From Actinomycetes bacterium (lineage in GTDB: Bacteria; Actinomycetota; Aquicultoria; Aquicultorales; Aquicultoraceae): a stretch of 64,000 nucleotides of DNA. The DNA lies in NCBI GenBank assembly GCA_021794835.1, contig JAJYQA010000022.1, positions 1-64,000 on the forward strand, written 5' to 3'. The translations under genes were made by a program, and so were the position numbers. Position 1 is the stretch's first letter. Every line of letters starts with the position of its first letter. The notes beneath the pieces were generated by a model. The model did not search any database. It had not been told where the DNA came from and saw only the letters and a program-made list of their open reading frames with translations. Positions 1 through 64,000 of this stretch are shown one piece after another.

Positions 1-286
1 CTTCTGTTGCGGTTTTTCCTGACAAACATGCATTAATCATACCTTGCAGCACCCAAATTTCAAGCCTCTATACCTTTTGAGCAGCGCTTATTGTTTTAAA
101 AAAGTGGGGGTGCGGAAGTCAGGAAAGATAGTGTACTTTATTTATTATTAATGTAGTGCAGAAGACAGGAGGGCAAAGATCAGGGCAAACAGCAGCTTAT
201 TGAGTTTATTTGCGGCGAGATTATTGTTTAAGGTTCGTTAAGCCGATAAAAATAGTATTGGATTTGTTACTGCTATTGTTGGTGAC

Positions 287-306
287 CTGTCAATTATAAT
301 TGACAG
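287..306. repeat. Perfect 20-bp palindrome over a promoter -35 box
   Basis: The sequence CTGTCAATTATAATTGACAG equals its own reverse complement. Its right half supplies the TTGACA hexamer (300-305) of a candidate promoter, so a dimeric protein bound here would block that promoter. An operator role is inferred; no regulator is encoded next to it. Confidence 0.6.
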
Positions 307-329
307 CTTTCTAATTTAAGAGGTAAAAT
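300..329 (+). promoter_or_regulatory. Candidate sigma-70 type promoter for a small RNA
   Basis: TTGACA at 300-305 and TAAAAT at 324-329 are 18 bp apart, matching the housekeeping consensus at 6/6 and 5/6. The predicted transcription start is near 336. No coding region follows on this strand before a strong terminator at 365-385, so the product would be a short RNA. Confidence 0.5.
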
Positions 330-335
330 AAATAT

Positions 336-385
336 CGGATCGGGGTGTCCCCGGTCGGCAAAGGGTCTTCGAAAGAAGACTTTTT
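336..385 (+). ncRNA. Candidate small RNA of about 50 nt
   Basis: A promoter (300-329), a hairpin (GATCGGGG at 338-345, loop TGT, CCCCGGTC at 349-356, with one G-U pair) and an intrinsic terminator (365-385) follow one another with no room for a protein. The transcript would end just short of the stop codon of the opposing DUF3800 gene, whose mRNA 3' end could be antisense to it. I do not recognise it as a known RNA family. The assignment rests on layout only; alternatively the hairpins are the tail of a transcription unit that starts left of the window. Confidence 0.4.
365..385 (+). terminator. Intrinsic terminator
   Basis: GTCTTC (365-370), loop GAAA, GAAGAC (375-380) form a perfect 6-bp stem with a GNRA-type loop, followed by TTTTT. 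The U-run lies on the plus strand only, so it serves rightward transcription (the candidate small RNA, or a gene left of the window). Confidence 0.7.
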
Positions 386-390
386 GTTGT

Positions 391-1131
391 TTATGGAAAG
401 ATTTTTAGACCCCACCCACCAAATTCACCGTCTTTGTTACTATAAATCTTGTCCTTTATAATGCTAAACGGGATATACGATTCAGTTGGATTTATTATAA
501 AACGGGCAAGCGGATAAGCGCATAGGTCAGCTACCTGTAATCCGGCGATATTCTCACGCTTGGCATGGAATTTAAACTCCTTGATGCGCTTTGCAAAGCG
601 GTCGCTTGAAATATAGTATGTGCCAGTGTCGATGACCGAATTATAATGCGCAAGCAATTGTCGATCTTCTTTCTTGCCACGCTTCTCAACCTTAATCTTA
701 ACGTTCGAATTTCGATCAAGACCATCTAAACAAAAGACAAGCCTTTCAAGTATGAACGAGAGAGACAGAGCATATGGGTCTTTGGCACCCTTACCATATC
801 GAATTATATAATCTTTCTTGTTAATTCCTGCGCCGATAATTGTGTGTTCGCTGCTTCCAAGGGTTAAGTTGAGTTCGTCGTAAAAGACCTTCTTTTTATC
901 CAGATCGAATAAAACCTGAAATGCACCCTCACATTTTCGTATGTCGCGTGAGTGAAGAATAACCGCCTCCGAACCGAAGAACTTAAGCTTTAAACTATCA
1001 AGGCGCATCTCAAGCGTACGCAAAATATCTCCGTGGATCAGGCAACCGCAAAGAAGAAAAACCGGGAAATTCTCATCTATAAAAGATAGACCATGGTCAC
1101 CTGTTTCATCTAAAAAGAAATAATATAGCAT
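391..1131 (-). CDS. DUF3800 domain-containing protein
   Basis: A 246-residue protein with the N-terminal acidic motif LDETGDHG (residues 7-14) typical of DUF3800 proteins. Further acidic residues and a C-terminal QVADLCAYPLAR segment also fit the family. DUF3800 proteins are widespread, often sit on phages or genomic islands, and lack an agreed biochemical role. The start ATG lies 17 nt from a -10-like box (TATAAT on the minus strand, 1153-1148), within a divergent promoter region shared with ecfA1. It is unlike its housekeeping neighbours and splits the usual link between ribosomal-protein genes and ecfA, so it is probably an acquired gene. No function is claimed. Confidence 0.75.
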   Translation of the reverse strand: MLYYFFLDETGDHGLSFIDENFPVFLLCGCLIHGDILRTLEMRLDSLKLKFFGSEAVILHSRDIRKCEGAFQVLFDLDKKKVFYDELNLTLGSSEHTIIGAGINKKDYIIRYGKGAKDPYALSLSFILERLVFCLDGLDRNSNVKIKVEKRGKKEDRQLLAHYNSVIDTGTYYISSDRFAKRIKEFKFHAKRENIAGLQVADLCAYPLARFIINPTESYIPFSIIKDKIYSNKDGEFGGWGLKIFP

Positions 1132-1147
1132 AAGACCAGAATAACGT

Positions 1148-1216
1148 ATTATAAGCGTTAAGTGAACGTGTAACTAGTGGCTCATCTAGGCTAGTTACAC
1201 GTTCACATAATATAAT
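1148..1216. promoter_or_regulatory. Divergent promoter region with perfect 16-bp inverted repeat
   Basis: GTGAACGTGTAACTAG (1162-1177) and its exact reverse complement CTAGTTACACGTTCAC (1191-1206) flank a 13-bp spacer. The repeat lies between a leftward -10 box (TATAAT on the minus strand, 1153-1148, towards the DUF3800 gene) and a rightward -10 box (TATAAT, 1211-1216, towards ecfA1). The arms occupy both -35 regions, and no good -35 hexamers are visible there. This looks like an operator or activator site controlling both directions; it could also form a hairpin in RNA. The regulator is unknown. Confidence 0.5.
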
Positions 1217-1274
1217 GGGTATGGTTTACATTTTTATCCCGAAATCATGTAAAGATTGTGAAGGTTGAAACTCA

Positions 1275-2093
1275 ATGATCGAATTCAAAAATGTCTCTTA
1301 CCACTACGGTAAAGAAAAAGAAAAAACCACTGCTCTCAAAAACATCGGCCTCGCCGTAAATGAGGGCGAGTTTGTCGCTATCCTTGGCCCAAACGGCTCA
1401 GGAAAATCCACCCTTGCTCGGCATATGAATGGACTCTTAATCCCATCGCAGGGAGAGGTTCTGGTAGATGGCCTGTCTACGCGTGAATCAGGTGTACTAT
1501 GGCATATCCATCAACAGGTCGGTATGGTATTCCAAAATCCGGATAACCAGATAATCGCAACAAGTGTTGAAGACGATATCGCCTTCGGTCCTGAGAATCT
1601 TGGCCTTGATCCCAAGGAGATAAGAGAGCGCGTTGATGAGGCTCTTGAGATAGTTGGTATGCAGAGCTATGCCAGGCATGAGCCCCATATGCTCTCCGGC
1701 GGGCAAAAGCAAAGGGTGGCCGTCGCGGGTGCCCTTGCGATGAGACCAAAGTACCTTGTCGTTGACGAAGCGACCTCGATGCTTGACCCGAGGGCAAGCT
1801 CAAGCATGCTTGAGTCGCTGAAGCGGCTAAATAAAGATTACGGCATAACGGTTGTAAATATTACTCACATCCCAGACGAGGCTGTTTTGGCGGACAGGGT
1901 TCTTATTCTATTTGAGGGAAGAATAGTAAAAGACGGTCCACCCCAAGAGGTCTTTTTAGACTTAAATGAGCTGAGGGAAGTTGGCGTAGGTGCCCCCAAA
2001 GCAAGGCAGATTGCGGAAGAGTTGATCGCGTCTGGGATAAACCTGCCGCGCTCAATTCTTACTATAGATGAACTGGTGAGCGATTTATGTTAG
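1275..2093 (+). CDS. ecfA1: ECF transporter ATPase EcfA1
   Basis: ATP-binding subunit (272 aa) of an energy-coupling factor transporter, which powers uptake of vitamins or metal ions on behalf of separate substrate-binding S components. Visible ABC motifs are Walker A GPNGSGKST (residues 38-46), a Q-loop in VFQNPDNQ, the signature LSGGQKQR (about residue 140), and Walker B VVDEAT with a following D-loop. The switch histidine is in NITHIPDEA. The start ATG follows GAAGG at a suitable distance. The gene overlaps ecfA2 by 7 bp, and ecfT follows, giving the usual A1-A2-T module. No S component lies nearby, so this is probably a shared group II module serving unlinked S genes. Confidence 0.93.
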   Translation: MIEFKNVSYHYGKEKEKTTALKNIGLAVNEGEFVAILGPNGSGKSTLARHMNGLLIPSQGEVLVDGLSTRESGVLWHIHQQVGMVFQNPDNQIIATSVEDDIAFGPENLGLDPKEIRERVDEALEIVGMQSYARHEPHMLSGGQKQRVAVAGALAMRPKYLVVDEATSMLDPRASSSMLESLKRLNKDYGITVVNITHIPDEAVLADRVLILFEGRIVKDGPPQEVFLDLNELREVGVGAPKARQIAEELIASGINLPRSILTIDELVSDLC

Positions 2094-2944
2094 TTGAGAT
2101 GGCTGGAGTTGGTTTTACTTACATGCCCGGCACCCCGTTTGAGCAAGTGGCCCTTAAAAGTATCGACTTAAGTATCAGCGAGGGCGAGTTTATCGGCTTA
2201 ATCGGACCGACCGGCTCAGGAAAATCCACTTTAATACAGCATCTAAACGGTCTTTTAACTCCCACTGAGGGTAAGATTATATTTAGAGGACAAGAGGTCG
2301 GTAAGGATATCGAGCTGCACTCGGCTCAGAAAGAAATCGGACTGGTTTTCCAGTTTCCCGAGACCCAGCTTTTTGCCGAAACCGTTGCTAAAGACATCGC
2401 CTTTGGCCCCAAAAATCTTGGTCTGCCCGTTAATGAGGTAGAATCAAGGGTGAGGGAGGCGATCGAGAGTGTCGGTCTTGATTATAGGCTCTATGCCCGA
2501 AGATCACCTTTTGGTCTAAGCGGCGGTGAAAAACGCCTTGTCGCTATTGCCGGCGTTCTTGCGACGAAACCGCGCTTGCTTATCCTTGACGAGCCTTTAA
2601 GTGGCTTGGACCTTTGGGGAAAGACTAAGGTTATGCAGGCCATAAGCAAGCTTAACAAAAATGGGGCGGCGGTAGTTCTTGTGGCGCACGACATGGACGA
2701 GATTGTCGAGCATGTCGGGCGGGTTATCGTCTTAAACGAGGGCCGGGTTGCGTTAGACGATAAACCTGAGGTGGTTTTTACTCAGATCGATTACTTAAGA
2801 AGAATTGGCCTGGACGTCCCAAAGACAGTTGAGCTATTTATTAAGTTAAAAGAGCGCGGATTTGATATCGCACCCAAATCCTTTAACTTGCGTATAGTGA
2901 TTAATACGGTGCTTGCGTTAGCTAGGGAGGGGCAATGTCTGTAG
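2087..2944 (+). CDS. ecfA2: ECF transporter ATPase EcfA2
   Basis: Second ATPase (285 aa) of the energy-coupling factor module; EcfA1 and EcfA2 form a heterodimer that docks on EcfT. Walker A is GPTGSGKST, the signature is LSGGEKRLVAIAG, Walker B is LLILDEPLSGLD, and the switch histidine is in VLVAHDMDE. VFQFPETQLF is the Q-loop form typical of EcfA2. It starts inside the end of ecfA1 and overlaps ecfT by 10 bp, so the three genes are probably translationally coupled. The membrane location is peripheral, on the cytoplasmic face. Confidence 0.93.
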   Translation: MLVEMAGVGFTYMPGTPFEQVALKSIDLSISEGEFIGLIGPTGSGKSTLIQHLNGLLTPTEGKIIFRGQEVGKDIELHSAQKEIGLVFQFPETQLFAETVAKDIAFGPKNLGLPVNEVESRVREAIESVGLDYRLYARRSPFGLSGGEKRLVAIAGVLATKPRLLILDEPLSGLDLWGKTKVMQAISKLNKNGAAVVLVAHDMDEIVEHVGRVIVLNEGRVALDDKPEVVFTQIDYLRRIGLDVPKTVELFIKLKERGFDIAPKSFNLRIVINTVLALAREGQCL

Positions 2945-3702
2945 GAGCTAGTTTTATCACCGGTCAATATTACCCTTCAGGCTCGCTCGTCCACCGCGCC
3001 GACCCGCGCGTGAAGCTGCTTATTGTCGTCACTTTTGCGCTTGCCGTGTTTTTAGTTAAAAATTTTACCGGCTTTGCCGCTATCGTTGTTCTTCTTGGCT
3101 TTTTTATATATCTAAGCAGGCTTCCAGCTATTCTTACATTAAAAGGAGTCAGGCCGCTCTTTTTTATACTGGCATTTACTTTGCTGATCCACCTTGGGAC
3201 AAGGGACGGATTGAGAACTGGTCTATTTGTTGACCTGCGCCTGATTATTTTAGTTGTCGGCGCGTCGTTTTTAACACTTACTTCGACTCCGGTTGAGCTA
3301 ACCGATGCCATTGAGAGCCTTCTATCGCCACTAAAAAGAATAGGTATCCCATCACACGAGCTGGCCATGATGATGACGATCGCCTTGAGATTTATACCTA
3401 CGCTTTCTGTCGAGGCCAATAAGATAATAAAGGCGCAAACGGCAAGGGGTGCGAGGTTCGACTCGAAAAATCCTTTGACTCGGGCCAGAAGCTTTACCCC
3501 GATACTTGTGCCGCTGTTTGTAAACGTTTTCCGCAGGGCGGACGAGCTTGCCGAGGCCATGGAGGCGCGTGCCTACCACGGCGGTGATGGCAGAACCAGG
3601 ATGCGTGAGCTTAAGATGAGGCCGGGCGATTGGGTCGGCTTTGTCATGGCGATAATATTGCTTGCGGGGATGGTTTGGGTCGGTAGGATGCCGATCTTTT
3701 AG
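2935..3702 (+). CDS. ecfT: ECF transporter transmembrane subunit EcfT
   Basis: Integral membrane coupling subunit (255 aa) that links the two ATPases to interchangeable S components. Hydrophobic segments lie near residues 30-65, 75-95 and 100-120, and one closes the protein at 235-250. The two Ala-Arg-Gly type coupling motifs are visible as AQTARGARF and AMEARAYHGG; these helices contact the ATPases. A strong GGGAGGGG ribosome binding site sits just before the ATG. It is the third gene of the ecfA1-ecfA2-ecfT operon, with truA about 110 bp downstream across a repeat-bearing gap. Confidence 0.92.
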   Translation: MSVGASFITGQYYPSGSLVHRADPRVKLLIVVTFALAVFLVKNFTGFAAIVVLLGFFIYLSRLPAILTLKGVRPLFFILAFTLLIHLGTRDGLRTGLFVDLRLIILVVGASFLTLTSTPVELTDAIESLLSPLKRIGIPSHELAMMMTIALRFIPTLSVEANKIIKAQTARGARFDSKNPLTRARSFTPILVPLFVNVFRRADELAEAMEARAYHGGDGRTRMRELKMRPGDWVGFVMAIILLAGMVWVGRMPIF

Positions 3703-3800
3703 ATTGTCGATTTACAATTTACGATTGTCAAATTAAAAACCGGCGAAATGGTCAAAGAGTGAAAGGAGATCGTCGTTCTGAGCGAAGTCGAGGGGTCTTA
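3703..3800. repeat. Intergenic modular repeat, copy A
   Basis: The gap between ecfT and truA holds a TTTACAATTTACGATTGTC type module (from 3703) and a GTCGTTCTGAGCGAAGTCGA type module (3772-3800). Related modules in the same order lie at 37855-37966 and 54442-54545, and in part at 55780-55850. No coding potential is seen. Confidence 0.55.
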
Positions 3801-3814
3801 ATGAAGGATAAGCA

Positions 3815-4600
3815 ATGGGAAATAAATTACGCAATATCAAATTAACTCTAGAATACGACGGCACGAACTATAGTGGATGGCAGAAGCAAGAAAAGCAGGA
3901 CGTGCGCACACTTCAGGCAACGATTGAGACCGCCTTAAGTACTCTACTTGGCGAGACGATTGATACCAACATTGCCGGGCGCACTGATGCCGGTGTGCAT
4001 GCTTTCAGCCAAGTGCTAAATTTCAAAACCTCATCGGATATGTCCATCCGGCGAATCCCCTATTCTCTAAATGCGCTTTTGCCCGAGGATATTGCGGCAA
4101 AAGAGGCCGCAGAGGTCGTTATGGATTTTGATGCCAGGCGTAATCCTAGATGGCGCGAATACCATTACTACATCCTAAACCGTCCCTACCGCACGGTCTT
4201 CGCGGATAGATTTGTCCACCATGAGACAAGGTCTCTAGATATTGAGGCAATGGACAAAGCAGTGCGCTATCTCATAGGCCGGCATGATTTTACTTCTTTT
4301 TGCGTTTCGCAGAGTACGGCCATCGAAAATCCGGTAAGGACCGTCCTTGAAGCATCCTGCCAGACATCCAATGATATAGTATGGTTTGGAGAGCCCCTCG
4401 ATGGTCTGATAGCCATTAAGGTATGTGCCCACGCGTTTCTTCATAACATGGTGCGCATTATTGCGGGGACCGCAATCGATGTCGGTTTAGGTATCTTATC
4501 CCCGCAGGATATTCCATCCATTCTTAAGGCGAAAGACCGCACAAAGGCAGGAAAAACCGCTCCAGCCAAAGGTCTCACGCTAGTCAAAGTGCAGTACTAA
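3815..4600 (+). CDS. truA: tRNA pseudouridine(38-40) synthase TruA
   Basis: Isomerises uridines 38, 39 and 40 in the anticodon arm of many tRNAs to pseudouridine, without a cofactor. The catalytic aspartate is in the family motif AGRTDAGVHA (near residues 55-65), and the conserved N-terminal YDGTNYSGWQ and the FHNMVRI-like segment HNMVRIIAGT are present. At 261 residues it is of normal length. It follows ecfT, as in many Gram-positive genomes where truA ends the ecfA-ecfT unit, but here a 112-bp repeat-bearing gap separates them. Confidence 0.95.
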   Translation: MGNKLRNIKLTLEYDGTNYSGWQKQEKQDVRTLQATIETALSTLLGETIDTNIAGRTDAGVHAFSQVLNFKTSSDMSIRRIPYSLNALLPEDIAAKEAAEVVMDFDARRNPRWREYHYYILNRPYRTVFADRFVHHETRSLDIEAMDKAVRYLIGRHDFTSFCVSQSTAIENPVRTVLEASCQTSNDIVWFGEPLDGLIAIKVCAHAFLHNMVRIIAGTAIDVGLGILSPQDIPSILKAKDRTKAGKTAPAKGLTLVKVQY

Positions 4601-4615
4601 AGTGCCAAGGTGTCA

Positions 4616-4645
4616 TTGACATTACCGCTCGCCGGGTGCTAAATT
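4616..4645 (+). promoter_or_regulatory. hrcA promoter
   Basis: TTGACA (4616-4621) and TAAATT (4640-4645) are 18 bp apart. The expected transcription start near 4652 falls inside the CIRCE operator, so HrcA binding would block initiation. Confidence 0.55.
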
Positions 4646-4649
4646 TATT

Positions 4650-4676
4650 TTAGCACTCTGTCAATGAGAGTGCTAA
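4650..4676. promoter_or_regulatory. CIRCE operator (HrcA binding site)
   Basis: TTAGCACTC (4650-4658), a 9-bp spacer, and GAGTGCTAA (4668-4676) match the CIRCE consensus exactly, including arm and spacer length. CIRCE is the binding site of the heat-shock repressor HrcA, which is encoded immediately downstream, so hrcA is autoregulated. Its right arm ends 11 bp before the hrcA start codon and abuts the ribosome binding site AGAGG. Confidence 0.97.
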
Positions 4677-4687
4677 AGAGGTAAAAA

Positions 4688-5710
4688 ATGCTTGATACGA
4701 GAAAAAAAGCAATACTATTTGTAGCAGTTCAGGAATATGTTCTTACGGCGGAGCCGGTAAGTTCACAGAAGCTCGTCGAAAAATACCAGCTTGGAGTAAG
4801 CTCGGCAACCGTTAGGAACGAGCTTGCAGTGCTTGAGGATATGGGGTATTTACGTCAGCCCCATACCTCAGCCGGGCGTATCCCTACAGATATAGCTTAC
4901 CGTTACTATGTTGACAGTACTGCTGATAAACCAGGCCTGACCACCCAGGAGGAAAAATCCATTATAAAGCTCTTCTCGGCCCTAAATAAAGAGATGGAAG
5001 GGCTCCTGCAGGAAACGACAAGCATTCTTTCAAAGCTTACCAACTATATCGCGGTTGTTATGTCACCATCCTTTAAAAGAAGTTTACTAAAGCATGTCGA
5101 CCTTGTCTTGCTCTCACCCCGGCACATCCTGCTGGTTTTAATTATGGACAAGGGCCAGGTTCTAAAGCGCACTGTGGGTATTGAGACAAATGGGCAAAGT
5201 ATCGACGTTATAGAACATCTACTAAATGAAAGGTTGCAGAGTTTAGGCTCGCAGGAGATATTAAGCCTTAAAGACGGCATTATTCTTTCTGATCAAGAAT
5301 TAACAAGACTTATCCAGACTCTAATCGATAAGATAGTGGATATCATGGTAAGCGAAGATAAGGAGCGCGTGTTCTTGGGCGGTACTACGAGCATCCTTGG
5401 CCAACCCGAGTTTGAAGACTTGCATAAGGTGCAGTCACTTTTAAACTCGCTTGAACATGGGTATCGACTCCTTCAGTGGCTGGAGGATTCCTACAAAAGC
5501 GAGAAGGTTATTGTAAGGATAGGGTCTGAGAACGCCGATGATGAGATTAAAGACTGCACCGTTATTGCGAGCAGCTACCAGATAGACGGTGAAAGCCTTG
5601 GTGCACTTGGCATAATCGGGCCGACCCGGATGAACTATGCCCGTGCCATCTCCGCCGTTGAATTCATCGCTGACAATTTGACCAAGGCTTTAAATGAATT
5701 AAGATCTTAG
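4688..5710 (+). CDS. hrcA: Heat-inducible transcription repressor HrcA
   Basis: A 340-residue repressor of class I heat-shock genes that binds CIRCE and depends on GroEL for activity. The N-terminal winged-helix domain shows the family signature SSATVRNELAVLEDMGYLRQ, then PHTSAGRIPTDIAYRYYV; the GAF-like core and inserted dimerisation domain fill the rest. A perfect CIRCE lies upstream. The usual next genes grpE and dnaK are absent, and dnaJ follows after about 270 bp of repeat-bearing sequence. Length is normal for the family. Confidence 0.96.
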   Translation: MLDTRKKAILFVAVQEYVLTAEPVSSQKLVEKYQLGVSSATVRNELAVLEDMGYLRQPHTSAGRIPTDIAYRYYVDSTADKPGLTTQEEKSIIKLFSALNKEMEGLLQETTSILSKLTNYIAVVMSPSFKRSLLKHVDLVLLSPRHILLVLIMDKGQVLKRTVGIETNGQSIDVIEHLLNERLQSLGSQEILSLKDGIILSDQELTRLIQTLIDKIVDIMVSEDKERVFLGGTTSILGQPEFEDLHKVQSLLNSLEHGYRLLQWLEDSYKSEKVIVRIGSENADDEIKDCTVIASSYQIDGESLGALGIIGPTRMNYARAISAVEFIADNLTKALNELRS

Positions 5711-5977
5711 CGGTGAACCGGAATAAGTTAGGGCCCAGGTTCAGAAGAAGGCCAAAAGGCGAAGAGTAAGCTAATAGCCAAGTAGCCAATAGCCAATAAA
5801 AAATTTTGCTGGCGGGGTGAAATATTCTGGCTCCTGGATTCTGACCCCTGAACCAGCGTTACTTACTTTCATCCTATGAACCATGAGCTAATTTGAGGAT
5901 ATACTCTGACAAAATATTAGGCTATAATAATCGCTTGGGCGAAAATACATCAAAACTATTTGATATTGAGGTAAAAA
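5711..5977. repeat. hrcA-dnaJ gap with AGCCAATAGCC repeats and a -10-like box
   Basis: Tandem AGCCAATAGCC-type units run at 5771-5797, nearly the same string as at 42023-42051. A TATAAT hexamer at 5923-5928 may be the -10 of a separate dnaJ promoter, but no good -35 sits at the right distance. No CIRCE copy and no coding frame are seen. Confidence 0.5.
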
Positions 5978-7120
5978 ATGGCCGCTGATTATTACGAAAT
6001 ATTAGGAGTTTCAAAGACTTCAACTCAAGACGAGATAAAAAAAGCATATCGGAAGCTTGCCCGCAGGTATCATCCTGACGTCAACAAGGACGATCCTGGG
6101 GCCGAGTCCAAATTTAAAGAGATAAACGAGGCCTACGAGGTTCTAAGCGATCCGGATAAGCGCCGTAACTACGACACGTTCGGCACCGCTAAGGGGCCGG
6201 CCTTCGGTGGCGGTGGCTTTGATGATTTCTCGGGGTTTGGGGGTTTTGAGGGAGCGGTTGGTGATATCTTTGATATGTTCTTTGGTAACTGGCAAAACCA
6301 GGGAGCGAGAACAAGGAGTAGCGCCCAGCGTGGCTCTGATTTAAGTCTTGAGCTTACTGTTGATTTTGAAGAGGCCGTCTTCGGTGCGGAAAAAGAAGTT
6401 GAGATCGGCCGCTTGGTAAGTTGCCAAACCTGTGGTGGCTCTGGTCTTGAGCCGGGCACGAACCCCGAGGCTTGTCCAACCTGCAGGGGCGCGGGCGAGA
6501 TAAGAAACGAGCAGAGAACTGTCTTTGGCACGTTTATTAGAACAGCGCCTTGTCCTAAGTGCCAGGGCACAGGTCGGATAATTACTTCACCCTGTAAAGA
6601 CTGTAATGGTCAGGGGAGAAAGCCGGTTCACGAAAAAATCGACGTCGAGATTCCGGCTGGTGTGGACGATGGCATCACGCTAAAGCTTGCCAGTAAAGGC
6701 GAGGCCGGTTTACGTGGCGGAAGGCCGGGCGACCTGTACATCATGGTTTACGTAAAGCCGCATCCTGTTTTTGAACGTAGGGGAGTGGATCTTTTTTGCC
6801 GGCTTCCGATAACCTTCACCCAGGCGGCACTTGGCGCAGAAGTTAAAGTGCCGACTCTTGAGGGATTTGAGACGATAAAGGTTGCACCAGGAACCCAGAC
6901 CGGCACTAACTTTAAGCTAAAAGGAAAGGGTGTCCCATCACTTCACCATAAAGCCCGCGGCGATATCTTGGTCCAGGTAGTAATCGAGACACCCCGTAAG
7001 CTGACCGAGAAGCAGAGGCAGCTTTTAATCGACTTTGCCCATGAGTCGGGCGAGGATGTGTCCGAGATATCATCTGGCGGTATTCTTGGTCGCATAAAGG
7101 ACGCGTTTGGCCCTAAATAA
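5978..7120 (+). CDS. dnaJ: Molecular chaperone DnaJ
   Basis: Hsp40 co-chaperone (380 aa) that delivers unfolded proteins to DnaK and stimulates its ATPase. Domains in order are: J domain with the HPD tripeptide in RRYHPDV (about residues 32-34); a Gly/Phe-rich linker (about 75-110); the zinc-binding centre with four CxxCxGxG repeats ([32 protein letters not shown]); and C-terminal substrate-binding domains. The ribosome binding site GAGGT precedes the ATG. DnaK and GrpE are not in the window, so the usual hrcA-grpE-dnaK-dnaJ operon is split in this genome. Confidence 0.96.
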
Positions 7121-7195
7121 GGCCAAAAATCCACTGATGCTTGGGTCGAGATGGTGGGTTCGCCAAAAGGCCAAAAGGTGAACCCGGAGGGTTAT

Positions 7196-8059
7196 ATGAA
7201 TTGGCTGAAGGTAGAAGTAACCGTATCCTCAGAGGCTATTGAAGCTTTATCTCCAGCAATGCTAAGTTTAAGCCCCTCAGGTATTCAAGTCGACAGTAAG
7301 GATGGTACCGCAACTCTTATCATCTACGTCCCGGAATCCTATCCACTTGAGAATATCCAAGCCACCCTAAAAACCGCGCTGGATAAGATCAGCTCTGAAG
7401 GCCTTAACGCTGAACCTGCCGATATCAAGGTAAGCTCGATCTCCGACGAGAACTGGATTGAAAATTACCGGAAATACTTCAAACCAATTCAAATTGGCAG
7501 GTTTTTGATTAAGCCATCCTGGGAGGAAATACAAGCTCTTCCAGATGAGATAGTTATCCAGCTTGACCCGGGGCTTGCTTTTGGTACGGGCTCTCATCCA
7601 ACGACCGAAGGATGTCTTATATTTTTGCAGGAGTTTATTTACGGGGGCGAGACCGTGCTCGACCTGGGCACCGGTTCGGGGATACTTGCTATAGCGGCGG
7701 CTAAGCTTGGGGCGGGAAGGGCGATCGCAATCGACAACGATCCGCAGGCCATAGAAGTGGCAAAAAAGAATGCAGCGGAAAACAGTGTGGCTGGCAAAAT
7801 CAACTTTATGGTCGAGGATTTTGCGGATTTTAAGCCCGCCCGTGTTGATCTACTTGTTGCAAATTTAACCGCGTTTCTTATAATCAAGTTGCTGTCCGAT
7901 ATCGTACGTAAGCTTGAAGGGCTTAGAATATTTGTTGCTTCCGGTATAACCGTTGGGCAGAAAGGGCCGGTCCTGGAGGCTCTAAAAGAAAACGGCTTTG
8001 TCGCCGAAAAGATTCTTGATACCGGTGAATGGACCACTTTGGTGAGTAGACTTGGCTAA
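7196..8059 (+). CDS. prmA: Ribosomal protein L11 methyltransferase PrmA
   Basis: SAM-dependent methyltransferase that trimethylates ribosomal protein L11. The start at 7196 is chosen because GGAGGG lies 5 bp upstream and MNWLKVEV is the typical beginning; an in-frame ATG at 7151 is possible but lacks a good site. The protein has about 287 residues. It shows the PrmA signature DPGLAFGTGSHPTT and SAM motif I LDLGTGSGILAIAA. It lies in the conserved dnaJ-prmA-rsmE order and overlaps rsmE by 8 bp. Confidence 0.94.
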   Translation: MNWLKVEVTVSSEAIEALSPAMLSLSPSGIQVDSKDGTATLIIYVPESYPLENIQATLKTALDKISSEGLNAEPADIKVSSISDENWIENYRKYFKPIQIGRFLIKPSWEEIQALPDEIVIQLDPGLAFGTGSHPTTEGCLIFLQEFIYGGETVLDLGTGSGILAIAAAKLGAGRAIAIDNDPQAIEVAKKNAAENSVAGKINFMVEDFADFKPARVDLLVANLTAFLIIKLLSDIVRKLEGLRIFVASGITVGQKGPVLEALKENGFVAEKILDTGEWTTLVSRLG

Positions 8060-8795
8060 ACCCCGCTTCTTTGTGAACAGGTCAGTTAAATATGCGGTTG
8101 ATATAACCGGCTCCGACGCAAGGCACATTAAGGATGTTCTGCGGCTTCATATTGGAGACACTGTCGAGGTTGTCGACCCCAAAGCCAATATCTCGGATAT
8201 TGAAATAGTAGATATCTCGGATGAGAAAGTTACCGGCAAAGTCATTAAAAGCTATCGCCAGGAAGAAAGACTGCCCGAGGTCTTTTTATTTCAAGCCCTG
8301 CCTAAAGGTACAAAGATGGATGGTATTGTTAGGCAAGCCGTCGAAGTCGGTATCACGGCAGTATTCCCAATGCTGGCCGAACGGGTGGTTGTAAAAATTG
8401 AGCCCGGAAAAGCAGCTAAGAAAGTTGATCGTTGGCAGAAGATTGCCGCTGAAGCTGCTAAGCAATCACACCGCAGTTTCATCCCAGAGGTAAGCCCCAT
8501 CCTTTCCTGGGCTGAAGCACTCACCGAGCTAGAAAAGTTCGATCAGGTTATCGTCTTTTGGGAGGAAGAGCGAATCCAACGTCCCTTCGAGGTCTTAAAT
8601 CCAAATGCAAAAAGAACCGCCCTGGTTATCGGCCCGGAAGGTGGGCTCGCCGACCGGGAGGTCTCTGACCTAAAAAAAATTGGCGCAAAGATAGTAAGTC
8701 TTGGCAAGTCCATCCTCCGAGTTGAAACGGCAGCCCCGGTCGCAATAGCTCTGGTGTTATATGATTTGTGCCGGATGAAAAAGAAACCTTACTAG
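8052..8795 (+). CDS. rsmE: 16S rRNA m3U1498 methyltransferase RsmE
   Basis: SPOUT-class methyltransferase (247 aa) that methylates N3 of U1498 in 16S rRNA. It starts with TTG inside the end of prmA. An N-terminal PUA-like domain (residues 1-70) is followed by the SPOUT domain with its knotted C-terminal SAM site: VIGPEGGLADREV and SLGKSILRVETAAPVA. In Gram-positive genomes mtaB normally follows; here mtaB is 21.5 kb away and acs follows instead. Confidence 0.93.
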   Translation: MAKPRFFVNRSVKYAVDITGSDARHIKDVLRLHIGDTVEVVDPKANISDIEIVDISDEKVTGKVIKSYRQEERLPEVFLFQALPKGTKMDGIVRQAVEVGITAVFPMLAERVVVKIEPGKAAKKVDRWQKIAAEAAKQSHRSFIPEVSPILSWAEALTELEKFDQVIVFWEEERIQRPFEVLNPNAKRTALVIGPEGGLADREVSDLKKIGAKIVSLGKSILRVETAAPVAIALVLYDLCRMKKKPY

Positions 8796-8981
8796 AAATA
8801 AACCTCAATTGACTTGCCTGAGCGATTTCTTCCTTCGCGGTCTCAAAAATCTTCTTGGCGGCGTGCTCTGAGGTCATCACAGCCTTGAGCCTCTTTTTGC
8901 AGTCAAGGTGTAAAGGCGTCTCTGGGTAAGAATATAGTATCAAACACGGCTTACACATAAACGAGCAAAAGAGGAGATTGT

Positions 8982-10937
8982 ATGAGCGATAGCAACAAGG
9001 CACTTGAGAGTTTATTAGAGGAGAAACGCCTATTCCCTCCACCTGAGGACTTTAAAAAGGCTGCATTAGCGACCGCAGATCTCTATGAGAAGGGTAAAGA
9101 ATCCGAGGCGTTCTGGGCCGACATGGCGTCAGAGCTTCACTGGTTCAAGCCTTGGGATGAGGTCTTGGAATGGAAACTCCCGTTCGCAAAGTGGTTTATC
9201 AATGGGAAGATAAATGCATCATATAACTGCATAGATCGCTTTATTAGCAGTCCTACGCGGGACAAAGTGGCCATTATGTGGGAGGGGGAGCCTGGCGATG
9301 AGCGTACGCTAACCTACCTTGACCTTTACCGTGAGGTCAACAAGCTTGCAAACGCTTTGAAGCATCTTGGCATCAAGAGGGGAGATAGGGTGACGATATA
9401 TATGCCGATGATCCCCGAGATTGTAGTTGCTATGCTTGCATGTACCCGTATAGGAGCTCCCCATTCAGTTGTATTCGGCGGTTTCAGTGCTGAGGCACTT
9501 CGCGGGCGGATTAATGATGCCGGAGCCAAGGCTCTTATTACTGCAGATGGTGGGTATCGCAGGGGCAAAGTGATTCCGCTAAAGCAGGCAGCAGATGAAA
9601 TATTGAAGGATACCCCAACTATCGAAAGCGTTGTTGTGGTCCGGCGGGTCGGCGATGCGCTAAAGACAACTATGAAGGAAGGCCGGGACTATTGGTATCA
9701 TGATGCAGTAAATGCTGCGGAAGAGTATTGCGAGCCAGAGCAGATGGACGCCGAGGACATGCTCTTTTTATTGTATAGCTCAGGAACTACCGGCAAGCCC
9801 AAGGGAGTGGTGCACACAACCGGCGGATACCTGACCGGCGTGTATGCTACATTTAAATATATTTTTGACTACAAGCCAGGAGATATTTTTTGGTGCACTG
9901 CTGATATTGGCTGGATTACCGGACATAGCTATATCGTCTACGGGCCGTTATTGAACGGCGCAACTCAGGTTATGTACGAGGGCGCGCCTGATTATCCAGA
10001 CAGGGGTCGCTGGTGGAGGATCGTCGAGAAGTACAGCGTCTCGATCCTCTACTCGACGCCGACGTCAATCCGCAGCTTTATGAAGTGGGGCACGAAGTGG
10101 CTTGAGGAGCGCAATCTATCCTCGCTGCGCCTTCTCGGTACGGTTGGCGAACCAATCAATCCTGAGGCCTGGGTATGGTATTACAAGTATGTTGGAAACG
10201 AGAAATGCCCGATAGTAGATACATGGTGGCAGACGGAGACCGGCCAAATTATGATAACCCCGCTTCCCGGGGTTACCGTCTGCAAGCCGGGGTCTGCCAC
10301 GCACCCATTTCCCGGCACCGAGGTTGAGGTTGTCGATGAGCAAGGAAACCCCGTGAAGCCAGGGGGCAGCGGTTACCTTGTTATCACAAAGCCGTGGCCG
10401 GCCATGCTGAGAACCCTCTACAAGGATGAGAAGCGATACAGAGAGACGTACTGGAGCAAGTTTCCTGGCAAGTATTTAACAAGTGATGGCGCCAAGCTTG
10501 ATGAGGACGGCTACTTTTGGATACTTGGCAGAGTTGACGATATTATCAAGGTTGCCGGCCACCGGCTAAGCACCATGGAGATAGAGTCGGCATTGGTCGA
10601 TCATCACGCTGTTGCTGAGGCCGCCGTCATCGGCATCTCCCACGAGATCAAAGGTGAGGCCGTTGCCGCCTTTGTGATCCTTAAAGAGGGATTCAAAGGC
10701 ACGCCCGAGATGCAGCAGGAACTTAAAATGCACGCTCGCAAAAAGATCGGGCCAATCGCAGAGCCAGAGACGATTATTTTTGTAAGCGAAGTGCCAAAAA
10801 CCCGCTCTGGCAAAATCATGCGCCGGCTCCTGCGGGATATAGCGACTGGCCGTGCGCTGGGTGACATATCCACGCTTTCTGAGCCGGGAGTTATCGCAGA
10901 GCTAAAAAAGAGGTATGAAAGTGAGGAAAGAGAATAA
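8982..10937 (+). CDS. acs: Acetyl-CoA synthetase (AMP-forming)
   Basis: Converts acetate, ATP and CoA to acetyl-CoA, AMP and pyrophosphate. This 651-residue enzyme has the full family layout: the phosphate-binding loop [11 protein letters not shown] (about residues 264-274), TWWQTETGQ, and a C-terminal domain. The catalytic lysine, normally subject to acetylation control, is in [13 protein letters not shown] (about residue 610). AGAGGAG precedes the ATG. It stands alone between rsmE and the convergent murJ, whose stop codon is only 7 bp away. It would serve acetate assimilation. Confidence 0.95.
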
Positions 10938-10944
10938 CTTTCAC

Positions 10945-12549
10945 CTAAACAAACCGTCGTAATATGCCTTTAATAAAATCAACCTCTTGTATGCCAAGTA
11001 ACAAAGATAACCAAATATAAGTAATTGTACCAGCAGTTGCTGCTAGCGTAATCTCTAATATTAGGCGGAGTTCCCCCGATATTTCCATCTGGGCAATCCC
11101 GGCGGATGTAACATATATCACGATTCCGGTCGGGATGGCTGCCACAAGCTGCTTAGCCATAGCCCGCAATATTATTGACATCCCAATAAGGCCTATCCGT
11201 TTCCTTAAAATATAGAGCTGAGCTAAGACTCCAAAGGTAAGCACCAACCCGTATGAGAGCGGCAGACCTGCTGCGTTAAAGAACGCCATAAAGATGAAGT
11301 TAAACCCTAACTGGACCGGCACACTTATGGCGCCGATTATCAGCGGTGTCTTAGTGTCTTGGAGCGAGTAGTAAACCTTGGCAAGCATATTGTAAAGAGA
11401 TAATGAAAGAATCCCAAATGCAAAAGCGGTAAGCAAGTTCGCGGTTACTTGTGTTGCCGCAGTGTCGAACTTTCCATGTTGCAGCGTCAACGCAATAGTT
11501 GGTTTGGCCATAATCGCAATGAAGATTGCTGACGGGATGATGATAAAAGATGTTGAGCGAAATCCAAGCGAGAGCATCTCCTTAAAACTCTTCATATCGT
11601 TGCTATCGGCAAATCGTGAAAGCTCGGGAAAAATTGCTGTTATGATCGAGACGGCAAAGATTGCGTATGGCAGTTGGAAGAATGCAACCGCGTTTGCAAA
11701 ACCCATCGCCCCGCCCTTATATGGTTGCAGGAGCATATAAGTAACAGTGAAACTAAGCTGTACGGTTGCTGCAAAACCAAGCATTGGTAGACCTAGTTTT
11801 GCAACTTGCTTTACTGCAGGGTGGTGAATGTTAAACGCCAGGCTAGGCATGAAACCTACCTTAATAGCGGTCGGGATTTGAACTAACGCCATAGCCGCCA
11901 CACCGGCTGTGGTTCCGATGGCAAGTGTAAGCAGGGCTAGGTTGGGATTGGTTTTACCTAGGGGCAGGTAAAGACCAATAACCGTTGCAATTACAATGAT
12001 GTTGTTAAGAATAGGTGCCGCCATCGGCATGGTAAACCGGCGATGCGAGTTCAAAACGCCGCTAAAAATGGCGGCAAGGGCATAAAATAAAATCTGAAAC
12101 GCAAACACCCGAAAGAACATGATCATTAAGGGAGTTGCTCTGGAGGGCTCACGAATCGTTATGATATGGACGAAAAATGGCGAGAAGATCGCCCCGATTA
12201 AGCTGGTTCCCGCTGCAATTGCAAGGATTATATTTGTGAGGTTGCTTATCATATAGCGAGTCTCATCGTCTTTTTCGTTGCTTAGGTAGTGGACGTAGGT
12301 TGGGATGATAACCGATCCTAAAATCCCACCCATTACAAGCTCAAAGATAATGTTTGGCATGATATTGGCAGTTGTAAAAGTATCATTTAGTACCCCGCCA
12401 CCCAGCGCGTACGCGATAGCGCTATTCCTTAAGAATCCCGTAAACCGACTGACGGTAGTTGCAACAGACATTTTGGCGGAAGATCTTGCAACGGACGGTA
12501 CTTTTACTTGCCCAGGTTTCTTTTTTTCAGCTTCTAAGGATTTTTCCAT
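10945..12549 (-). CDS. murJ: MurJ/MviN family lipid II flippase
   Basis: Integral membrane protein (534 aa) of the MOP superfamily that flips the peptidoglycan precursor lipid II across the membrane. After a basic N-terminus, a family-typical segment SVATTVSRFTGFLRNSAIAY opens a series of about 14 hydrophobic helices running to the C-terminus. It is convergent with acs and lies about 120 bp downstream of the radical SAM gene on the same strand, so they may form a short operon. The distinction between MurJ and related polysaccharide flippases cannot be proved from sequence, but length and motifs favour MurJ. Confidence 0.88.
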   Translation of the reverse strand: MEKSLEAEKKKPGQVKVPSVARSSAKMSVATTVSRFTGFLRNSAIAYALGGGVLNDTFTTANIMPNIIFELVMGGILGSVIIPTYVHYLSNEKDDETRYMISNLTNIILAIAAGTSLIGAIFSPFFVHIITIREPSRATPLMIMFFRVFAFQILFYALAAIFSGVLNSHRRFTMPMAAPILNNIIVIATVIGLYLPLGKTNPNLALLTLAIGTTAGVAAMALVQIPTAIKVGFMPSLAFNIHHPAVKQVAKLGLPMLGFAATVQLSFTVTYMLLQPYKGGAMGFANAVAFFQLPYAIFAVSIITAIFPELSRFADSNDMKSFKEMLSLGFRSTSFIIIPSAIFIAIMAKPTIALTLQHGKFDTAATQVTANLLTAFAFGILSLSLYNMLAKVYYSLQDTKTPLIIGAISVPVQLGFNFIFMAFFNAAGLPLSYGLVLTFGVLAQLYILRKRIGLIGMSIILRAMAKQLVAAIPTGIVIYVTSAGIAQMEISGELRLILEITLAATAGTITYIWLSLLLGIQEVDFIKGILRRFV

Positions 12550-12667
12550 CTTGTATTACCTATAACACTGATTGCAATTCCCCAAAAGGTTTGAGAACTA
12601 ACGGGCCAGGGCAAACCTAGAAAATAGAAGGAAAAATTTGGCTACACCCCTTATATCGGACAAAAAG

Positions 12668-14248
12668 TCAAGATGCTTTTTTATTAACCGGAGGTATCTT
12701 ATGCCTAGCGGCAGGCAATTCAGTCGGTTCGGATAATTCGGTCTTATGGTTTGACACTCCAAGTAGCCGGTTTCTAATAAACAAGTAAAGTCCAGGGGAA
12801 CTAGTTTTAAGTATATCTTGGATACGAAACTTTATCTTCCTTGAGAGAAGAGCAAAATTGGTTAGATGGCCGTGGGGAAGATGCCGGCTATAAAGTATCC
12901 GGTCGAGTATCGCCTCAGCCGGGCGGCTAATAAGGGTAGGCATTTTCCATATCAAGCGGTATGTTTTCATAAGCGGGCGGAAGAATGCCGATAAAAAACG
13001 CACCTCGGCTTTGGTGAGCGTTGGTTGATCCAAGGAAACCTCGTCTTTGTAATTAAAGTTTTCTGGGATAAATCCTGCTTCGACCGATATCTCATATGCT
13101 TTAGTATTAGGATAGGGATAAAAGATTGCCGCCATCACCCGCTCCGTCCCGATCTCCGCATTTAACTTCACCGTCTCGATGACCTTTCGTCGGTCCTCGT
13201 ATGGTAAGCCAACCATATTATAGGCAAGTGTTTTTATGCCGGCTTCATGGCAGGCACTAAACGCCCGAACGATTTGTTCACGGCTTATGCGGCGGTTGAG
13301 GATTTTGCTGCGTATGTAGTCATTTCCCGATTCCACACCCAGGTGAACCCTATAACACCCAGCGTCTTTTAGAGCAGCAACAACCTCGTCTGTCACTAGG
13401 TTCACTCGAAAATTACACGCAAAAGGCAGGCCGATTTCCCTTTTGTATCGGGCAATGAAATCAAAGAACCAATCCTTTTTGAGCGGGAGTATATCGTCAA
13501 AGAAGCTTATATACTTGGCGGATGGGTAACTACTGACAAGCTTTTTAAGATACTCGATTGACCGTTCTGGGCTCCTGAACCGGACATAACGATTTTTATT
13601 TGGATAAATCTCCCGGAACTTATGGTTGCAGCAATAGGTACAGCTATAAGGGCAACCACGGGATAGGATGGCATTTGCGGTATTAATGAGCGAAGATTCA
13701 AGTTTCGAGTAATCGAATAGCGAAAAATCAGGGATTGGAAGTCTATCAAGATTTTCAATCAACGGCCGGACTGGATTTTCAAAATAACGTCCGTTTTGCA
13801 TAAATCTTAAGTTTGCAATGTGTTCGTAGCCTTTGCCCTCTTCTAGCGCTGAGCATAACTCGGCAAGGGCACCCTCTCCCTCGCCCGAGATAACTAAATC
13901 GACGTTGTTGGTGGTAGCACACTCCCGCGGGTTAATAGTAGCATGGTACCCGCCCACCAAAGTTATCATGTCACGGGACGCCTCTTTAGTCCAACTTGCA
14001 TATTTCTGTACGTCGTAGAAGTTACTTGTCCATGCCGAAAACCCAACCAAATCGGGGGAAGCCTTCTTTACGCGCTCGATATAGTCTTCGTGGCGAAGCG
14101 GGTTGACCATATGTAGGAGACTAACTTCATGGCCTTCTCGCTTTAGCACGGCTGAGATTGAAGCTAGGCCCTCTGAGTAGAACCCATGTCTGGGACTATC
14201 CAGGCTGGTATTTGCTGGATAGTCTGGATAAACAAATAGGATTTTCAT
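12668..14248 (-). CDS. B12-binding domain radical SAM protein
   Basis: A 526-residue protein with an N-terminal cobalamin-binding-like Rossmann domain (residues 1-140; the DxHxxG histidine motif is not evident). A radical SAM core follows, with the iron-sulfur ligands in SRGCPYSCTYCCNH (about residue 200). Such proteins catalyse methylations or other radical reactions, often on lipids or natural products. The C-terminal about 130 residues are helical and basic. The substrate is unknown. It is upstream of murJ on the same strand, so an envelope or lipid role is possible but only inferred from position. Confidence 0.85.
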   Translation of the reverse strand: MKILFVYPDYPANTSLDSPRHGFYSEGLASISAVLKREGHEVSLLHMVNPLRHEDYIERVKKASPDLVGFSAWTSNFYDVQKYASWTKEASRDMITLVGGYHATINPRECATTNNVDLVISGEGEGALAELCSALEEGKGYEHIANLRFMQNGRYFENPVRPLIENLDRLPIPDFSLFDYSKLESSLINTANAILSRGCPYSCTYCCNHKFREIYPNKNRYVRFRSPERSIEYLKKLVSSYPSAKYISFFDDILPLKKDWFFDFIARYKREIGLPFACNFRVNLVTDEVVAALKDAGCYRVHLGVESGNDYIRSKILNRRISREQIVRAFSACHEAGIKTLAYNMVGLPYEDRRKVIETVKLNAEIGTERVMAAIFYPYPNTKAYEISVEAGFIPENFNYKDEVSLDQPTLTKAEVRFLSAFFRPLMKTYRLIWKMPTLISRPAEAILDRILYSRHLPHGHLTNFALLSRKIKFRIQDILKTSSPGLYLFIRNRLLGVSNHKTELSEPTELPAARHKIPPVNKKAS

Positions 14249-14536
14249 TCGCTTGTTGTCCTTTCGGTGGTTTTAACCTTAGATATCACCCAAAAGTATT
14301 CCCAAGGCATTCTAAAAATAAAATGAAATCGACAGATTTCATATAGTCGTTGAGCGGGGCACTAGGATTGGCCTATCCAACCTGCTATATTATTATGGTG
14401 GTTAATAGCGGTGGCCAAACCGGTGTTGGCTGGTAATTAGTCAAATTAAATATTGTGAAGTTTGGCTTCTTTTTAAGAAGGGGCCTGGGCGTTTTGCCGA
14501 GGTCTATTTGGTATGTTACACGCCAAGTGATAAGAG

Positions 14537-17500
14537 ATGTTACTAGAAAAAACGCTAAGCGTAATTCAGAAAAACAATAAATACCGTAAACTGATGGCAA
14601 AGATAGAGGAGGGAAGCGGGGTGGCGGTGTCAATCGGCTCTGCCGCAAGACCCTACTTTCTTGCCGCACTTTTTAAAAGCGTCGGCAAACCGATACTGGT
14701 TATCGCTCCAAATACCGAGAAAGCCGGGCGTCTAGTTGAAGATTTAAAGGCTTTCTCAGTTGAGGCAAAGCTTTTCCCTGAGGTTGAGACGATGCCGTAT
14801 GACTCGCTCTCGCCAAGCCCCGAGTCGGTAGGACGAAGATTATCTATCCTTGATGAGATGACGTCGGGCTTGACCAGGATATGGGTTGCCCCAATTACCC
14901 TGGTCATGCGCAATATCGCTCCGGCCTCCGCTGGTCTGCACCTCCCGATTTCGCTTAAAGTAGATGACGAGGCAGACCTATATGACTTTGCCGAACGATT
15001 GATCAAAATCGGATATATCCGCACCCCATTGGTTGAGGGACATGGGCAGTTTAGCATGCGGGGTGACATCATCGACATCTTTGCCTCCAACTTGGCAAGC
15101 CCGATGCGCGTAGAGTTCTTTGGCGATGAAATTGAGTCAATTCGCAGCTTTAGCGTATCCAGCCAGCGGTCAATATCAAATTTAGAGGGCGTTAAGATTT
15201 ATGGCTGTCGTCAAATATTACTGGATGAAGAGACCGCACAAAAGACAATTGTGCGGATAGGCGGCAATTATCCCGATCATCTTGAAGAAGAGATCGGAAA
15301 GCTAAAGGACAGACAATATTTCGAGGGTGTTGATAAGTACCTACCTTTCTTCTACGAGGATGCTACAACTGTTTTGGATTACCTATCTAAGGACGCGCTT
15401 TTAGTCGTCGATGAGCCGGAAGAGACGGCCCAGCTTGCCGAGCAGCACATCTTGCAGCAACAATCCTACATCGACCACCTGGTTGAGCATAAAGCGATCA
15501 TTAATCCGCCACGACCGTATTTTAAAAATCCAAAAGAAATAACCGCCGGGCGGGTCAGAATTGAGCTCTTCTCAATCGGTAAAAACAAAAGCGCTAATAA
15601 CGAGACAAGCCTTGCCGTGTTACCCGTGCGCACAATCGCCGGCAAAATTGAACAGCTAAAAGACATGATCGAGGGTTATACGAAACTTGGGCTTAAAGTC
15701 TTCATCGCGTTACCCGACGAGAGCCAAGTTGCAAGGATGGCGAATATCCTTAGCAAAAACGGTATTGCCTACTCAACCCAAGATCGTGCAAGTAAAAAAG
15801 AAGTAAGCTTGATGGTCGGTAATTTAAGCGGTGGATTCTCAAGCACCGATATCGGCCTTGCTATAGTATCCTCTACAGATATCTTCGGTCGCCGGGTTAT
15901 ACAGCGCAAAGTCAAGTTTAAAACAAAGGGACAGGCCATCAGCGATGTTGCGGATTTAAGAATTGGCGACTACGTTGTACACAGCGCGCACGGTATTGCG
16001 GTCTACGCCGGCTTGCAAAAAAGAGAGGTTGCCGACATCATTCGCGACTACGCGGTTTTAGAGTATGCCGGGGGCGATCGCCTTTTTGTGCCGACCGACC
16101 AACTGGATCGCATCACAAAATATATCGGGGCGGCCGGCGAAGTGCCGACAGTATCGAGGCTCGGCGGCTCCGAGTGGTTAAAAGCCAAGAAAAAAGCCAA
16201 AGCGTCCGCAAAGAAGGTCGCCTACAACCTTCTATCGCTTTATGCCGAAAGGTCAAATGCTAAAGGGTTTGCGTTTACGCCGGACTCCCCATGGCAGAAG
16301 GAGCTCGAGGACTCGTTTGCCTACGATGAAACGCCGGATCAGTTAACGGCGATGGAAGATGTAAAGCAAGACATGGAAGCTCCCAAGCCAATGGATAGGT
16401 TGGTATGTGGCGATGTCGGTTATGGTAAGACCGAGGTGGCGGTGCGTGCCGCATTTAAGGCTATTGTTGATGGCAAACAAGTAATAGTTCTGGTGCCGAC
16501 AACGATCCTCGCTCAGCAGCACTTTGCCACATTTAGCGAGCGGCTCTTAACATTTCCGGTAACTGTTGAGATGGTAAGTCGTTTCAAATCACGGGCCGAG
16601 CAGCAAGATATCATTGAACGTTTCAACAACGGTAAGGTGGATATTTTAATCGGGACACACCGGCTTCTCCGGCCCGATATTAAGCCATTTGATCTAGGCC
16701 TTCTTGTAATCGATGAGGAGCAGCGCTTCGGCGTAAACGACAAAGAGAAGCTTCGCAACTTCAAGAAAAGCGTGGATGTTTTGACGTTAAGCGCAACTCC
16801 AATCCCCCGCACACTGCAAATCTCGCTTGCCGGCATCCGCGACATGTCGATTATCGAGACCCCGCCGGAGGATCGTCATCCAATTGTTACGCACGTTGGA
16901 CGATACGATGGGGAGATGATGGTGCAGGCAATCAGGCGGGAACTTGGCCGCGGTGGGCAGGTTTACTTTGTCCACAACCGGGTCGAGACAATTGCCCGCG
17001 TCGCAAAGCGTATTCGGGAGCTGGTTCCCGAGGCGCATGTTGCAATTGCCCACGGGCAGATGAGCGAGCACCAGCTCGAGAAAGTGATGCTTAAATTCTT
17101 AAACAAGGAGTACAATGTCTTAATCTGCACGACGATTATTGAGTCAGGCATTGATATTCCAAGCGCAAACACGCTAATCGTTGACCGGGCCGAGATGCTT
17201 GGCCTGGCGCAGCTTTATCAGCTACGCGGAAGGGTAGGACGATCAGATCAGCGAGCATATGCTTACTTCTTCTTCTCGCCGCAAAAGTTCCTAACGATGC
17301 CGGCTTTTGAGAGGCTAAAGACAATAAATGAGTTTACCGAGCTGGGCTCCGGGATGAAAATTGCGCTTCGCGACCTTGAGATAAGAGGTGCGGGCAACCT
17401 GCTTGGGGCAGAGCAGCACGGGCACATGTCGGCAATCGGTTTTGAACTGTATGTCCAAATGCTTCGTGAGGCCATCGATGAGTTTGAAGGCAATCCGACC

Positions 17501-17971
17501 GTTGGGCCAGTTGAGATAAAGATCGACCTTCCGGTGAGCGCGTACTTGCCTAAGTCATATATAGCTGAGGAAAGTCTAAGAATCGAGGCTTACAAGCGGA
17601 TAATAACGGCACGCAGTATCCAAGATGTTGAGGAGATCTCATTTGAGCTAGAAGACCGCTATGGGAAATACCCCAACCCGGTTGAAAAAATCCTTGGAAT
17701 TGCAAAAATTCGCTTGCTTGCCAAGGAGCTTGGCTTAACTGAGGTGGTCTACCGGGGCGGGCGCGTAAAAATATCGCCATTCCAGCTTAGTAAACAGCAA
17801 GAGCTGGTACTTGGTAAGTCATACAACAACTTGATCTTTAAATCCGAACGGCACTATCTTTTAATAACCAGGATGGAGCCTGATAAAATAGTTGATTTTG
17901 TGTTTGCTTTATTTAATGATATAATAAGTGCGCTCACTACGGGGGTAATGATAGGCCGGAAAGCGAGGTAA
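14537..17971 (+). CDS. mfd: Transcription-repair coupling factor Mfd
   Basis: DNA translocase (1144 aa) that removes RNA polymerase stalled at DNA lesions and recruits UvrA. Order of domains: UvrB-like N-terminal modules (1-350), the RNA-polymerase-interacting domain (near 480-550, with GDYVVHSAHGIAVYAGL), and a RecG-like helicase core. The core has Walker A in CGDVGYGKTEVAV (about 623) and DEEQRFGV (about 725). A C-terminal TRCF domain follows. It heads the conserved Gram-positive series mfd - foldase - mazG, and the foldase gene begins 4 bp after its stop codon. Confidence 0.96.
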   Translation: MLLEKTLSVIQKNNKYRKLMAKIEEGSGVAVSIGSAARPYFLAALFKSVGKPILVIAPNTEKAGRLVEDLKAFSVEAKLFPEVETMPYDSLSPSPESVGRRLSILDEMTSGLTRIWVAPITLVMRNIAPASAGLHLPISLKVDDEADLYDFAERLIKIGYIRTPLVEGHGQFSMRGDIIDIFASNLASPMRVEFFGDEIESIRSFSVSSQRSISNLEGVKIYGCRQILLDEETAQKTIVRIGGNYPDHLEEEIGKLKDRQYFEGVDKYLPFFYEDATTVLDYLSKDALLVVDEPEETAQLAEQHILQQQSYIDHLVEHKAIINPPRPYFKNPKEITAGRVRIELFSIGKNKSANNETSLAVLPVRTIAGKIEQLKDMIEGYTKLGLKVFIALPDESQVARMANILSKNGIAYSTQDRASKKEVSLMVGNLSGGFSSTDIGLAIVSSTDIFGRRVIQRKVKFKTKGQAISDVADLRIGDYVVHSAHGIAVYAGLQKREVADIIRDYAVLEYAGGDRLFVPTDQLDRITKYIGAAGEVPTVSRLGGSEWLKAKKKAKASAKKVAYNLLSLYAERSNAKGFAFTPDSPWQKELEDSFAYDETPDQLTAMEDVKQDMEAPKPMDRLVCGDVGYGKTEVAVRAAFKAIVDGKQVIVLVPTTILAQQHFATFSERLLTFPVTVEMVSRFKSRAEQQDIIERFNNGKVDILIGTHRLLRPDIKPFDLGLLVIDEEQRFGVNDKEKLRNFKKSVDVLTLSATPIPRTLQISLAGIRDMSIIETPPEDRHPIVTHVGRYDGEMMVQAIRRELGRGGQVYFVHNRVETIARVAKRIRELVPEAHVAIAHGQMSEHQLEKVMLKFLNKEYNVLICTTIIESGIDIPSANTLIVDRAEMLGLAQLYQLRGRVGRSDQRAYAYFFFSPQKFLTMPAFERLKTINEFTELGSGMKIALRDLEIRGAGNLLGAEQHGHMSAIGFELYVQMLREAIDEFEGNPTVGPVEIKIDLPVSAYLPKSYIAEESLRIEAYKRIITARSIQDVEEISFELEDRYGKYPNPVEKILGIAKIRLLAKELGLTEVVYRGGRVKISPFQLSKQQELVLGKSYNNLIFKSERHYLLITRMEPDKIVDFVFALFNDIISALTTGVMIGRKAR

Positions 17972-17975
17972 CTAA

Positions 17976-18989
17976 ATGAAATTTAGGAAATACGGTTTGG
18001 TGGTTGCTTTGATTGCGGTAATTACCTTGGCCGTTGCAGGATGTTCAAAAGAGCCTTTGGCTGCAACTGTAAACGGAAAACCAATTACAATTGCTGAAGT
18101 TGATAAGCAATTGGATCAGGCTTTAAAGGTATCGGGACAGCATAGCCAAATTTTTAATGGCTCACAGGGAGAGCAGCTTAAAAATCTGTATAGGGCGCAG
18201 CTTCTTGACCGGTTGATTAATATCAAGCTCATGATGCAAGAAGCCGAGAAGCGCGGTATAACGGTTACCGACAAAGATATCGATGCAAAGCTAAAACAAT
18301 TGATGAAGCAGCTTAACATCAAGGGCGACAAGCAACTTAATGAGGTACTAAAACAAAATGGCCTCACCAAAGAACAGATGAGAGACCAACTTCGCCAAGG
18401 CCTCATTATAGATAAGCTTGGTGACCAGATCACAAAGAATGTAAAGGTCACCGACAAGGAAGTTGAGGATTACTACAACACACACAAGAGCGAGTTTGCA
18501 ACTAAAGACCAGATACATGCTGCGCATATCCTCCTACAGACGGAAAGTGAAGCAAACAAGGTCCTACAGCAGCTCCATAACGGCGCCGACTTTGCGGCGC
18601 TTGCCAAGCAGTACAATCCCGATAGCACAAAAAACACCGGCGGGGATCTATCTTGGGTAGACAAGGATCAATTGGATCCAGCATTTGCCGAGGCGGCTTG
18701 GAATATGCAACCCGGCCAAATAAGCAGCCAGCCTGTAAAAACAAAATTTGGCTATCATATCATTAAGTTAATCGGTAAAAAGCCCGGCGTTCAGAAGACG
18801 TTTGAGGAGGCAAAAGCCGAAGTAAAAGATAAGCTGCTGAAGCAGAAGAAGGACGAGGTATGGCAGAAGTGGTTTGATGGTATTAAGAAGAAGGCGGATA
18901 TTAAGATATACCTCACTACGCCTAAGACTAAGACACCGCCATCCCCTGGCACTACCCAAGGAGGAACAGCCCCGAATCCCAATAAATAA
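17976..18989 (+). CDS. SurA/PrsA-like peptidyl-prolyl isomerase lipoprotein
   Basis: A secreted foldase of 337 residues. A signal peptide with lipobox LAVAGC (Cys23) predicts lipid anchoring outside the membrane. Residues about 30-160 resemble the SurA N-terminal chaperone domain (repeated short helices), and about 165-275 form a parvulin domain with AAHILLQTE, ADFAALAKQYNPDST and GGDLSWVDKDQLDPAF. The C-terminus is proline/threonine-rich. It is 4 bp downstream of mfd and ends at a strong terminator, so mfd and this gene form one unit. It matches the position of the foldase found between mfd and mazG in related genomes. Confidence 0.9.
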   Translation: MKFRKYGLVVALIAVITLAVAGCSKEPLAATVNGKPITIAEVDKQLDQALKVSGQHSQIFNGSQGEQLKNLYRAQLLDRLINIKLMMQEAEKRGITVTDKDIDAKLKQLMKQLNIKGDKQLNEVLKQNGLTKEQMRDQLRQGLIIDKLGDQITKNVKVTDKEVEDYYNTHKSEFATKDQIHAAHILLQTESEANKVLQQLHNGADFAALAKQYNPDSTKNTGGDLSWVDKDQLDPAFAEAAWNMQPGQISSQPVKTKFGYHIIKLIGKKPGVQKTFEEAKAEVKDKLLKQKKDEVWQKWFDGIKKKADIKIYLTTPKTKTPPSPGTTQGGTAPNPNK

Positions 18990-19016
18990 TTGCTTATAAC
19001 ATAAAGGATTAACCGC

Positions 19017-19044
19017 AGGGCCGATTTTACCTCGGCCCTTTTTC
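19017..19044 (+). terminator. Intrinsic terminator after the foldase gene
   Basis: AGGGCCGA (19017-19024) and TCGGCCCT (19032-19039) form a perfect 8-bp stem with a 7-nt loop, followed by TTTTTC. It closes the mfd-foldase unit. Confidence 0.85.
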
Positions 19045-19141
19045 TTACCTTAAAGTCACGGTACCGCTAGGGGCTGGGTTATTTATGGGTATACCCCAAG
19101 AGCCTTTCATGGTATCTTTATTCAACATGGAGGTGAAATTT

Positions 19142-19909
19142 TTGTCAGATGAGTACACCTGCAACCAACTTGTTGAAATCATGGCAAAATTGCGGGGGCC
19201 GCAGGGGTGTCCCTGGGATAAAGAACAAACGCACAAAAGCCTTGAACGATACCTCATCGAGGAAGCCTACGAAATAATCGATACAATAGACAACGAAGAC
19301 CCGAACCATCTTAAAGAAGAATTAGGAGATATGCTTTTGCAGGTCGTCTTTCATGCTCAACTCGCATCTGAGGCGGGGGAGTTTAATATGCACGACGTGC
19401 TAGAGGGTATCATTACAAAACTTATAAGACGCCACCCTCACGTTTTTGGCGAGGTTGAAGTCACTTCAACCCAAGATGTATTAGTAAATTGGGAAGAAAT
19501 AAAGAGGCAGGAGAAAAAAGAGGTCTCCGCAATAGCGGGAATCCCTAAATCTCTCCCTGCGCTTGTTTATGCGTACAAGCTCCAAAGTAAAGCAGCAAGG
19601 GTTGGCTTTGACTGGGAAGAAGTTGGGGGGGCTCTTGAGAAGATAGCTGAAGAGGTTGAAGAGCTAAAATCTGCTCGTGCTGGGCAGGGGCAGGTCGAGG
19701 AGGAAACCGGAGATTTGCTTTTCGCCGTAGTAAATGTGGCGCGCCATTTAGATATCGATCCTGAGCTTGCGCTGAAAAGCGCCAGCGATAAATTTGAGAG
19801 TAGGTTTAGGTACATGGAGAACGAAGCGCAAAAAAAGGGCTTAGATTTAGTAAATATGAGCCTGGAAGAGAAGGATAGACTCTGGGATGAGGCGAAAGAA
19901 AAAAGGTAG
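19142..19909 (+). CDS. mazG: Nucleoside triphosphate pyrophosphohydrolase MazG
   Basis: Hydrolyses (d)NTPs to monophosphates and pyrophosphate, cleaning the pool of damaged nucleotides and lowering ppGpp under stress. I place the start at TTG 19142 because GGAGG sits 8 bp upstream and the protein then begins close to LVEIMAKLRGPQGCPWDKEQTH, as usual; in-frame ATGs at 19085 and 19127 are alternatives. Two MazG modules are visible, each with an ExxE-type helix: EEAYEIIDTI/EELGDMLLQ in the first, EEVEELKSA/EEETGDLLFAVVN in the second. Length is about 255 aa. Confidence 0.92.
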   Translation: MSDEYTCNQLVEIMAKLRGPQGCPWDKEQTHKSLERYLIEEAYEIIDTIDNEDPNHLKEELGDMLLQVVFHAQLASEAGEFNMHDVLEGIITKLIRRHPHVFGEVEVTSTQDVLVNWEEIKRQEKKEVSAIAGIPKSLPALVYAYKLQSKAARVGFDWEEVGGALEKIAEEVEELKSARAGQGQVEEETGDLLFAVVNVARHLDIDPELALKSASDKFESRFRYMENEAQKKGLDLVNMSLEEKDRLWDEAKEKR

Positions 19910-19934
19910 TTAAGTAGTTTGCCAGTGCTGATAA

Positions 19935-21239
<1,305 letters not shown>

Positions 21240-21250
21240 TAGGAGGTTTT

Positions 21251-22660
21251 ATGAGGCACGCAAAGATCGTCTGTACGATTGGTCCGGCAAGCCGGGATAT
21301 AGAGACGATGCGGCAATTGCTCAACGTGGGCATGGATGTCGTGCGCATAAATATGGCCCACGGCAGCTATGACGACCACAAGCTAACCATATCCAACACT
21401 AGGCAACTCGAGTCTGAGAGCGGCAAGCCGATAGCCATCTTGATGGACCTTGCTGGCCCAAAGCTTAGAATCGGTGATGTTGAAGGTGGGGAGGTTATCC
21501 TAAACGAGGGCGATGAGTTTGCCATTACAACTAAGCCAATACTCGGGACAAAAGAGATTGTCTCAATTAACTACCCCGAGCTTCCAAGAGATGTAAACCC
21601 TGGCGATACCATCCTGATTGACGAGGGTTTGATTATCCTTGAAGTTACCGGTGTCCATAAGCAAGACGTCGCTACGAAAGTAATCGAAGGGGGGCCGCTT
21701 GCCTCGCGGCGCGGGGTCCATCTGCCCGGCGTCAAAGTAAGCATTTCTCCGCTATCGGATAAAGACCGGCAAGACCTCGCTTTTGGCTTAGAGCAGGGCG
21801 TTGACTGGGTAGGGCTATCATTTGTAAGAAACGCCGATGACGTAAAGATGCTGAAGGGAATGATCCAGAACACGGGCGGCAAGGCTAGAGCAATCGCAAA
21901 GATTGAAAAGCAAGAGGCCGTAAAAGATATCGACAACATAATCGGAGCGGCGGACGGTATCATGGTTGCCCGTGGCGATCTTGGTATTGAGATGCCTACC
22001 GAAGATGTTCCTGTAGTCCAGAAGATGATCGTTAATAAGTGTATAATCGCGGGCAAGCCGGTTATAACCGCGACGCAGATGCTTGACTCGATGATTAGAA
22101 ATCCGCGCCCAACGAGAGCTGAAGTAAGCGATGTTGCAAACGCCGTCCTTGATGGAACTGATGCACTCATGCTCTCAGGTGAGACAGCTATGGGTAGGTT
22201 TCCAGTCGAGAGCGTAAATATGATGGCAAGGACAATCTTGGCTGCCGAGGCGACTCTGACCTATTGCGTTGACCGAGCAGATAAAGCCAAGGAGTACTTT
22301 ACAACAACTGAGGCGATAAGCAAAGCGACATGTGAGATAGCTGCCGCAGTTCAGGCAAGTGCGATAATCACCTCCACGCAATCCGGCACTACCGCAAGGC
22401 AGGTTGCAAAACACCGGCCATCACAGCCGATAATTGCGGTTAGCCCAAGCGAAGAAGTTATACGCCAGCTTGAGCTAACCTGGGGCGTTATACCGCTTAA
22501 GGCCGGCCCCAGTATAAATCTCAATAACATGTTTGATATAGCGGTCGAGGCCCCGCTTAAGGCTGGCTTGATAGAAAAGGGCGACAAAGTCGTTATCACG
22601 GCTGGCGTATTAGTAAACGTACCGGGCACTACCAATTTGATTAAGGTTCATAGAGTCTAG
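21251..22660 (+). CDS. pyk: Pyruvate kinase
   Basis: Transfers phosphate from phosphoenolpyruvate to ADP, giving pyruvate and ATP. The 469-residue form has the barrel and B domain plus the regulatory C domain (from about residue 350), but lacks the extra C-terminal PEP-utilising domain found in Bacillus. Motifs include TIGPASRD, MDLAGPKLR, the active-site segment AIAKIEKQEAV and MVARGDLGIEMP. It is downstream of eno. Pyruvate phosphate dikinase, its functional reverse, is also in the window (46206-48860), so carbon can flow both ways. Confidence 0.96.
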   Translation: MRHAKIVCTIGPASRDIETMRQLLNVGMDVVRINMAHGSYDDHKLTISNTRQLESESGKPIAILMDLAGPKLRIGDVEGGEVILNEGDEFAITTKPILGTKEIVSINYPELPRDVNPGDTILIDEGLIILEVTGVHKQDVATKVIEGGPLASRRGVHLPGVKVSISPLSDKDRQDLAFGLEQGVDWVGLSFVRNADDVKMLKGMIQNTGGKARAIAKIEKQEAVKDIDNIIGAADGIMVARGDLGIEMPTEDVPVVQKMIVNKCIIAGKPVITATQMLDSMIRNPRPTRAEVSDVANAVLDGTDALMLSGETAMGRFPVESVNMMARTILAAEATLTYCVDRADKAKEYFTTTEAISKATCEIAAAVQASAIITSTQSGTTARQVAKHRPSQPIIAVSPSEEVIRQLELTWGVIPLKAGPSINLNNMFDIAVEAPLKAGLIEKGDKVVITAGVLVNVPGTTNLIKVHRV

Positions 22661-22759
22661 CTTTCATTTACCAAACGGTTGTAATATTATACGTGATGTG
22701 ATAGTAGCGCAAAAATTAAACTGATTTTTGCCGGTAAAACAATAGATACAGCAGAAGAT

Positions 22760-23305
22760 ATGGCACAAGACGCAAAACAAAGCCGTAGAAAAGGTCAAAC
22801 AACTGGCAAAATAAAAAGCCGAAAGATGGGCCAAAGGACGAGCCACAAAAAGGTCGCCAGCGTTAGCATCTTAAGACCCAAGTCAAAGACGCGGACAAAG
22901 GTTAAATACAGCCGCGTTCTTATACTCGGCCTTGCCATTTATCTTGTAGTATGGGCTGTTTATCCGGTCACTTTTCGTGTAAAGCAGGGTAGGGAGTTAG
23001 ATAAGCTTAAGAAGCAGCTTGGGTACATTAACAAGCAAAACTCAGACATCCAAAAGAGGATGAACTATTTAAACTCGGATGAGTATGTGGAGCAAAAAGC
23101 CAGGTCGCTTGGCCTATCTAAGGCTGGTGAGGAAGTAGTTGTAGTTGTCCCCCCAAATTCAAAAGACTCCAAGGGTGCAAAAGATACTAAAGATCTCAAT
23201 AAACCTCTAAAGAAGGGAGAAAACAAAGCCGAAACAAAGAGTGAGAATAAGCCACCGATTTCCTTATGGGAAAGAGTTAAGAACTTTTTCTTAAGCATAT
23301 TTTAG
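22760..23305 (+). CDS. FtsB/DivIC-like septum formation initiator
   Basis: A 181-residue cell-division protein: a basic cytoplasmic N-terminus (1-50), a single membrane segment (about 53-72, LILGLAIYLVVWAVYPVTF), a coiled coil rich in K, L and N (about 77-105), and the family-typical YVEQKARSLGLSKAGE. The C-terminal tail is Lys/Glu-rich and ends in a hydrophobic-basic stretch. It matches divIC of the conserved mazG - divIC - S1 series. Its partner would be an FtsL-like protein encoded elsewhere. Confidence 0.85.
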   Translation: MAQDAKQSRRKGQTTGKIKSRKMGQRTSHKKVASVSILRPKSKTRTKVKYSRVLILGLAIYLVVWAVYPVTFRVKQGRELDKLKKQLGYINKQNSDIQKRMNYLNSDEYVEQKARSLGLSKAGEEVVVVVPPNSKDSKGAKDTKDLNKPLKKGENKAETKSENKPPISLWERVKNFFLSIF

Positions 23306-23323
23306 TTGAAAATAGCCTGATGC

Positions 23324-23353
23324 TTGACATTTCCCCCGTTAAAATGGGAAAAT
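23324..23353 (+). promoter_or_regulatory. Possible promoter of the S1-domain gene, with inverted repeat
   Basis: TTGACA at 23324-23329 and GAAAAT at 23348-23353 are 18 bp apart (6/6 and 4/6 matches). Between them TTTCCC (23330-23335) and GGGAAA (23346-23351) form an inverted repeat that could be an operator. The -10 match is weak. Confidence 0.3.
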
Positions 23354-23393
23354 TTTCTTAATAAAAAGAAAGGAGTTTTTCGTACAAAATCAC

Positions 23394-23786
23394 ATGTCTT
23401 TAGAAATTGGAACGATTGTCGAAGGAAAGGTTGTAAAGACTACAAACTTCGGCGCATTTGTCGAACTGGTCGGAGGTCAAACGGGCCTCATCCACATCTC
23501 CGAGATTGCACACTCTTACGTTAAAGACGTCAAGGATTTCTTACGCGAGAACGATTCGGTCACCGCAAAAGTTGTAGCAATTAAGCCCGATGGAAAGATC
23601 GATCTTTCTCTCAAGCAGTTAGAAAAACCAAGAGAGGAAGCCAAAGCCTATGCATATGATAGGGTCGCTTCTTCACCAAGGAACTCTAACAGCGAGTCTT
23701 TTGAAAAAATGATGAGAGATTTCCTCCGCCACAGTGAAGAAAAACTAGGAGATCTTAAGAGACACACTGAGGGCAAGCGCAACTAG
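23394..23786 (+). CDS. S1 domain RNA-binding protein (YabR-like)
   Basis: A 130-residue protein with one S1 domain at residues 1-75: EIGTIVEGKVVKTTNFGAF, GGQTGLIHISEIAH and VAIKPDGKIDLSLKQL are the standard S1 strands. A charged C-terminal tail follows. Homologues in this position (after divIC) are general-stress or RNA-binding proteins of the YabR/GSP13 kind. The nearest good ribosome binding site, AGGAG (23371-23375), is 18 bp from the ATG, unusually far, and no alternative start was found closer to it. Confidence 0.85.
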   Translation: MSLEIGTIVEGKVVKTTNFGAFVELVGGQTGLIHISEIAHSYVKDVKDFLRENDSVTAKVVAIKPDGKIDLSLKQLEKPREEAKAYAYDRVASSPRNSNSESFEKMMRDFLRHSEEKLGDLKRHTEGKRN

Positions 23787-24072
23787 CAAAGGCAGCCCTT
23801 AAGCTCTTAAAAATAAAGTTTCCAGGAAAGTATCCTTAAGGATTATATCCGCATGGGTGCTTTTTTGTTTTCCTTGGTGATGAGCGATAGTAATATATAA
23901 AGTAGGAGCCAGAAGCCGGGGTTAATTCTAGGAGCCAGAAGCCAGGGTCCTGGGTCCAGGGAATAAAAGTTAAACAAGAACTTAAACTGTAAGGGATGGC
24001 ATGTGAATATAATAATTTCTACTAGCACGAAAGATATAAAGAACATCGAACGTAAGGAGCGCTGCGGATAAA

Positions 24073-24999
24073 ATGATAGTTGGAGCAGTAGATATCGGAA
24101 CAAACTCAGTAAGACTTATAATCGCCGAGAAAAAAGAGGACCATTGGCGGGATCTTATCCGCACAGTCGAGGTCACCCGTCTAGGAGAGGGAGTAGATAA
24201 GACCCACATCATCAAGCCCGAGGCAATGAAAAGAACGATTGCTGTCCTTACCAATTATAAGGAACTTATGGAGAAGTACCATGTAGAGAAATCAAAGGTA
24301 GTCTCAACCAGCGCTATGCGTGACGCAGAAAACGCTTTTGATTTTAAGGGATTAGTTAAAGAGCGACTTGGCTTGGATATCGAGGTTATCTCAGGGGAAG
24401 AGGAAGGTCGCCTTACCTTTACCGGGGTGACCGGCCAGGGTACCTTAGTGCCAAAAGGAGAAGTTGTGCTTGTAGTTGACGTCGGCGGCGGAAGCACTGA
24501 GTATATCTACGGCAGGGATAATGAAGCCTACGGCGCGACCAGTCTTAACATCGGCTCGGTTCGCCTAACCGAGCATTTCTTGAAGCACGACCCGCCGACT
24601 GCCGCTGAGCTTTGGTCCGCAAGACAGACAATAAAAGAGGCGGCTGAGCCGGTCTTTAAAAAAGTTGCCGATGCCAACCCAAGTGCTATAGTAGCGGTCG
24701 CCGGTACCGCCACCCAACTTTCCGCCGTCTACTACGGTGTCGAGCCGTACGACCCGGAGAAAATCCACGGCTCCAAGTTAACGCTTCCTGAGCTAAGGTC
24801 GTTGATCAAAAAGCTTGCTTCAATGCCTACCGAGGAGCGTAAAAAACTAAAAGGCATGCATCCTAAAAGGGCAGATGTTATTATCGGTGGCGCGTTAATA
24901 CTCGAGGGGACGCTCGATGAGCTATGCTTCGATGAGATGATCATAAGCGAAAAAGACATCCTTGATGGGCTTATTTATTCAATACCACCCTTACCTTGA
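24073..24999 (+). CDS. ppx: Ppx/GppA family phosphatase
   Basis: Exopolyphosphatase or pppGpp phosphohydrolase (308 aa) of the ASKHA fold. It shows the N-terminal phosphate loop VDIGTNSVRLII, the STSAMRDAEN segment, and the second phosphate motif VVDVGGGSTEY (about residues 137-147). A C-terminal AGTATQLSA motif follows. It has only the core two domains, as in short Ppx forms. TAAGGAG precedes the ATG. It follows the divIC and S1 genes, a common order in Gram-positives. Choice between polyphosphate and pppGpp as substrate is not possible from sequence. Confidence 0.9.
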   Translation: MIVGAVDIGTNSVRLIIAEKKEDHWRDLIRTVEVTRLGEGVDKTHIIKPEAMKRTIAVLTNYKELMEKYHVEKSKVVSTSAMRDAENAFDFKGLVKERLGLDIEVISGEEEGRLTFTGVTGQGTLVPKGEVVLVVDVGGGSTEYIYGRDNEAYGATSLNIGSVRLTEHFLKHDPPTAAELWSARQTIKEAAEPVFKKVADANPSAIVAVAGTATQLSAVYYGVEPYDPEKIHGSKLTLPELRSLIKKLASMPTEERKKLKGMHPKRADVIIGGALILEGTLDELCFDEMIISEKDILDGLIYSIPPLP

Positions 25000-25024
25000 C
25001 TTTGTGTGGCGTACTCGGTAAATT
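24996..25024 (+). promoter_or_regulatory. Promoter of tRNA-Leu
   Basis: TTGACT (24996-25001) and TAAATT (25019-25024) are 17 bp apart. The -35 box overlaps the ppx stop codon. Transcription would start near 25031, leaving a 50-nt leader that contains the hairpin at 25041-25072. Confidence 0.5.
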
Positions 25025-25040
25025 TAATTATGATTTCGTG

Positions 25041-25072
25041 CCTGTAAGCTTATGAAAACATAAGCTTACAGG
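25041..25072 (+). repeat. Perfect 14-bp hairpin in the tRNA-Leu leader
   Basis: CCTGTAAGCTTATG (25041-25054), loop AAAA, and CATAAGCTTACAGG (25059-25072) pair perfectly. It ends 8 bp before the tRNA and has no following T-run, so it is not a normal terminator. It may be a processing or pausing signal, or the remains of a small insertion. Confidence 0.65.
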
Positions 25073-25080
25073 GGGCAAAT

Positions 25081-25164
25081 GCCCGAGTGGCGGAATAGGC
25101 AGACGCAGCGGACTTAAAATCCGCCGCCTTCGCAGGCGTGCCGGTTCGACTCCGGCCTCGGGCA
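25081..25164 (+). tRNA. tRNA-Leu (anticodon UAA)
   Basis: An 84-nt class II tRNA. Acceptor GCCCGAG (25081-25087) pairs with CTCGGGC (25157-25163). The anticodon stem GCGGA/TCCGC holds the loop CTTAAAA, giving anticodon TAA. A long variable arm CGCCTTCGCAGGCG and the T arm GCCGG-TTCGACT-CCGGC follow. The CCA end is not encoded. This is the classic host of group I introns in cyanobacteria, but here it is uninterrupted. Confidence 0.96.
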
Positions 25165-25177
25165 CTATTTCAGGAGG

Positions 25178-25203
25178 GGTGCTTAAGAAATGAGCACCTT
25201 TTT
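25178..25203 (+). terminator. Terminator after tRNA-Leu
   Basis: GGTGCT (25178-25183) and AGCACC (25193-25198) form a stem with a 9-nt loop, followed by TTTTT. It lies 14 bp after the tRNA. Confidence 0.7.
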
Positions 25204-25354
25204 AATATTCTTTTTTAGGATGCCACCGTTCTCGCGTCTGGGTTAAAATCCGTTTTCACAGGTAGATGGTATAAGATTAAAGATTATCATAAATAGTTTG
25301 TCTTAAACACATGGTGATGTGGGGAATCGGGATGGACGCGGGAGGTAAGTGTAA

Positions 25355-26317
25355 ATGACAAAGCAGGTTGCGATCGGCATAGATGTCGGTGGAACAAAAA
25401 TCGCTGGCGCTATCGTGGATACAAAAGGACAGATACTTTCCTCGCTGCGAATCGAAACCCCGCAGGGTACAGCAAATGATGTGGTTGCTGCTCTAAAACA
25501 GACCATTAATAACCTTTTCGAAGTTGTCCCTGAGACCAGTGAAGTGATCGGCATAGGTCTTGCGGTTGCCGGCACCGTTAACTGGAAGGAGGGGACGGTT
25601 GTCCAATCACCCAACCTGCCTTTTAGTAATTTCAAGCTTCGAGAAATTATCGATTCAGAACTTGGTCTTACAACGTTTATGGATAATGATGCAAATCTCG
25701 CAGCCTTAGCTGAGAAGTATTATGGAGTCGCACAATCAGCCCAAGATTTTGTTGGGCTAACCCTTGGAACAGGCATCGGCTCCGGCATTTTCTGCAATGG
25801 CTGCCTTTACCGGGGGGCAACAGGTGCTGCCGCTGAGCTTGGCCACATGGTCATCGAGGCCACCGGGCCTCAGGATAGCTGTGGCTCGTATGGATGTCTC
25901 GAGATAATGGCCTCGGGAAGGACTCTGGTCCACTTGGCAAAAGAGAAGGTAGAGACAAATAGGAAAAGCCTCGTTCTAGAGCTTGCTCAAGGGGATCCCA
26001 AAAATATCACTGGGCCGCTGATTACTAAAGCGGCCCACCAGGGAGATAAATTGGCGCTCGATGTCTTTAACGAGATAGGTTTTTGGCTTGGAATTGGCAT
26101 CAACAATATCGTCAACATCTTTAACCCCGAACTCGTCGTCATCGGCGGGGGTATGGCGGAAGCCGGTGAGCTTATTCTTGCGCCCGCACGAAAAGCGGTA
26201 TCCAAGCGTGCGCTTCACCCAAATAAGGATATTGCTAGAATAGTGCAGTCAGACCTCGGAAATAAAGCTGGGGTTATAGGAGCTGCCGCTCTCGTATTTG
26301 ATGAGCTCTTCGTTTAA
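25355..26317 (+). CDS. ROK family sugar kinase (probable glucokinase)
   Basis: A 320-residue kinase of the ROK family, which phosphorylates glucose or a related hexose with ATP. The N-terminal phosphate loop is IGIDVGGTKIAGAIVD. The sugar-binding DNDANLAAL, the LGTGIGSGI loop, ELGHMV and the zinc-type motif CGSYGCLE (with the family EIMASG following) are all present. ROK repressors carry an N-terminal HTH; this protein does not, so it is an enzyme. GGGAGGTAA precedes the ATG. It opens a sugar block with rpiB and transketolase; glucose is the likeliest substrate by family resemblance. Confidence 0.88.
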   Translation: MTKQVAIGIDVGGTKIAGAIVDTKGQILSSLRIETPQGTANDVVAALKQTINNLFEVVPETSEVIGIGLAVAGTVNWKEGTVVQSPNLPFSNFKLREIIDSELGLTTFMDNDANLAALAEKYYGVAQSAQDFVGLTLGTGIGSGIFCNGCLYRGATGAAAELGHMVIEATGPQDSCGSYGCLEIMASGRTLVHLAKEKVETNRKSLVLELAQGDPKNITGPLITKAAHQGDKLALDVFNEIGFWLGIGINNIVNIFNPELVVIGGGMAEAGELILAPARKAVSKRALHPNKDIARIVQSDLGNKAGVIGAAALVFDELFV

Positions 26318-26371
26318 ATCTTCTGGATTTCGAAAACATAGATTCTATTACGTTTAACAGTGGAGGGACGG

Positions 26372-26815
26372 ATGATTTACCTTGGCGCAGACCACGGCGG
26401 GTATGAGTTAAAAGAGGAAATAAAACGGCATCTTAAAGAAGAGGGCACCGGTTTTGAAGATTTAGGGACGTACTCAAAAGAACCAGTTGATTATCCAGAC
26501 TACGCTTTTGCCGTCGCAGATAAGGTTGCATCCAGCAAGCCGGGTGATTTCGGCGTCCTGGTTTGTACGACAGCAACCGGCACATGTATTGCCGCAAACA
26601 AGGTCAGAGGAATAAGAGCGGCGGTTGGCTATAGTGAAGATGTAATCCGAAGGGCAAGAAATGACACCGACGCCAATGTCTTATGTCTTGGCGGTGGAGC
26701 CATGAATCATAACGAGGCGATTAAAGGTGTAGATGTCTTTTTAAAGACCCCTTTTTCAAACGCCGAGCGTCATGTAAGAAGGATCAATAAAATAAAAGCG
26801 CGTGAGGAATCTTAA
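26372..26815 (+). CDS. rpiB: Ribose 5-phosphate isomerase B
   Basis: Interconverts ribose 5-phosphate and ribulose 5-phosphate in the pentose phosphate pathway (LacAB/RpiB fold). The start at 26372 follows GGAGGG at close range; an in-frame GTG at 26360 would precede that site and is rejected. The protein has about 147 residues. It begins IYLGADHGGYELK; the catalytic cysteine is in LVCTTATGTCIAANK, where the common CGTGIG form is altered. DTDANVLCLG follows. It lies between the ROK kinase and transketolase genes, consistent with a shared sugar-phosphate role. Confidence 0.9.
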   Translation: MIYLGADHGGYELKEEIKRHLKEEGTGFEDLGTYSKEPVDYPDYAFAVADKVASSKPGDFGVLVCTTATGTCIAANKVRGIRAAVGYSEDVIRRARNDTDANVLCLGGGAMNHNEAIKGVDVFLKTPFSNAERHVRRINKIKAREES

Positions 26816-26883
26816 GATGGGAAAGACGAAAAAGACGTGGCCTGAGCCCGGCTATAGCTTAATGCTAAGTGGGGGTGAATATA

Positions 26884-27759
26884 TTGGCGATACCAGACCT
26901 TGAGGTCTTAGAGCTCGAAGCAATGGCAAACACGATGCGCCAGGACATAATAAGGATGCTTGTTTCAGTAGGGAGCGGCCATGCGGGAGGCCCCTTGGGA
27001 ATGGCCGAGGTTTTTGCTGTCCTCTACTTTCGTATCCTGAAGAAGGACCCAAAAAATCCCTTTTGGAGCGAGAGAGATAGGCTTATCCTTTCAAACGGTC
27101 ACATCTGCGCCGTGAGCTATGCCGCAATGGCCCGTGCCGGTTACTTTCCGGTTGAGGAACTTCTGACTTACAGAAAAATAAATTCGAGACTCCAGGGTCA
27201 TCCACATAACCGGTCATTGCCCGGACTTGAGAACACTGGGGGAACTTTAGGCCAGGGTCTTTCGCAAGCTGTTGGTAGATGTATTGCCGGTCGGCTTGAT
27301 GGCAAGAAGTATCGAGTTTACTGTGTTATGAGCGATGGTGAACATGATGAGGGTCAAACCTGGGAGGCTCTGATGTGGGCTGGCAACCATAAACTCGGGA
27401 ACTTAACAACTTTAGTGGATAGAAACAATATCCAGATTGATGGGCATACGGAGGATATATTTCCCCTTGAACCGCTAAAAGATAAGTATGAGGCTATCAA
27501 ATGGCATGTTATTGAAATTGATGGGCATAACGTGCGAGAGATTGTAGCTGCCTGTGAAGAAGCCCAGCATATTTATGAAAAACCTACGGCAATCATTTGC
27601 CATACGGTCCCCGGCAAGGGCGTAAGTTATATGGAAAACAACTATGAGTGGCATGGCAAAGCTCCGACAAAGGAGCAAGGCGAAGTAGCGCTCGCAGAGT
27701 TAAGAGCAGAGGGTGATCGAATTCAGAAGGAGATGCTGAGAGCAAAAAGGGGGTTTTAA
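26884..27759 (+). CDS. Transketolase, N-terminal (TPP-binding) subunit
   Basis: First half of a split transketolase, which moves two-carbon units between sugar phosphates. Motifs include SGHAGGPLGMAEV, LSNGHICAVSYA, and the thiamine diphosphate and metal binding segment GEHDEGQTWEAL with DRNNIQIDG. The TTG start at 26884 sits 6 bp after GGGGGTG; GTG at 26869 is an upstream alternative. At about 291 residues it has the usual size. The C-terminal subunit follows after 22 bp. Split transketolases are common in archaea, Clostridia and other anaerobes. Confidence 0.92.
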   Translation: MAIPDLEVLELEAMANTMRQDIIRMLVSVGSGHAGGPLGMAEVFAVLYFRILKKDPKNPFWSERDRLILSNGHICAVSYAAMARAGYFPVEELLTYRKINSRLQGHPHNRSLPGLENTGGTLGQGLSQAVGRCIAGRLDGKKYRVYCVMSDGEHDEGQTWEALMWAGNHKLGNLTTLVDRNNIQIDGHTEDIFPLEPLKDKYEAIKWHVIEIDGHNVREIVAACEEAQHIYEKPTAIICHTVPGKGVSYMENNYEWHGKAPTKEQGEVALAELRAEGDRIQKEMLRAKRGF

Positions 27760-27781
27760 AATTATTAATCAGGATGCCTAT

Positions 27782-28774
27782 TTGGTTGAGCCGTTATTTG
27801 ATAAGGACATAAAGAAAGCCCCAACCCGCGATGGGTACGGTGAGGCGATTATGGAACTGGGACAGACAAACCCGGATGTCTTTGTTTTAAGCGGGGACTT
27901 AACCGAATCAACAAGAACCCTTAAATTTTCAAAGAAATACCCAGATCGCTTTATTGAGTCAGGTGTTGCAGAGCAAAATATGGTAGGTATGGCGGCAGGA
28001 CTTGCATTTGAAGGAAAAATTCCCTTTGTCAGCTCTTTCGCTGCCTTTTCTCCAGGCAGAAACTGGGATCAGATAAGGGTAAGCATTTGCTATAGTCAGG
28101 CTAATGTAAAAATAGCCGGCTCACACGCAGGTCTTCTTACAGGAGGAGATGGTGCCACTCACCAGGCACTTGAAGATATTGCTATTACCCGGTGCCTACC
28201 AAGCATGGTGGTTCTTGCTCCCTGCGACAAGGTTGAAACCAAAAAGGCGACCATTGCCGCTGCACAATATATCGGACCAGTCTATATCCGGTTTGCCCGG
28301 GACAAAACCCCAGTTTTCACTACTGATAATACCCCTTTTGAGATAGGAAAGGCGCTTATGCTTAGAGATGGTGCAGACGCCACAATAATTGCCTGCGGTA
28401 CTATGGTCTATCCTTCATTAGAGGCTTCCGAAAAGCTTTCAAAGGAGGGTTATTTGATAAGGGTGATAAATAGCCCATCAATTAAGCCAATCGACATCGA
28501 TGCAATTATTGCTGCAGCTAAAGATACAGGGGCTATAGTTACTGCTGAGGAGCATCAGGTCTACGGGGGTTTGGGTGGTGCGGTAGCCGAGGTCTTAACC
28601 ACAAGCTTTCCGGTACCCCAGGAAATAGTAGGTGTAATGGATACTTTTGGAGAATCTGGGGAGCCTAAGGAACTTTGGGAGAAATACGGCCTTACCGCTG
28701 AACATATAGTAAGTGCTACCAAGAAAGCTATGGAGAGAAAACCTAGGGGGCCTAAGGGAGAGAGGGCAAGCTAA
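27782..28774 (+). CDS. Transketolase, C-terminal subunit
   Basis: Second half of the split transketolase (about 330 aa): a pyrimidine-binding domain with RDGYGEAI, LSGDLTEST, ESGVAEQNMVGMAAG and a C-terminal transketolase domain with TAEEHQVYGGLGGAVAE. The glutamate in GVAEQNM activates thiamine. TTG 27782 is preceded by AGGA at 7 bp; an ATT codon at 27761 behind AAGGGGG is another possible start. The start assignment is therefore uncertain, but the gene identity is not. Confidence 0.9.
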   Translation: MVEPLFDKDIKKAPTRDGYGEAIMELGQTNPDVFVLSGDLTESTRTLKFSKKYPDRFIESGVAEQNMVGMAAGLAFEGKIPFVSSFAAFSPGRNWDQIRVSICYSQANVKIAGSHAGLLTGGDGATHQALEDIAITRCLPSMVVLAPCDKVETKKATIAAAQYIGPVYIRFARDKTPVFTTDNTPFEIGKALMLRDGADATIIACGTMVYPSLEASEKLSKEGYLIRVINSPSIKPIDIDAIIAAAKDTGAIVTAEEHQVYGGLGGAVAEVLTTSFPVPQEIVGVMDTFGESGEPKELWEKYGLTAEHIVSATKKAMERKPRGPKGERAS

Positions 28775-28938
28775 ACTATCTGCCAAATTTCTCAAATAAT
28801 GTCTTGGTAAAGTTGGCAAGCAGGTTAACGGAATGAAGAAGGCCGCTAGCGAAACTAGGTATTTAAGCTCTTGGATTTTATATATTTTTGGATATATAAT
28901 AAAACTTATTATATAACTCTTGGTAAAGGTGCTGAATA

Positions 28939-30174
28939 ATGCCACAACCAGTTGATCTTGGAGAACTAAATTTAAACATGTATGATGAGATCCTACCTTC
29001 TGAGATGGAGGAGCTGCGCCAGCAGGCTGAAGATTTGCGAGGGTTGCGGATACTTCATATCAATGCAACGCCCTACGGCGGCGGCGTCTCAGAGCTTCTC
29101 CGCTCGCTGGTTCCCTTGGAGAGGGCACTGGGGCTTGATTCTAACTGGCAAGTGATAACGGCTGATAAGTCTTTCTTTCGGGTAACAAAGGCGATTCATA
29201 ATGCACTTCAGGGTGCCCCATACAAATTAACCAAGTCCGATCGGGAGACATATCTTGCCTACAATAGCCTGAATGCCCGCGATATTACCGATGATTATGA
29301 CGTGATAATCGTGCATGACCCGCAACCGGCGGCAATTTGCAGTTTACGCTCTGATATAAAAGCTAAATGGATATGGCGATGTCATATCGACACTTCGGCG
29401 CCCAATTCTGAGGCGTGGGAGTTCCTGTATCCTTACGTCAGTAAGCATGATGCTAAAGTGTTTACGATGCCTGATTTTATTCCTAAAGGTCTAGATGGTA
29501 AGATAGAAATAATTGCTCCGGCAATTGATCCCCTAAGTCCAAAAAACACGACGCTCCCTGAGCACATGGCAAGGCAACTCATAAACTGGATTGGCGTGCC
29601 TAAGGACGGACCTCTTATCTGCCAGGTGTCGCGTTTTGACCCATGGAAAGACCCGCTGGGCGTAATAGAAGCATACCATCTGATAAAGCAAGAGCTACCT
29701 AATGTCCATCTTGCGCTAATCGGTTCAATGGCCCTGGATGATCCGGAGGGTTGGGAGATATACCAGACCGTAGTCGATGTTGCGAAAAAGGATAGAAATC
29801 TCCATGTTTTTACAAACCTCATTGGTGTTGGTGATTTACAGGTCAATGCATTTCAACGGCTTGCCGATGTGGTCATCCAGAAATCGATCAGGGAGGGTTT
29901 TGGGCTGGTTATCTCCGAAACGCTTTGGAAAGGAACGCCGGTTGTGGCTGGGCGAGCAGGTGGAATCCCTTCTCAAATGGCCGGAGGTGGCGGGTTTTTG
30001 GTCAACTCGGTCGAAGAGACCGCCGAAAAAACCCTGATTTTGATCAACGACCGCAAGTTTGCCGATTTGGAGGGTAGTCGGGGCAGGGAGTATGTACGTA
30101 AAAACTTTCTAGTTACCAGGTTGGTTCGCGATCATCTGCAGCTGATGGCTTCATTGCTTCGGGTTGCAGTATGA
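28939..30174 (+). CDS. GT4 glycosyltransferase, trehalose synthase (TreT)-like
   Basis: A 411-residue GT-B glycosyltransferase. The N-terminal glycine-rich ATPYGGGVSELLRSL, the donor-site KSIREGFGLVISETLWKGTPVVA, and AGGIPSQMAGGGGFLV match GT4 enzymes of the trehalose glycosyltransferring synthase kind, which join ADP- or UDP-glucose and glucose. The N-terminal lead (residues 1-35) is acidic. It follows the kinase, rpiB and transketolase genes, fitting carbohydrate storage or compatible solute synthesis. The precise acceptor is inferred. Confidence 0.8.
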   Translation: MPQPVDLGELNLNMYDEILPSEMEELRQQAEDLRGLRILHINATPYGGGVSELLRSLVPLERALGLDSNWQVITADKSFFRVTKAIHNALQGAPYKLTKSDRETYLAYNSLNARDITDDYDVIIVHDPQPAAICSLRSDIKAKWIWRCHIDTSAPNSEAWEFLYPYVSKHDAKVFTMPDFIPKGLDGKIEIIAPAIDPLSPKNTTLPEHMARQLINWIGVPKDGPLICQVSRFDPWKDPLGVIEAYHLIKQELPNVHLALIGSMALDDPEGWEIYQTVVDVAKKDRNLHVFTNLIGVGDLQVNAFQRLADVVIQKSIREGFGLVISETLWKGTPVVAGRAGGIPSQMAGGGGFLVNSVEETAEKTLILINDRKFADLEGSRGREYVRKNFLVTRLVRDHLQLMASLLRVAV

Positions 30175-30327
30175 CTAAGCGCATTTGCACAACTATGATG
30201 TGATATCTTATGCGATGTATTTCTTCACTTTACCAGTACTTCTCAATTTACAACTTCTATTTTACAATTCTTTAGAATGTTCTGTATGAAGAACAAATTT
30301 TTAACTTAAAAACCAAGGATCGAATTA

Positions 30328-31602
30328 ATGGGCAACAATATAAATTTCTCAATCCATACACTTGGCTGCAAAGTCAATCAGTATGAAAGTGAGCGCGTAG
30401 CCGCAGATCTAAAGAAGCTTGGCTGGGGTCAAATTGATTTCTCGTCCCAAGCCGATGTCTATGTTATCAACAGCTGTGCGGTCACTGCAATTGCAACCCA
30501 CAAGTCGCGTCAGCTTATACGGCGTGTCCTGAAAAGCAACCCAGATGCGCTGGTTGTTGCTACCGGCTGCTACGCCGACTCGGATCGCGACGAGCTTGCC
30601 CAAATCGAAGGAATAGGCCTTATCGTAGGCAACGAAAAGAAGGCTGAGCTTCCGCGTCTTGTCGCGGAAAAGCTTGGTGTTTATGGGCCGAATGGAGCGA
30701 ATGATAACACGCTTATAATGCCCCTGCATACTCGACCGTTGGTTAAGGTACAGGATGGTTGCAACCAGTTCTGTAGCTACTGCATAGTACCGCATGTGCG
30801 GGGTGACCTCTGGAGCCGACCGGAAGCTGAGATATTTGATGAGGTAAGCCAGCTTGTTGCAGGTGGGGCACAAGAAATTGTCTTAACCGGGATTCACCTT
30901 GGGCTTTACGGAGCCGGCACCCGTACCAATTTAGGAGAGCTTCTTAACCGGCTGGTTGATATCCGCGGCCTGGGAAGAATTCGCTTAAGTTCAATTGAAC
31001 TAAATGAGGTAACGCTTAGGATTGTTGAACTTATGGCAACGTCGGGCAAAATCTGCAATCACCTTCATATTCCCCTTCAGAGCGGAAGCGACCGGGTGCT
31101 TGCAAGGATGAACCGGCACTACACCGCGGCGGAGTTTATCGACCGCGCCGGTGAACTTAAAGAAAAGATAGATAACCTTGCGCTTACAACAGATATAATA
31201 GTCGGCTTTCCGGGAGAAACGGAGGATGACTTTGAGGGTAGCGTAAGACTGGTTGAGCAAGTAGGGTTTAATAAACTTCATGTATTTAAGTTCTCCCCGA
31301 GATCAGGGACGCCGGCATCCGATTTTAGCGAACAGGTCCCAAACAGCATAAAGAATGAGCGCTCTGCCAAGCTCATCGGTATAAGCAAAAGACAGTCGGC
31401 GGAGTTTGCCGCAAACTACATTGGGAAAAACTTGAACGTGCTTGTTGAGCGCAAGCAGGGGGATTACCTGTCCGGTGTAAGCGATAATTATATCAGGGTC
31501 CACATGGACGGACCCCAGAAAAAGGTCGGCAAATTAGTCACAGTTAATGTTGTTAAGCAGGAAGAAGCGGTTCTTTATGGAAGTATAAAGACAGCCAAGT
31601 AG
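30328..31602 (+). CDS. mtaB: tRNA t6A37 methylthiotransferase MtaB
   Basis: Radical SAM methylthiotransferase (424 aa) that converts t6A37 to ms2t6A37 in tRNAs reading ANN codons. Domains are: an N-terminal MTTase domain with HTLGCKVNQYES and three cysteines for the auxiliary cluster (NSCAVT, ATGCYAD); the radical SAM core with DGCNQFCSYCIVPHVRG; and a C-terminal TRAM domain. VQDGC in the core is typical of MtaB. In Bacillus-like order it follows rsmE; here the acs-to-glycosyltransferase block separates them. Confidence 0.93.
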   Translation: MGNNINFSIHTLGCKVNQYESERVAADLKKLGWGQIDFSSQADVYVINSCAVTAIATHKSRQLIRRVLKSNPDALVVATGCYADSDRDELAQIEGIGLIVGNEKKAELPRLVAEKLGVYGPNGANDNTLIMPLHTRPLVKVQDGCNQFCSYCIVPHVRGDLWSRPEAEIFDEVSQLVAGGAQEIVLTGIHLGLYGAGTRTNLGELLNRLVDIRGLGRIRLSSIELNEVTLRIVELMATSGKICNHLHIPLQSGSDRVLARMNRHYTAAEFIDRAGELKEKIDNLALTTDIIVGFPGETEDDFEGSVRLVEQVGFNKLHVFKFSPRSGTPASDFSEQVPNSIKNERSAKLIGISKRQSAEFAANYIGKNLNVLVERKQGDYLSGVSDNYIRVHMDGPQKKVGKLVTVNVVKQEEAVLYGSIKTAK

Positions 31603-31624
31603 CCGATAGCCAAGGAGGAGACAG

Positions 31625-31969
31625 ATGGCAGAAGATCTTTTTTGTAAGATTGTTGCGGGGGAAATCCCGGCGGATAAGGTTTACGAGGACGAGGATGCAC
31701 TAGCCTTTCGGGATATCAGGCCGCAGGCACCGGTCCATATTTTGATTATTCCTAAGAAGCATATTGAAAAGATTGCCGACGCTACTGAGGAAGACGAGAA
31801 GCTGCTTGGCAAGTTGTTACTAGTTGCCAACAAGCTCGCAAAGCAAGAGGGAATTGCTGACAGCGGCTATAGGGTAGTTATCAATAACGGCCCGGACTCC
31901 GGCCAGGATGTCTTCCACATCCACTTCCATCTACTTGGCGGAAGAAAGATGGGCTGGCCTCCAGGATAG
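31625..31969 (+). CDS. HIT family protein (HINT-like)
   Basis: A 114-residue nucleotide hydrolase or transferase of the histidine triad group. It begins DLFCKIVAGEIPADKVYEDE and ends with the triad HIHFHLLGGRKMGWPPG, closest to HINT phosphoramidases. GGAGGAG precedes the ATG. A gene of this type between mtaB and yqeY/phoH is common in Gram-positive genomes. The physiological substrate is unknown. Confidence 0.92.
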   Translation: MAEDLFCKIVAGEIPADKVYEDEDALAFRDIRPQAPVHILIIPKKHIEKIADATEEDEKLLGKLLLVANKLAKQEGIADSGYRVVINNGPDSGQDVFHIHFHLLGGRKMGWPPG

Positions 31970-32017
31970 TTTCGAAATTACGAATTACGAGTTGTAACAG
32001 TAAAAGAATAAGCCGAT

Positions 32018-32179
32018 ATGGATATCGAGAAAGAACTATTTACTAGGGACTGGGATTTACCACTAAAGGATCGTCTAAGTGAGGATTTAAAATCGGCTAT
32101 GCGGGGAGCATCAAGTGATCCTGAACAGCGCATCAGGCTATCAATCATTCACCTTCTTAATGCGAAGATTAAATTATGA
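32018..32179 (+). CDS. Truncated YqeY/GatB-like small protein
   Basis: A 53-codon frame with ATG at 32018 and TGA at 32177. LKDRLSEDLKSAMRG followed by RIRLSIIHLLNAKIK resembles the first 40 residues of YqeY proteins, which are normally about 148 aa. Its position between HIT and phoH is also where yqeY lies in Gram-positive genomes. Only 37 bp separate its stop from phoH, so the C-terminal GatB/YqeY domain is missing. Either it is a remnant or a short functional form. No strong ribosome binding site is seen. Confidence 0.5.
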   Translation: MDIEKELFTRDWDLPLKDRLSEDLKSAMRGASSDPEQRIRLSIIHLLNAKIKL

Positions 32180-32210
32180 TATAATTTTTCTCACTTAAAG
32201 GAGTGAGAAA
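32180..32210 (+). promoter_or_regulatory. phoH leader: -10 box and hairpin that covers the ribosome binding site
   Basis: TATAAT (32180-32185) overlaps the end of the yqeY remnant; the -35 region (TTAATG, 17 bp upstream) is poor. Just after it TTTCTCACT (32187-32195), loop TAAAGG, and AGTGAGAAA (32202-32210) form a perfect 9-bp inverted repeat. The only ribosome binding site candidate for phoH (AAAGGAG, 32197-32203) lies in its loop and 3' arm. If transcribed, it could limit translation; as DNA it could be an operator. Confidence 0.4.
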
Positions 32211-32216
32211 GCCTAA

Positions 32217-33194
32217 TTGGCACAGATAAAGGAAATAAAAGTTGTAATTCCGGGTGACCAACCTATGGTTGAGCTTTTAGGTCACCAGGATCAATTATTA
32301 AAAATTATAGAGGGCAAATTTAATAGTGACATATTAGTAAGAGGAAACGAAATAACAGTTAAAGGCAACGCTGAGGAAGTTGAAGCGGTGGCCACAGTGT
32401 TCAATGAGCTACTAAATGTACTATCGCATGGGCATCAGTTAACCCCCCAGAAAGTCGAGCACACTGTTGAGCTGGTTATTGGTGATGACCAGGTAACCCC
32501 ATCCAGCATCTACTCGGATGTCATTATAACCCACCGCAGGAAGGTAGTCGGGCCAAAAACCGCAGGGCAGAAACAATATGTTGACGCAATTCGCAAAAAT
32601 ACTGCAACCTTTGCAATTGGCCCGGCCGGGACGGGTAAGACCTATCTTGCTATGGCGATGTCTGTCCGTGCCTTAAAGGACAAACAGGTCGGAAGAATTA
32701 TACTTACCAGGCCAGCAGTTGAGGCTGGGGAGAAACTTGGCTATCTACCGGGGGACCTTTACCAGAAGGTTGATCCCTACCTGCGTCCACTTTACGATGC
32801 GCTTTATGATATGATGGATGTTGAGCAGTTCCAGAATCTAATGGAAAAAGGTATTATAGAGGTAGCACCGCTTGCTTACATGAGGGGGCGTACTCTAAAC
32901 GACTCGTTTATTATTCTGGATGAGGCTCAGAATACCTCACCGGAGCAGATGAAGATGTTCTTGACGCGGCTTGGCTTCGGCTCGAAGGTAGTTGTCACTG
33001 GAGATGCGACGCAGATAGATCTGCCGCAAAACCAGAACTCCGGTTTATTGGTTGTGGAAAAAATATTATCTGGAATTGATGGTATAAGCTTTATTCACCT
33101 TACAGCACGCGATGTAGTTCGTCATAAGCTCGTACAGAGAATAGTTGAGGCGTACAAGCTATACGATGATGAACAGAGGGGTTCAAAGAAGTAG
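32217..33194 (+). CDS. phoH: PhoH family ATPase (YbeZ-like)
   Basis: A 325-residue PhoH-like protein: an N-terminal KH-like segment (about residues 1-90), then an ATPase domain with Walker A GPAGTGKTYLA (about residue 140) and Walker B IILDEAQNTSPEQMKM. The TGDATQIDLP sensor motif follows. Family members act with YbeY in RNA processing or ribosome quality control, and ybeY is three genes downstream. It starts with TTG; the spacing to GGAG (13 bp) is long and the site lies in a hairpin. Confidence 0.92.
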   Translation: MAQIKEIKVVIPGDQPMVELLGHQDQLLKIIEGKFNSDILVRGNEITVKGNAEEVEAVATVFNELLNVLSHGHQLTPQKVEHTVELVIGDDQVTPSSIYSDVIITHRRKVVGPKTAGQKQYVDAIRKNTATFAIGPAGTGKTYLAMAMSVRALKDKQVGRIILTRPAVEAGEKLGYLPGDLYQKVDPYLRPLYDALYDMMDVEQFQNLMEKGIIEVAPLAYMRGRTLNDSFIILDEAQNTSPEQMKMFLTRLGFGSKVVVTGDATQIDLPQNQNSGLLVVEKILSGIDGISFIHLTARDVVRHKLVQRIVEAYKLYDDEQRGSKK

Positions 33195-33199
33195 TAGCC

Positions 33200-35323
33200 A
33201 TGATCGCCAACTTTGGCCTCGATAAAATTAAAGAGCTCTTAAAGAAAGTTAATTGGGGGAGTATGGGCCTTCGCCGGTCCTTTATTATCACGCTTATTTT
33301 TATAATCACTCTCGCCACGCTGACCATCGACTTTCTGCCGGATAAGCTATCTGGCATCCAGGTTGGTAAACCAAGTCCAAAAGCAGTTAAGGCTGACCGG
33401 GATATAGAATTTATTGATTTTGAAAAGACGGAGGCCCTGCGTAAAGAGGCAGCCTCGCAAGTCCAGAAGCAATATAACCCTGACTGGACTGTCGAGCCTC
33501 AAGTTATAGACTCAGTCCACAACTTCTTTAGTTTGGTAAGGCAGGTAAGAGCAAACCAGGCCCTATCTCCTGATGCTAAACTTGATATGCTTGCTCAGGA
33601 GGTTGGCCCAGCGGTTGATAAAGGTGTACTTACCACGGTGATTAACTCGTCCGATGCCGACCTTAACCTGCTTGAATCGATGACTGTAGACCAGGTAAAT
33701 CTGATCTACCAAGATAAGATAACCCCTGACAACATTGCCAGCAAAAAAAGTAAGCTTCGCGGCATTGCTAGCAGCCTAAAACAGGATAAGAACCAAAACG
33801 CCGTTGTCGCGGCGGTCGGCACGCTTTACTTAAAGCCCAACTACTTCTACGACACAAAGGCTACCGAAAAACTTAGGAGAGAGGCCGCGGCCGGGATTGC
33901 TCCGGTTGTTGTAAGCAAGCAAAAAGGCGAGACAGTTGTACGTGAAGGTGAGATTGTAACCAGCGACCAGGCTAAGATACTAAAAGAGCTTGGCCTGATG
34001 GAAAAAGGCGTGGACCTTGCAAGGCTTGCAGGCCTGTTGCTTTTTGAATTAGTAGCCTTTGCCGCCTTCGGTCTATATCTACACCACTACCAGCGAAAGA
34101 TTTATGATAACGACCGTCTAATAGCGGTGCTTGCAATTATATTTCTAACTACAATTTTGATCGCCAAGTTCGTGGGACCGTTTTACTCGTTCTTTCTGAT
34201 ACCGGTGGGGGCGGCGGCAATGCTTACCGCACTTCTTTTTAATGTTGAGATGGCGGTTCTTACGACGCTTACGATTAGCCTTTTCTCTGGTTTGATTGCT
34301 GGACAAAACTACCAATATGCGCTTTATGGTTTGCTTACCGGGCTCTTTGCGATTTTCTCTATCTACAACATTCGGCATCGGACTGATCTTGTTTTAGCCG
34401 GCGCGTGGGTTACTTTGGCGACTACTATTCTTGCGCTGGTGACTACCCTTCTTAGTGGGGCCGGATGGTTTGAGGTGCTAGAGAACTTAGGCTGGGGATT
34501 GCTCGGGGGTATTTCAGCTGCCGTTTTAACCATTGGCACACTGCCGTTTTTGGAGCGGGCCTTCGGTATTACAACAGATATAAAATACGTCGAGTTATCT
34601 TATGCTAATCAGCCACTTCTCCGTGAGCTTATGATGAAGGCGCCAGGTACCTATAACCACAGCGTCATGACGGGGAACCTCGCTGAGTCCGCCGCCGAGG
34701 TGATAGGTGCAAACTCGCTTCTGGCAAGGGTCGGCGCGTATTACCATGATATTGGTAAAATTAAAAGGCCACTTTTTTTTGTAGAGAACCAGATCGGAAA
34801 CGAGAATCCGCATGATCATACCAATCCGAGCCTTTCCTGTTTGATTATTACGTCTCACGTGAAAGAGGGTGTCGAGCTTGCGCGAAAACACAAGCTACCC
34901 AAGGAAATCGTAGATATAATCAATGAGCATCACGGCACGAGCGTCGTCGCATATTTCTATCACAAAGCTAAGGAAAACATAGTCAAAGAAGTTGTAAATG
35001 AAGAGAACTTTAGGTATACCGGGCGCAAGCCGAGCACTAAAGAGGCAGCTCTCGTTATGCTGGCGGACTCGGTAGAGGCTGCAGCCAGAACGATTACCAA
35101 ACCATCACCGGGAAGAATTGAGCAGCTTATCAAGAGGATAGTTCAAACCAAACTTGATGATGGACAACTTAACGAAAGCGACCTCACGTTATGTGACCTT
35201 GAGAAGGTAATCAAGAGCTTTAGCCAAGTGTTAAGCAGCCTATACCACACTAGGATCGAATATCCGTCTGTACCCATACCCCAGACAAGGAGCTTGACCG
35301 CTCATGGAAATCCTAATAAGTAA
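33200..35323 (+). CDS. 7TM-HD membrane protein (PgpH-like)
   Basis: A 707-residue membrane protein. One N-terminal helix (about 28-48) is followed by a large extracytoplasmic 7TMR-HDED domain (about 50-270), seven membrane segments (about 275-460), and a cytoplasmic HD phosphodiesterase domain with YYHDIGKI (about 513-520) and NEHHGTS. PgpH of Listeria degrades cyclic di-AMP, and this is the likely activity here. It starts 6 bp after phoH, and its end overlaps ybeY by 20 bp, so they are one transcription unit. Confidence 0.9.
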   Translation: MIANFGLDKIKELLKKVNWGSMGLRRSFIITLIFIITLATLTIDFLPDKLSGIQVGKPSPKAVKADRDIEFIDFEKTEALRKEAASQVQKQYNPDWTVEPQVIDSVHNFFSLVRQVRANQALSPDAKLDMLAQEVGPAVDKGVLTTVINSSDADLNLLESMTVDQVNLIYQDKITPDNIASKKSKLRGIASSLKQDKNQNAVVAAVGTLYLKPNYFYDTKATEKLRREAAAGIAPVVVSKQKGETVVREGEIVTSDQAKILKELGLMEKGVDLARLAGLLLFELVAFAAFGLYLHHYQRKIYDNDRLIAVLAIIFLTTILIAKFVGPFYSFFLIPVGAAAMLTALLFNVEMAVLTTLTISLFSGLIAGQNYQYALYGLLTGLFAIFSIYNIRHRTDLVLAGAWVTLATTILALVTTLLSGAGWFEVLENLGWGLLGGISAAVLTIGTLPFLERAFGITTDIKYVELSYANQPLLRELMMKAPGTYNHSVMTGNLAESAAEVIGANSLLARVGAYYHDIGKIKRPLFFVENQIGNENPHDHTNPSLSCLIITSHVKEGVELARKHKLPKEIVDIINEHHGTSVVAYFYHKAKENIVKEVVNEENFRYTGRKPSTKEAALVMLADSVEAAARTITKPSPGRIEQLIKRIVQTKLDDGQLNESDLTLCDLEKVIKSFSQVLSSLYHTRIEYPSVPIPQTRSLTAHGNPNK

Positions 35324-35759
35324 TGGCCAAGACCTGCCAGTAGATGAAAAGTTTCTGGAGAAGATTGCCAGATATGCGCTTAGCTGGGAGGGCGTAAGTA
35401 GCGGCGAACTAAGTATCGCCCTGGTTGCCGAAGATGAGATTCAAGAGCTAAACACCAAGTACCGAGGGAAAGATTATCCTACCGATGTCTTGTCGTTTCA
35501 GGCGGAGACTCCCGGAGAGGAAATTGAAGGGATGCCGTACCTGCTGGGAGATGTTGTGATCTGTCCTGCGGTAGCAGCCAGACAGGCCACCGAATACGGA
35601 CAATCCTTTGAACAGGAGATGGCGCTACTTCTAACTCACGGCATCTTACATTTGCTGGGCTATGATCACAAGGATGAAGAAGGGGCTGAAGTAATGGAGA
35701 TGCACGAGCAAGAGATCCTCACGGGTATATTTACCACTGGCGAAAATGCACAGAACTAA
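35304..35759 (+). CDS. ybeY: Endoribonuclease YbeY (rRNA maturation factor)
   Basis: A 151-residue zinc metalloprotein required for 16S rRNA 3' end maturation and ribosome quality control. The zinc triad is in HGILHLLGYDH (about residues 113-123). TDVLSFQ is the other family motif. It overlaps the pgpH-like gene, and phoH lies upstream, a widespread functional neighbourhood. Confidence 0.95.
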   Translation: MEILISNGQDLPVDEKFLEKIARYALSWEGVSSGELSIALVAEDEIQELNTKYRGKDYPTDVLSFQAETPGEEIEGMPYLLGDVVICPAVAARQATEYGQSFEQEMALLLTHGILHLLGYDHKDEEGAEVMEMHEQEILTGIFTTGENAQN

Positions 35760-35771
35760 GAGATGTAAGAG

Positions 35772-36479
35772 ATGAAGAAAAGCAGGTCGCTTCTCCAGAG
35801 CTTTAATTATGCCATAGATGGGTTAATATATGCTCTTCGGACACAGCGCAATATGCGGATTCATTTTACCGCTGCCGCGATTGTACTTGGCCTTGCACTT
35901 TTCCTTAGACTCCCGGCCTGGGCCTTTGTTGCACTGGTTTTCGCATCGTCGCTTGTCATCGTCACTGAGCTTATAAACACTGCAATTGAGGCAACCATTG
36001 ATCTTGTAACTACCACGTACGACCCGATTGCCCAAATCGCAAAAGATGTCGCCGCAGCTGCAGTGTTTTTGGCAAGTATCAACGCGCTTATTGTTGCCTA
36101 CTTCGTATTTTTCTCGAGGCTTAGCCCTATAAGTCTAAGCCTTCTTCAGAAAGTACGCCAGTCGCCAGTTCATCTTACCGTGATATCGATAATGCTTGTT
36201 CTAATTATGGTTGTTGCAGCTAAGGCGTGGATTGGCGGGGGAAGTTTTTTGCGGGGCGGCTGGCCGAGCGGCCACAGTGCCCTTGCCGGGGCACTGTTTA
36301 CCGTGATTGCCCTTATAAGCCAATCGCCTTTGATGGCAACACTTGGATTGGCACTTGCCCTGCTTGTATTTCACAGTAGAATAGATGCAGGAATTCATTC
36401 TGCACTAGAAATCGTTTCGGGTGGCCTATTAGGTATTCTTACAACTATACTTGTATTTCAACTGTTTTATTTCCGATAA
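35772..36479 (+). CDS. DgkA-type lipid kinase fused to PAP2 phosphatase
   Basis: A 235-residue fusion. Residues 1-115 are a DgkA-like integral membrane kinase (undecaprenol or diacylglycerol kinase) with the ELINTAIEATIDL active-site helix. Residues 130-235 form a PAP2-type phosphatase with GGWPSGHSALAGALF and HSRIDAGIHSALEIVSGG. The last motif has Glu-Ile-Val where Asp-Val is usual, and the first PAP2 motif is weak. The two activities, phosphorylating undecaprenol and dephosphorylating its phosphate or pyrophosphate, bear on lipid carrier recycling. In related genomes dgkA alone sits here, between ybeY and cdd. Confidence 0.85.
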   Translation: MKKSRSLLQSFNYAIDGLIYALRTQRNMRIHFTAAAIVLGLALFLRLPAWAFVALVFASSLVIVTELINTAIEATIDLVTTTYDPIAQIAKDVAAAAVFLASINALIVAYFVFFSRLSPISLSLLQKVRQSPVHLTVISIMLVLIMVVAAKAWIGGGSFLRGGWPSGHSALAGALFTVIALISQSPLMATLGLALALLVFHSRIDAGIHSALEIVSGGLLGILTTILVFQLFYFR

Positions 36480-36582
36480 TTAAAGGCAGGATGGCGTTAA
36501 AAGGTTACCGTTAGAAGACAGAAATAACTAATAATCTGTTTTCTGATTTCTAGTACTAGCTCTGATTGGGAGGATATAATTT

Positions 36583-37848
36583 TTGCCTGAATGGTTTTAC
36601 ATCGACATAGCTTTAATAATTATATTTGTCGGCTTGTCTGCGTTTTTTACGGCTATTCGAAGCGCTTTAAGGTCGGTAAGCCCTATTAGAATAAGGTATC
36701 TTGCGGAGCAGGGTGTCCGAGGGGCAAAAACTGTGGAGCAGTTTTTAGACCGCCCGGGGCGTTTGCTATCTTCGTTGATTTTAATAGACAACACCTCTAA
36801 TATTGCGGCAGTTGCAACCGCCACGTTAATCTCGGTAAGGTATTTAAAGACCCTTGTGGTGCTGGTTCCGGTAGTGGTGATGCTTTTTGTTGTCCTTATC
36901 TTCGGTGAGATAGTGCCCCGAACCTTCGGTACGCGTTATGCTGAGACGCTATCGCTTCGCACTGCGGGCCTGCTGAGTTTTATCTCCCGAGTTTTAAGCC
37001 CGCTGACCGCACTCTTCATTGCCATCGCAAATATTTTTATCAGGCTTTTTGGCGGAAAGCCGATTAGAGAGCTTCCTGTTATGACGGAGGAAGAACTAAT
37101 GGCTGGCGCCGAAGAAGAAGGGGTTATCGAGGAAGAAGAAAAAGAGCTCATCCACAGCATATTTGAATTTGGTGACACAATCGTACGCGAAGTTATGGTG
37201 CCGCGTATGGATATGGTTGCAGTAAACGCCGACGCGCCCATCGAAGAGGTCCTCTCCTTGGTAATTCGCGAGGGCCATTCGCGAATCCCGGTTTACGAGG
37301 AGACGGTGGACAACGTTATCGGAATAATCTACGCTAAAGACCTTCTCATTCAGATGAACAAGGGGAACATTGATATACCGTTACGAAGGCTGATGCGCCC
37401 CGCCTATTACGTACCAGAGCTAAAGAAGGTTGACGGTCTTCTACGTGAGCTGCAAAAGAAGCGTCTTCATATGGCAATTGTCGTTGACGAGTACGGCGGT
37501 ACTGCTGGTCTTGTCACAATCGAGGACCTTCTGGAGGAGATTGTAGGCGAGATATTTGACGAATACGACCTTGAGGAAACTCTTGTAGAGTATATCGACG
37601 AGAATACGATAAGGATGGATGCCCGAGTTAACATTGACGAGGCAAATGAGATACTAAACATCGACCTATCTCGAGACGACATCAACACCATTGGCGGGTT
37701 TGTCTATAGTCTAATTGGGAGAATTCCGAAAATAGGCGAGACAGTTAGCTTTGGCGGATATACTTTCAAAGTCGAGAAGACTATCGGCAGGCGAATCTCG
37801 AAGATTTTAATTACAAAAGAAGAGGCCAAAGAAAAAGAAGCAGGGTAG
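36583..37848 (+). CDS. CNNM/CorC-HlyC family transporter-like protein
   Basis: A 421-residue protein: four hydrophobic segments in a DUF21 (CNNM) domain (about 5-150), an acidic linker, a pair of CBS domains (about 200-325, [11 protein letters not shown] and [25 protein letters not shown]), and a C-terminal CorC_HlyC domain. Such proteins are linked to magnesium or cobalt efflux and resistance. TTG 36583 is the start, behind GGGAGG. mgtE, a magnesium channel, lies 2 kb downstream, so magnesium balance may be the shared theme. Confidence 0.88.
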
Positions 37849-37854
37849 AGAATG

Positions 37855-37966
37855 TCGAATTACGAATTTCGATTGGCGAACTAAAGAACCAGTGAATAGG
37901 TGAGCTGGTGAACAGTGAACAGGAATTTGTCATCCCGAGCGGAGCGGTAGCGGAGTTGAGGGATAT
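37855..37966. repeat. Intergenic modular repeat, copy B
   Basis: Three modules lie in order: an ATTACGAATTTCGATTGGCG type (37858 on), a CAGTGAATAGGTGAGCTGG type, and a GTCATCCCGAGCGGAGCGG type (37929-37966). The same order occurs in copy C (54442-54545). No coding potential. Confidence 0.55.
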
Positions 37967-38026
37967 CAAGTAATATCAAAAATTGTTTACTCACCTTTTA
38001 CTTTTAAGACGATTTAAGGATATCAA

Positions 38027-38425
38027 ATGAACGAAACTGAGCTCGTAAAAATAGCGATAGAAGCGCGGCAGGAAGCCTATGCGCCATATTCGGGGTTTGG
38101 AGTGGGTACGGCGATTCTGTGCGAGGATGGTAGAGTTTTTACCGGAGCAAATGTCGAAAACGCGGTATACGGTCTCTCATTGTGCGCCGAGCGTGTTGCG
38201 GCAACTAAAGCCGTGTCTGAAGGCTGCCGCAGGTTCAAGTCGATAGCCATCATCGCCGATGGGCCGACGCCATGTCCGCCGTGCGGTGCCTGCCGGCAGT
38301 TCTTAGCCGAGTTCGGTGTCGAGACACTGGTAATCATGGCCAACACGAACGGAGATGTTAGAAAGGCCAAATTAAAAGATCTTCTACCTCTGGCATTTAC
38401 AAAAGAGCAGTTTCTAAATGAATAA
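38027..38425 (+). CDS. cdd: Cytidine deaminase
   Basis: A 132-residue tetrameric-type enzyme that deaminates cytidine and deoxycytidine to uridines for pyrimidine salvage. Zinc and catalytic residues are in LCAERVAATKAV and PCPPCGACRQFLAEF; AYAPYSGFGVG is the N-terminal substrate motif. It sits directly upstream of GNAT and era, its usual place, and overlaps the GNAT gene by 8 bp. Confidence 0.95.
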   Translation: MNETELVKIAIEARQEAYAPYSGFGVGTAILCEDGRVFTGANVENAVYGLSLCAERVAATKAVSEGCRRFKSIAIIADGPTPCPPCGACRQFLAEFGVETLVIMANTNGDVRKAKLKDLLPLAFTKEQFLNE

Positions 38426-38885
38426 TGAGCGAATAACAATCGAGCGGGTTACCGAGTTTGACTCGCAGCTTATAGACGAACTTTCGCAAATCGAGGCCGG
38501 GGCCTTCAATGATGGGGCGCTAAACCGCTGGACCTTTCCGGTTCTTATCCGGCACGGTGCGGTCTTCTTGTTAAAGTGCGATGGCAAGATTTGCGGGGTT
38601 GCCGATATAATTAAAGACTGGACTGATCCCAAGCTTGCCTTTATCGTGGGCTTTGCCATAAAAGAGGGTGAGCGGGGCAAAGGTCTTGGTTATAAACTAT
38701 TGAGCGGGATAATAGACGAACTCCGAGGTAATGGCATAAAAAAAATACAGCTTACAGTTGATCCAAAAAGCGAGAGGGCGGTCAGCCTATATCGCAAAGC
38801 TGGTTTTAAGCAGCTTGCAGAGCTTGCAAATGAGTATGGACCTTCGGTAGACAGGTTATTATTCGAATTTGAGCTGGAAGACTAA
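38418..38885 (+). CDS. GNAT family N-acetyltransferase
   Basis: A 155-residue acetyltransferase of unknown substrate. The acetyl-CoA pyrophosphate loop is GERGKGLGYKLL (about residues 90-101) and the C-terminal RAVSLYRKAGFKQ is typical of GNAT motif B. It overlaps cdd by 8 bp and ends 2 bp before era, so it is co-translated with them. RimI-like protein acetylation is possible but unproven. Confidence 0.88.
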   Translation: MNNERITIERVTEFDSQLIDELSQIEAGAFNDGALNRWTFPVLIRHGAVFLLKCDGKICGVADIIKDWTDPKLAFIVGFAIKEGERGKGLGYKLLSGIIDELRGNGIKKIQLTVDPKSERAVSLYRKAGFKQLAELANEYGPSVDRLLFEFELED

Positions 38886-38887
38886 TC

Positions 38888-39805
38888 ATGAAAAATAACA
38901 GCGAAAAAAAGGAAAACTTCAAATCAGGATTTGTGGCGATAGTCGGGCGTCCGAATACCGGCAAATCGACACTTCTAAATTTTCTAGCTAAGCGTAAAAT
39001 CGCCATTATCTCAGATAAACCGCAGACAACAAGGCACCGCATAAGCGCGGTTTTAAACTTCGAAAATGCCCAGGTTATCTTAATCGACACACCAGGTCTA
39101 CACAAACCCAAGGACGCACTGGGCGTCCATCTAAACCAAGCCGTAAAAAACGCGCTTCAAGACGTCGACGCAGTAATTTTTATGGTTGATGCATCACAAA
39201 TTATCGGCTCAGGCGATCTTTTTATTGCCAATGAGCTTGGCCCTCTTGCCACACCGAAAATCCTAGTTTTAAATAAGATAGACAAGGTAAATCTACCTGA
39301 TCTGGAAGTCCAGTTGGAAGTCGCAAAGCAGCTTGGCAATTTTAATGATATTATCCCCATATCCGCCTCGGCCGGCGAAAATATCGATAAGCTAGTTAAT
39401 AAAGTAATCGAGCTTCTCCCTGAAGGGCCGAAGTATTATCCGAGAGATATAATTACCGACCAGCCTGAACGGGTGATCGTCGCAGAGTTTATTCGTGAGC
39501 AGGCTATCCAGTTGACGCGCGAGGAAGTCCCGTACAGCATCGCCGTCGAGGTTCAGGAGATGAAGCCCAGAAAAGACAGGGAGATTGTTGATATATTTGC
39601 CACCCTATTTATCGAGCGCGAATCCCAGAAAGGCATATTAATCGGCAAGGATGGTCGTATGCTAAAAGAAATTGGTTCAAGGGCGAGGACTGAGATAGAG
39701 CAACTTTTGGGAAGCCGGATTTATCTCGACCTTAGGGTGAGGGTGAAAAAGGATTGGCGTAAAGAAGAGCGTTATGTTAAGCAGTTTGGATACACCGAGC
39801 AATAA
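38888..39805 (+). CDS. era: GTPase Era
   Basis: Ribosome-assembly GTPase (305 aa) that binds the 3' end of 16S rRNA. G motifs: GRPNTGKST (G1), DTPGLH (G3), NKIDKV (G4), and the SAS of ISASAGEN (G5). The C-terminal KH domain has GILIGKDGRMLKEIGSRARTEIEQLLG. Length and order cdd-era-recO are standard, though mgtE and deoC are inserted before recO here. Confidence 0.96.
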   Translation: MKNNSEKKENFKSGFVAIVGRPNTGKSTLLNFLAKRKIAIISDKPQTTRHRISAVLNFENAQVILIDTPGLHKPKDALGVHLNQAVKNALQDVDAVIFMVDASQIIGSGDLFIANELGPLATPKILVLNKIDKVNLPDLEVQLEVAKQLGNFNDIIPISASAGENIDKLVNKVIELLPEGPKYYPRDIITDQPERVIVAEFIREQAIQLTREEVPYSIAVEVQEMKPRKDREIVDIFATLFIERESQKGILIGKDGRMLKEIGSRARTEIEQLLGSRIYLDLRVRVKKDWRKEERYVKQFGYTEQ

Positions 39806-39811
39806 GTTATC

Positions 39812-41164
39812 ATGCAAGAAAGAAACAGAATTCTACGTGTCGCAACAGAAAACTTACTTAAGAAAAATGATATCAAAAAGGTAATTGTACTTCTTGATAA
39901 GCTTCATCCCGCCGACGCTGCTGAGATCGTATCCTCTTTATCCGAAGAAAACCAGAAAAGAATCTTTGAATCATGGGATGTACCCCATGCCGCAGATACC
40001 CTGCAAGAAATGGATGAGAGCGAGCAGGTAGATATCGTTGAACTCTTAAGTACACCACTGGTTGCAGATATCATAGAGGACATGGCGGCCGATGATGTTG
40101 CTGACCTACTTGGTGGCTTAAGTAAACGTGATCAGGAGCGAATCCTTACAGCGATGGAGCGCAAAGACGCCGTTGAGGCCATGAAGCTTATGGCGCATAA
40201 GGCCGACACAGCTGGCGGCCTTATGACCCCAGAGTTTATTGCGCTTACCAAGGGAATGGCCGCCCAGGATTCAATTGAGCTTTTACGCAAGAAGGCCCCC
40301 ACCGCCGAGACCATTTATTACGTGTTTGTTGTAAACAAGGATAACCAGCTAATCGGCGTAATGTCGCTACGCGACCTCATTATCGCAAAGCCAACCGAGC
40401 GCATAGAAAACATAATGAACCCAAACGTCATCTTTGTAGATGTAAATACCGACCAGGAAGAGGTTGCGAGCGTTATGTCGCGCTACGACCTCCTGGCCTT
40501 GCCGGTAGTTGACCAGGAACATCACCTCTTAGGTATCATCACCATCGATGACGTTGTCGATGTTATCGAGGAAGAGGCAAGCGAAGATATCTACCGCTTA
40601 GGCGGTGTGCCCCGCGAAGAGCGACTTGATATCCCGATATCGCTATCCATCAGATATAGGTTGCCCTGGATGGTTTTTAACCTTGCAACCGCGTTTTTGG
40701 CGGCAGGAGTGGTCTCGCTGTTTGAAAAGTCAATTGCAAAAGTAGTTATCCTTGCTGTATTTATGCCGATTGTTGCGGGTATGGGCGGTAATATGGGCAC
40801 ACAAGCATTAACCGTTGTAACCAGGGGTATCGCATTAGGCCAGCTTGAATTTAAAAAGGGACTACGCGTCATTGCGCGTGAAATTGGTATCGGCTCAGCC
40901 ATCGGTTTTGTTACCGGCGTAATTACTGCGATTATTGCATACTTTATAGGAGCTAATCCCTATCTAGGGCTGGTGCTCTTCCTTGCAATGATTATTAACC
41001 TTGGTATCGCAGGCTTCTCCGGTGCTGGAATCCCAATTATTTTGCGCCTGCTCAACCAGGACCCAGCTTTAGGCTCTGGTGTAATCGTCACCACTTTTAC
41101 AGACGTATTCGGGTTCTTAAGCTTCCTTGGCCTTGCTACTTTGCTGATAAAATTACTAATCTGA
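39812..41164 (+). CDS. mgtE: Magnesium transporter MgtE
   Basis: Magnesium-gated channel (450 aa): an N-terminal superhelical domain (about 1-130), two CBS domains (about 135-255), a plug helix, and five membrane helices (about 285-450) including PIVAGMGGNMGTQALTVVTRG, the pore-lining motif. It begins 6 bp after era and is likely in the same operon. Intracellular Mg binding to the N and CBS domains closes the channel. Confidence 0.94.
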   Translation: MQERNRILRVATENLLKKNDIKKVIVLLDKLHPADAAEIVSSLSEENQKRIFESWDVPHAADTLQEMDESEQVDIVELLSTPLVADIIEDMAADDVADLLGGLSKRDQERILTAMERKDAVEAMKLMAHKADTAGGLMTPEFIALTKGMAAQDSIELLRKKAPTAETIYYVFVVNKDNQLIGVMSLRDLIIAKPTERIENIMNPNVIFVDVNTDQEEVASVMSRYDLLALPVVDQEHHLLGIITIDDVVDVIEEEASEDIYRLGGVPREERLDIPISLSIRYRLPWMVFNLATAFLAAGVVSLFEKSIAKVVILAVFMPIVAGMGGNMGTQALTVVTRGIALGQLEFKKGLRVIAREIGIGSAIGFVTGVITAIIAYFIGANPYLGLVLFLAMIINLGIAGFSGAGIPIILRLLNQDPALGSGVIVTTFTDVFGFLSFLGLATLLIKLLI

Positions 41165-41295
41165 TTTTCTGAGTAGATCTGGCTACGGTGGCCGGTTTCG
41201 TTTAAAGTTTCTTTAACGAGGAATTTGGCAATAATTATTTTATCACTATAAACGCGATTAAAGCTGTAGCGGATAAAAAATGGAGAGAAGGATAG

Positions 41296-42018
41296 ATGAG
41301 ACAGGAAGAGCTGACCAAAAGTATCGATTATACAAACTTAAATCCAGGTGCCACCGTTCGGGACATTGAGAAGCTATGCGCAGAAGCAATAAAATATAAC
41401 TTTGCCTCGGCGGTTGTAAATCCCTTCTTTGTAAATATTGTCTACCGGCTTTTAAGAGGGTCGGCGGTAAAAGTCGGAACCGTAGTTGGGTTCCCCTTTG
41501 GGGAAACAACTACCGGGGCCAAAGTTCATGAGGCCCGCGAAGTGATCGATCTAGGGGCTGACGAGATTGATATGGTCATGAACGTTGGTGCGTTCAAATC
41601 TGGCCTCTACGACGAAGTCTACAATGACATAAGGTCGGTTGTTGAGGCCGTGCGTCGGGCCGAAGTCGAGGCAGGCAGAGACGTCATCCTTAAAGTAATT
41701 ATCGAGTGTGGGCTTCTAGATAGCGACGAGCAAAAAGTTCGCGCAGCCCAAATAGTTGAGCGCGCGGGAGCCGACTTCGTTAAGACCAACACCGGCTTTA
41801 CCAACGGCGTAGCCACCATTGAAGACGTAGAGCTTCTTCGGGCTAACCTTCCCTTTGAAATGGGGATAAAGGCCTCGGGCGGGATACGAACAGCCGAGCA
41901 GGCGATCGCTATGCTAAACGCCGGGGCCAACCGCGTCGGCACAAGCGCCGGCGTGCGGATAATCGAGCAACACTTCGGCGAAGGCTACGTTCCACCCCCG
42001 GCAAACCCGTGGAGATAA
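41296..42018 (+). CDS. deoC: Deoxyribose-phosphate aldolase
   Basis: A 240-residue class I aldolase that splits 2-deoxyribose 5-phosphate to acetaldehyde and glyceraldehyde 3-phosphate. The Schiff-base lysine is in ADFVKTNTGF and the second lysine in GIKASGGIRT. DYTNLNPGAT is an altered form of the usual DHTLL motif at the N-terminus. GAGAAGGA precedes the ATG. With cdd nearby it fits deoxynucleoside salvage. Confidence 0.94.
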   Translation: MRQEELTKSIDYTNLNPGATVRDIEKLCAEAIKYNFASAVVNPFFVNIVYRLLRGSAVKVGTVVGFPFGETTTGAKVHEAREVIDLGADEIDMVMNVGAFKSGLYDEVYNDIRSVVEAVRRAEVEAGRDVILKVIIECGLLDSDEQKVRAAQIVERAGADFVKTNTGFTNGVATIEDVELLRANLPFEMGIKASGGIRTAEQAIAMLNAGANRVGTSAGVRIIEQHFGEGYVPPPANPWR

Positions 42019-42259
42019 TTTCAGCCAATAGCCAAGTAGCCAATAGCCAATGAAGATTTGGTTTTATTCTGGCGCTTGGCTTTTGACTTTTAACCTGCGT
42101 TACTTGCTGCAATTGCTAATTTACCAAGATAATGCTTTAACAAGTTACATTATTGATGCAGATAAGTTAAAATATATGTGGTAGCTATTGATTTTTGTAA
42201 ATGTTTTAATAGATTTAACAGTTTCTAAGCGGTAGAAAAATCATCACAGTGGTGGTCGA
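42019..42259. repeat. deoC-recO gap with AGCCAATAGCC repeats
   Basis: Tandem AGCCAATAGCC-type units lie at 42023-42051, almost the same string as in the hrcA-dnaJ gap (5771-5797). In both places a GCGTTACTT string follows within about 60-80 bp. The rest (42110-42259) is AT-rich with no clear promoter or gene. Confidence 0.5.
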
Positions 42260-43006
42260 GTGTCTTTATATAAAGCCAAAGGTATTGTTTTAAAAACCCA
42301 CAAACTTGGAGAATCAGACCGCATTATTACAGTGCTTACTAACCATTACGGTAAAGTTGGCGCGGTTGCCAAGGGTGTCCGAAAGACCAAAAGCAAGTTC
42401 GGAAGCCGCCTTGAGCCGTTTACACATGTTGACCTGGTTCTCTACAAGGGCAGGAACTTAGATATCGTAACGCAGGCCGAGATCATCAATGCGTTTTCCA
42501 GAATTAGAGATAGCTTTGACCGGATAACCTACGGCTCGGCTATGCTAGATTTGGTAACTAAGGTATCTGTTGAGGGAGAGCGCGACATCGCGCTATATAA
42601 CCTTCTGCTAAAGAGTCTGGATGTATTGTCCAGGGCGAAGAAGAACTTCAGGCTGCTTTTAATCACCTTTGATATCAAACTTATGGCGGTATCGGGTTTT
42701 ATGCCAAAGCTTGAGCACTGTGTGCTTTGCAAGAAAAGTCCCGGGGCCAAGCCTCATTTCAGTTTTGAGTGGGGCGGGGCAATCTGCGACGAGTGCAGCC
42801 CGATGGATAAAAACAGCGTTGTCGTAACTCCAGCGGCGGCTGAGGTACTCTTGAGGCTGATCAGAATTCCGCTTAACGATATAGTCGATATGGATGTAAT
42901 CGCCCTCGTAGAGGATGAGCTCTACCTTTTGATGCGCGATTATGTGGGATATTATATTCAGGCAAGGCTAAAGAGCAGGGAATGTTTAAGCCAGTTTCTT
43001 TGCTAG
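42260..43006 (+). CDS. recO: DNA repair protein RecO
   Basis: Recombination mediator (248 aa) that loads RecA with RecR. The N-terminal OB fold has KGIVLKTHKLGESDRIITVLT and GSRLEPFTHVDLVLYKGRNLDIVTQAE. The C-terminal zinc site is formed by CVLCKK and CDEC (about residues 154-157 and 176-179). It starts with GTG at 42260 behind GGTGG. It lies upstream of glyQ, as in Gram-positive genomes. Confidence 0.93.
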   Translation: MSLYKAKGIVLKTHKLGESDRIITVLTNHYGKVGAVAKGVRKTKSKFGSRLEPFTHVDLVLYKGRNLDIVTQAEIINAFSRIRDSFDRITYGSAMLDLVTKVSVEGERDIALYNLLLKSLDVLSRAKKNFRLLLITFDIKLMAVSGFMPKLEHCVLCKKSPGAKPHFSFEWGGAICDECSPMDKNSVVVTPAAAEVLLRLIRIPLNDIVDMDVIALVEDELYLLMRDYVGYYIQARLKSRECLSQFLC

Positions 43007-43190
43007 GGGGTCCGGAAGGAAAAGGGACCCGGATCTTATAAATGAACGAGCACTGAAGGGGCTCTAGCGGTTGCGGAGTATTATCTGCTAAAATATTGAA
43101 TTGTGCTTGTCACATTATACTAATCGCACCAGTAACCTTCTAAATAAACTGTGGAATTAATCCAATATTGCAAGAAAAGAGGACTGATTT

Positions 43191-44078
43191 GTGAATTTTC
43201 AGCAGCTCATTTTAACCCTTCAATCATATTGGGCTGAATATGGCTGCCTTATAGTGCAGCCTTACGACGTTGAGGTCGGCGCGGGCACATTCCACCCGGC
43301 GACTTTTTTGCGCTCACTTGGACCAGAGCCTTGGAACGTGGCCTACATGCAGCCCTCAAGGCGCCCGACCGATGGCCGCTATGGCGAGAACCCCAACCGG
43401 CTTCAGCATTACTACCAATACCAGGTTATTTTAAAACCTTCGCCGGATGACGTGCAGGATATCTATTTAAAGAGCCTTGAGCGTCTCGGCTTTGATCTAT
43501 CTAAGCATGACATCCGCTTTGTCGAGGACGACTGGGAATCGCCGACACTAGGAGCCTGGGGCCTTGGTTGGGAGGTTTGGCTCGATGGCATGGAGGTAAC
43601 CCAATTTACGTACTTTCAGCAGGTCGGCGGAATTGATGTAAAGCCGGTTTGCGCCGAGATTACCTACGGGCTTGAGCGACTTGCGATGTATATCCAGGAG
43701 AAAGAAAGTGTCTTTGATCTTGAGTGGAGCAATGGCGTAACTTACGGCGAAGTCCACCGTCAGAACGAGGTCCAGGGATCAAAATATAACTTTAAAGTGG
43801 CTGATGTACCCATGCTCTTTAGCTTCTTTGATATGTACGAAGCCGAGGCAAAGCGCACGATAGATGAAGGCCTGGTTTTGCCAGCTTACGACTATGTTTT
43901 AAAGTGCTCGCATACGTTTAACCTTCTTGAAGCGCGAGGTGCCTTAAGCGTAACTGAGCGCACACGTTTTATCGGCAGGGTAAGAGACCTTGCCCGCCGG
44001 GTTGCGCAAGCCTATCTGGAGCACAGAGAAGAATTAAGGTTTCCGCTTTTGAAAAAGCCGGTGGTAGCAAGTGAGTAA
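43191..44078 (+). CDS. glyQ: Glycyl-tRNA synthetase alpha subunit
   Basis: Catalytic class II subunit (295 aa) of the alpha2beta2 bacterial GlyRS that charges tRNA-Gly. Motifs include [49 protein letters not shown] and [13 protein letters not shown]. It uses GTG as start behind AGAGGA. glyS overlaps it by 8 bp. No T-box leader was found in the 184-bp gap upstream. Confidence 0.96.
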
Positions 44079-46149
44079 AAGAGATCTGCTTTTAGAGATA
44101 GGAACTGAGGAAATACCGGCCGCATCGGTTGTGATCGGAACTGATCAGCTTGCAGAGAGAGCGGCGGTTCTTTTTGATAGATATAGGCTTGATTATGATA
44201 TTATAAACACTTATGGTGCCCCACGAAGACTGGCCCTTATGGTTGGCGCCCTTGGCGAGAGGCAATCCAGAGCGGTCTTTGAGGTAAAGGGGCCGGCCAA
44301 GAAGGCCGCCTATACACCCGATGGCAAGCCCACCAAGTCCGCAGAGGGCTTTGCGAAGTCGCAAGGCGTCCCCGTTGAAAGCCTTATAACTAGAATAATT
44401 GGTGGCGGCGAGTACGTCTTTGCCGTAAAAGAAGAGGAGGGCCGCGAGACCTCCGATATTTTAACAGCTATTCTCCCGGAACTAATCCTTTCGATCACAT
44501 TTCCAAAGTCCATGCGCTGGGGAGATGGGGATATCCGCTTTGTGCGCCCAATTCGCTGGATAGTTGCGCTCTTTGGGGAGGATATTGTCTCGTTTGAGGT
44601 CGATGGCGTAAAATCGGGGCGGGAGAGCATGGGGCATCGCCTCTTAGCTGATAATCCCATAACGATCAAGGCCCCAGGCGATTATTTTGAGGATCTTATT
44701 AAACACAATGTGATCGTAGACCCGGAAAAGCGCACCGAAATGATTAAAGCTGAGATTGAACGGTCGGTTAAAGATACCGGTGGGCGGGCGGTTGTGCACA
44801 AGCATACCTTTGATGAGGTTCTCGAGCTAACCGAGTATCCCCACGCCATCCGGGGAAGTTTCTCAGACGAGTTTGTCGAGCTGCCCCGTGAGGTCCTGGT
44901 TACCGCAATGGAGGCGCACCAGAGGTACTTCCCGGTTGAGGATATGCAGGGCAATTTGTTGCCTAATTTCATTGTCATCCACAACGGCAACCCCGAGCAT
45001 GCTGACTTAATCCGTAGGGGGCATGAGAGGGTTATTAGAGCCAGGTTATCTGATGCCAAGTTTTTCTTTGAAACCGATACCGCAAAACCGCTTTCCGACT
45101 ATTTCGAGGAGCTAGTTGGGGTAACCTTCCAGGCAAAACTCGGCACCATGCATCGAAAGGTCGAGCGAGTTGTAGAACTTGCCGTGGAGATCTCGACCTG
45201 GCTTGGGCTACCTCAGGACAAGGTTGAACTTGTTGAGGAAGCGACTTATCTTTGCAAGGCCGATCTTTTAACTGAGATGGTCGGCGAGTTCCCGACACTG
45301 CAAGGTATTATGGGGATGGAGTATGCGCGGGTCTCCGGCGAGCCAGAGGAGGTTGCAGTTGCCATCTTTGAGCACTACCTGCCACGCTCGACGGGGGACA
45401 TCCTGCCTCAAACCATAATCGGCCAGATATTAAGTATTGCAGATAAGCTCGACTCAATCGCAGGCATTATTGCAATAGGCTTAATCCCGACCGGCTCAGA
45501 AGACCCTTACGCGCTTCGCCGGCAGGCCTACGGTGTTGTCTCGGTTATCCTTGGTAACGACCTGGCGATACCAATGGATGAGATGATAAAACTTGCGCTC
45601 TCGCTATACGAGGCGCAGGGCGTTAAATTTGATACCACAGAGACGGCCAGGTTGGTTGAGGATTTCATAAGAGGAAGGCTGCGTGCGTATCTGCTTGCGC
45701 AAAAGCTGCCGGTTGATGCGGTTGAGGCGGTGGGCGCGATGCCGGTCGAGAACATGGTCGATATCAGAAGAAGGGCACGCGCGATAGCCGAGAAGCTGGG
45801 TAGTAGGGAGATGGCAGATCTGCTTGTTGCTTTTACCAGGTGCAAGAATCTTGCCAAACCGGGGCTCGGTATCCAGATCGACACAAATATTCTTCAGGAA
45901 ACAGCCGAGAGAGAGCTTTACGAATCGGCGGTTGAGGTAGATAGAGACTTGAGTAATGCTGATGGAAACTATACTTTAGCTATTGACATACTAGCCCGCT
46001 TGAAAAGCCCGGTTGACTCATTCTTCGATAATGTGTTGGTTATGGCGGAAGATGAGGCTATTAGAAATAATAGAGTTAGACTGCTAAACTACTGCTTAGA
46101 AGAATTCCTAAGGGTTGCTGATTTTTCAAAAATCAGCGGTGTTGGTTAA
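44071..46149 (+). CDS. glyS: Glycyl-tRNA synthetase beta subunit
   Basis: Partner subunit (692 aa) that binds the tRNA and is needed for aminoacylation. It begins [16 protein letters not shown], and [28 protein letters not shown] and [16 protein letters not shown] are family motifs. A helical anticodon-binding domain closes the protein. It starts with GTG inside the end of glyQ. ppdK follows after 56 bp. Confidence 0.96.
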
Positions 46150-46205
46150 TCAGCCGTAGGCTATCTATAAACAGAGTTTGGAAATTATTTTACGGAGGGA
46201 ACGAA

Positions 46206-48860
46206 ATGCCAGGGAAGACTAAATATGTCTACGATTTCAATGAGGGATCGGCGGATATGAAGTATGTCCTCGGCGGTAAAGGAGCAAACCTCGCCGAGAT
46301 GACACGCTTGGGCCTACCGGTGCCCCCAGGCTTCACAATTACTACGGGAGCCTGCAACGAGTACTATCAAACGGGGCATTTCCCGGAGGGCCTGATGAAA
46401 GAGGTAAACGAGCACCTTGTAAAGCTGCAAGAGAAGATGGGCAAGAGGCTGGGTGACCCAAATGACCCGCTTCTTGTATCCGTGCGCTCGGGCGCACCGT
46501 TTTCCATGCCGGGTATGATGGATACCGTCCTGAACCTGGGTTTGAACAACGAATCTGTCCAGGGGATAGCTAAGCAGACTGGCGATGAGAGGTTTGCCTA
46601 CGACTCATACCGCCGCTTTGTCCAGATGTTTGGAAAAGTTGTTTTGGGTATTGAAGGTGAGCTTTTTGAGGAGGCTATCAATGAGCTTAAGGAAAAAAGA
46701 GGCGCCAAATATGATACCGACCTTACAGCTGATGATCTCAAAGAGCTTGTCCAGACATTTAAAGGCATTGTGAAAGATCATGCCGGACGTGATTTCCCAA
46801 CCGATCCTAAAGAACAGCTTGTTCTTGCGATCGAGGCTGTCTTTAGAAGCTGGGGCAACAAGAGGGCGGTTGATTACCGGAGAATCTACAAAATACCTGA
46901 TAATCTTGGTACTGCCGTTAACGTGCAGACTATGGTGTTTGGAAATAAGGGTAACACCTCGGCAACTGGCGTGGCGTTTAGCCGCGACGCGGCAACCGGC
47001 GAAAATATCCCCTACGGCGATTATCTGGTAAACGCCCAGGGAGAGGATGTTGTAGCTGGCATTCGTGTAACCCAGCCGCTTATGAATTTAAAAAACGAGA
47101 TGCCTGAATTGGCCGGCCAGCTCTTTGATATCTTACATAAGCTTGAAAAGCATTACAGGGATATGAACGACACCGAGTTTACAATTGAGCAGGGCAAACT
47201 CTGGATGCTCCAAACAAGAATTGGCAAGAGAACTGCCGCCGCCGCGTTAAGGATTGTGGCGGACATGGTTGAAGAAGGCCTTATTACAAAAGAAGAGGCT
47301 GTCCAAAGAATCGATCCCGACCAGCTCGACCAGCTTCTGCACCCGCAGTTTGACCCCAAGGCCAGTGTTGATGTTTTGACCAAGGGGCTTAATGCCTCGC
47401 CGGGCGCCGCTGTCGGCAAAGTAGTCTTTGATGCCGATACCGCTGAGGAAATGGGAGGTAAAGGCGAAAAAGTTATCCTAACCCGTTGGGAGACAACCCC
47501 GGATGACCTGCACGGGATGGTTGCCGCCCAGGGGATATTGACCAGTCACGGCGGAAAGACGAGCCACGCGGCAGTAGTTGCCCGCGGTATGGGCAAGCCC
47601 TGTGTATGCGGCGCCGATGCGATAAAGATTGATGCCAAGAACAGAGTGTTCGCAGTTGACGGCACCCAGGTAAAAGAGGGCGACATTATCTCAATAGATG
47701 GGACAACCGGACGGGTTGTCGTAGGTGAAGTCCCGCTTGTCCCACCAAAGCCGACCAAAGAATTTGAGCTTATCTTAGGTTGGGCTGATGAAATAAGGTC
47801 CCTTGGCGTTCGCACCAACGCAGATACACCGGAGGATGCCGAGAAAGCCCGCCAATTCGGGGCGGAGGGCATCGGCCTTGCCCGTACCGAGCACATGTTC
47901 CTGGGGGATCGGCTGCCAATTGTGCAGAAGATGATCCTGGCCAATACCAAGGAAGAAGAAGACGAGGCGCTCGCAGAGCTTCTTGCAGTTCAGAAAAAGG
48001 ACTTCTACGGCATATTTAAAGCCATGGATGGCCTGCCGGTAACGATTAGGCTGCTTGACCCGCCACTTCATGAGTTCCTGCCAAGCCCAGTTGACCTTAG
48101 AGTTGAAGTTACTAAGATGGAATGCGCCGGGGCTTCCGAGAGCGAGCTTTCCGCAAAGAGAGAGCTTCTGGATAGTGTTGAGAAGATGGCCGAGATGAAC
48201 CCGATGCTTGGCCTTCGTGGCTGCCGACTGGGCATCACCCACCCGGAAATCTACAAAATGCAGGTGCGTGCCATCATGGAGGCGGCTTGCCAGCTTAAGA
48301 AAGAGGGCGGCGATCCCAAGGTCGAGATAATGATCCCATTAGTATCCGTTGTAAATGAGCTAAGCACGCTTCGTCGTGAGGCCGAGGACGTCGTCGGTGA
48401 AGTGCTTGCCTCATGTGGTATCGATGTGGACTACAAGATCGGGACCATGATCGAGATTCCAAGGGCGGCGATTACCGCCGACGAGATCGCAAATGTTGCG
48501 GACTTCTTCTCCTTCGGAACAAATGACCTAACCCAAATGACCTTCGGCTTCAGCCGCGACGACATCGAGGCCAAGTTTCTGCCCCGATACTTGGACAGGA
48601 AGATTTTAACCAGTAACCCGTTTGAGACAATTGATGAGGGTGTTGCCAAGCTCGTTGCTATCGGCTGCGAGAACGGCCGCAAGACAAACCCCAACATCAA
48701 GCTTGGTGTCTGCGGCGAACACGGCGGAGACCCCGACTCGATTAAAAAGTTCCACGAGATCGGCCTCACTTACGTGAGCTGCTCACCGTATAGGGTGCCG
48801 CTCGCAAGACTTGCCGCTGCACAAGCGGTCCTTGGCGAGGCAAAGGTCTCAACAAAGTAA
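46206..48860 (+). CDS. ppdK: Pyruvate, phosphate dikinase
   Basis: Reversibly converts pyruvate, ATP and phosphate to PEP, AMP and pyrophosphate (884 aa). Domains: an N-terminal ATP-grasp nucleotide-binding region (LGGKGANLAEM at the start), the phosphohistidine domain with GGKTSHAAVVARGMGKPCVCG (about residues 445-465), and the C-terminal PEP/pyruvate barrel ending with the catalytic cysteine in GVCGEHGGDP. GGAGGG precedes the ATG. In Gram-positive genomes dgt-dnaG-rpoD often follow; here 5.9 kb of accessory DNA intervenes. Confidence 0.97.
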   Translation: MPGKTKYVYDFNEGSADMKYVLGGKGANLAEMTRLGLPVPPGFTITTGACNEYYQTGHFPEGLMKEVNEHLVKLQEKMGKRLGDPNDPLLVSVRSGAPFSMPGMMDTVLNLGLNNESVQGIAKQTGDERFAYDSYRRFVQMFGKVVLGIEGELFEEAINELKEKRGAKYDTDLTADDLKELVQTFKGIVKDHAGRDFPTDPKEQLVLAIEAVFRSWGNKRAVDYRRIYKIPDNLGTAVNVQTMVFGNKGNTSATGVAFSRDAATGENIPYGDYLVNAQGEDVVAGIRVTQPLMNLKNEMPELAGQLFDILHKLEKHYRDMNDTEFTIEQGKLWMLQTRIGKRTAAAALRIVADMVEEGLITKEEAVQRIDPDQLDQLLHPQFDPKASVDVLTKGLNASPGAAVGKVVFDADTAEEMGGKGEKVILTRWETTPDDLHGMVAAQGILTSHGGKTSHAAVVARGMGKPCVCGADAIKIDAKNRVFAVDGTQVKEGDIISIDGTTGRVVVGEVPLVPPKPTKEFELILGWADEIRSLGVRTNADTPEDAEKARQFGAEGIGLARTEHMFLGDRLPIVQKMILANTKEEEDEALAELLAVQKKDFYGIFKAMDGLPVTIRLLDPPLHEFLPSPVDLRVEVTKMECAGASESELSAKRELLDSVEKMAEMNPMLGLRGCRLGITHPEIYKMQVRAIMEAACQLKKEGGDPKVEIMIPLVSVVNELSTLRREAEDVVGEVLASCGIDVDYKIGTMIEIPRAAITADEIANVADFFSFGTNDLTQMTFGFSRDDIEAKFLPRYLDRKILTSNPFETIDEGVAKLVAIGCENGRKTNPNIKLGVCGEHGGDPDSIKKFHEIGLTYVSCSPYRVPLARLAAAQAVLGEAKVSTK

Positions 48861-48936
48861 ATCGGTCTTAAGAAAAGGAAAAAAGAGTAGCGGGTAAAGC
48901 GTATAAAGTAAAGCGGAGGTAAAGGTAAGGTAAAGC

Positions 48937-50040
48937 GGGACGCTGCTATGGATTCTATGGTTGCTCATTTACATATATACACAGTAGCGCAAATAGTTGA
49001 CAGAACGCCCATCTACCGCTAACCTTAAACTCATGCCGAGGGGTCCAAGGATAGATATCCCAGGACTGATCCAACATGTGATTTGCCGGGGGATAGAGAG
49101 AAAAGCGATATTTAGAAGTGATGCCGACTACGAGGACATCTTGAGTCGCATCTTAAAACTAGCCGGGGCAGAAGACCTAAAAGTGTATGCCTTTGCCCTC
49201 ATGCCAAACCATATACACCTTCTTGTTAGACCCCTGAAGATGCCACTCTCTACCTTTATGCGAAGGCTCTTGACCGGATACGCCATCTACTTTAACCGAA
49301 AATATAGGCGAGTCGGCCACTTATTCCAAAACCGGTACAAGTCCTACGTGGTAGAAGAAGACAGCTATTTTTTAGAGCTCATCCGCTATATACACCTAAA
49401 TCCAGTAAGGGCTGGTATCATCTCTGGCCTAGGAAAACTTGCTCTCCACCCTTATACTGGCTACTCAGCTTTGATGGGAAGGGCAAATTGCCCCTTTCTT
49501 AACTCAAACGAAGTGCTCTCTCATTTCTCAAGCAACTTAAGATCGGCAAGAAAGAAGCTATTTGAGTTTATGCAAGACGGTATTGCGCAAGGCGAAAGAG
49601 ATGACCTTTCAGGCGGCGGGCTTAAGCGGAGCCTAGCAAGGCTTGATCCGGAGCAAAGAGAAGACCGCCAGGCTTTCGACGAGCGCATTCTAGGCTCTTC
49701 TTTGTTCGTTGAATCTGTACTAAAAGAGACTTGTAGGAAACAAGATTTAAAAGAAAGAGACGGCCGACTTGAAAAGCTTCTTGGCAAGGTAGCCGATCTT
49801 TATAATTTAACTATCCCTGAGCTTTGCTCGGGCTCAAAGAGGGCGCCCGTCTTAAAAGCAAGAACAGCGGTCATCTTCTATGCAACTAAAGATATTGGCA
49901 CCTCAGCAAGGGAGCTATCTAAAGTTTTAAACGTTGCTGCCGCAACTGTTCATGAGAATGTAAGATTGGGAAAAGGCAAGGCTTAAGAATAGGGGATGCC
50001 TCTGGATTCGAAGATACCATAGCAACCATAGCTACGTCCC
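48937..50040 (+). mobile_element. REP-type element carrying a Y1 transposase, with inverted terminal repeats
   Basis: GGGACGCTGCTATGG (48937-48951) and CCATAGCTACGTCCC (50026-50040) are inverted with 13 of 15 matches. Just inside, CTATGGTTGCT (48955-48965) and AGCAACCATAG (50021-50031) are exact inverted copies. The transposase gene lies between them. Just outside the left end GTAAAGCG is repeated three times. REP-associated transposases are usually flanked by such inverted repeats. Confidence 0.6.
49033..49986 (+). CDS. REP-associated tyrosine transposase (Y1_Tnp, IS200-like)
   Basis: An HUH single-strand transposase of about 317 residues. MPRGPRIDIPGLIQHVICRG is the normal beginning of this family, so I use ATG 49033; an in-frame ATG at 48997 adds 12 residues and neither start has a good ribosome binding site. 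The HUH pair is in NHIHLLVRP, and the catalytic tyrosine is in the region FNRKYRRVGHLFQNRYKS. A C-terminal domain (about 230-317) resembles a DnaA-type helix-turn-helix (ARELSKVLNVAAATVHENV). The gene seems intact. Confidence 0.88.
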   Translation: MPRGPRIDIPGLIQHVICRGIERKAIFRSDADYEDILSRILKLAGAEDLKVYAFALMPNHIHLLVRPLKMPLSTFMRRLLTGYAIYFNRKYRRVGHLFQNRYKSYVVEEDSYFLELIRYIHLNPVRAGIISGLGKLALHPYTGYSALMGRANCPFLNSNEVLSHFSSNLRSARKKLFEFMQDGIAQGERDDLSGGGLKRSLARLDPEQREDRQAFDERILGSSLFVESVLKETCRKQDLKERDGRLEKLLGKVADLYNLTIPELCSGSKRAPVLKARTAVIFYATKDIGTSARELSKVLNVAAATVHENVRLGKGKA

Positions 50041-50323
50041 TCTCCCCTTCTCTCCCCCTTCCCTCTCCGTTCTAAAATATAAAAATAATATGTTAGATAC
50101 ATCGTTAAAAGGGTAACTATGCTATCGGGATACTAGAGACATGTTTTTAGCATAGCTGCTCTAATGGCTCGGTTATCTCCAATAATGAATGGTTGGTTGA
50201 TTCTAGAATTAGGTATGGGAACCGGTAAATTCTAAACTTACCGCATGAGCTTGTTCCCCATGCCCTCAAGAAAGGGGTGATGTAGCGACAGTTAAAACCC
50301 TCAAATCTCAAGGATTTACGTTT
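50041..50323. other. Leader region of the di-heme peroxidase gene, with one inverted repeat
   Basis: After a pyrimidine-rich run (50041-50072) comes AT-rich sequence and an 8-bp inverted repeat CTATGCTA (50117-50124) / TAGCATAG (50148-50155). I see no gene, no recognised riboswitch core and no clear promoter. Part of it could be decayed mobile DNA between the transposon end and the peroxidase gene. Confidence 0.4.
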
Positions 50324-51475
50324 ATGAAAAGTTTCTTGAACAAAGGAGGTAATGTGGTTAGAAGATTCCTGGTTTTTATGCTTGTCTTAAGTTGTGCAGT
50401 GGCCTTACTGCTGGTAACCAGCACGGCATTTGCGGCCCCTCCACAATTTCTTACCATGAAACAGCAGCTCGGAAAGTTTCTATACTTTGACAAGAACCTC
50501 TCTACACCCAGCGGGCAGGCTTGCGCAAGTTGCCACTGGCCAAAAGCAGGTTACGCTGATCCTGATTCTAATTTGCCCGTATCAGAAGGTGTAATAAAAG
50601 GCCGTTTTGGCAACCGCAATGCCCCAACATCGGCATACGCCGCATTTAGTCCAGTATTTCATTACGATCCGATTAAAGGATCTTACATCGGTGGTCAATT
50701 CTGGGATGGCCGTGCAGCTACCCTTGCAGACCAGGCAAAAGGACCTTTCCTTAACCCACTAGAAATGAATAATCCAAATAAAGAAGCAGTTGTTAATAAG
50801 GTCCGCAGATCGTGTTATGCACCCCTTTTTACGGTTGTTTACGGGCCGGGGTCGCTAAACGACGCCGAAAAAGCGTACGATCTAATTGCCGATGCAATAG
50901 CGGCATATGAAAGCACAAGTGAAGTATGCAAATTCAACTCAAAGTATGACCTTTATCTTGAGGGCAAGATTAAGTTAACTAAACAGGAAATGAGAGGGTT
51001 GGCTTTATTTGAAGGAAAAGCCAAATGTGCCAACTGTCATCCAAGCCAGTCGGGTCCGGATGGAACCCCACCCTTATTCACAGACTTCACTTACGACAAT
51101 CTCGGCGTGCCCAAGAATCCAGACAACCCATTCTATAACCTGCCGCCGGAGTTTAATCCCGCCGGCAAGAATTTTGTAGACCTTGGGTTAGGCGGAGTTC
51201 TTCACGACCCGGCCCAGTATGGCAAAATGAAGGTCCCGACTCTTCGAAACATAGCAAAAACAGCCCCTTACATGCATAATGGATACTTTAAGACGCTCAA
51301 GGATGTTGTAAATTTCTACAACACCAGGGATACTGGCAACTGGCCGGCCCCCGAGGTCTCTCAAAACGTCAATACCGGGGAGCTGGGGAATCTTGGTTTA
51401 ACCGACCAAGAAGTTGACGATATAGTGGCATTCCTAAAAACGCTTACAGACGGCTATGGAGCCCACCGGCGGTAA
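50324..51475 (+). CDS. Di-heme cytochrome c peroxidase (CcpA/MauG family)
   Basis: A secreted protein (383 aa) with a signal peptide ending TSTAFA (about residue 37). Two heme-binding sites CASCH (about 66-70) and CANCH (about 235-239), and the family motifs FDKNLSTPSGQACASCH, FWDGRAATLADQAKGP and MKVPTLRNIAKTAPYMHNG place it with bacterial di-heme peroxidases. These reduce hydrogen peroxide with electrons from small cytochromes, or act on other substrates (MauG). ATG 50324 follows AAGGA; GTG 50354 behind AAAGGAGGT is an alternative that keeps the signal peptide. It is isolated between mobile DNA and a terminator. Confidence 0.9.
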   Translation: MKSFLNKGGNVVRRFLVFMLVLSCAVALLLVTSTAFAAPPQFLTMKQQLGKFLYFDKNLSTPSGQACASCHWPKAGYADPDSNLPVSEGVIKGRFGNRNAPTSAYAAFSPVFHYDPIKGSYIGGQFWDGRAATLADQAKGPFLNPLEMNNPNKEAVVNKVRRSCYAPLFTVVYGPGSLNDAEKAYDLIADAIAAYESTSEVCKFNSKYDLYLEGKIKLTKQEMRGLALFEGKAKCANCHPSQSGPDGTPPLFTDFTYDNLGVPKNPDNPFYNLPPEFNPAGKNFVDLGLGGVLHDPAQYGKMKVPTLRNIAKTAPYMHNGYFKTLKDVVNFYNTRDTGNWPAPEVSQNVNTGELGNLGLTDQEVDDIVAFLKTLTDGYGAHRR

Positions 51476-51482
51476 CGCATTA

Positions 51483-51515
51483 AATAAGGGAGTGCAGCTA
51501 TTGCATTCCCTTATT
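51483..51515 (+). terminator. Hairpin after the peroxidase gene
   Basis: AATAAGGGAGTGCA (51483-51496) and TGCATTCCCTTATT (51502-51515) pair over 14 bp with one G-U and a 5-nt loop. The T-tract (AAAATCTTTT) is weak, but the position 7 bp after the stop codon suggests a terminator. Confidence 0.6.
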
Positions 51516-51540
51516 AAAATCTTTTAGCTACGCTTATTAT

Positions 51541-51696
51541 TATCTCACCGATGGGCATGATACCACACTTGAAGCTCCCTCTCGCATTGGATACCTCATC
51601 AAAGACGTGTACAATCAAAAGAGGCTTCACTCATCCCTTGGCTATATGTCGCCAGATGAGTATGAAAGACCAGGGTGCAGTCCAAACTTTGTTTGA
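51541..51696 (+). pseudogene. IS3 family transposase (OrfB), C-terminal remnant
   Basis: The frame ending TGA at 51694 reads YNQKRLHSSLGYMSPDEYE, which is the conserved C-terminus of the IS3-type DDE transposase OrfB. RIGYLIKDV precedes it. The DDE catalytic core and orfA are absent, and the frame upstream of about 51541 shows no similarity. It is a scar of an old insertion lying between the peroxidase and propeller genes. Confidence 0.8.
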
Positions 51697-51714
51697 TATT
51701 TAAAGCGGTTTAAG

Positions 51715-52785
51715 ATGACAAGAACGGTTCGTGGTATCTTAATATTTTTTCTTGTTTTGATATCTATCCTATCCGGTTGCACAAAGCAGCCCAAGGAAAA
51801 GGCTAAAACACCGGGCAGACTAAAATGGAAAGCCGATACTGTTGCGGTTGGCTTTAAGCCGCTGGGCTGGCTGAGCTATTCTCCGGTTGTCGCAAACGGG
51901 ATGGTTTATCTGCGGGGCCGGGATGGTCTTTACGCCCTTGATACAAAAACTGGTAAGCAGAAGTGGATGCTTAAGAATAAGTTTAGCATCGCTACCCCGT
52001 GCGTGAGCGACGGTGTTCTCTACATGGGCAGCCTTGATGGCATTTTTGCGATCAATGCCAAGACTGGCAAGGGAATTTGGTACTTTAAGATAGGTCACGA
52101 GGTCGATTCAAAACCGACTGTCGCTGACGGAACAGTTTACTTTGGTTGCGCCGATAGCAAATTTTATGCTGTTAGTGCAAAAAGTGGGAGAATAAAGTGG
52201 GTTCGTGCAACCAAAAAGCCGGTCTACTCAACTCCCGCTGTCGCCGAGGGTGTGGTTTATTTTGGTGGCACCAATGACTATCTTTACGCACTAGATGCAA
52301 AGACAGGCGCAATAAAGTGGGTTTTTAGAACAGGTGGGATCGTTGGCTCGCCGGTTGTGGAAGGCGGCACGCTTTATTTCGGGAGTTGGGATAACTGCGT
52401 CTATGCCTTAAATGCCAAAATGGGCAAGAAGAGATGGAAGACTGCGCTAGATAGTGAGATTACCTCCGCCCCGGCAATCGGTAGTAGTGCGGTTTATTGC
52501 ACGAGCTGGAACGGCAATGTCTATGCTCTTGATTTAAAGACAGGCATTAAGAAATGGGTATTTAAAAGAGAGATGTTAAGTGGTCTTGATGCGTCGCCGG
52601 TCATCGATGCCGGCACAGTTTACATCGGCATCGATAAGTTCTATGCTCTTGACGCCAGGACTGGCAAGGAAAAATGGGATTTCCAAGTTATCAAAGGCTC
52701 GCAGAGCTCCGGCATTTCCTCAGCTGTCGTCTCAGGCAAGACAATCTATTTTATTAGTAATGGTGTCTATGCGGTGAGGCAATAA
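51715..52785 (+). CDS. PQQ-type beta-propeller lipoprotein
   Basis: A 356-residue extracytoplasmic lipoprotein (lipobox ILSGC, Cys22). It is built of at least seven repeats of the form VYxG..D..xYALDAKTGKxKW, typical of PQQ-like or BamB-like propellers. It lacks the catalytic residues that would mark a PQQ dehydrogenase, as far as I can see. A scaffold or binding role is likely, and no cofactor can be assumed. It stands alone, 19 bp after the transposase remnant. Confidence 0.85.
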   Translation: MTRTVRGILIFFLVLISILSGCTKQPKEKAKTPGRLKWKADTVAVGFKPLGWLSYSPVVANGMVYLRGRDGLYALDTKTGKQKWMLKNKFSIATPCVSDGVLYMGSLDGIFAINAKTGKGIWYFKIGHEVDSKPTVADGTVYFGCADSKFYAVSAKSGRIKWVRATKKPVYSTPAVAEGVVYFGGTNDYLYALDAKTGAIKWVFRTGGIVGSPVVEGGTLYFGSWDNCVYALNAKMGKKRWKTALDSEITSAPAIGSSAVYCTSWNGNVYALDLKTGIKKWVFKREMLSGLDASPVIDAGTVYIGIDKFYALDARTGKEKWDFQVIKGSQSSGISSAVVSGKTIYFISNGVYAVRQ

Positions 52786-52929
52786 CGTTTATCAACTTCG
52801 CTTAGATATAATAGGGCTTGCAGGAAGATATGTGGGTGTTTTAGTGCGCTTTTTTCACGTTTATTGGTTTGCTTTGTGGGTAGAGAAAACCTGCAAAAAA
52901 TAATCCAGGACGAAAGGAGAAAAACTAAA

Positions 52930-53589
52930 ATGCCCACTGACCAAGAGATTAAATCCGATATCCAAGATACCTTGACCTGGGATATCCGGGTTAACAATCA
53001 AGATATCATTGTTGATGTAACGGATGGGGTTGTAACACTTATCGGGACCGTTGATACCTACGACCAGAAGCTAGAAGCGGCCCAAATCTCAGGCCGCATA
53101 AAGGGAGTGGTTGATATTATAAATGATATTGTTGTAAAACCGGTAAGCGCAAGGCCTGACCTTGAAATACAAAACGATGTCGGCACAGCGATAAGAAGAG
53201 ACGTAAGGATAAACGCCGAGGATGTTATCGTAAATGTAAACAGCGCCGTGGTCACATTAAGTGGCTCTGTACCTACAATAGCGCAAAAGAATGCCGTAGA
53301 AAGCGATGCCTGGCTGACCCCCGGGGTGACCGATGTTATAGATAACATTGTCGTTGCACCTCCGTTTGCCAGAACAGATCATGAGATAAAAGACAATGTA
53401 CTGGCCAGGCTTTTAGGAAATACCAGTATACATATCAGACACCTAAACGTTGATGTAATAAATGGGGTTGTTTATATTAGGGGATCGGTTAGTGACTACA
53501 CCCAAAAATGGATAGCATCGGATGACGCCTGGAGGGTGCCCGGGGTCAAAAATGTTGTAAACGAGCTTGCCGTAGAAAGAGTTGCCTAA
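52930..53589 (+). CDS. Triple BON-domain protein (OsmY-like)
   Basis: About 219 residues with three BON domains in tandem (about 1-70, 75-145, 150-215), each showing a glycine-rich strand such as DGVVTLIGTV, SAVVTLSGSV or NGVVYIRGSV. BON domains bind phospholipids or other surfaces and mark stress proteins. ATG 52930 is chosen because AGGAG lies 10 bp upstream; an in-frame ATG at 52864 lacks a site. No signal peptide is visible, unlike OsmY, so a cytoplasmic location is likely. Its end overlaps the convergent amidohydrolase gene by 4 bp. Confidence 0.85.
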   Translation: MPTDQEIKSDIQDTLTWDIRVNNQDIIVDVTDGVVTLIGTVDTYDQKLEAAQISGRIKGVVDIINDIVVKPVSARPDLEIQNDVGTAIRRDVRINAEDVIVNVNSAVVTLSGSVPTIAQKNAVESDAWLTPGVTDVIDNIVVAPPFARTDHEIKDNVLARLLGNTSIHIRHLNVDVINGVVYIRGSVSDYTQKWIASDDAWRVPGVKNVVNELAVERVA

Positions 53590-54371
53590 AAACCTAATAG
53601 TCTGGCCGGATTCTCACTTAAAAATTTAGCCGATAAGTTTTCACCAAAGAGCTTTTCGATATATTCTCGTTCGGTTTTATGGTCTCTAAACGGGAAATCC
53701 GTTCCGAAAAGGATGCGGTCGAAGCCAATTCGCTTGGCCATTGAAACAAAAAAGTCATCATCAATTCTGGTAGGTAGGTATGCTGTATCAAAGTAAACGT
53801 TGTCGTAGCCGATCAGGGGATCTACGCTGTCCCATGTCTGGTAGCCTCCAAAGTGGGCGAGAACTATCTTAAGCTTGGGGAAGGATTCTATGATTTTTAC
53901 AAACTGTTTCGGCTGGCTAAAAGTCCCCTTAACGCCGCCTTCCTCGTCGCCCGCGTGAAAAACAACAATAAGCCCAAGCTCGGTCGCCCGCTCATAGATA
54001 GGAAACATGCGCTTATCATCCGGATAAAACCTCTGGGCATTGGGCTGTATTTTCAGCCCCTTTAGTCCAAGACTGGGGAAACGGTCAAGCTCGGCAGGGT
54101 CGTTCTCGGCGTGAATCGAGCCAAAGGGGATGATTCTCTCATGTCGCCTTCCCAGCTCGGAATACCAATCGTTGAACTTAACATGTTCCGGGCGGTTTGC
54201 AATGGATAAAACAACAACCTTGTCTATGCCGGCGTTTTCAGCAGATTCCAACACCTCTGCCGATACCGCGTTGTACCTACGCCTAACCCCGTAGACCTCC
54301 TCCATCTTGCCGATTAGTTTTTCGGCGACATCCTCTTGGAAAACATGCGCGTGAAAATCAAAAGTGAGCAT
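53586..54371 (-). CDS. Amidohydrolase family (TIM-barrel) protein
   Basis: A 261-residue metal-dependent hydrolase of the amidohydrolase-2 kind. It starts with the metal motif HAH (residues 7-9), then GLKIQPNAQRF, VVFHAGDEEG, VLAHFGGYQ, and ends near RILFGTDFPFRD, the aspartate that binds the metal. Decarboxylases and hydrolases of this subfamily act on varied substrates; none can be named here. It is transcribed towards the BON gene. Confidence 0.85.
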   Translation of the reverse strand: MLTFDFHAHVFQEDVAEKLIGKMEEVYGVRRRYNAVSAEVLESAENAGIDKVVVLSIANRPEHVKFNDWYSELGRRHERIIPFGSIHAENDPAELDRFPSLGLKGLKIQPNAQRFYPDDKRMFPIYERATELGLIVVFHAGDEEGGVKGTFSQPKQFVKIIESFPKLKIVLAHFGGYQTWDSVDPLIGYDNVYFDTAYLPTRIDDDFFVSMAKRIGFDRILFGTDFPFRDHKTEREYIEKLFGENLSAKFLSENPARLLGF

Positions 54372-54728
54372 AACTCATCCTTTTCATTGGCAAAATATGT
54401 TCTTACAATAGCATAGGTAGAAGGCTTGGTGAAGAACCAGAGGAATTGCGAATTTTGGGTGGCGAATTAAAGACCGGTTAATAGGTGAGTGGTGAATCGG
54501 AAAGGGTCATCCTGAGCGTAGCCGAAGGCGGAGTCGAAGGATCTCAATAATATAATCAAAAGTTATTGCCCACATCTCTTGCTTTCATACTGTGAGCTGT
54601 CAGCTGAGGGCTGTGAGCTATGTCGTTTACAAAGATTTCAGCTAAAAGTTTAATTAAGAGGTAGGAAAATTATGGTATTTGCCGAATAGAAAATAAAATA
54701 AAGCAGTATCTAAGTATAATGGTGATAA
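54372..54728. repeat. amidohydrolase-dgt gap with modular repeat, copy C
   Basis: Copy C of the intergenic family: module 1 (54442-54470, TTGCGAATTTTGGGTGGCG), module 2 (54471-54504, AGACCGGTTAATAGGTGAG), module 3 (54506-54545, GTCATCCTGAGCGTAGCCG). A GCTGT-rich stretch (GTGAGCTGTCAGCTGAGGGC) follows at about 54590. The last 120 bp are AT-rich and carry TATAAT at 54715-54720, too close to the dgt start to be certain. No gene is seen. Confidence 0.5.
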
Positions 54729-55775
54729 GTGAAGAATAATATGTTAACGCTAAGAGAGTTATATGAGCAGCAGGAATCAGAGCTGTTAGCTAAGAACGCC
54801 AAGCTAAGTAGAGATACAAAGGGACGGGCAAAGCCGATCGAGCCGTGTCCGTTGCGGACTTGCTACCAACGTGATCGCGACCGTATTATCCACTCTAAGG
54901 CGTTTAGGCGTCTCATTAATAAGACGCAAGTATTTCTTGCCCCCGAAGGAGATCACTATCGCACAAGACTTACGCACACGCTTGAAGTAAGCCAAATCTC
55001 AAGGACTATTGCTAGAGCTCTTCGACTAAACGAAGATCTCGTCGAGGCAATCGCCCTTGGACACGACCTTGGGCATACTCCCTTTGGCCACGTTGGGGAG
55101 CAAGCAATAGACGAAATATTTAAGGAGCTTAAGGACTCAGAAATTAGTGGCGTGCCAGCATATTTTAGGCACAACGAGCAGAGCCTTCGGGTAGTAGATA
55201 TCATTGAGTACGAGGGCAAGGGGCTTAACCTTACCTGGGAGGTGCGAGACGGAATCCTCAACCATACGGGAGAAAAAGACCCCGAGACCCTAGAGGGCAA
55301 AATCGTAAAGATTGCCGATAGAATCGCCTATATAAACCACGATATCGACGATGCGGTGCGGGCCGGTATCTTAAGCGTTGCGGATATTCCCGACAAGCTT
55401 ACTTGCTTGCTTGGTAAATACCATGGTGTTCGCATAAATAACATGGTCTATAACTTGGTTGAGTACAGCAAGAACCAAGATAAAATAGCAATGAGCCCGA
55501 ATTTCATGAAGGCTATGCTTGAACTAAGAGAATTTTTGTTTGAACATGTTTATCTGAGCTCGGCAGCAAAATCGGAAAATGGCAAAGCCAAAAATGTTAT
55601 AAGAAGCCTTTTCTTTTTGTTCTTAAAAAAACCAGGGCTACTCCCGCCAGAATTTTATCCGAGGAGCGAGGAGGAGCTTCCAGTAAGAGTGTGCGATTAC
55701 GTCGCGGGGATGACGGACCGCTATGCAATAAAGACGTTTGAGGACTACTTCGTCCCGCAGGTTTGGATGGTCTAG
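54729..55775 (+). CDS. dgt: Deoxyguanosinetriphosphate triphosphohydrolase-like protein
   Basis: HD-domain dNTPase (348 aa) that removes triphosphate from dGTP or other dNTPs. Motifs: YRTRLTHTLEVSQISR, ALGHDLGHTPFGHVGE (the HD core) and the later DxxxY-like AYINHDIDDA. GTG 54729 or ATG 54741 may be the start. It lies immediately before dnaG and rpoD, the usual order in Gram-positive genomes. Substrate range is unproven. Confidence 0.92.
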   Translation: MKNNMLTLRELYEQQESELLAKNAKLSRDTKGRAKPIEPCPLRTCYQRDRDRIIHSKAFRRLINKTQVFLAPEGDHYRTRLTHTLEVSQISRTIARALRLNEDLVEAIALGHDLGHTPFGHVGEQAIDEIFKELKDSEISGVPAYFRHNEQSLRVVDIIEYEGKGLNLTWEVRDGILNHTGEKDPETLEGKIVKIADRIAYINHDIDDAVRAGILSVADIPDKLTCLLGKYHGVRINNMVYNLVEYSKNQDKIAMSPNFMKAMLELREFLFEHVYLSSAAKSENGKAKNVIRSLFFLFLKKPGLLPPEFYPRSEEELPVRVCDYVAGMTDRYAIKTFEDYFVPQVWMV

Positions 55776-55779
55776 GGAT

Positions 55780-55850
55780 TGCCAATTTACGATTTTCGGT
55801 TGTCGGATTAAAGACCGGTGAGTCGGTGAACAGGTGAATCGGAAAGACCG
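55780..55850. repeat. Intergenic modular repeat, copy D
   Basis: A CAATTTACGATTTTCGGTTG module and an AAGACCGGTGAGTCGGTGAA module fill the dgt-dnaG gap. The third module of copies B and C is absent. Confidence 0.5.
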
Positions 55851-55902
55851 GTAACTTTACTTAGCATTGGCACTTAAAAAGTCCGAAAGGATTAGGGGCA
55901 AA

Positions 55903-57729
55903 ATGGCTAGTTATAAAGGCCGCATAAAAGAAGAAGATATAAGTACAATAAGAGAGCGCAGCAATATAGTTGATGTGGTCTCCGATTATGTCATGCTCAA
56001 GAAAAAAGGGAAGCTTTTTTGGGGACTTTGCCCATTTCACCAAGAGAAAAGCCCTTCCTTTAAGGTGGATCCGGCAACTCAGCTTTTTCACTGCTTTGGA
56101 TGCGGCGAGGGTGGAAACGTCTTTACCTTTATCATGAAAGTTGAGCGCCTGGATTTTCCCGAGGCGGTTGGGGCTTTAGCAGAACGTATTGGCTACAGAA
56201 TTAACTACGAGGCGATAAAGCCAAAGGAAGCTTCTAAAAAGGGCCGTATCCTAGAGGCAAATCACCTGGCCATGCTCTTTTACCAGCATATCTTACAAAA
56301 AACGCGTGAGGGAGAGCGCGGCAGAACTTATTTAAAGAAGCGTGGCTTAAATGACGATATTGTAAACAGCTATGGGCTTGGTTTGGCCCCCCAGAGTTGG
56401 GGTTCTTTGGATAATTACCTCATAAAGAAGGGTTTTTCCAGGGCAGAGCTCCTGGAAGCTGGCCTCGTAGTTAAAGGGCCGAAAGGATACTACGATAGAT
56501 TTAGGGGCAGGCTTATTTTCCCAATAACCGACCTTAGAGGACACGTTATTGCTTTTGGGGGTCGGGTTTTGGGTACTGGTGAGCCCAAGTATCTTAACTC
56601 TCCGGAGACCGTTTTGTACCATAAAAGTTCAACGCTTTACGGCCTTCACCTGGCAAAAAGCCAGATAGTACGCACGGGAGCTGTCTTGGTCGTTGAAGGA
56701 TACACTGATGTTCTTGCCCTGGCGCAGGCCGGAATTTTAAATGTGGTAGCCACGCTTGGGACAGCCTTTACGGCTGAGCATATAGAGCTTCTGAAGCGGT
56801 TTGCCGAGCGCGTAATTTTAGTTTTTGACGCTGATGCAGCTGGCATGAAAGCTGCCGAGAGCGCAAGTTCGTACCTTTCAGAGTTCAGACTCCCGCAGAC
56901 GGAGGCTTTAAGGAATTTGGAGCAAACAAGCACCTCAGGTATAGATGTAAAGGTCATTATGCTGCCGCAAAATCTAGATCCGGCCGATTTTATCGCTGCG
57001 CAGGGTGCAGAATCCTTCTATAAACTGGTAGATTTGGCGGAGCCGTTCTTTGATTTTTACTTGACGAGAGAGATTAATAAGTATAATATCAGTGAGGTTC
57101 GGCAAAAAGAGCAGGCCGCACTGGCTTGTTTTAAACTTATTGCAATGCTCGATCATCCGGCATCGCAAAAAGAATATTTAAGCAAAGTCGCCCAGCGGCT
57201 TGAGCTCGATGAGGAAGCACTTACGGTTAAGTACAATGCTATATATAAAAAAAGCTCAGCAATACGAAGTGAAGCAAGGGCAACAGTACTTGATCCGCAA
57301 GAAAGAGCAGAGCGTTCACTTCTTCACTTAGCGCTAAAATATCCCGAGATTAGAAATAGAATACCTGCAGAGATGGACGAGAGCTACTTTGTTTCTCCTG
57401 CTCATGCCCAGATTTTCACAGTTTTAAAGAGCATGGGCGGGGGTAAATTTGACGCAAGCGCACTGGATAATCTTGACAAAGGGCTTGCATCAAAGGCTAC
57501 CGAGCTACTATTAGCTGAGCCTGAATACGAGGAGGAAAAGTTATTAAAATATTTTAAGGATATTTTAATAACGCTCAAGGATTTTCATTATAGACGTCAA
57601 ATTAGTAAATTGAAAGCGGAACTTCAATCTTTGACGTCTCAAGAAAATAAAATGCATTACGATGCATTATTTGAAGAGCTAATTGCTCTAGAAGCAAAAA
57701 GACGGGACCTCAAAGAAAAGGTACCGTAG
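55903..57729 (+). CDS. dnaG: DNA primase
   Basis: Synthesises RNA primers at the replication fork (about 608 aa). ATG 55903 is chosen, behind AGGGGC; an in-frame TTG at 55867 is less likely. The N-terminal zinc site is CPFHQ...CFGC. The catalytic Toprim domain has [11 protein letters not shown] and [11 protein letters not shown]. The C-terminal helicase-binding domain is helical. rpoD follows after about 20 bp. Confidence 0.95.
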
Positions 57730-57751
57730 TTTGATTGGAGGAAAGTCTAGT

Positions 57752-58981
57752 TTGAACACCCGCATTAACGAGCTTGGTATTCCAGAAGTAAAGCAACTAG
57801 TTGAGTTGGGTCAAGAGAAGGGCATCCTGACATCCGATGAGATAAGCAGCGGCCTAGAGATGTTGGATCTAACCAGCGAGCAAATAGATAATATTTATAC
57901 ATACCTTTTTAGCATCGGCGTGGAGATAGTTGATACAAGCGATGATAACGCTGCCGAGGATGAGCTTGAGGTCGATCTAAAGGCCGAAGAAGCCGAGGCT
58001 ATCCCTGAAGAGCAAGAAGAGGAAGTAGAAGAAAAGGCAGTCCGAAACATTGACCTATCTGTAAAGACGCCGACCAACGACCCCGTGCGCATGTACCTAA
58101 AAGAGATCGGCAAAGTCCCGCTTCTTACTGCCCCGGAGGAAGTTGACCTTGCCAAGAAAATAGAGGCGGGGGAGAAAGCGGCGAGCAAGCTCGAGAAAGA
58201 CGAAAGCAAGCTGCCAAGAGAAGAGGTAAGGAAGTTACGCAGGACCGAACGCGATGGAATGGCTGCCAAAAAGAAGCTTGTCGAGGCCAACCTAAGGCTG
58301 GTTGTAAGCATCGCAAAAAGGTATGTCGGCCGCGGAATGCTCTTTTTAGACCTCATCCAGGAAGGGAATCTCGGCCTTATACGTGCGGTTGAAAAATTTG
58401 ATTACCGCAAGGGATATAAATTCAGCACCTATGCTACTTGGTGGATTCGCCAGGCAATCACGAGGGCAATCGCCGACCAGGCAAGAACGATTCGCATTCC
58501 GGTCCACATGGTCGAGACAATAAACAAATTGATCAGGATTCAGCGTCAGCTTTTGCAGGAGCTTGGACGAGAGCCCAGCCCCGAAGAAATCGGCGTGGAA
58601 ATGGGACTTACTCCGGAGAAGGTACGCGAAATTCTAAAGATCTCTCAGGAGCCGGTTTCCCTTGAGACTCCGATCGGTGAGGAAGAGGACAGCCAGCTTG
58701 GCGATTTTATCGAGGATCAGGAGGCCGAAGTGCCAGCGGATGCCGCATCCTTCTCGCTACTTCAAGAGCAACTGCAGGAAGTTTTGGACACGCTATCTGA
58801 TCGCGAGCGAAGGGTCATCGAGCTTCGCTTTGGCCTAGTCGATGGCCATCCGAGGACGCTTGAAGAGGTAGGACGTGTGTTTGGTGTAACCCGTGAGCGG
58901 ATCAGGCAAATCGAATCCAAGACACTTAGTAAACTGCGCCACCCAATCCGCAGTGCAAAACTTAGAGACTATCTAGAATAA
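57752..58981 (+). CDS. rpoD: RNA polymerase primary sigma factor
   Basis: Group 1 sigma factor of about 409 residues. TTG 57752 is chosen because GGAGG sits 10 bp upstream; an earlier TTG at 57731 precedes that site. An acidic region follows a short 1.1 region, then [17 protein letters not shown] (1.2), [16 protein letters not shown] (2.1), [20 protein letters not shown] (2.3-2.4), region 3, and [20 protein letters not shown] (4.2, the -35 binding helix). The C-terminus [10 protein letters not shown] resembles actinobacterial SigA. Its end overlaps the convergent ferredoxin gene by 13 bp. Confidence 0.96.
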
Positions 58982-60519
58982 TCCTTCTCAAATGACTTAT
59001 TCTGGGGATAGGGGTTTTTAACATCTTTGCGGAAAACATGGATTGCCTTTTGCCTGGGGACGGGACAGTTGTTCTCGCATATCCCACAGCCAATGCAGTT
59101 CTCCTTTATTACGTAAGGACGCTCAATTGATGTGCCATTTGTAATTTGATCCCAATATTGCTTAACAATAACTGCCTTTTTTGGGACAGGGCACAGATTA
59201 GCACAGACTCTACACCCATGGCCGGCTACCCACGGGTAACACCTGGTGCGGTCAATCTCAGCTTTTCCAATGACAAATTTTTGCTTTGATTTAAGCGTAA
59301 GGTACTCAACCGCACCGGTTGGGCAGACCCTCCCGCAGGCGTTGCATGACCAATCGCAGACGCCCTGGCTAAAATCCAGGTGAGGCGTCCAGACGGCAGC
59401 AAGGCCGTATTGGAAAAGTGCCGGCTGAAGCACATTGGTTGGGCAGGCCTTAAGGCACTCGCCACATCTTATACACTTATTTAAGAACTTGTCTTCATGT
59501 GACACGCCGGGAGGCCTGACCAAGGTCGAATTACCCTGGGCCGCGAGCGATTTAAAGGGAATGAGATAGGAAGCGGCGACACTTCCCCCGATTGCCAAGA
59601 CCGCGCTTCTTCTAGACGGCATTTCAGATGTAAGCTCGGGCTTTAGCCCCCAGGATATAATATCCTGCGGACACTCGTCTCGACATTTCAGGCAGAGGAC
59701 GCAATTTGCGGCATCTGTTGCAGCCCCATTATTAGTAACAGCATCCATCTCACAGACCGCGGCACAGTCGAGGCACCCCACGCAGGCATTCGCCTCAACT
59801 TTTCTTCGGTAAAGAGGGACTCTTCCGATGAGTCCCAAAAATCCGCCAAGCGGGCAGAGATAGCGGCACCAGAACCTTTTGCCAAGCGCGTTAAGGCTGA
59901 CTACGGATATGAATAGTAGGATTATCCACTGGGTTGAGCTGAACATTTTTGGGCTGCCGAAGACCAGTATCCCGTCCAGGCCCTTCATCGTGTTGCTTAC
60001 CGGGCCGGCTAGTATGTTTGACCTGTAAAGACCGGTGCTGGCCTTGGTGAGGATAAAATCCAGCGCGGGGAAGATAGTGACCGAAGTGGTACGGGTAATA
60101 AGCGATATTGGATCAAAAAGCATCAAGAAATTAACCCCAAAGAGGCTCATCACCAAGATTATGGCCAGAGTGATAAGCGGCAACACCTTGAGCTTTCTAA
60201 ACGGTTTCTGGTCTATTTTAAGTAGCTTTGCAAACGGGGAGAAAAGATCAAGAAACGTGCCCATCGGGCAGGCATATCCGCAAAATACTCTGCCAAAAAG
60301 GAAGGTCACGGCGACCGTGACCAGGGAGTACAATAAGGCCGTTATTAGCGGCAGGCCTACTACGACCGCAGCGACGGCGACGAGTGGGTCAGAGGCAAGG
60401 AAAAGCTGCGTCGGAAAAGGTAAAATTATCGGCTTTGCCGAGATTCCTAATAATAAAAGAAAGAGCGCAAAGAAAAACGCTTGAATTATTCTCCGGTGTT
60501 TGGACAACCTAAAGCGCAT
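58969..60519 (-). CDS. Fused NapH/MauN-NapG/MauM-like polyferredoxin membrane protein
   Basis: A 516-residue protein. The N-terminal half (about 1-235) has membrane segments and NapH-type motifs CGYACPMG and RYLCPLGG. Iron-sulfur sites follow in order: [22 protein letters not shown], then a Tat-like twin arginine [12 protein letters not shown] (about 300). After that come [27 protein letters not shown] and [11 protein letters not shown]. This joins a membrane quinol-side unit with a NapG-like electron carrier that are normally separate proteins. It probably feeds electrons to an unknown extracytoplasmic reductase. It is convergent with rpoD, and no partner reductase is nearby. Confidence 0.85.
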
Positions 60520-60663
60520 CTAATTGCTTTATTAACCCCCTAAGGCTATACTATTGACTTAGCGCCCACAGATATTATACACGAAGCCTCTTGTAAGTTT
60601 AATAAGTTCTTTTGGAGAACATAAAGCCAGGTATTTTTGATAATATGAGTATCGGCACTTAGC

Positions 60664-60692
60664 TTGAAACTTGCAAAAATATCCTCTATAAT
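60664..60692 (+). promoter_or_regulatory. Promoter of tRNA-Asn
   Basis: TTGAAA (60664-60669) and TATAAT (60687-60692) are exactly 17 bp apart, a near-consensus housekeeping promoter. Transcription would start near 60699, about 40 nt before the tRNA. Confidence 0.75.
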
Positions 60693-60740
60693 GCTACAAG
60701 TGTGCCTTGAGCACGTAAATTGAATATTGGTTTCACTCAT

Positions 60741-61056
60741 TCCTCGGTAGCTCAACGGTAGAGCATTCGGCTGTAAGGTAAAGTTGCAGCTTCCACGGGT
60801 AACCGTGGTTGAAAAATCGGGTGAATTCAGGGGAACCTGATTACCGCAAGGTGTAAGGCAATCCTGAGCCAAGCCTCAATTTAAAATTGAGGAAGGTGCA
60901 GAGACTATCCCGCAAGGGAGTACCCTAATGTTTTATATATTAGGGGAAGCGCCCGACTTCCGGCCAGTAGGTCGGAGGATGATATAGTCCAATCTCCGAA
61001 GAAACTCGGAGGCAATTGTAACCGAAGGGTTGTAGGTTCGAATCCTACCCGGGGAG
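60741..61056 (+). tRNA. tRNA-Asn (anticodon GUU), split by a group I intron
   Basis: Exon 1 is 60741-60774 and exon 2 is 61019-61056. Joined, they give a 72-nt tRNA: acceptor TCCTCGG pairing with CCGGGGA (one G-U), D arm GCTC-AACGGTA-GAGC, anticodon arm TTCGG-CTGTTAA-CCGAA, variable loop GGGTT, T arm GTAGG-TTCGAAT-CCTAC, discriminator G. The anticodon GTT is split between its second and third bases. CCA is not encoded. Read without splicing, the anticodon loop cannot be formed from the 5' exon. A near-consensus promoter lies upstream and a strong terminator downstream, so the gene is likely functional. Confidence 0.93.
60775..61018 (+). ncRNA. Group I self-splicing intron (IC3-like) in tRNA-Asn
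   Basis: A 244-nt ribozyme without an ORF. P1: exon GCTGT (60770-60774) pairs with the internal guide GCAGC (60786-60790), with the required U-G pair at the 5' splice site. P2 is CCACGG/CCGTGG with a GTAA loop (60793-60808). The core strings GGCAATCCTGAGCCAAGCC (60857-60875) and GGTGCAGAGACT (60895-60906) are those of cyanobacterial tRNA-Leu introns as I remember them. P7 pairs the GACTAT segment with ATAGTC (60983-60989 region). P8 is CCCTAAT/ATTAGGG (60923-60945), and a P9-like hairpin is CTCCGA/TCGGAG (60994-61011). The last intron base is G (61018). IC3 subgroup membership rests on these resemblances. Confidence 0.95.
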
Positions 61057-61133
61057 CACTTAAGATTCCAACTTGAAAAACCGCTTTGTAGAGCGGTTTT
61101 TCTTATCTATGCCTAATGTTATGGTTGTGGGTT
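61049..61133 (+). repeat. Direct repeat 1: tRNA-Asn 3' end plus terminator
   Basis: CCGGGGAGCACTT (61049-61061), the 3' end of the tRNA and its flank, is repeated exactly at 63216-63228. The following terminator and the trailing TATGCCTA...GTTATGG...GGGTT string are also repeated with changes. Together the two copies span 85 and 101 bp and start 2167 bp apart. Confidence 0.75.
61076..61105 (+). terminator. Terminator of tRNA-Asn
   Basis: AAAAACCGCT (61076-61085) and AGCGGTTTTT (61092-61101) form a perfect 10-bp stem, and the T-run is part of the stem's 3' arm. It lies 20 bp after the tRNA. A decayed copy of it lies at about 63250-63276. Confidence 0.85.
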
Positions 61134-61232
61134 GAAAGGCAACGACCTCTTAGCCGCAAAGTAAACATGCTTTACAGCGGTCGCATAGTTCTTTATAATC
61201 CAACCAGCCGCTGAGTAAATATTAAAGAATAG

Positions 61233-61373
61233 GCGAAATACATAAATATCTATACAAGCTCAAAAAGCATAAAGAACATTTCTCTATACACGAAACTTGG
61301 TTATCGTATCTTTAAGTCTGAGAAGATCAATGAAGCATTAGAGCTAGTGTATCTAGAAAAAATAAAACCCTAA
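61233..61373 (+). pseudogene. GNAT acetyltransferase, C-terminal remnant
   Basis: The frame from after TAG at 61230 to TAA at 61371 encodes 46 residues. NISLYTKLGYRIFKSEKIN is the conserved C-terminal motif B of GNAT acetyltransferases (compare SLYRKAGFKQ at the cdd-linked GNAT of this window). The rest of the enzyme, including the acetyl-CoA loop, is missing. It lies just inside the left direct repeat. Confidence 0.7.
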
Positions 61374-61395
61374 ACTGTAGTCAGGGAGAATTTGA

Positions 61396-62151
61396 ATGGA
61401 ACAAATCGAAGAGGAACGCTTTTTTACTATGGCAGAAACTTATGATGCGATGGCCCAGACCCTCGTTCCTATGTATGATATGCTGCAAAACGAGATTTTT
61501 AATATCTTGCCTTTCGGTAAATACCAGAAGATTACTGTTATAGACTTAGGAGCAGGCAGTGGGATACTGCTTGAAAAAATACTGTTGCTATATCCCAACT
61601 CAATTGGCTATTGGATCGACTTTTCAGATGCTTTCCTTAGTGTAGCCGAAGACAGGTTGCGTAAATTTAGTGATAGAATTACCTTTATTCTTTCTCCTCT
61701 AGAGGATGATTGGCAAATTCAATTAAAGCATAGACCCGACTTAATTACCTCTATGTCTGCCATTCATCACCTGGAATGTGGGGAGAAGATTGCTCTTTAT
61801 AACAAATCATACAACCTTCTAAACGACAATGGCTGGTTTGTCAATATCGATGAAATGAAAACCCTATCGCAAGAGGCATATAAAAATAGCCTGCTTTATT
61901 GGGCTAAATTCGTTGACAATGCCAGAGAAGGCATTACCGATGAATTGATGGATTATTATGACGGATGGAAAAACCATTTTGATAATTGGAGAGTTAGAAA
62001 TATTGAAAATTTCAATACCCCGAAGGTCAAAGGAGACGACCTCCACGAGTCGTTCCTCGATCAAATTAAGTGGCTGCAAGAAGCAGGATTTAAAAATGTC
62101 GATGTCTTCGTAAAATACCACCTCTGGTGCCTTATTGGTGGGTCGAAGTAG
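61396..62151 (+). CDS. Class I SAM-dependent methyltransferase
   Basis: A 251-residue methyltransferase. Motif I is VIDLGAGSGILLEK (about residues 49-62), an acidic YWIDFSDAF follows as motif II-like, and SAIHHLE with a NDNGWFVNIDE motif is seen later. The substrate is not identifiable; small-molecule methyltransferases of the type 11 kind are closest. The ATG follows AGGGAG. It lies inside the segment bracketed by the tRNA-Asn direct repeats and is AT-richer than the housekeeping genes. Confidence 0.85.
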   Translation: MEQIEEERFFTMAETYDAMAQTLVPMYDMLQNEIFNILPFGKYQKITVIDLGAGSGILLEKILLLYPNSIGYWIDFSDAFLSVAEDRLRKFSDRITFILSPLEDDWQIQLKHRPDLITSMSAIHHLECGEKIALYNKSYNLLNDNGWFVNIDEMKTLSQEAYKNSLLYWAKFVDNAREGITDELMDYYDGWKNHFDNWRVRNIENFNTPKVKGDDLHESFLDQIKWLQEAGFKNVDVFVKYHLWCLIGGSK

Positions 62152-62162
62152 AAGTAAAGCAC

Positions 62163-62511
62163 ATGAGAGAAGCAGAACGTCAAAACAAGCTGCAAAAGAA
62201 TCTAAGAGCGATATTGATCATCAGAATAATTTCTTCGATGTTTGCCTTCTTATTTATTGCCTGCATAATATATGCCCACTACTCTGCCATAACTAATACT
62301 TTTAATAATTTGCTTTACATCTCTATAGCCATTTTATTTTTTGAAGGATAAGGGGCAATGCCCTTTGAGTATCCTTCAAAGATAATATGGCGACAACAAG
62401 GGATTCTTTAACATATTCTTGCCTAAACCTTATGACTTTTGGGCTATGTTGTTTCTTGCATTAACAGTAATAGGGGCCATCTTTCTTGTTATCAGAATAG
62501 CATCGAGATAG
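62163..62511 (+). pseudogene. Small membrane protein gene broken by a hairpin insertion
   Basis: The 5' part (62163-62351) encodes MREAERQNKLQKNL followed by two hydrophobic segments and stops inside a hairpin (62340-62380). After the hairpin, another frame (about 62386-62511) continues as a hydrophobic protein with GFFNIFLPKPYDFWAMLF and ends at TAG 62509. The two parts look like one protein of about 100 residues with three or four membrane helices. They are in different frames, so the gene is inactive unless recoded. No family was recognised. Confidence 0.6.
62340..62380. repeat. 41-bp hairpin interrupting the membrane protein gene
   Basis: TTTGAAGGATA (62340-62350) and TATCCTTCAAA (62370-62380) are exact inverted repeats. 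The middle adds GGGGCA/TGCCCT pairing (62352-62363). It carries the stop codon of the upstream reading frame and shifts frame for the downstream part. It may be a small inserted palindromic element. Confidence 0.65.
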
Positions 62512-62611
62512 TTATGCCTGAAAGGAAGTTGTATCCGTGATCTCTTGCAAAGCAGATTCACTTGAAGGGGTAACGTAATAGAATTTAACCGTTGAGATGA
62601 GGATAAACAAA

Positions 62612-63169
62612 ATGAACTATAAGAAGAATCGCGTGTGCCCAGTTGAAATAGCAGGCGGTCTTGATAACAGATTCCGCAGATGGTTACAAAACCCTAGGAA
62701 AATACTAAAACCTTATATTAAAGAGGGAATGGCAGTTCTGGATTTCGGTTGTGGTCCGGGTTATTTCACTATCGAGATTGCTCAAATGGTTGGTAAATTC
62801 GGTCGGGTTATTGCTGCTGATCTACAGGAAGGGATGCTTCAAAAACTTAGAGGCAAGATTCATGGAATTGAGGTAGAGAGCCGCATCGCATTGCATAGGA
62901 GCGAAGCGAACAAAATAGGCTTATCGGAAAAGGTTGATTTTGCTTTGGCCTTTTATGTAGTTCATGAGATTCCCAACCAAAAAGAGTTTTTTAAGGAATT
63001 AGAATCCATTTTACATCCCAGTGGGCAAGTCCTTGTAGTGGAGCCACCATTTCATGTATCAAAGTCGGCCTTTGCAGATACTATCGGAAAGGCCAGAGAT
63101 GCTGGACTTAAACCCGCTAAAGGACCGAAAATACTTTTTAGCAAGACAGTTACTTTGAAAAAGGGCTAA
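62612..63169 (+). CDS. Class I SAM-dependent methyltransferase
   Basis: About 185 residues. SAM motif I is VLDFGCGPGYFTIEIA, motif II is VIAADLQEGML, and DFALAFYVVHEIPNQ and VLVVEPPFHVS follow. ATG 62612 has GAGG 9 bp upstream; an in-frame ATG at 62597 overlaps that site. It resembles ubiE/type 11 methyltransferases; the substrate is unknown. It is the last gene before the right direct repeat. Confidence 0.85.
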   Translation: MNYKKNRVCPVEIAGGLDNRFRRWLQNPRKILKPYIKEGMAVLDFGCGPGYFTIEIAQMVGKFGRVIAADLQEGMLQKLRGKIHGIEVESRIALHRSEANKIGLSEKVDFALAFYVVHEIPNQKEFFKELESILHPSGQVLVVEPPFHVSKSAFADTIGKARDAGLKPAKGPKILFSKTVTLKKG

Positions 63170-63528
63170 GCAATCAAGCTGGCAATTTCTGTATGAAGTT
63201 TGAATAAGTGACAATCCGGGGAGCACTTTTTTGATGCAAAATGCTACGTGAAAAAACCGTTTTGTAGAGCGATTTTTCGCATTTATGCCTACAGTTATGG
63301 GGTACGGTTATGGGTTAGAGCTTGAGATAATATCGTCGGTGAGAATTTTGCGAATGTGAGCAACGCCCCTCTTTTCTTCTCCTTTTGTTTTTTAGTCCAT
63401 TTTTCGATAACATTGTAACCAGGTATTACCTGACAAATTTGTAATTTTGCAGGACCTTCCCAAATTTCTAGTCTAGGAATTAATCGAGGGACAATAGACG
63501 GTCTCTGGCGCTTAGCATAACGGTGAGG
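63170..63528. other. Region after the island with no certain gene
   Basis: It holds the right direct repeat (63216-63316) with a decayed terminator and a partial tRNA-Asn 3' end. The remaining 210 bp have no convincing gene; a minus-strand frame (63295-63546) was weighed and not accepted. The rightward gene starting at 63529 or 63538 may have its promoter here, but no clear hexamers were found. Confidence 0.5.
63216..63316 (+). repeat. Direct repeat 2: partial tRNA-Asn 3' end plus decayed terminator
   Basis: CCGGGGAGCACTT (63216-63228) is identical to the tRNA-Asn end at 61049-61061. The terminator follows with changes (ACCGTTTTGTAGAGCGATTTTT for ACCGCTTTGTAGAGCGGTTTTT pattern), then TATGCCTA, GTTATGG and GGGTT. 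No upstream tRNA arms are present, so this is a fragment, not a second tRNA gene. Confidence 0.75.
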
Positions 63529-64000
63529 ATGATTCGTGTGGAGCAAAAATGGTCAAAAATATTGGGACATATGCAGCGCATTGAGTCGGGCTCCGTCGAT
63601 ATCTATGTCAATGATTGCATGGGCATATTCATCACTAAAGAGCCATTCGATTTTTCAGAGATACAACATATCCATAAGGGATACGAATTCGTTATCCCTT
63701 ATGGACCGAGTGCTCCCTATAAAGTAGAGAGCAGTTATGTAAAGATGGAGCAGAAGAAGGTATTTCCCTTTAATGTAGAGCAACCTCACCAAGCGGTGGA
63801 TGATAGCTTTGACTCCCGTCTTTTAGCACTCTTCTTGGATGCTGATTATATGCGGGGACTGGCTGACTCTATCTGTAGGGTTCAACAGTTAAGCTTTTAT
63901 AACCAAAGTTTCGCTTATGATGCTTATCTAAAAAGTCTACTCCTCACGTTCATCGAGGAATCTAGAAATAAGCAGGGTGGACATGATTTAATAACCCAGA
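63529..64000 (+). CDS. AraC-type transcriptional regulator, N-terminal part (cut by window end)
   Basis: An open frame of at least 157 codons to the window edge. It shows HIHKGYEFVIPYGP, FPFNVEQPHQAV and LLALFLDADYMRGLADSI, as in the cupin-like ligand-binding domain of AraC-family regulators; the HTH part would lie beyond 64000. GTG 63538 has GGTGAGG 9 bp upstream and may be the true start rather than ATG 63529. The assignment rests on the domain pattern only, because the DNA-binding end is missing. Confidence 0.6.
   Translation, partial: MIRVEQKWSKILGHMQRIESGSVDIYVNDCMGIFITKEPFDFSEIQHIHKGYEFVIPYGPSAPYKVESSYVKMEQKKVFPFNVEQPHQAVDDSFDSRLLALFLDADYMRGLADSICRVQQLSFYNQSFAYDAYLKSLLLTFIEESRNKQGGHDLITQ

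Follow-up and report, generated by a model that had tools for sequence, protein, structure and literature searches.

A group I intron in the anticodon of tRNA-Asn(GUU), at an insertion site shared across bacterial phyla

Group I introns in bacterial tRNA genes have been described in tRNA-Leu, tRNA-fMet, tRNA-Ile and tRNA-Arg, with further claims for tRNA-Gly and tRNA-Lys, and the accessible portions of the reports that cover these hosts (PMC8450103, PMC3984707, PMC5733544, PMC4033280) do not name tRNA-Asn among them. The introns of tRNA-Leu(UAA), tRNA-Arg(CCU), tRNA-Ile(CAU) and tRNA-fMet, in bacteria and plastids, are small, reside in the anticodon loop, place a U.G pair at the splice site, end with a G and usually lack an ORF, and the intron described here is similar in each of these respects. 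According to the main text of Lui et al. 2021 (PMC8172020), group I introns also occur in some tRNAs of circularised genomes, mainly from CPR bacteria, and such tRNAs are difficult to detect. A 2025 preprint (Nakagawa et al.), as it is cited in PMC12641178, reports a 'novel insertion site' in tRNA genes of Patescibacteria. We found no published account of the tRNA-Asn 35/36 site, which that preprint may or may not describe.

The window, meaning the whole 64,000-nucleotide stretch of DNA that was analysed, contains a split tRNA-Asn(GUU) gene on the plus strand (60741-61056, both exons and the intron). Its 5ˊ exon (60741-60774, TCCTCGG...GGCTGT) ends with U35, and its 3ˊ exon (61019-61056, TAACCGAA...CCGGGGAG) begins with U36 and does not encode CCA. 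Between them lies a 244-nt group I intron (60775-61018), which contains no ORF of useful size and no endonuclease ORF, and which ends in a terminal (omega) G at 61018 that can be read directly from the sequence. The tRNA exons and intact orthologues together set its boundaries. The acceptor, D and anticodon stems pair in the exons, and ARAGORN, which called no tRNA on the unspliced locus (60741-61056), reported tRNA-Asn(gtt) when the intron was deleted and the exons were joined. Because ARAGORN misses such a gene, genomes annotated as lacking tRNA-Asn may often have it in interrupted form. Moving the splice site by one base would create an anticodon loop of six or eight bases, an option ruled out by the intact orthologues. 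The preliminary description had proposed an ORF-less intron of this length between U35 and U36, and both the Rfam match reported below and the call on the joined exons agree with it; ARAGORN and the Rfam scan likewise confirm its statement that the tRNA-Leu(UAA) gene at 25081 has no intron. Insertion in the anticodon loop is shared with the known bacterial tRNA introns of subgroup IC3, and the host lies outside their tRNA-Leu/Arg/Ile/fMet set.

Consensus scans, whose matches alone are no proof of function, place a sigma-70-like promoter upstream of the gene (TTGAAA-17-TATAAT, 60664-60692, plus strand, 11/12) and a terminator-like hairpin with a T tail downstream (61075-61102, plus strand). These signals would frame the tRNA-Asn gene as a single unit.

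Structurally, the intron has a P1 stem with a U.G pair, a pseudoknotted P3-P7 core, a P4-P6 domain, P8, P9 and a 3ˊ-terminal G, as expected of group I. A covariance search, which the preliminary description had named as its own check, matched the Rfam model RF00028 over its full length (model positions 1-253) at 60765-61011 with 96.4 bits, well above the cut-off of 50 (E=1.2e-23). The helices were then assessed in 45 introns from the same tRNA-Asn site, which were aligned on sequence only before the structure was projected onto them, and the partner strand was slid by 1-3 bases as a control. P1, P2, P3, P4, P6 and P7 are paired in 96-99% of cells compared with 2-64% for the slid controls, and the values for P3, P4, P6 and P7 (98-99%) are well above those controls. 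The internal guide sequence GCAGCU (60786-60791) forms P1 with the exon sequence GGCUGU (60769-60774), with the U.G pair at the splice site and 96% pairing. The P2 hairpin CCACGG-GUAA-CCGUGG (60793-60808) is also 96% paired, has 20 pair types that are changed on both sides and shows a compensatory change from G-C to A-U within the genus. P3 (60817-60823 with 60950-60956) is 98% paired with 10 such double-change types, and P4 has eight. The guanosine-binding core P7 (GACUA, 60903-60907, with UAGUC, 60985-60989) is 99% paired and nearly invariant. Pairing is weaker across this diverse set for P8 (60959-60976, 70%, 16 double-change types), P9 (60994-61011, 82%, 17 double-change types) and P5a (70%). 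Covariation across the 45 introns supports P1 to P9, with the P3/P7 core among them; P1 with its splice-site U-G, P2, P7, P8 and the terminal G had already been read from the letters of this one sequence.

Two additional hairpins lie between the 5ˊ strand of P7 and the 3ˊ strand of P3 (60908-60946). They occur in only a subset of the Asn-site introns, with 43-50% pairing over the whole set, and resemble the P7.1/P7.2 elements of subgroups other than IC3, an impression formed without subgroup models. The minimum-free-energy fold of the precursor includes P1, P2, P3, P4, P5, P6a, P8 and P9 along with the acceptor, D and T arms of the tRNA, and has a z-score of -8.05 relative to shuffles. P7 is absent from this fold, which holds P3, because P7 forms a pseudoknot. 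Among the two congeners of the window's species, G028 retains all 72 pairs (one double change and two wobble changes) and G027 has one broken pair among the 72. The unpaired positions differ at 15/125 and 12/125 sites, respectively, and so the loops diverge within the genus while helix changes are compensatory or preserve a wobble, with one exception. Archaeal-type introns that are cut out by the splicing endonuclease at a bulge-helix-bulge also sit in or beside the anticodon loop, and such an intron was considered here. However, the full-length group I covariance match, the P3/P7 core and the terminal G leave that candidate with a negligible probability, and it was rejected.

The genomic context of the gene permits a direct comparison of filled and empty sites. 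In all seven other genomes of the family that were compared, tRNA-Asn adjoins a ferredoxin gene next to rpoD. The preliminary description had called for a search of the clade for the same insert, and the intron is indeed present in all three species of the window's genus, and absent from three sister genera of the family, where the anticodon region is uninterrupted in five species (G030, G033, G034, G035 and G032). The gene is complete in three of these, and in G033 and G032 a contig end truncates it beyond this region. In the whole class, 11 of 36 genomes have an interrupted tRNA-Asn (including G041, whose halves are on two contigs) and 13 have an intact one; a strict pattern matched 9/36 genomes of the class and 12/396 of the phylum. 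Within the genus, intron identities of 94% and 88% track relatedness, and a species from another family of the same order (G037) carries an intron that is 71% identical to that of the window. Both observations are what strictly vertical inheritance within the class, with many losses and no mobility, would predict. This explanation fares less well in family f3, where one genus has an endonuclease-bearing intron and the remaining genomes examined have intact genes.

The same insertion site is found far beyond this class. We searched a genome collection with a degenerate pattern in which a P7-like ATAGTC precedes the 3ˊ half of tRNA-Asn, and this yielded at least 117 stretches. After filtering for acceptor, D and anticodon stems and for the arrangement CTGT|intron|TAA, at least 50 genome loci and 10 loci from viral collections share the GU|U site. 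Among the matches listed, all 61 filtered loci have a G just before TAA at their 3ˊ splice site, this G being part of the filter. The pattern demands TAAYC and GGTTCRA, and therefore divergent introns at the Asn site and introns at other sites are under-counted. Hosts among the matches listed include Omnitrophota, Elusimicrobiota, Nitrospirota, Cyanobacteriota, Planctomycetota, Bacteroidota, Ignavibacteriota and Rokuibacteriota, as well as many Patescibacteria and two Pacearchaeota bins. The RF00028 cut-off was exceeded at the pattern site in 16 of 19 representatives scanned and in 8 of the 10 viral-collection loci. tRNA-Asn is a common host of group I introns beyond the textbook set of tRNAs. 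The initial impression of an unusual host is therefore accurate in that tRNA-Asn stands outside that set, but not in the sense of being rare. In one cyanobacterial genome, introns are present in both tRNA-Leu(UAA) and tRNA-Asn (L345, L120), and in a Microcoleus bin the tRNA-Asn intron is probably accompanied by one in tRNA-Arg(CCU) (L363, L054).

A survey published in 2018 listed 39 archaeal group I introns, all in rRNA. In a whole-genome search, the two Pacearchaeota bins (L058, L062) have tRNA-Asn-like genes with group I introns, both above the RF00028 cut-off. The study of tmRNA introns (PMC11915505) warned of misbinned bacterial contigs in archaeal metagenome-assembled genomes. Such misbinning can inflate the apparent spread across phyla, and viral collections can contain bacterial contigs; we therefore treat the archaeal cases and some of the viral cases as leads. 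The viral-collection contigs L177, L184, L191, L202, L208, L227, L240 and L243 have tRNA-Asn-type genes with group I introns above the Rfam cut-off; several carry tRNA arrays, and some may be bacterial. In another, L211, the insert is 844 nt long and contains a LAGLIDADG-like ORF. A BLAST search against plasmid and phage sequences found no full-length relative.

A 2014 review considered phage introns to be confined to protein genes. In the jumbo Klebsiella phage Muenster (MT708547.1, 301379-304494; L376:1450-1758), an unannotated CAU tRNA contains a group I intron directly after CAU, which matches RF00028 with 104.1 bits. Seven further viral-collection contigs (L179, L186, L194, L214, L226, L229 and L237) have tRNAs that are interrupted in the anticodon loop, with the 3ˊ splice site near CATAATC, and these introns apparently form a second family in phage tRNAs.

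Some introns at the Asn site are longer (about 540-630 nt) and encode a protein of about 110 amino acids with the motifs CxxCGY, FHH and CANCHREVH. At least 13 ORFs of this one family are located inside Asn-site introns. All 13 members searched match HNH families in PHROGs (best E=2.9e-32), and 9/13 match Pfam HNH at E values up to 0.01, the top match still being below the Pfam cut-off. Three of the endonuclease-bearing introns belong to genomes of the window's own class (G058, G046 and G054), and in the 36 genomes of the class the protein is found inside the intron only. In one of them (L309, from G054, with a protein of 114 amino acids), the ORF runs from just past the 5ˊ splice site and continues across the guide sequence, P2, P3 and P4, and therefore the C-terminus of the endonuclease and the ribozyme share bases. 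The HNH-encoding gene of these relatives probably helps the intron to spread by homing. One locus, L111, looks like an internally deleted form. The window's own intron has an in-frame likeness to the endonuclease C-terminus (KLQLPRVTVVEKSGEFRGT), which we rejected as proof of a lost ORF, given that conserved ribozyme bases could force such a likeness.

A tree of intron cores, in which many forks are weak and the bootstrap did not converge, unites the introns of the window's genus (100/99) inside a group of 16 rows (94/91) with introns from Omnitrophota, Elusimicrobia and Patescibacteria. Beyond the genus, its closest neighbours in the tree occupy the Asn site in Omnitrophota, Deltaproteobacteria and Aminicenantes. 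The three introns of this class that bear the endonuclease gene fall into a different group (97/99) with those of Nitrospira and cyanobacteria. One bacterial class hence holds two intron sublineages, each intermixed with introns of other phyla, a pattern that fits horizontal movement. Together with the existence of homing-type ORFs and the distribution in family f3, it makes strictly vertical descent unlikely. The introns of tRNA-Leu (a single cyanobacterial example), tRNA-Arg and tmRNA are on very long branches, and because of these branches, the weak forks and the unsettled bootstrap we do not argue that the Asn-site introns arose only once.

The absence of an intron from tRNA-Leu(UAA) in the window had led to the proposal that the intron either moved between tRNAs or was acquired separately. 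The intron belongs to a lineage already established at tRNA-Asn in many phyla, and we found no evidence for a recent jump from tRNA-Leu. Changes of host gene have been reported for some group I introns, and tRNA introns have core motifs in common, which lends some plausibility to a recent transfer out of a different tRNA of this bacterial lineage, such as tRNA-Leu(UAA), in place of descent from an Asn-specialised intron lineage. Yet none of the five other RF00028 matches in this genome is in tRNA-Leu, all being in or beside 23S rRNA or in tmRNA, the guide sequence is complementary to tRNA-Asn in nearly all relatives, and the closest introns outside the genus occupy the Asn site. We consider such a transfer very unlikely.

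No second tRNA-Asn was detected among the 44 other tRNA matches in the genome that contains the window (G000; 2.04 Mb, 44 contigs, 97.8% complete). A tRNA-Asn pattern allowing up to three mismatches matched just two other tRNAs in this genome, and BLAST with the locus, which readily detects intact tRNA-Asn exons in relatives, found no second copy in G000, in G027 (100% complete) or in G028. The interrupted gene is very probably the sole tRNA-Asn of this organism, a copy in an assembly gap being possible at this completeness. Because no second gene was found in the 97.8% complete assembly, the organism very probably relies on splicing of the intron to decode asparagine codons. The preliminary description had foreseen this dependence if the gene were unique, and the expectation holds as far as can be judged from the DNA.

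Fragmentation of the assembly invites the alternative that the split gene is a dead copy whose intron no longer splices, with an intact tRNA-Asn hidden in a gap. tRNA genes can indeed be missing here: tRNA-Ile2(CAU) was likewise not found in G000, where the two tRNAs with a CAU anticodon resemble initiator and elongator tRNA-Met, and either a gap or an unusual gene may account for this. However, the locus retains intact splice sites, P1, P3/P7 core and exon stems, pairing is preserved by the changes within the genus, and the gene is framed by promoter-like and terminator-like signals. Moreover, G027, which is rated 100% complete, likewise has the interrupted gene only. We regard a dead copy as highly improbable. 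The intron is real and very probably functional, and the gene that it interrupts is very probably the sole tRNA-Asn. An essential and apparently single-copy tRNA would then be produced only through a working ribozyme, and therefore splicing competence should be under direct selection.

In the rRNA locus of this genome (G000:C44, L050:4224-9300), four group I-like matches lie within or next to the 23S rRNA gene. The locus also contains two ORFs that we take, from their motifs, to be LAGLIDADG-like and an ORF presumably resembling 23S intervening-sequence proteins. The 16S rRNA of the genome is closer to that of Ornithinimicrobium (Actinomycetota) and of a Clostridia bin (82-83%) than to Chloroflexota (77-78%), the phylum at first suggested by Mfd, and Actinomycetota is our tentative placement. 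The tmRNA gene (G000:C18, L051:1740-2407, minus strand) has a T-loop group I intron of about 343 nt, which scores 47.2 bits with RF00028, just below the cut-off, and which matches the known class of tmRNA introns (PMC11915505). A tRNA-Sec-like gene (L051:674-765; RF01852, 44.4 bits, below the cut-off) has a GCA (Cys) anticodon, and an ordinary tRNA-Cys is present elsewhere in the genome.

In the mechanism we propose, the guide sequence GCAGCU would hold the 5ˊ exon sequence GGCUGU in P1, and an exogenous guanosine bound at P7 would attack after U35. The freed 3ˊ hydroxyl of U35 would then attack after the terminal G, joining the exons to create the GUU anticodon. The intron presumably spread between organisms in a form that encodes an HNH endonuclease, homing into intronless tRNA-Asn genes. 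The endonuclease gene would have been lost afterwards, leaving the copy in the window as an ORF-less resident that became fixed in the genus. We are confident in the combined reading that splicing yields a GUU tRNA-Asn and that the intron belongs to a widespread, site-specific lineage, probably homed by an HNH endonuclease whose ORF was then lost. A broader reading, to which we give somewhat less than an even chance, is that these introns constitute an undescribed lineage of mobile ribozymes that specialises in U35|U36, that extends to many bacterial phyla, some archaea and phages, and that has its own HNH endonuclease, with its C-terminal codons overprinted on the bases of the guide sequence, P2, P3 and P4, many of the hosts, this one included, having no other tRNA-Asn. 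What makes the system interesting is how widely the site is occupied, together with the vacant sites in orthologous genes and the HNH gene that relatives overprint on the ribozyme. Because exons are nearly identical across the bacterial tree, orthologues at the same position in the chromosome lack the intron and forms with and without the endonuclease gene coexist, the gain, fixation and loss of a mobile ribozyme can be traced at one tRNA.

Compared with the known anticodon-loop introns, this intron differs in its host, tRNA-Asn, and in its site, GU|U (35/36), whereas the cyanobacterial tRNA-Leu intron follows U34. The endonuclease of the cyanobacterial tRNA-fMet intron reportedly belongs to a nuclease family other than HNH. 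Like the Asn-site endonuclease, it is encoded in a tRNA group I intron and has a target in the anticodon region, but its tRNA is a different one (Bonocora and Shub 2001, as cited in PMC3984707). Unlike the hosts of the introns in the preprint of Nakagawa et al., the organism represented by the window is not thought to belong to the Patescibacteria, and the main-text passages of Lui et al. 2021 (PMC8172020) on tRNA introns give neither their isotype nor their site. The T-loop introns of tmRNA (PMC11915505) offer a further parallel in that they interrupt a gene for a structural RNA, use few sites that are preceded by U, occur in many phyla and carry homing endonucleases in a small minority of cases. 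However, their host gene is different, and their endonucleases are of the LAGLIDADG type, in contrast to the HNH proteins encoded at the Asn site.
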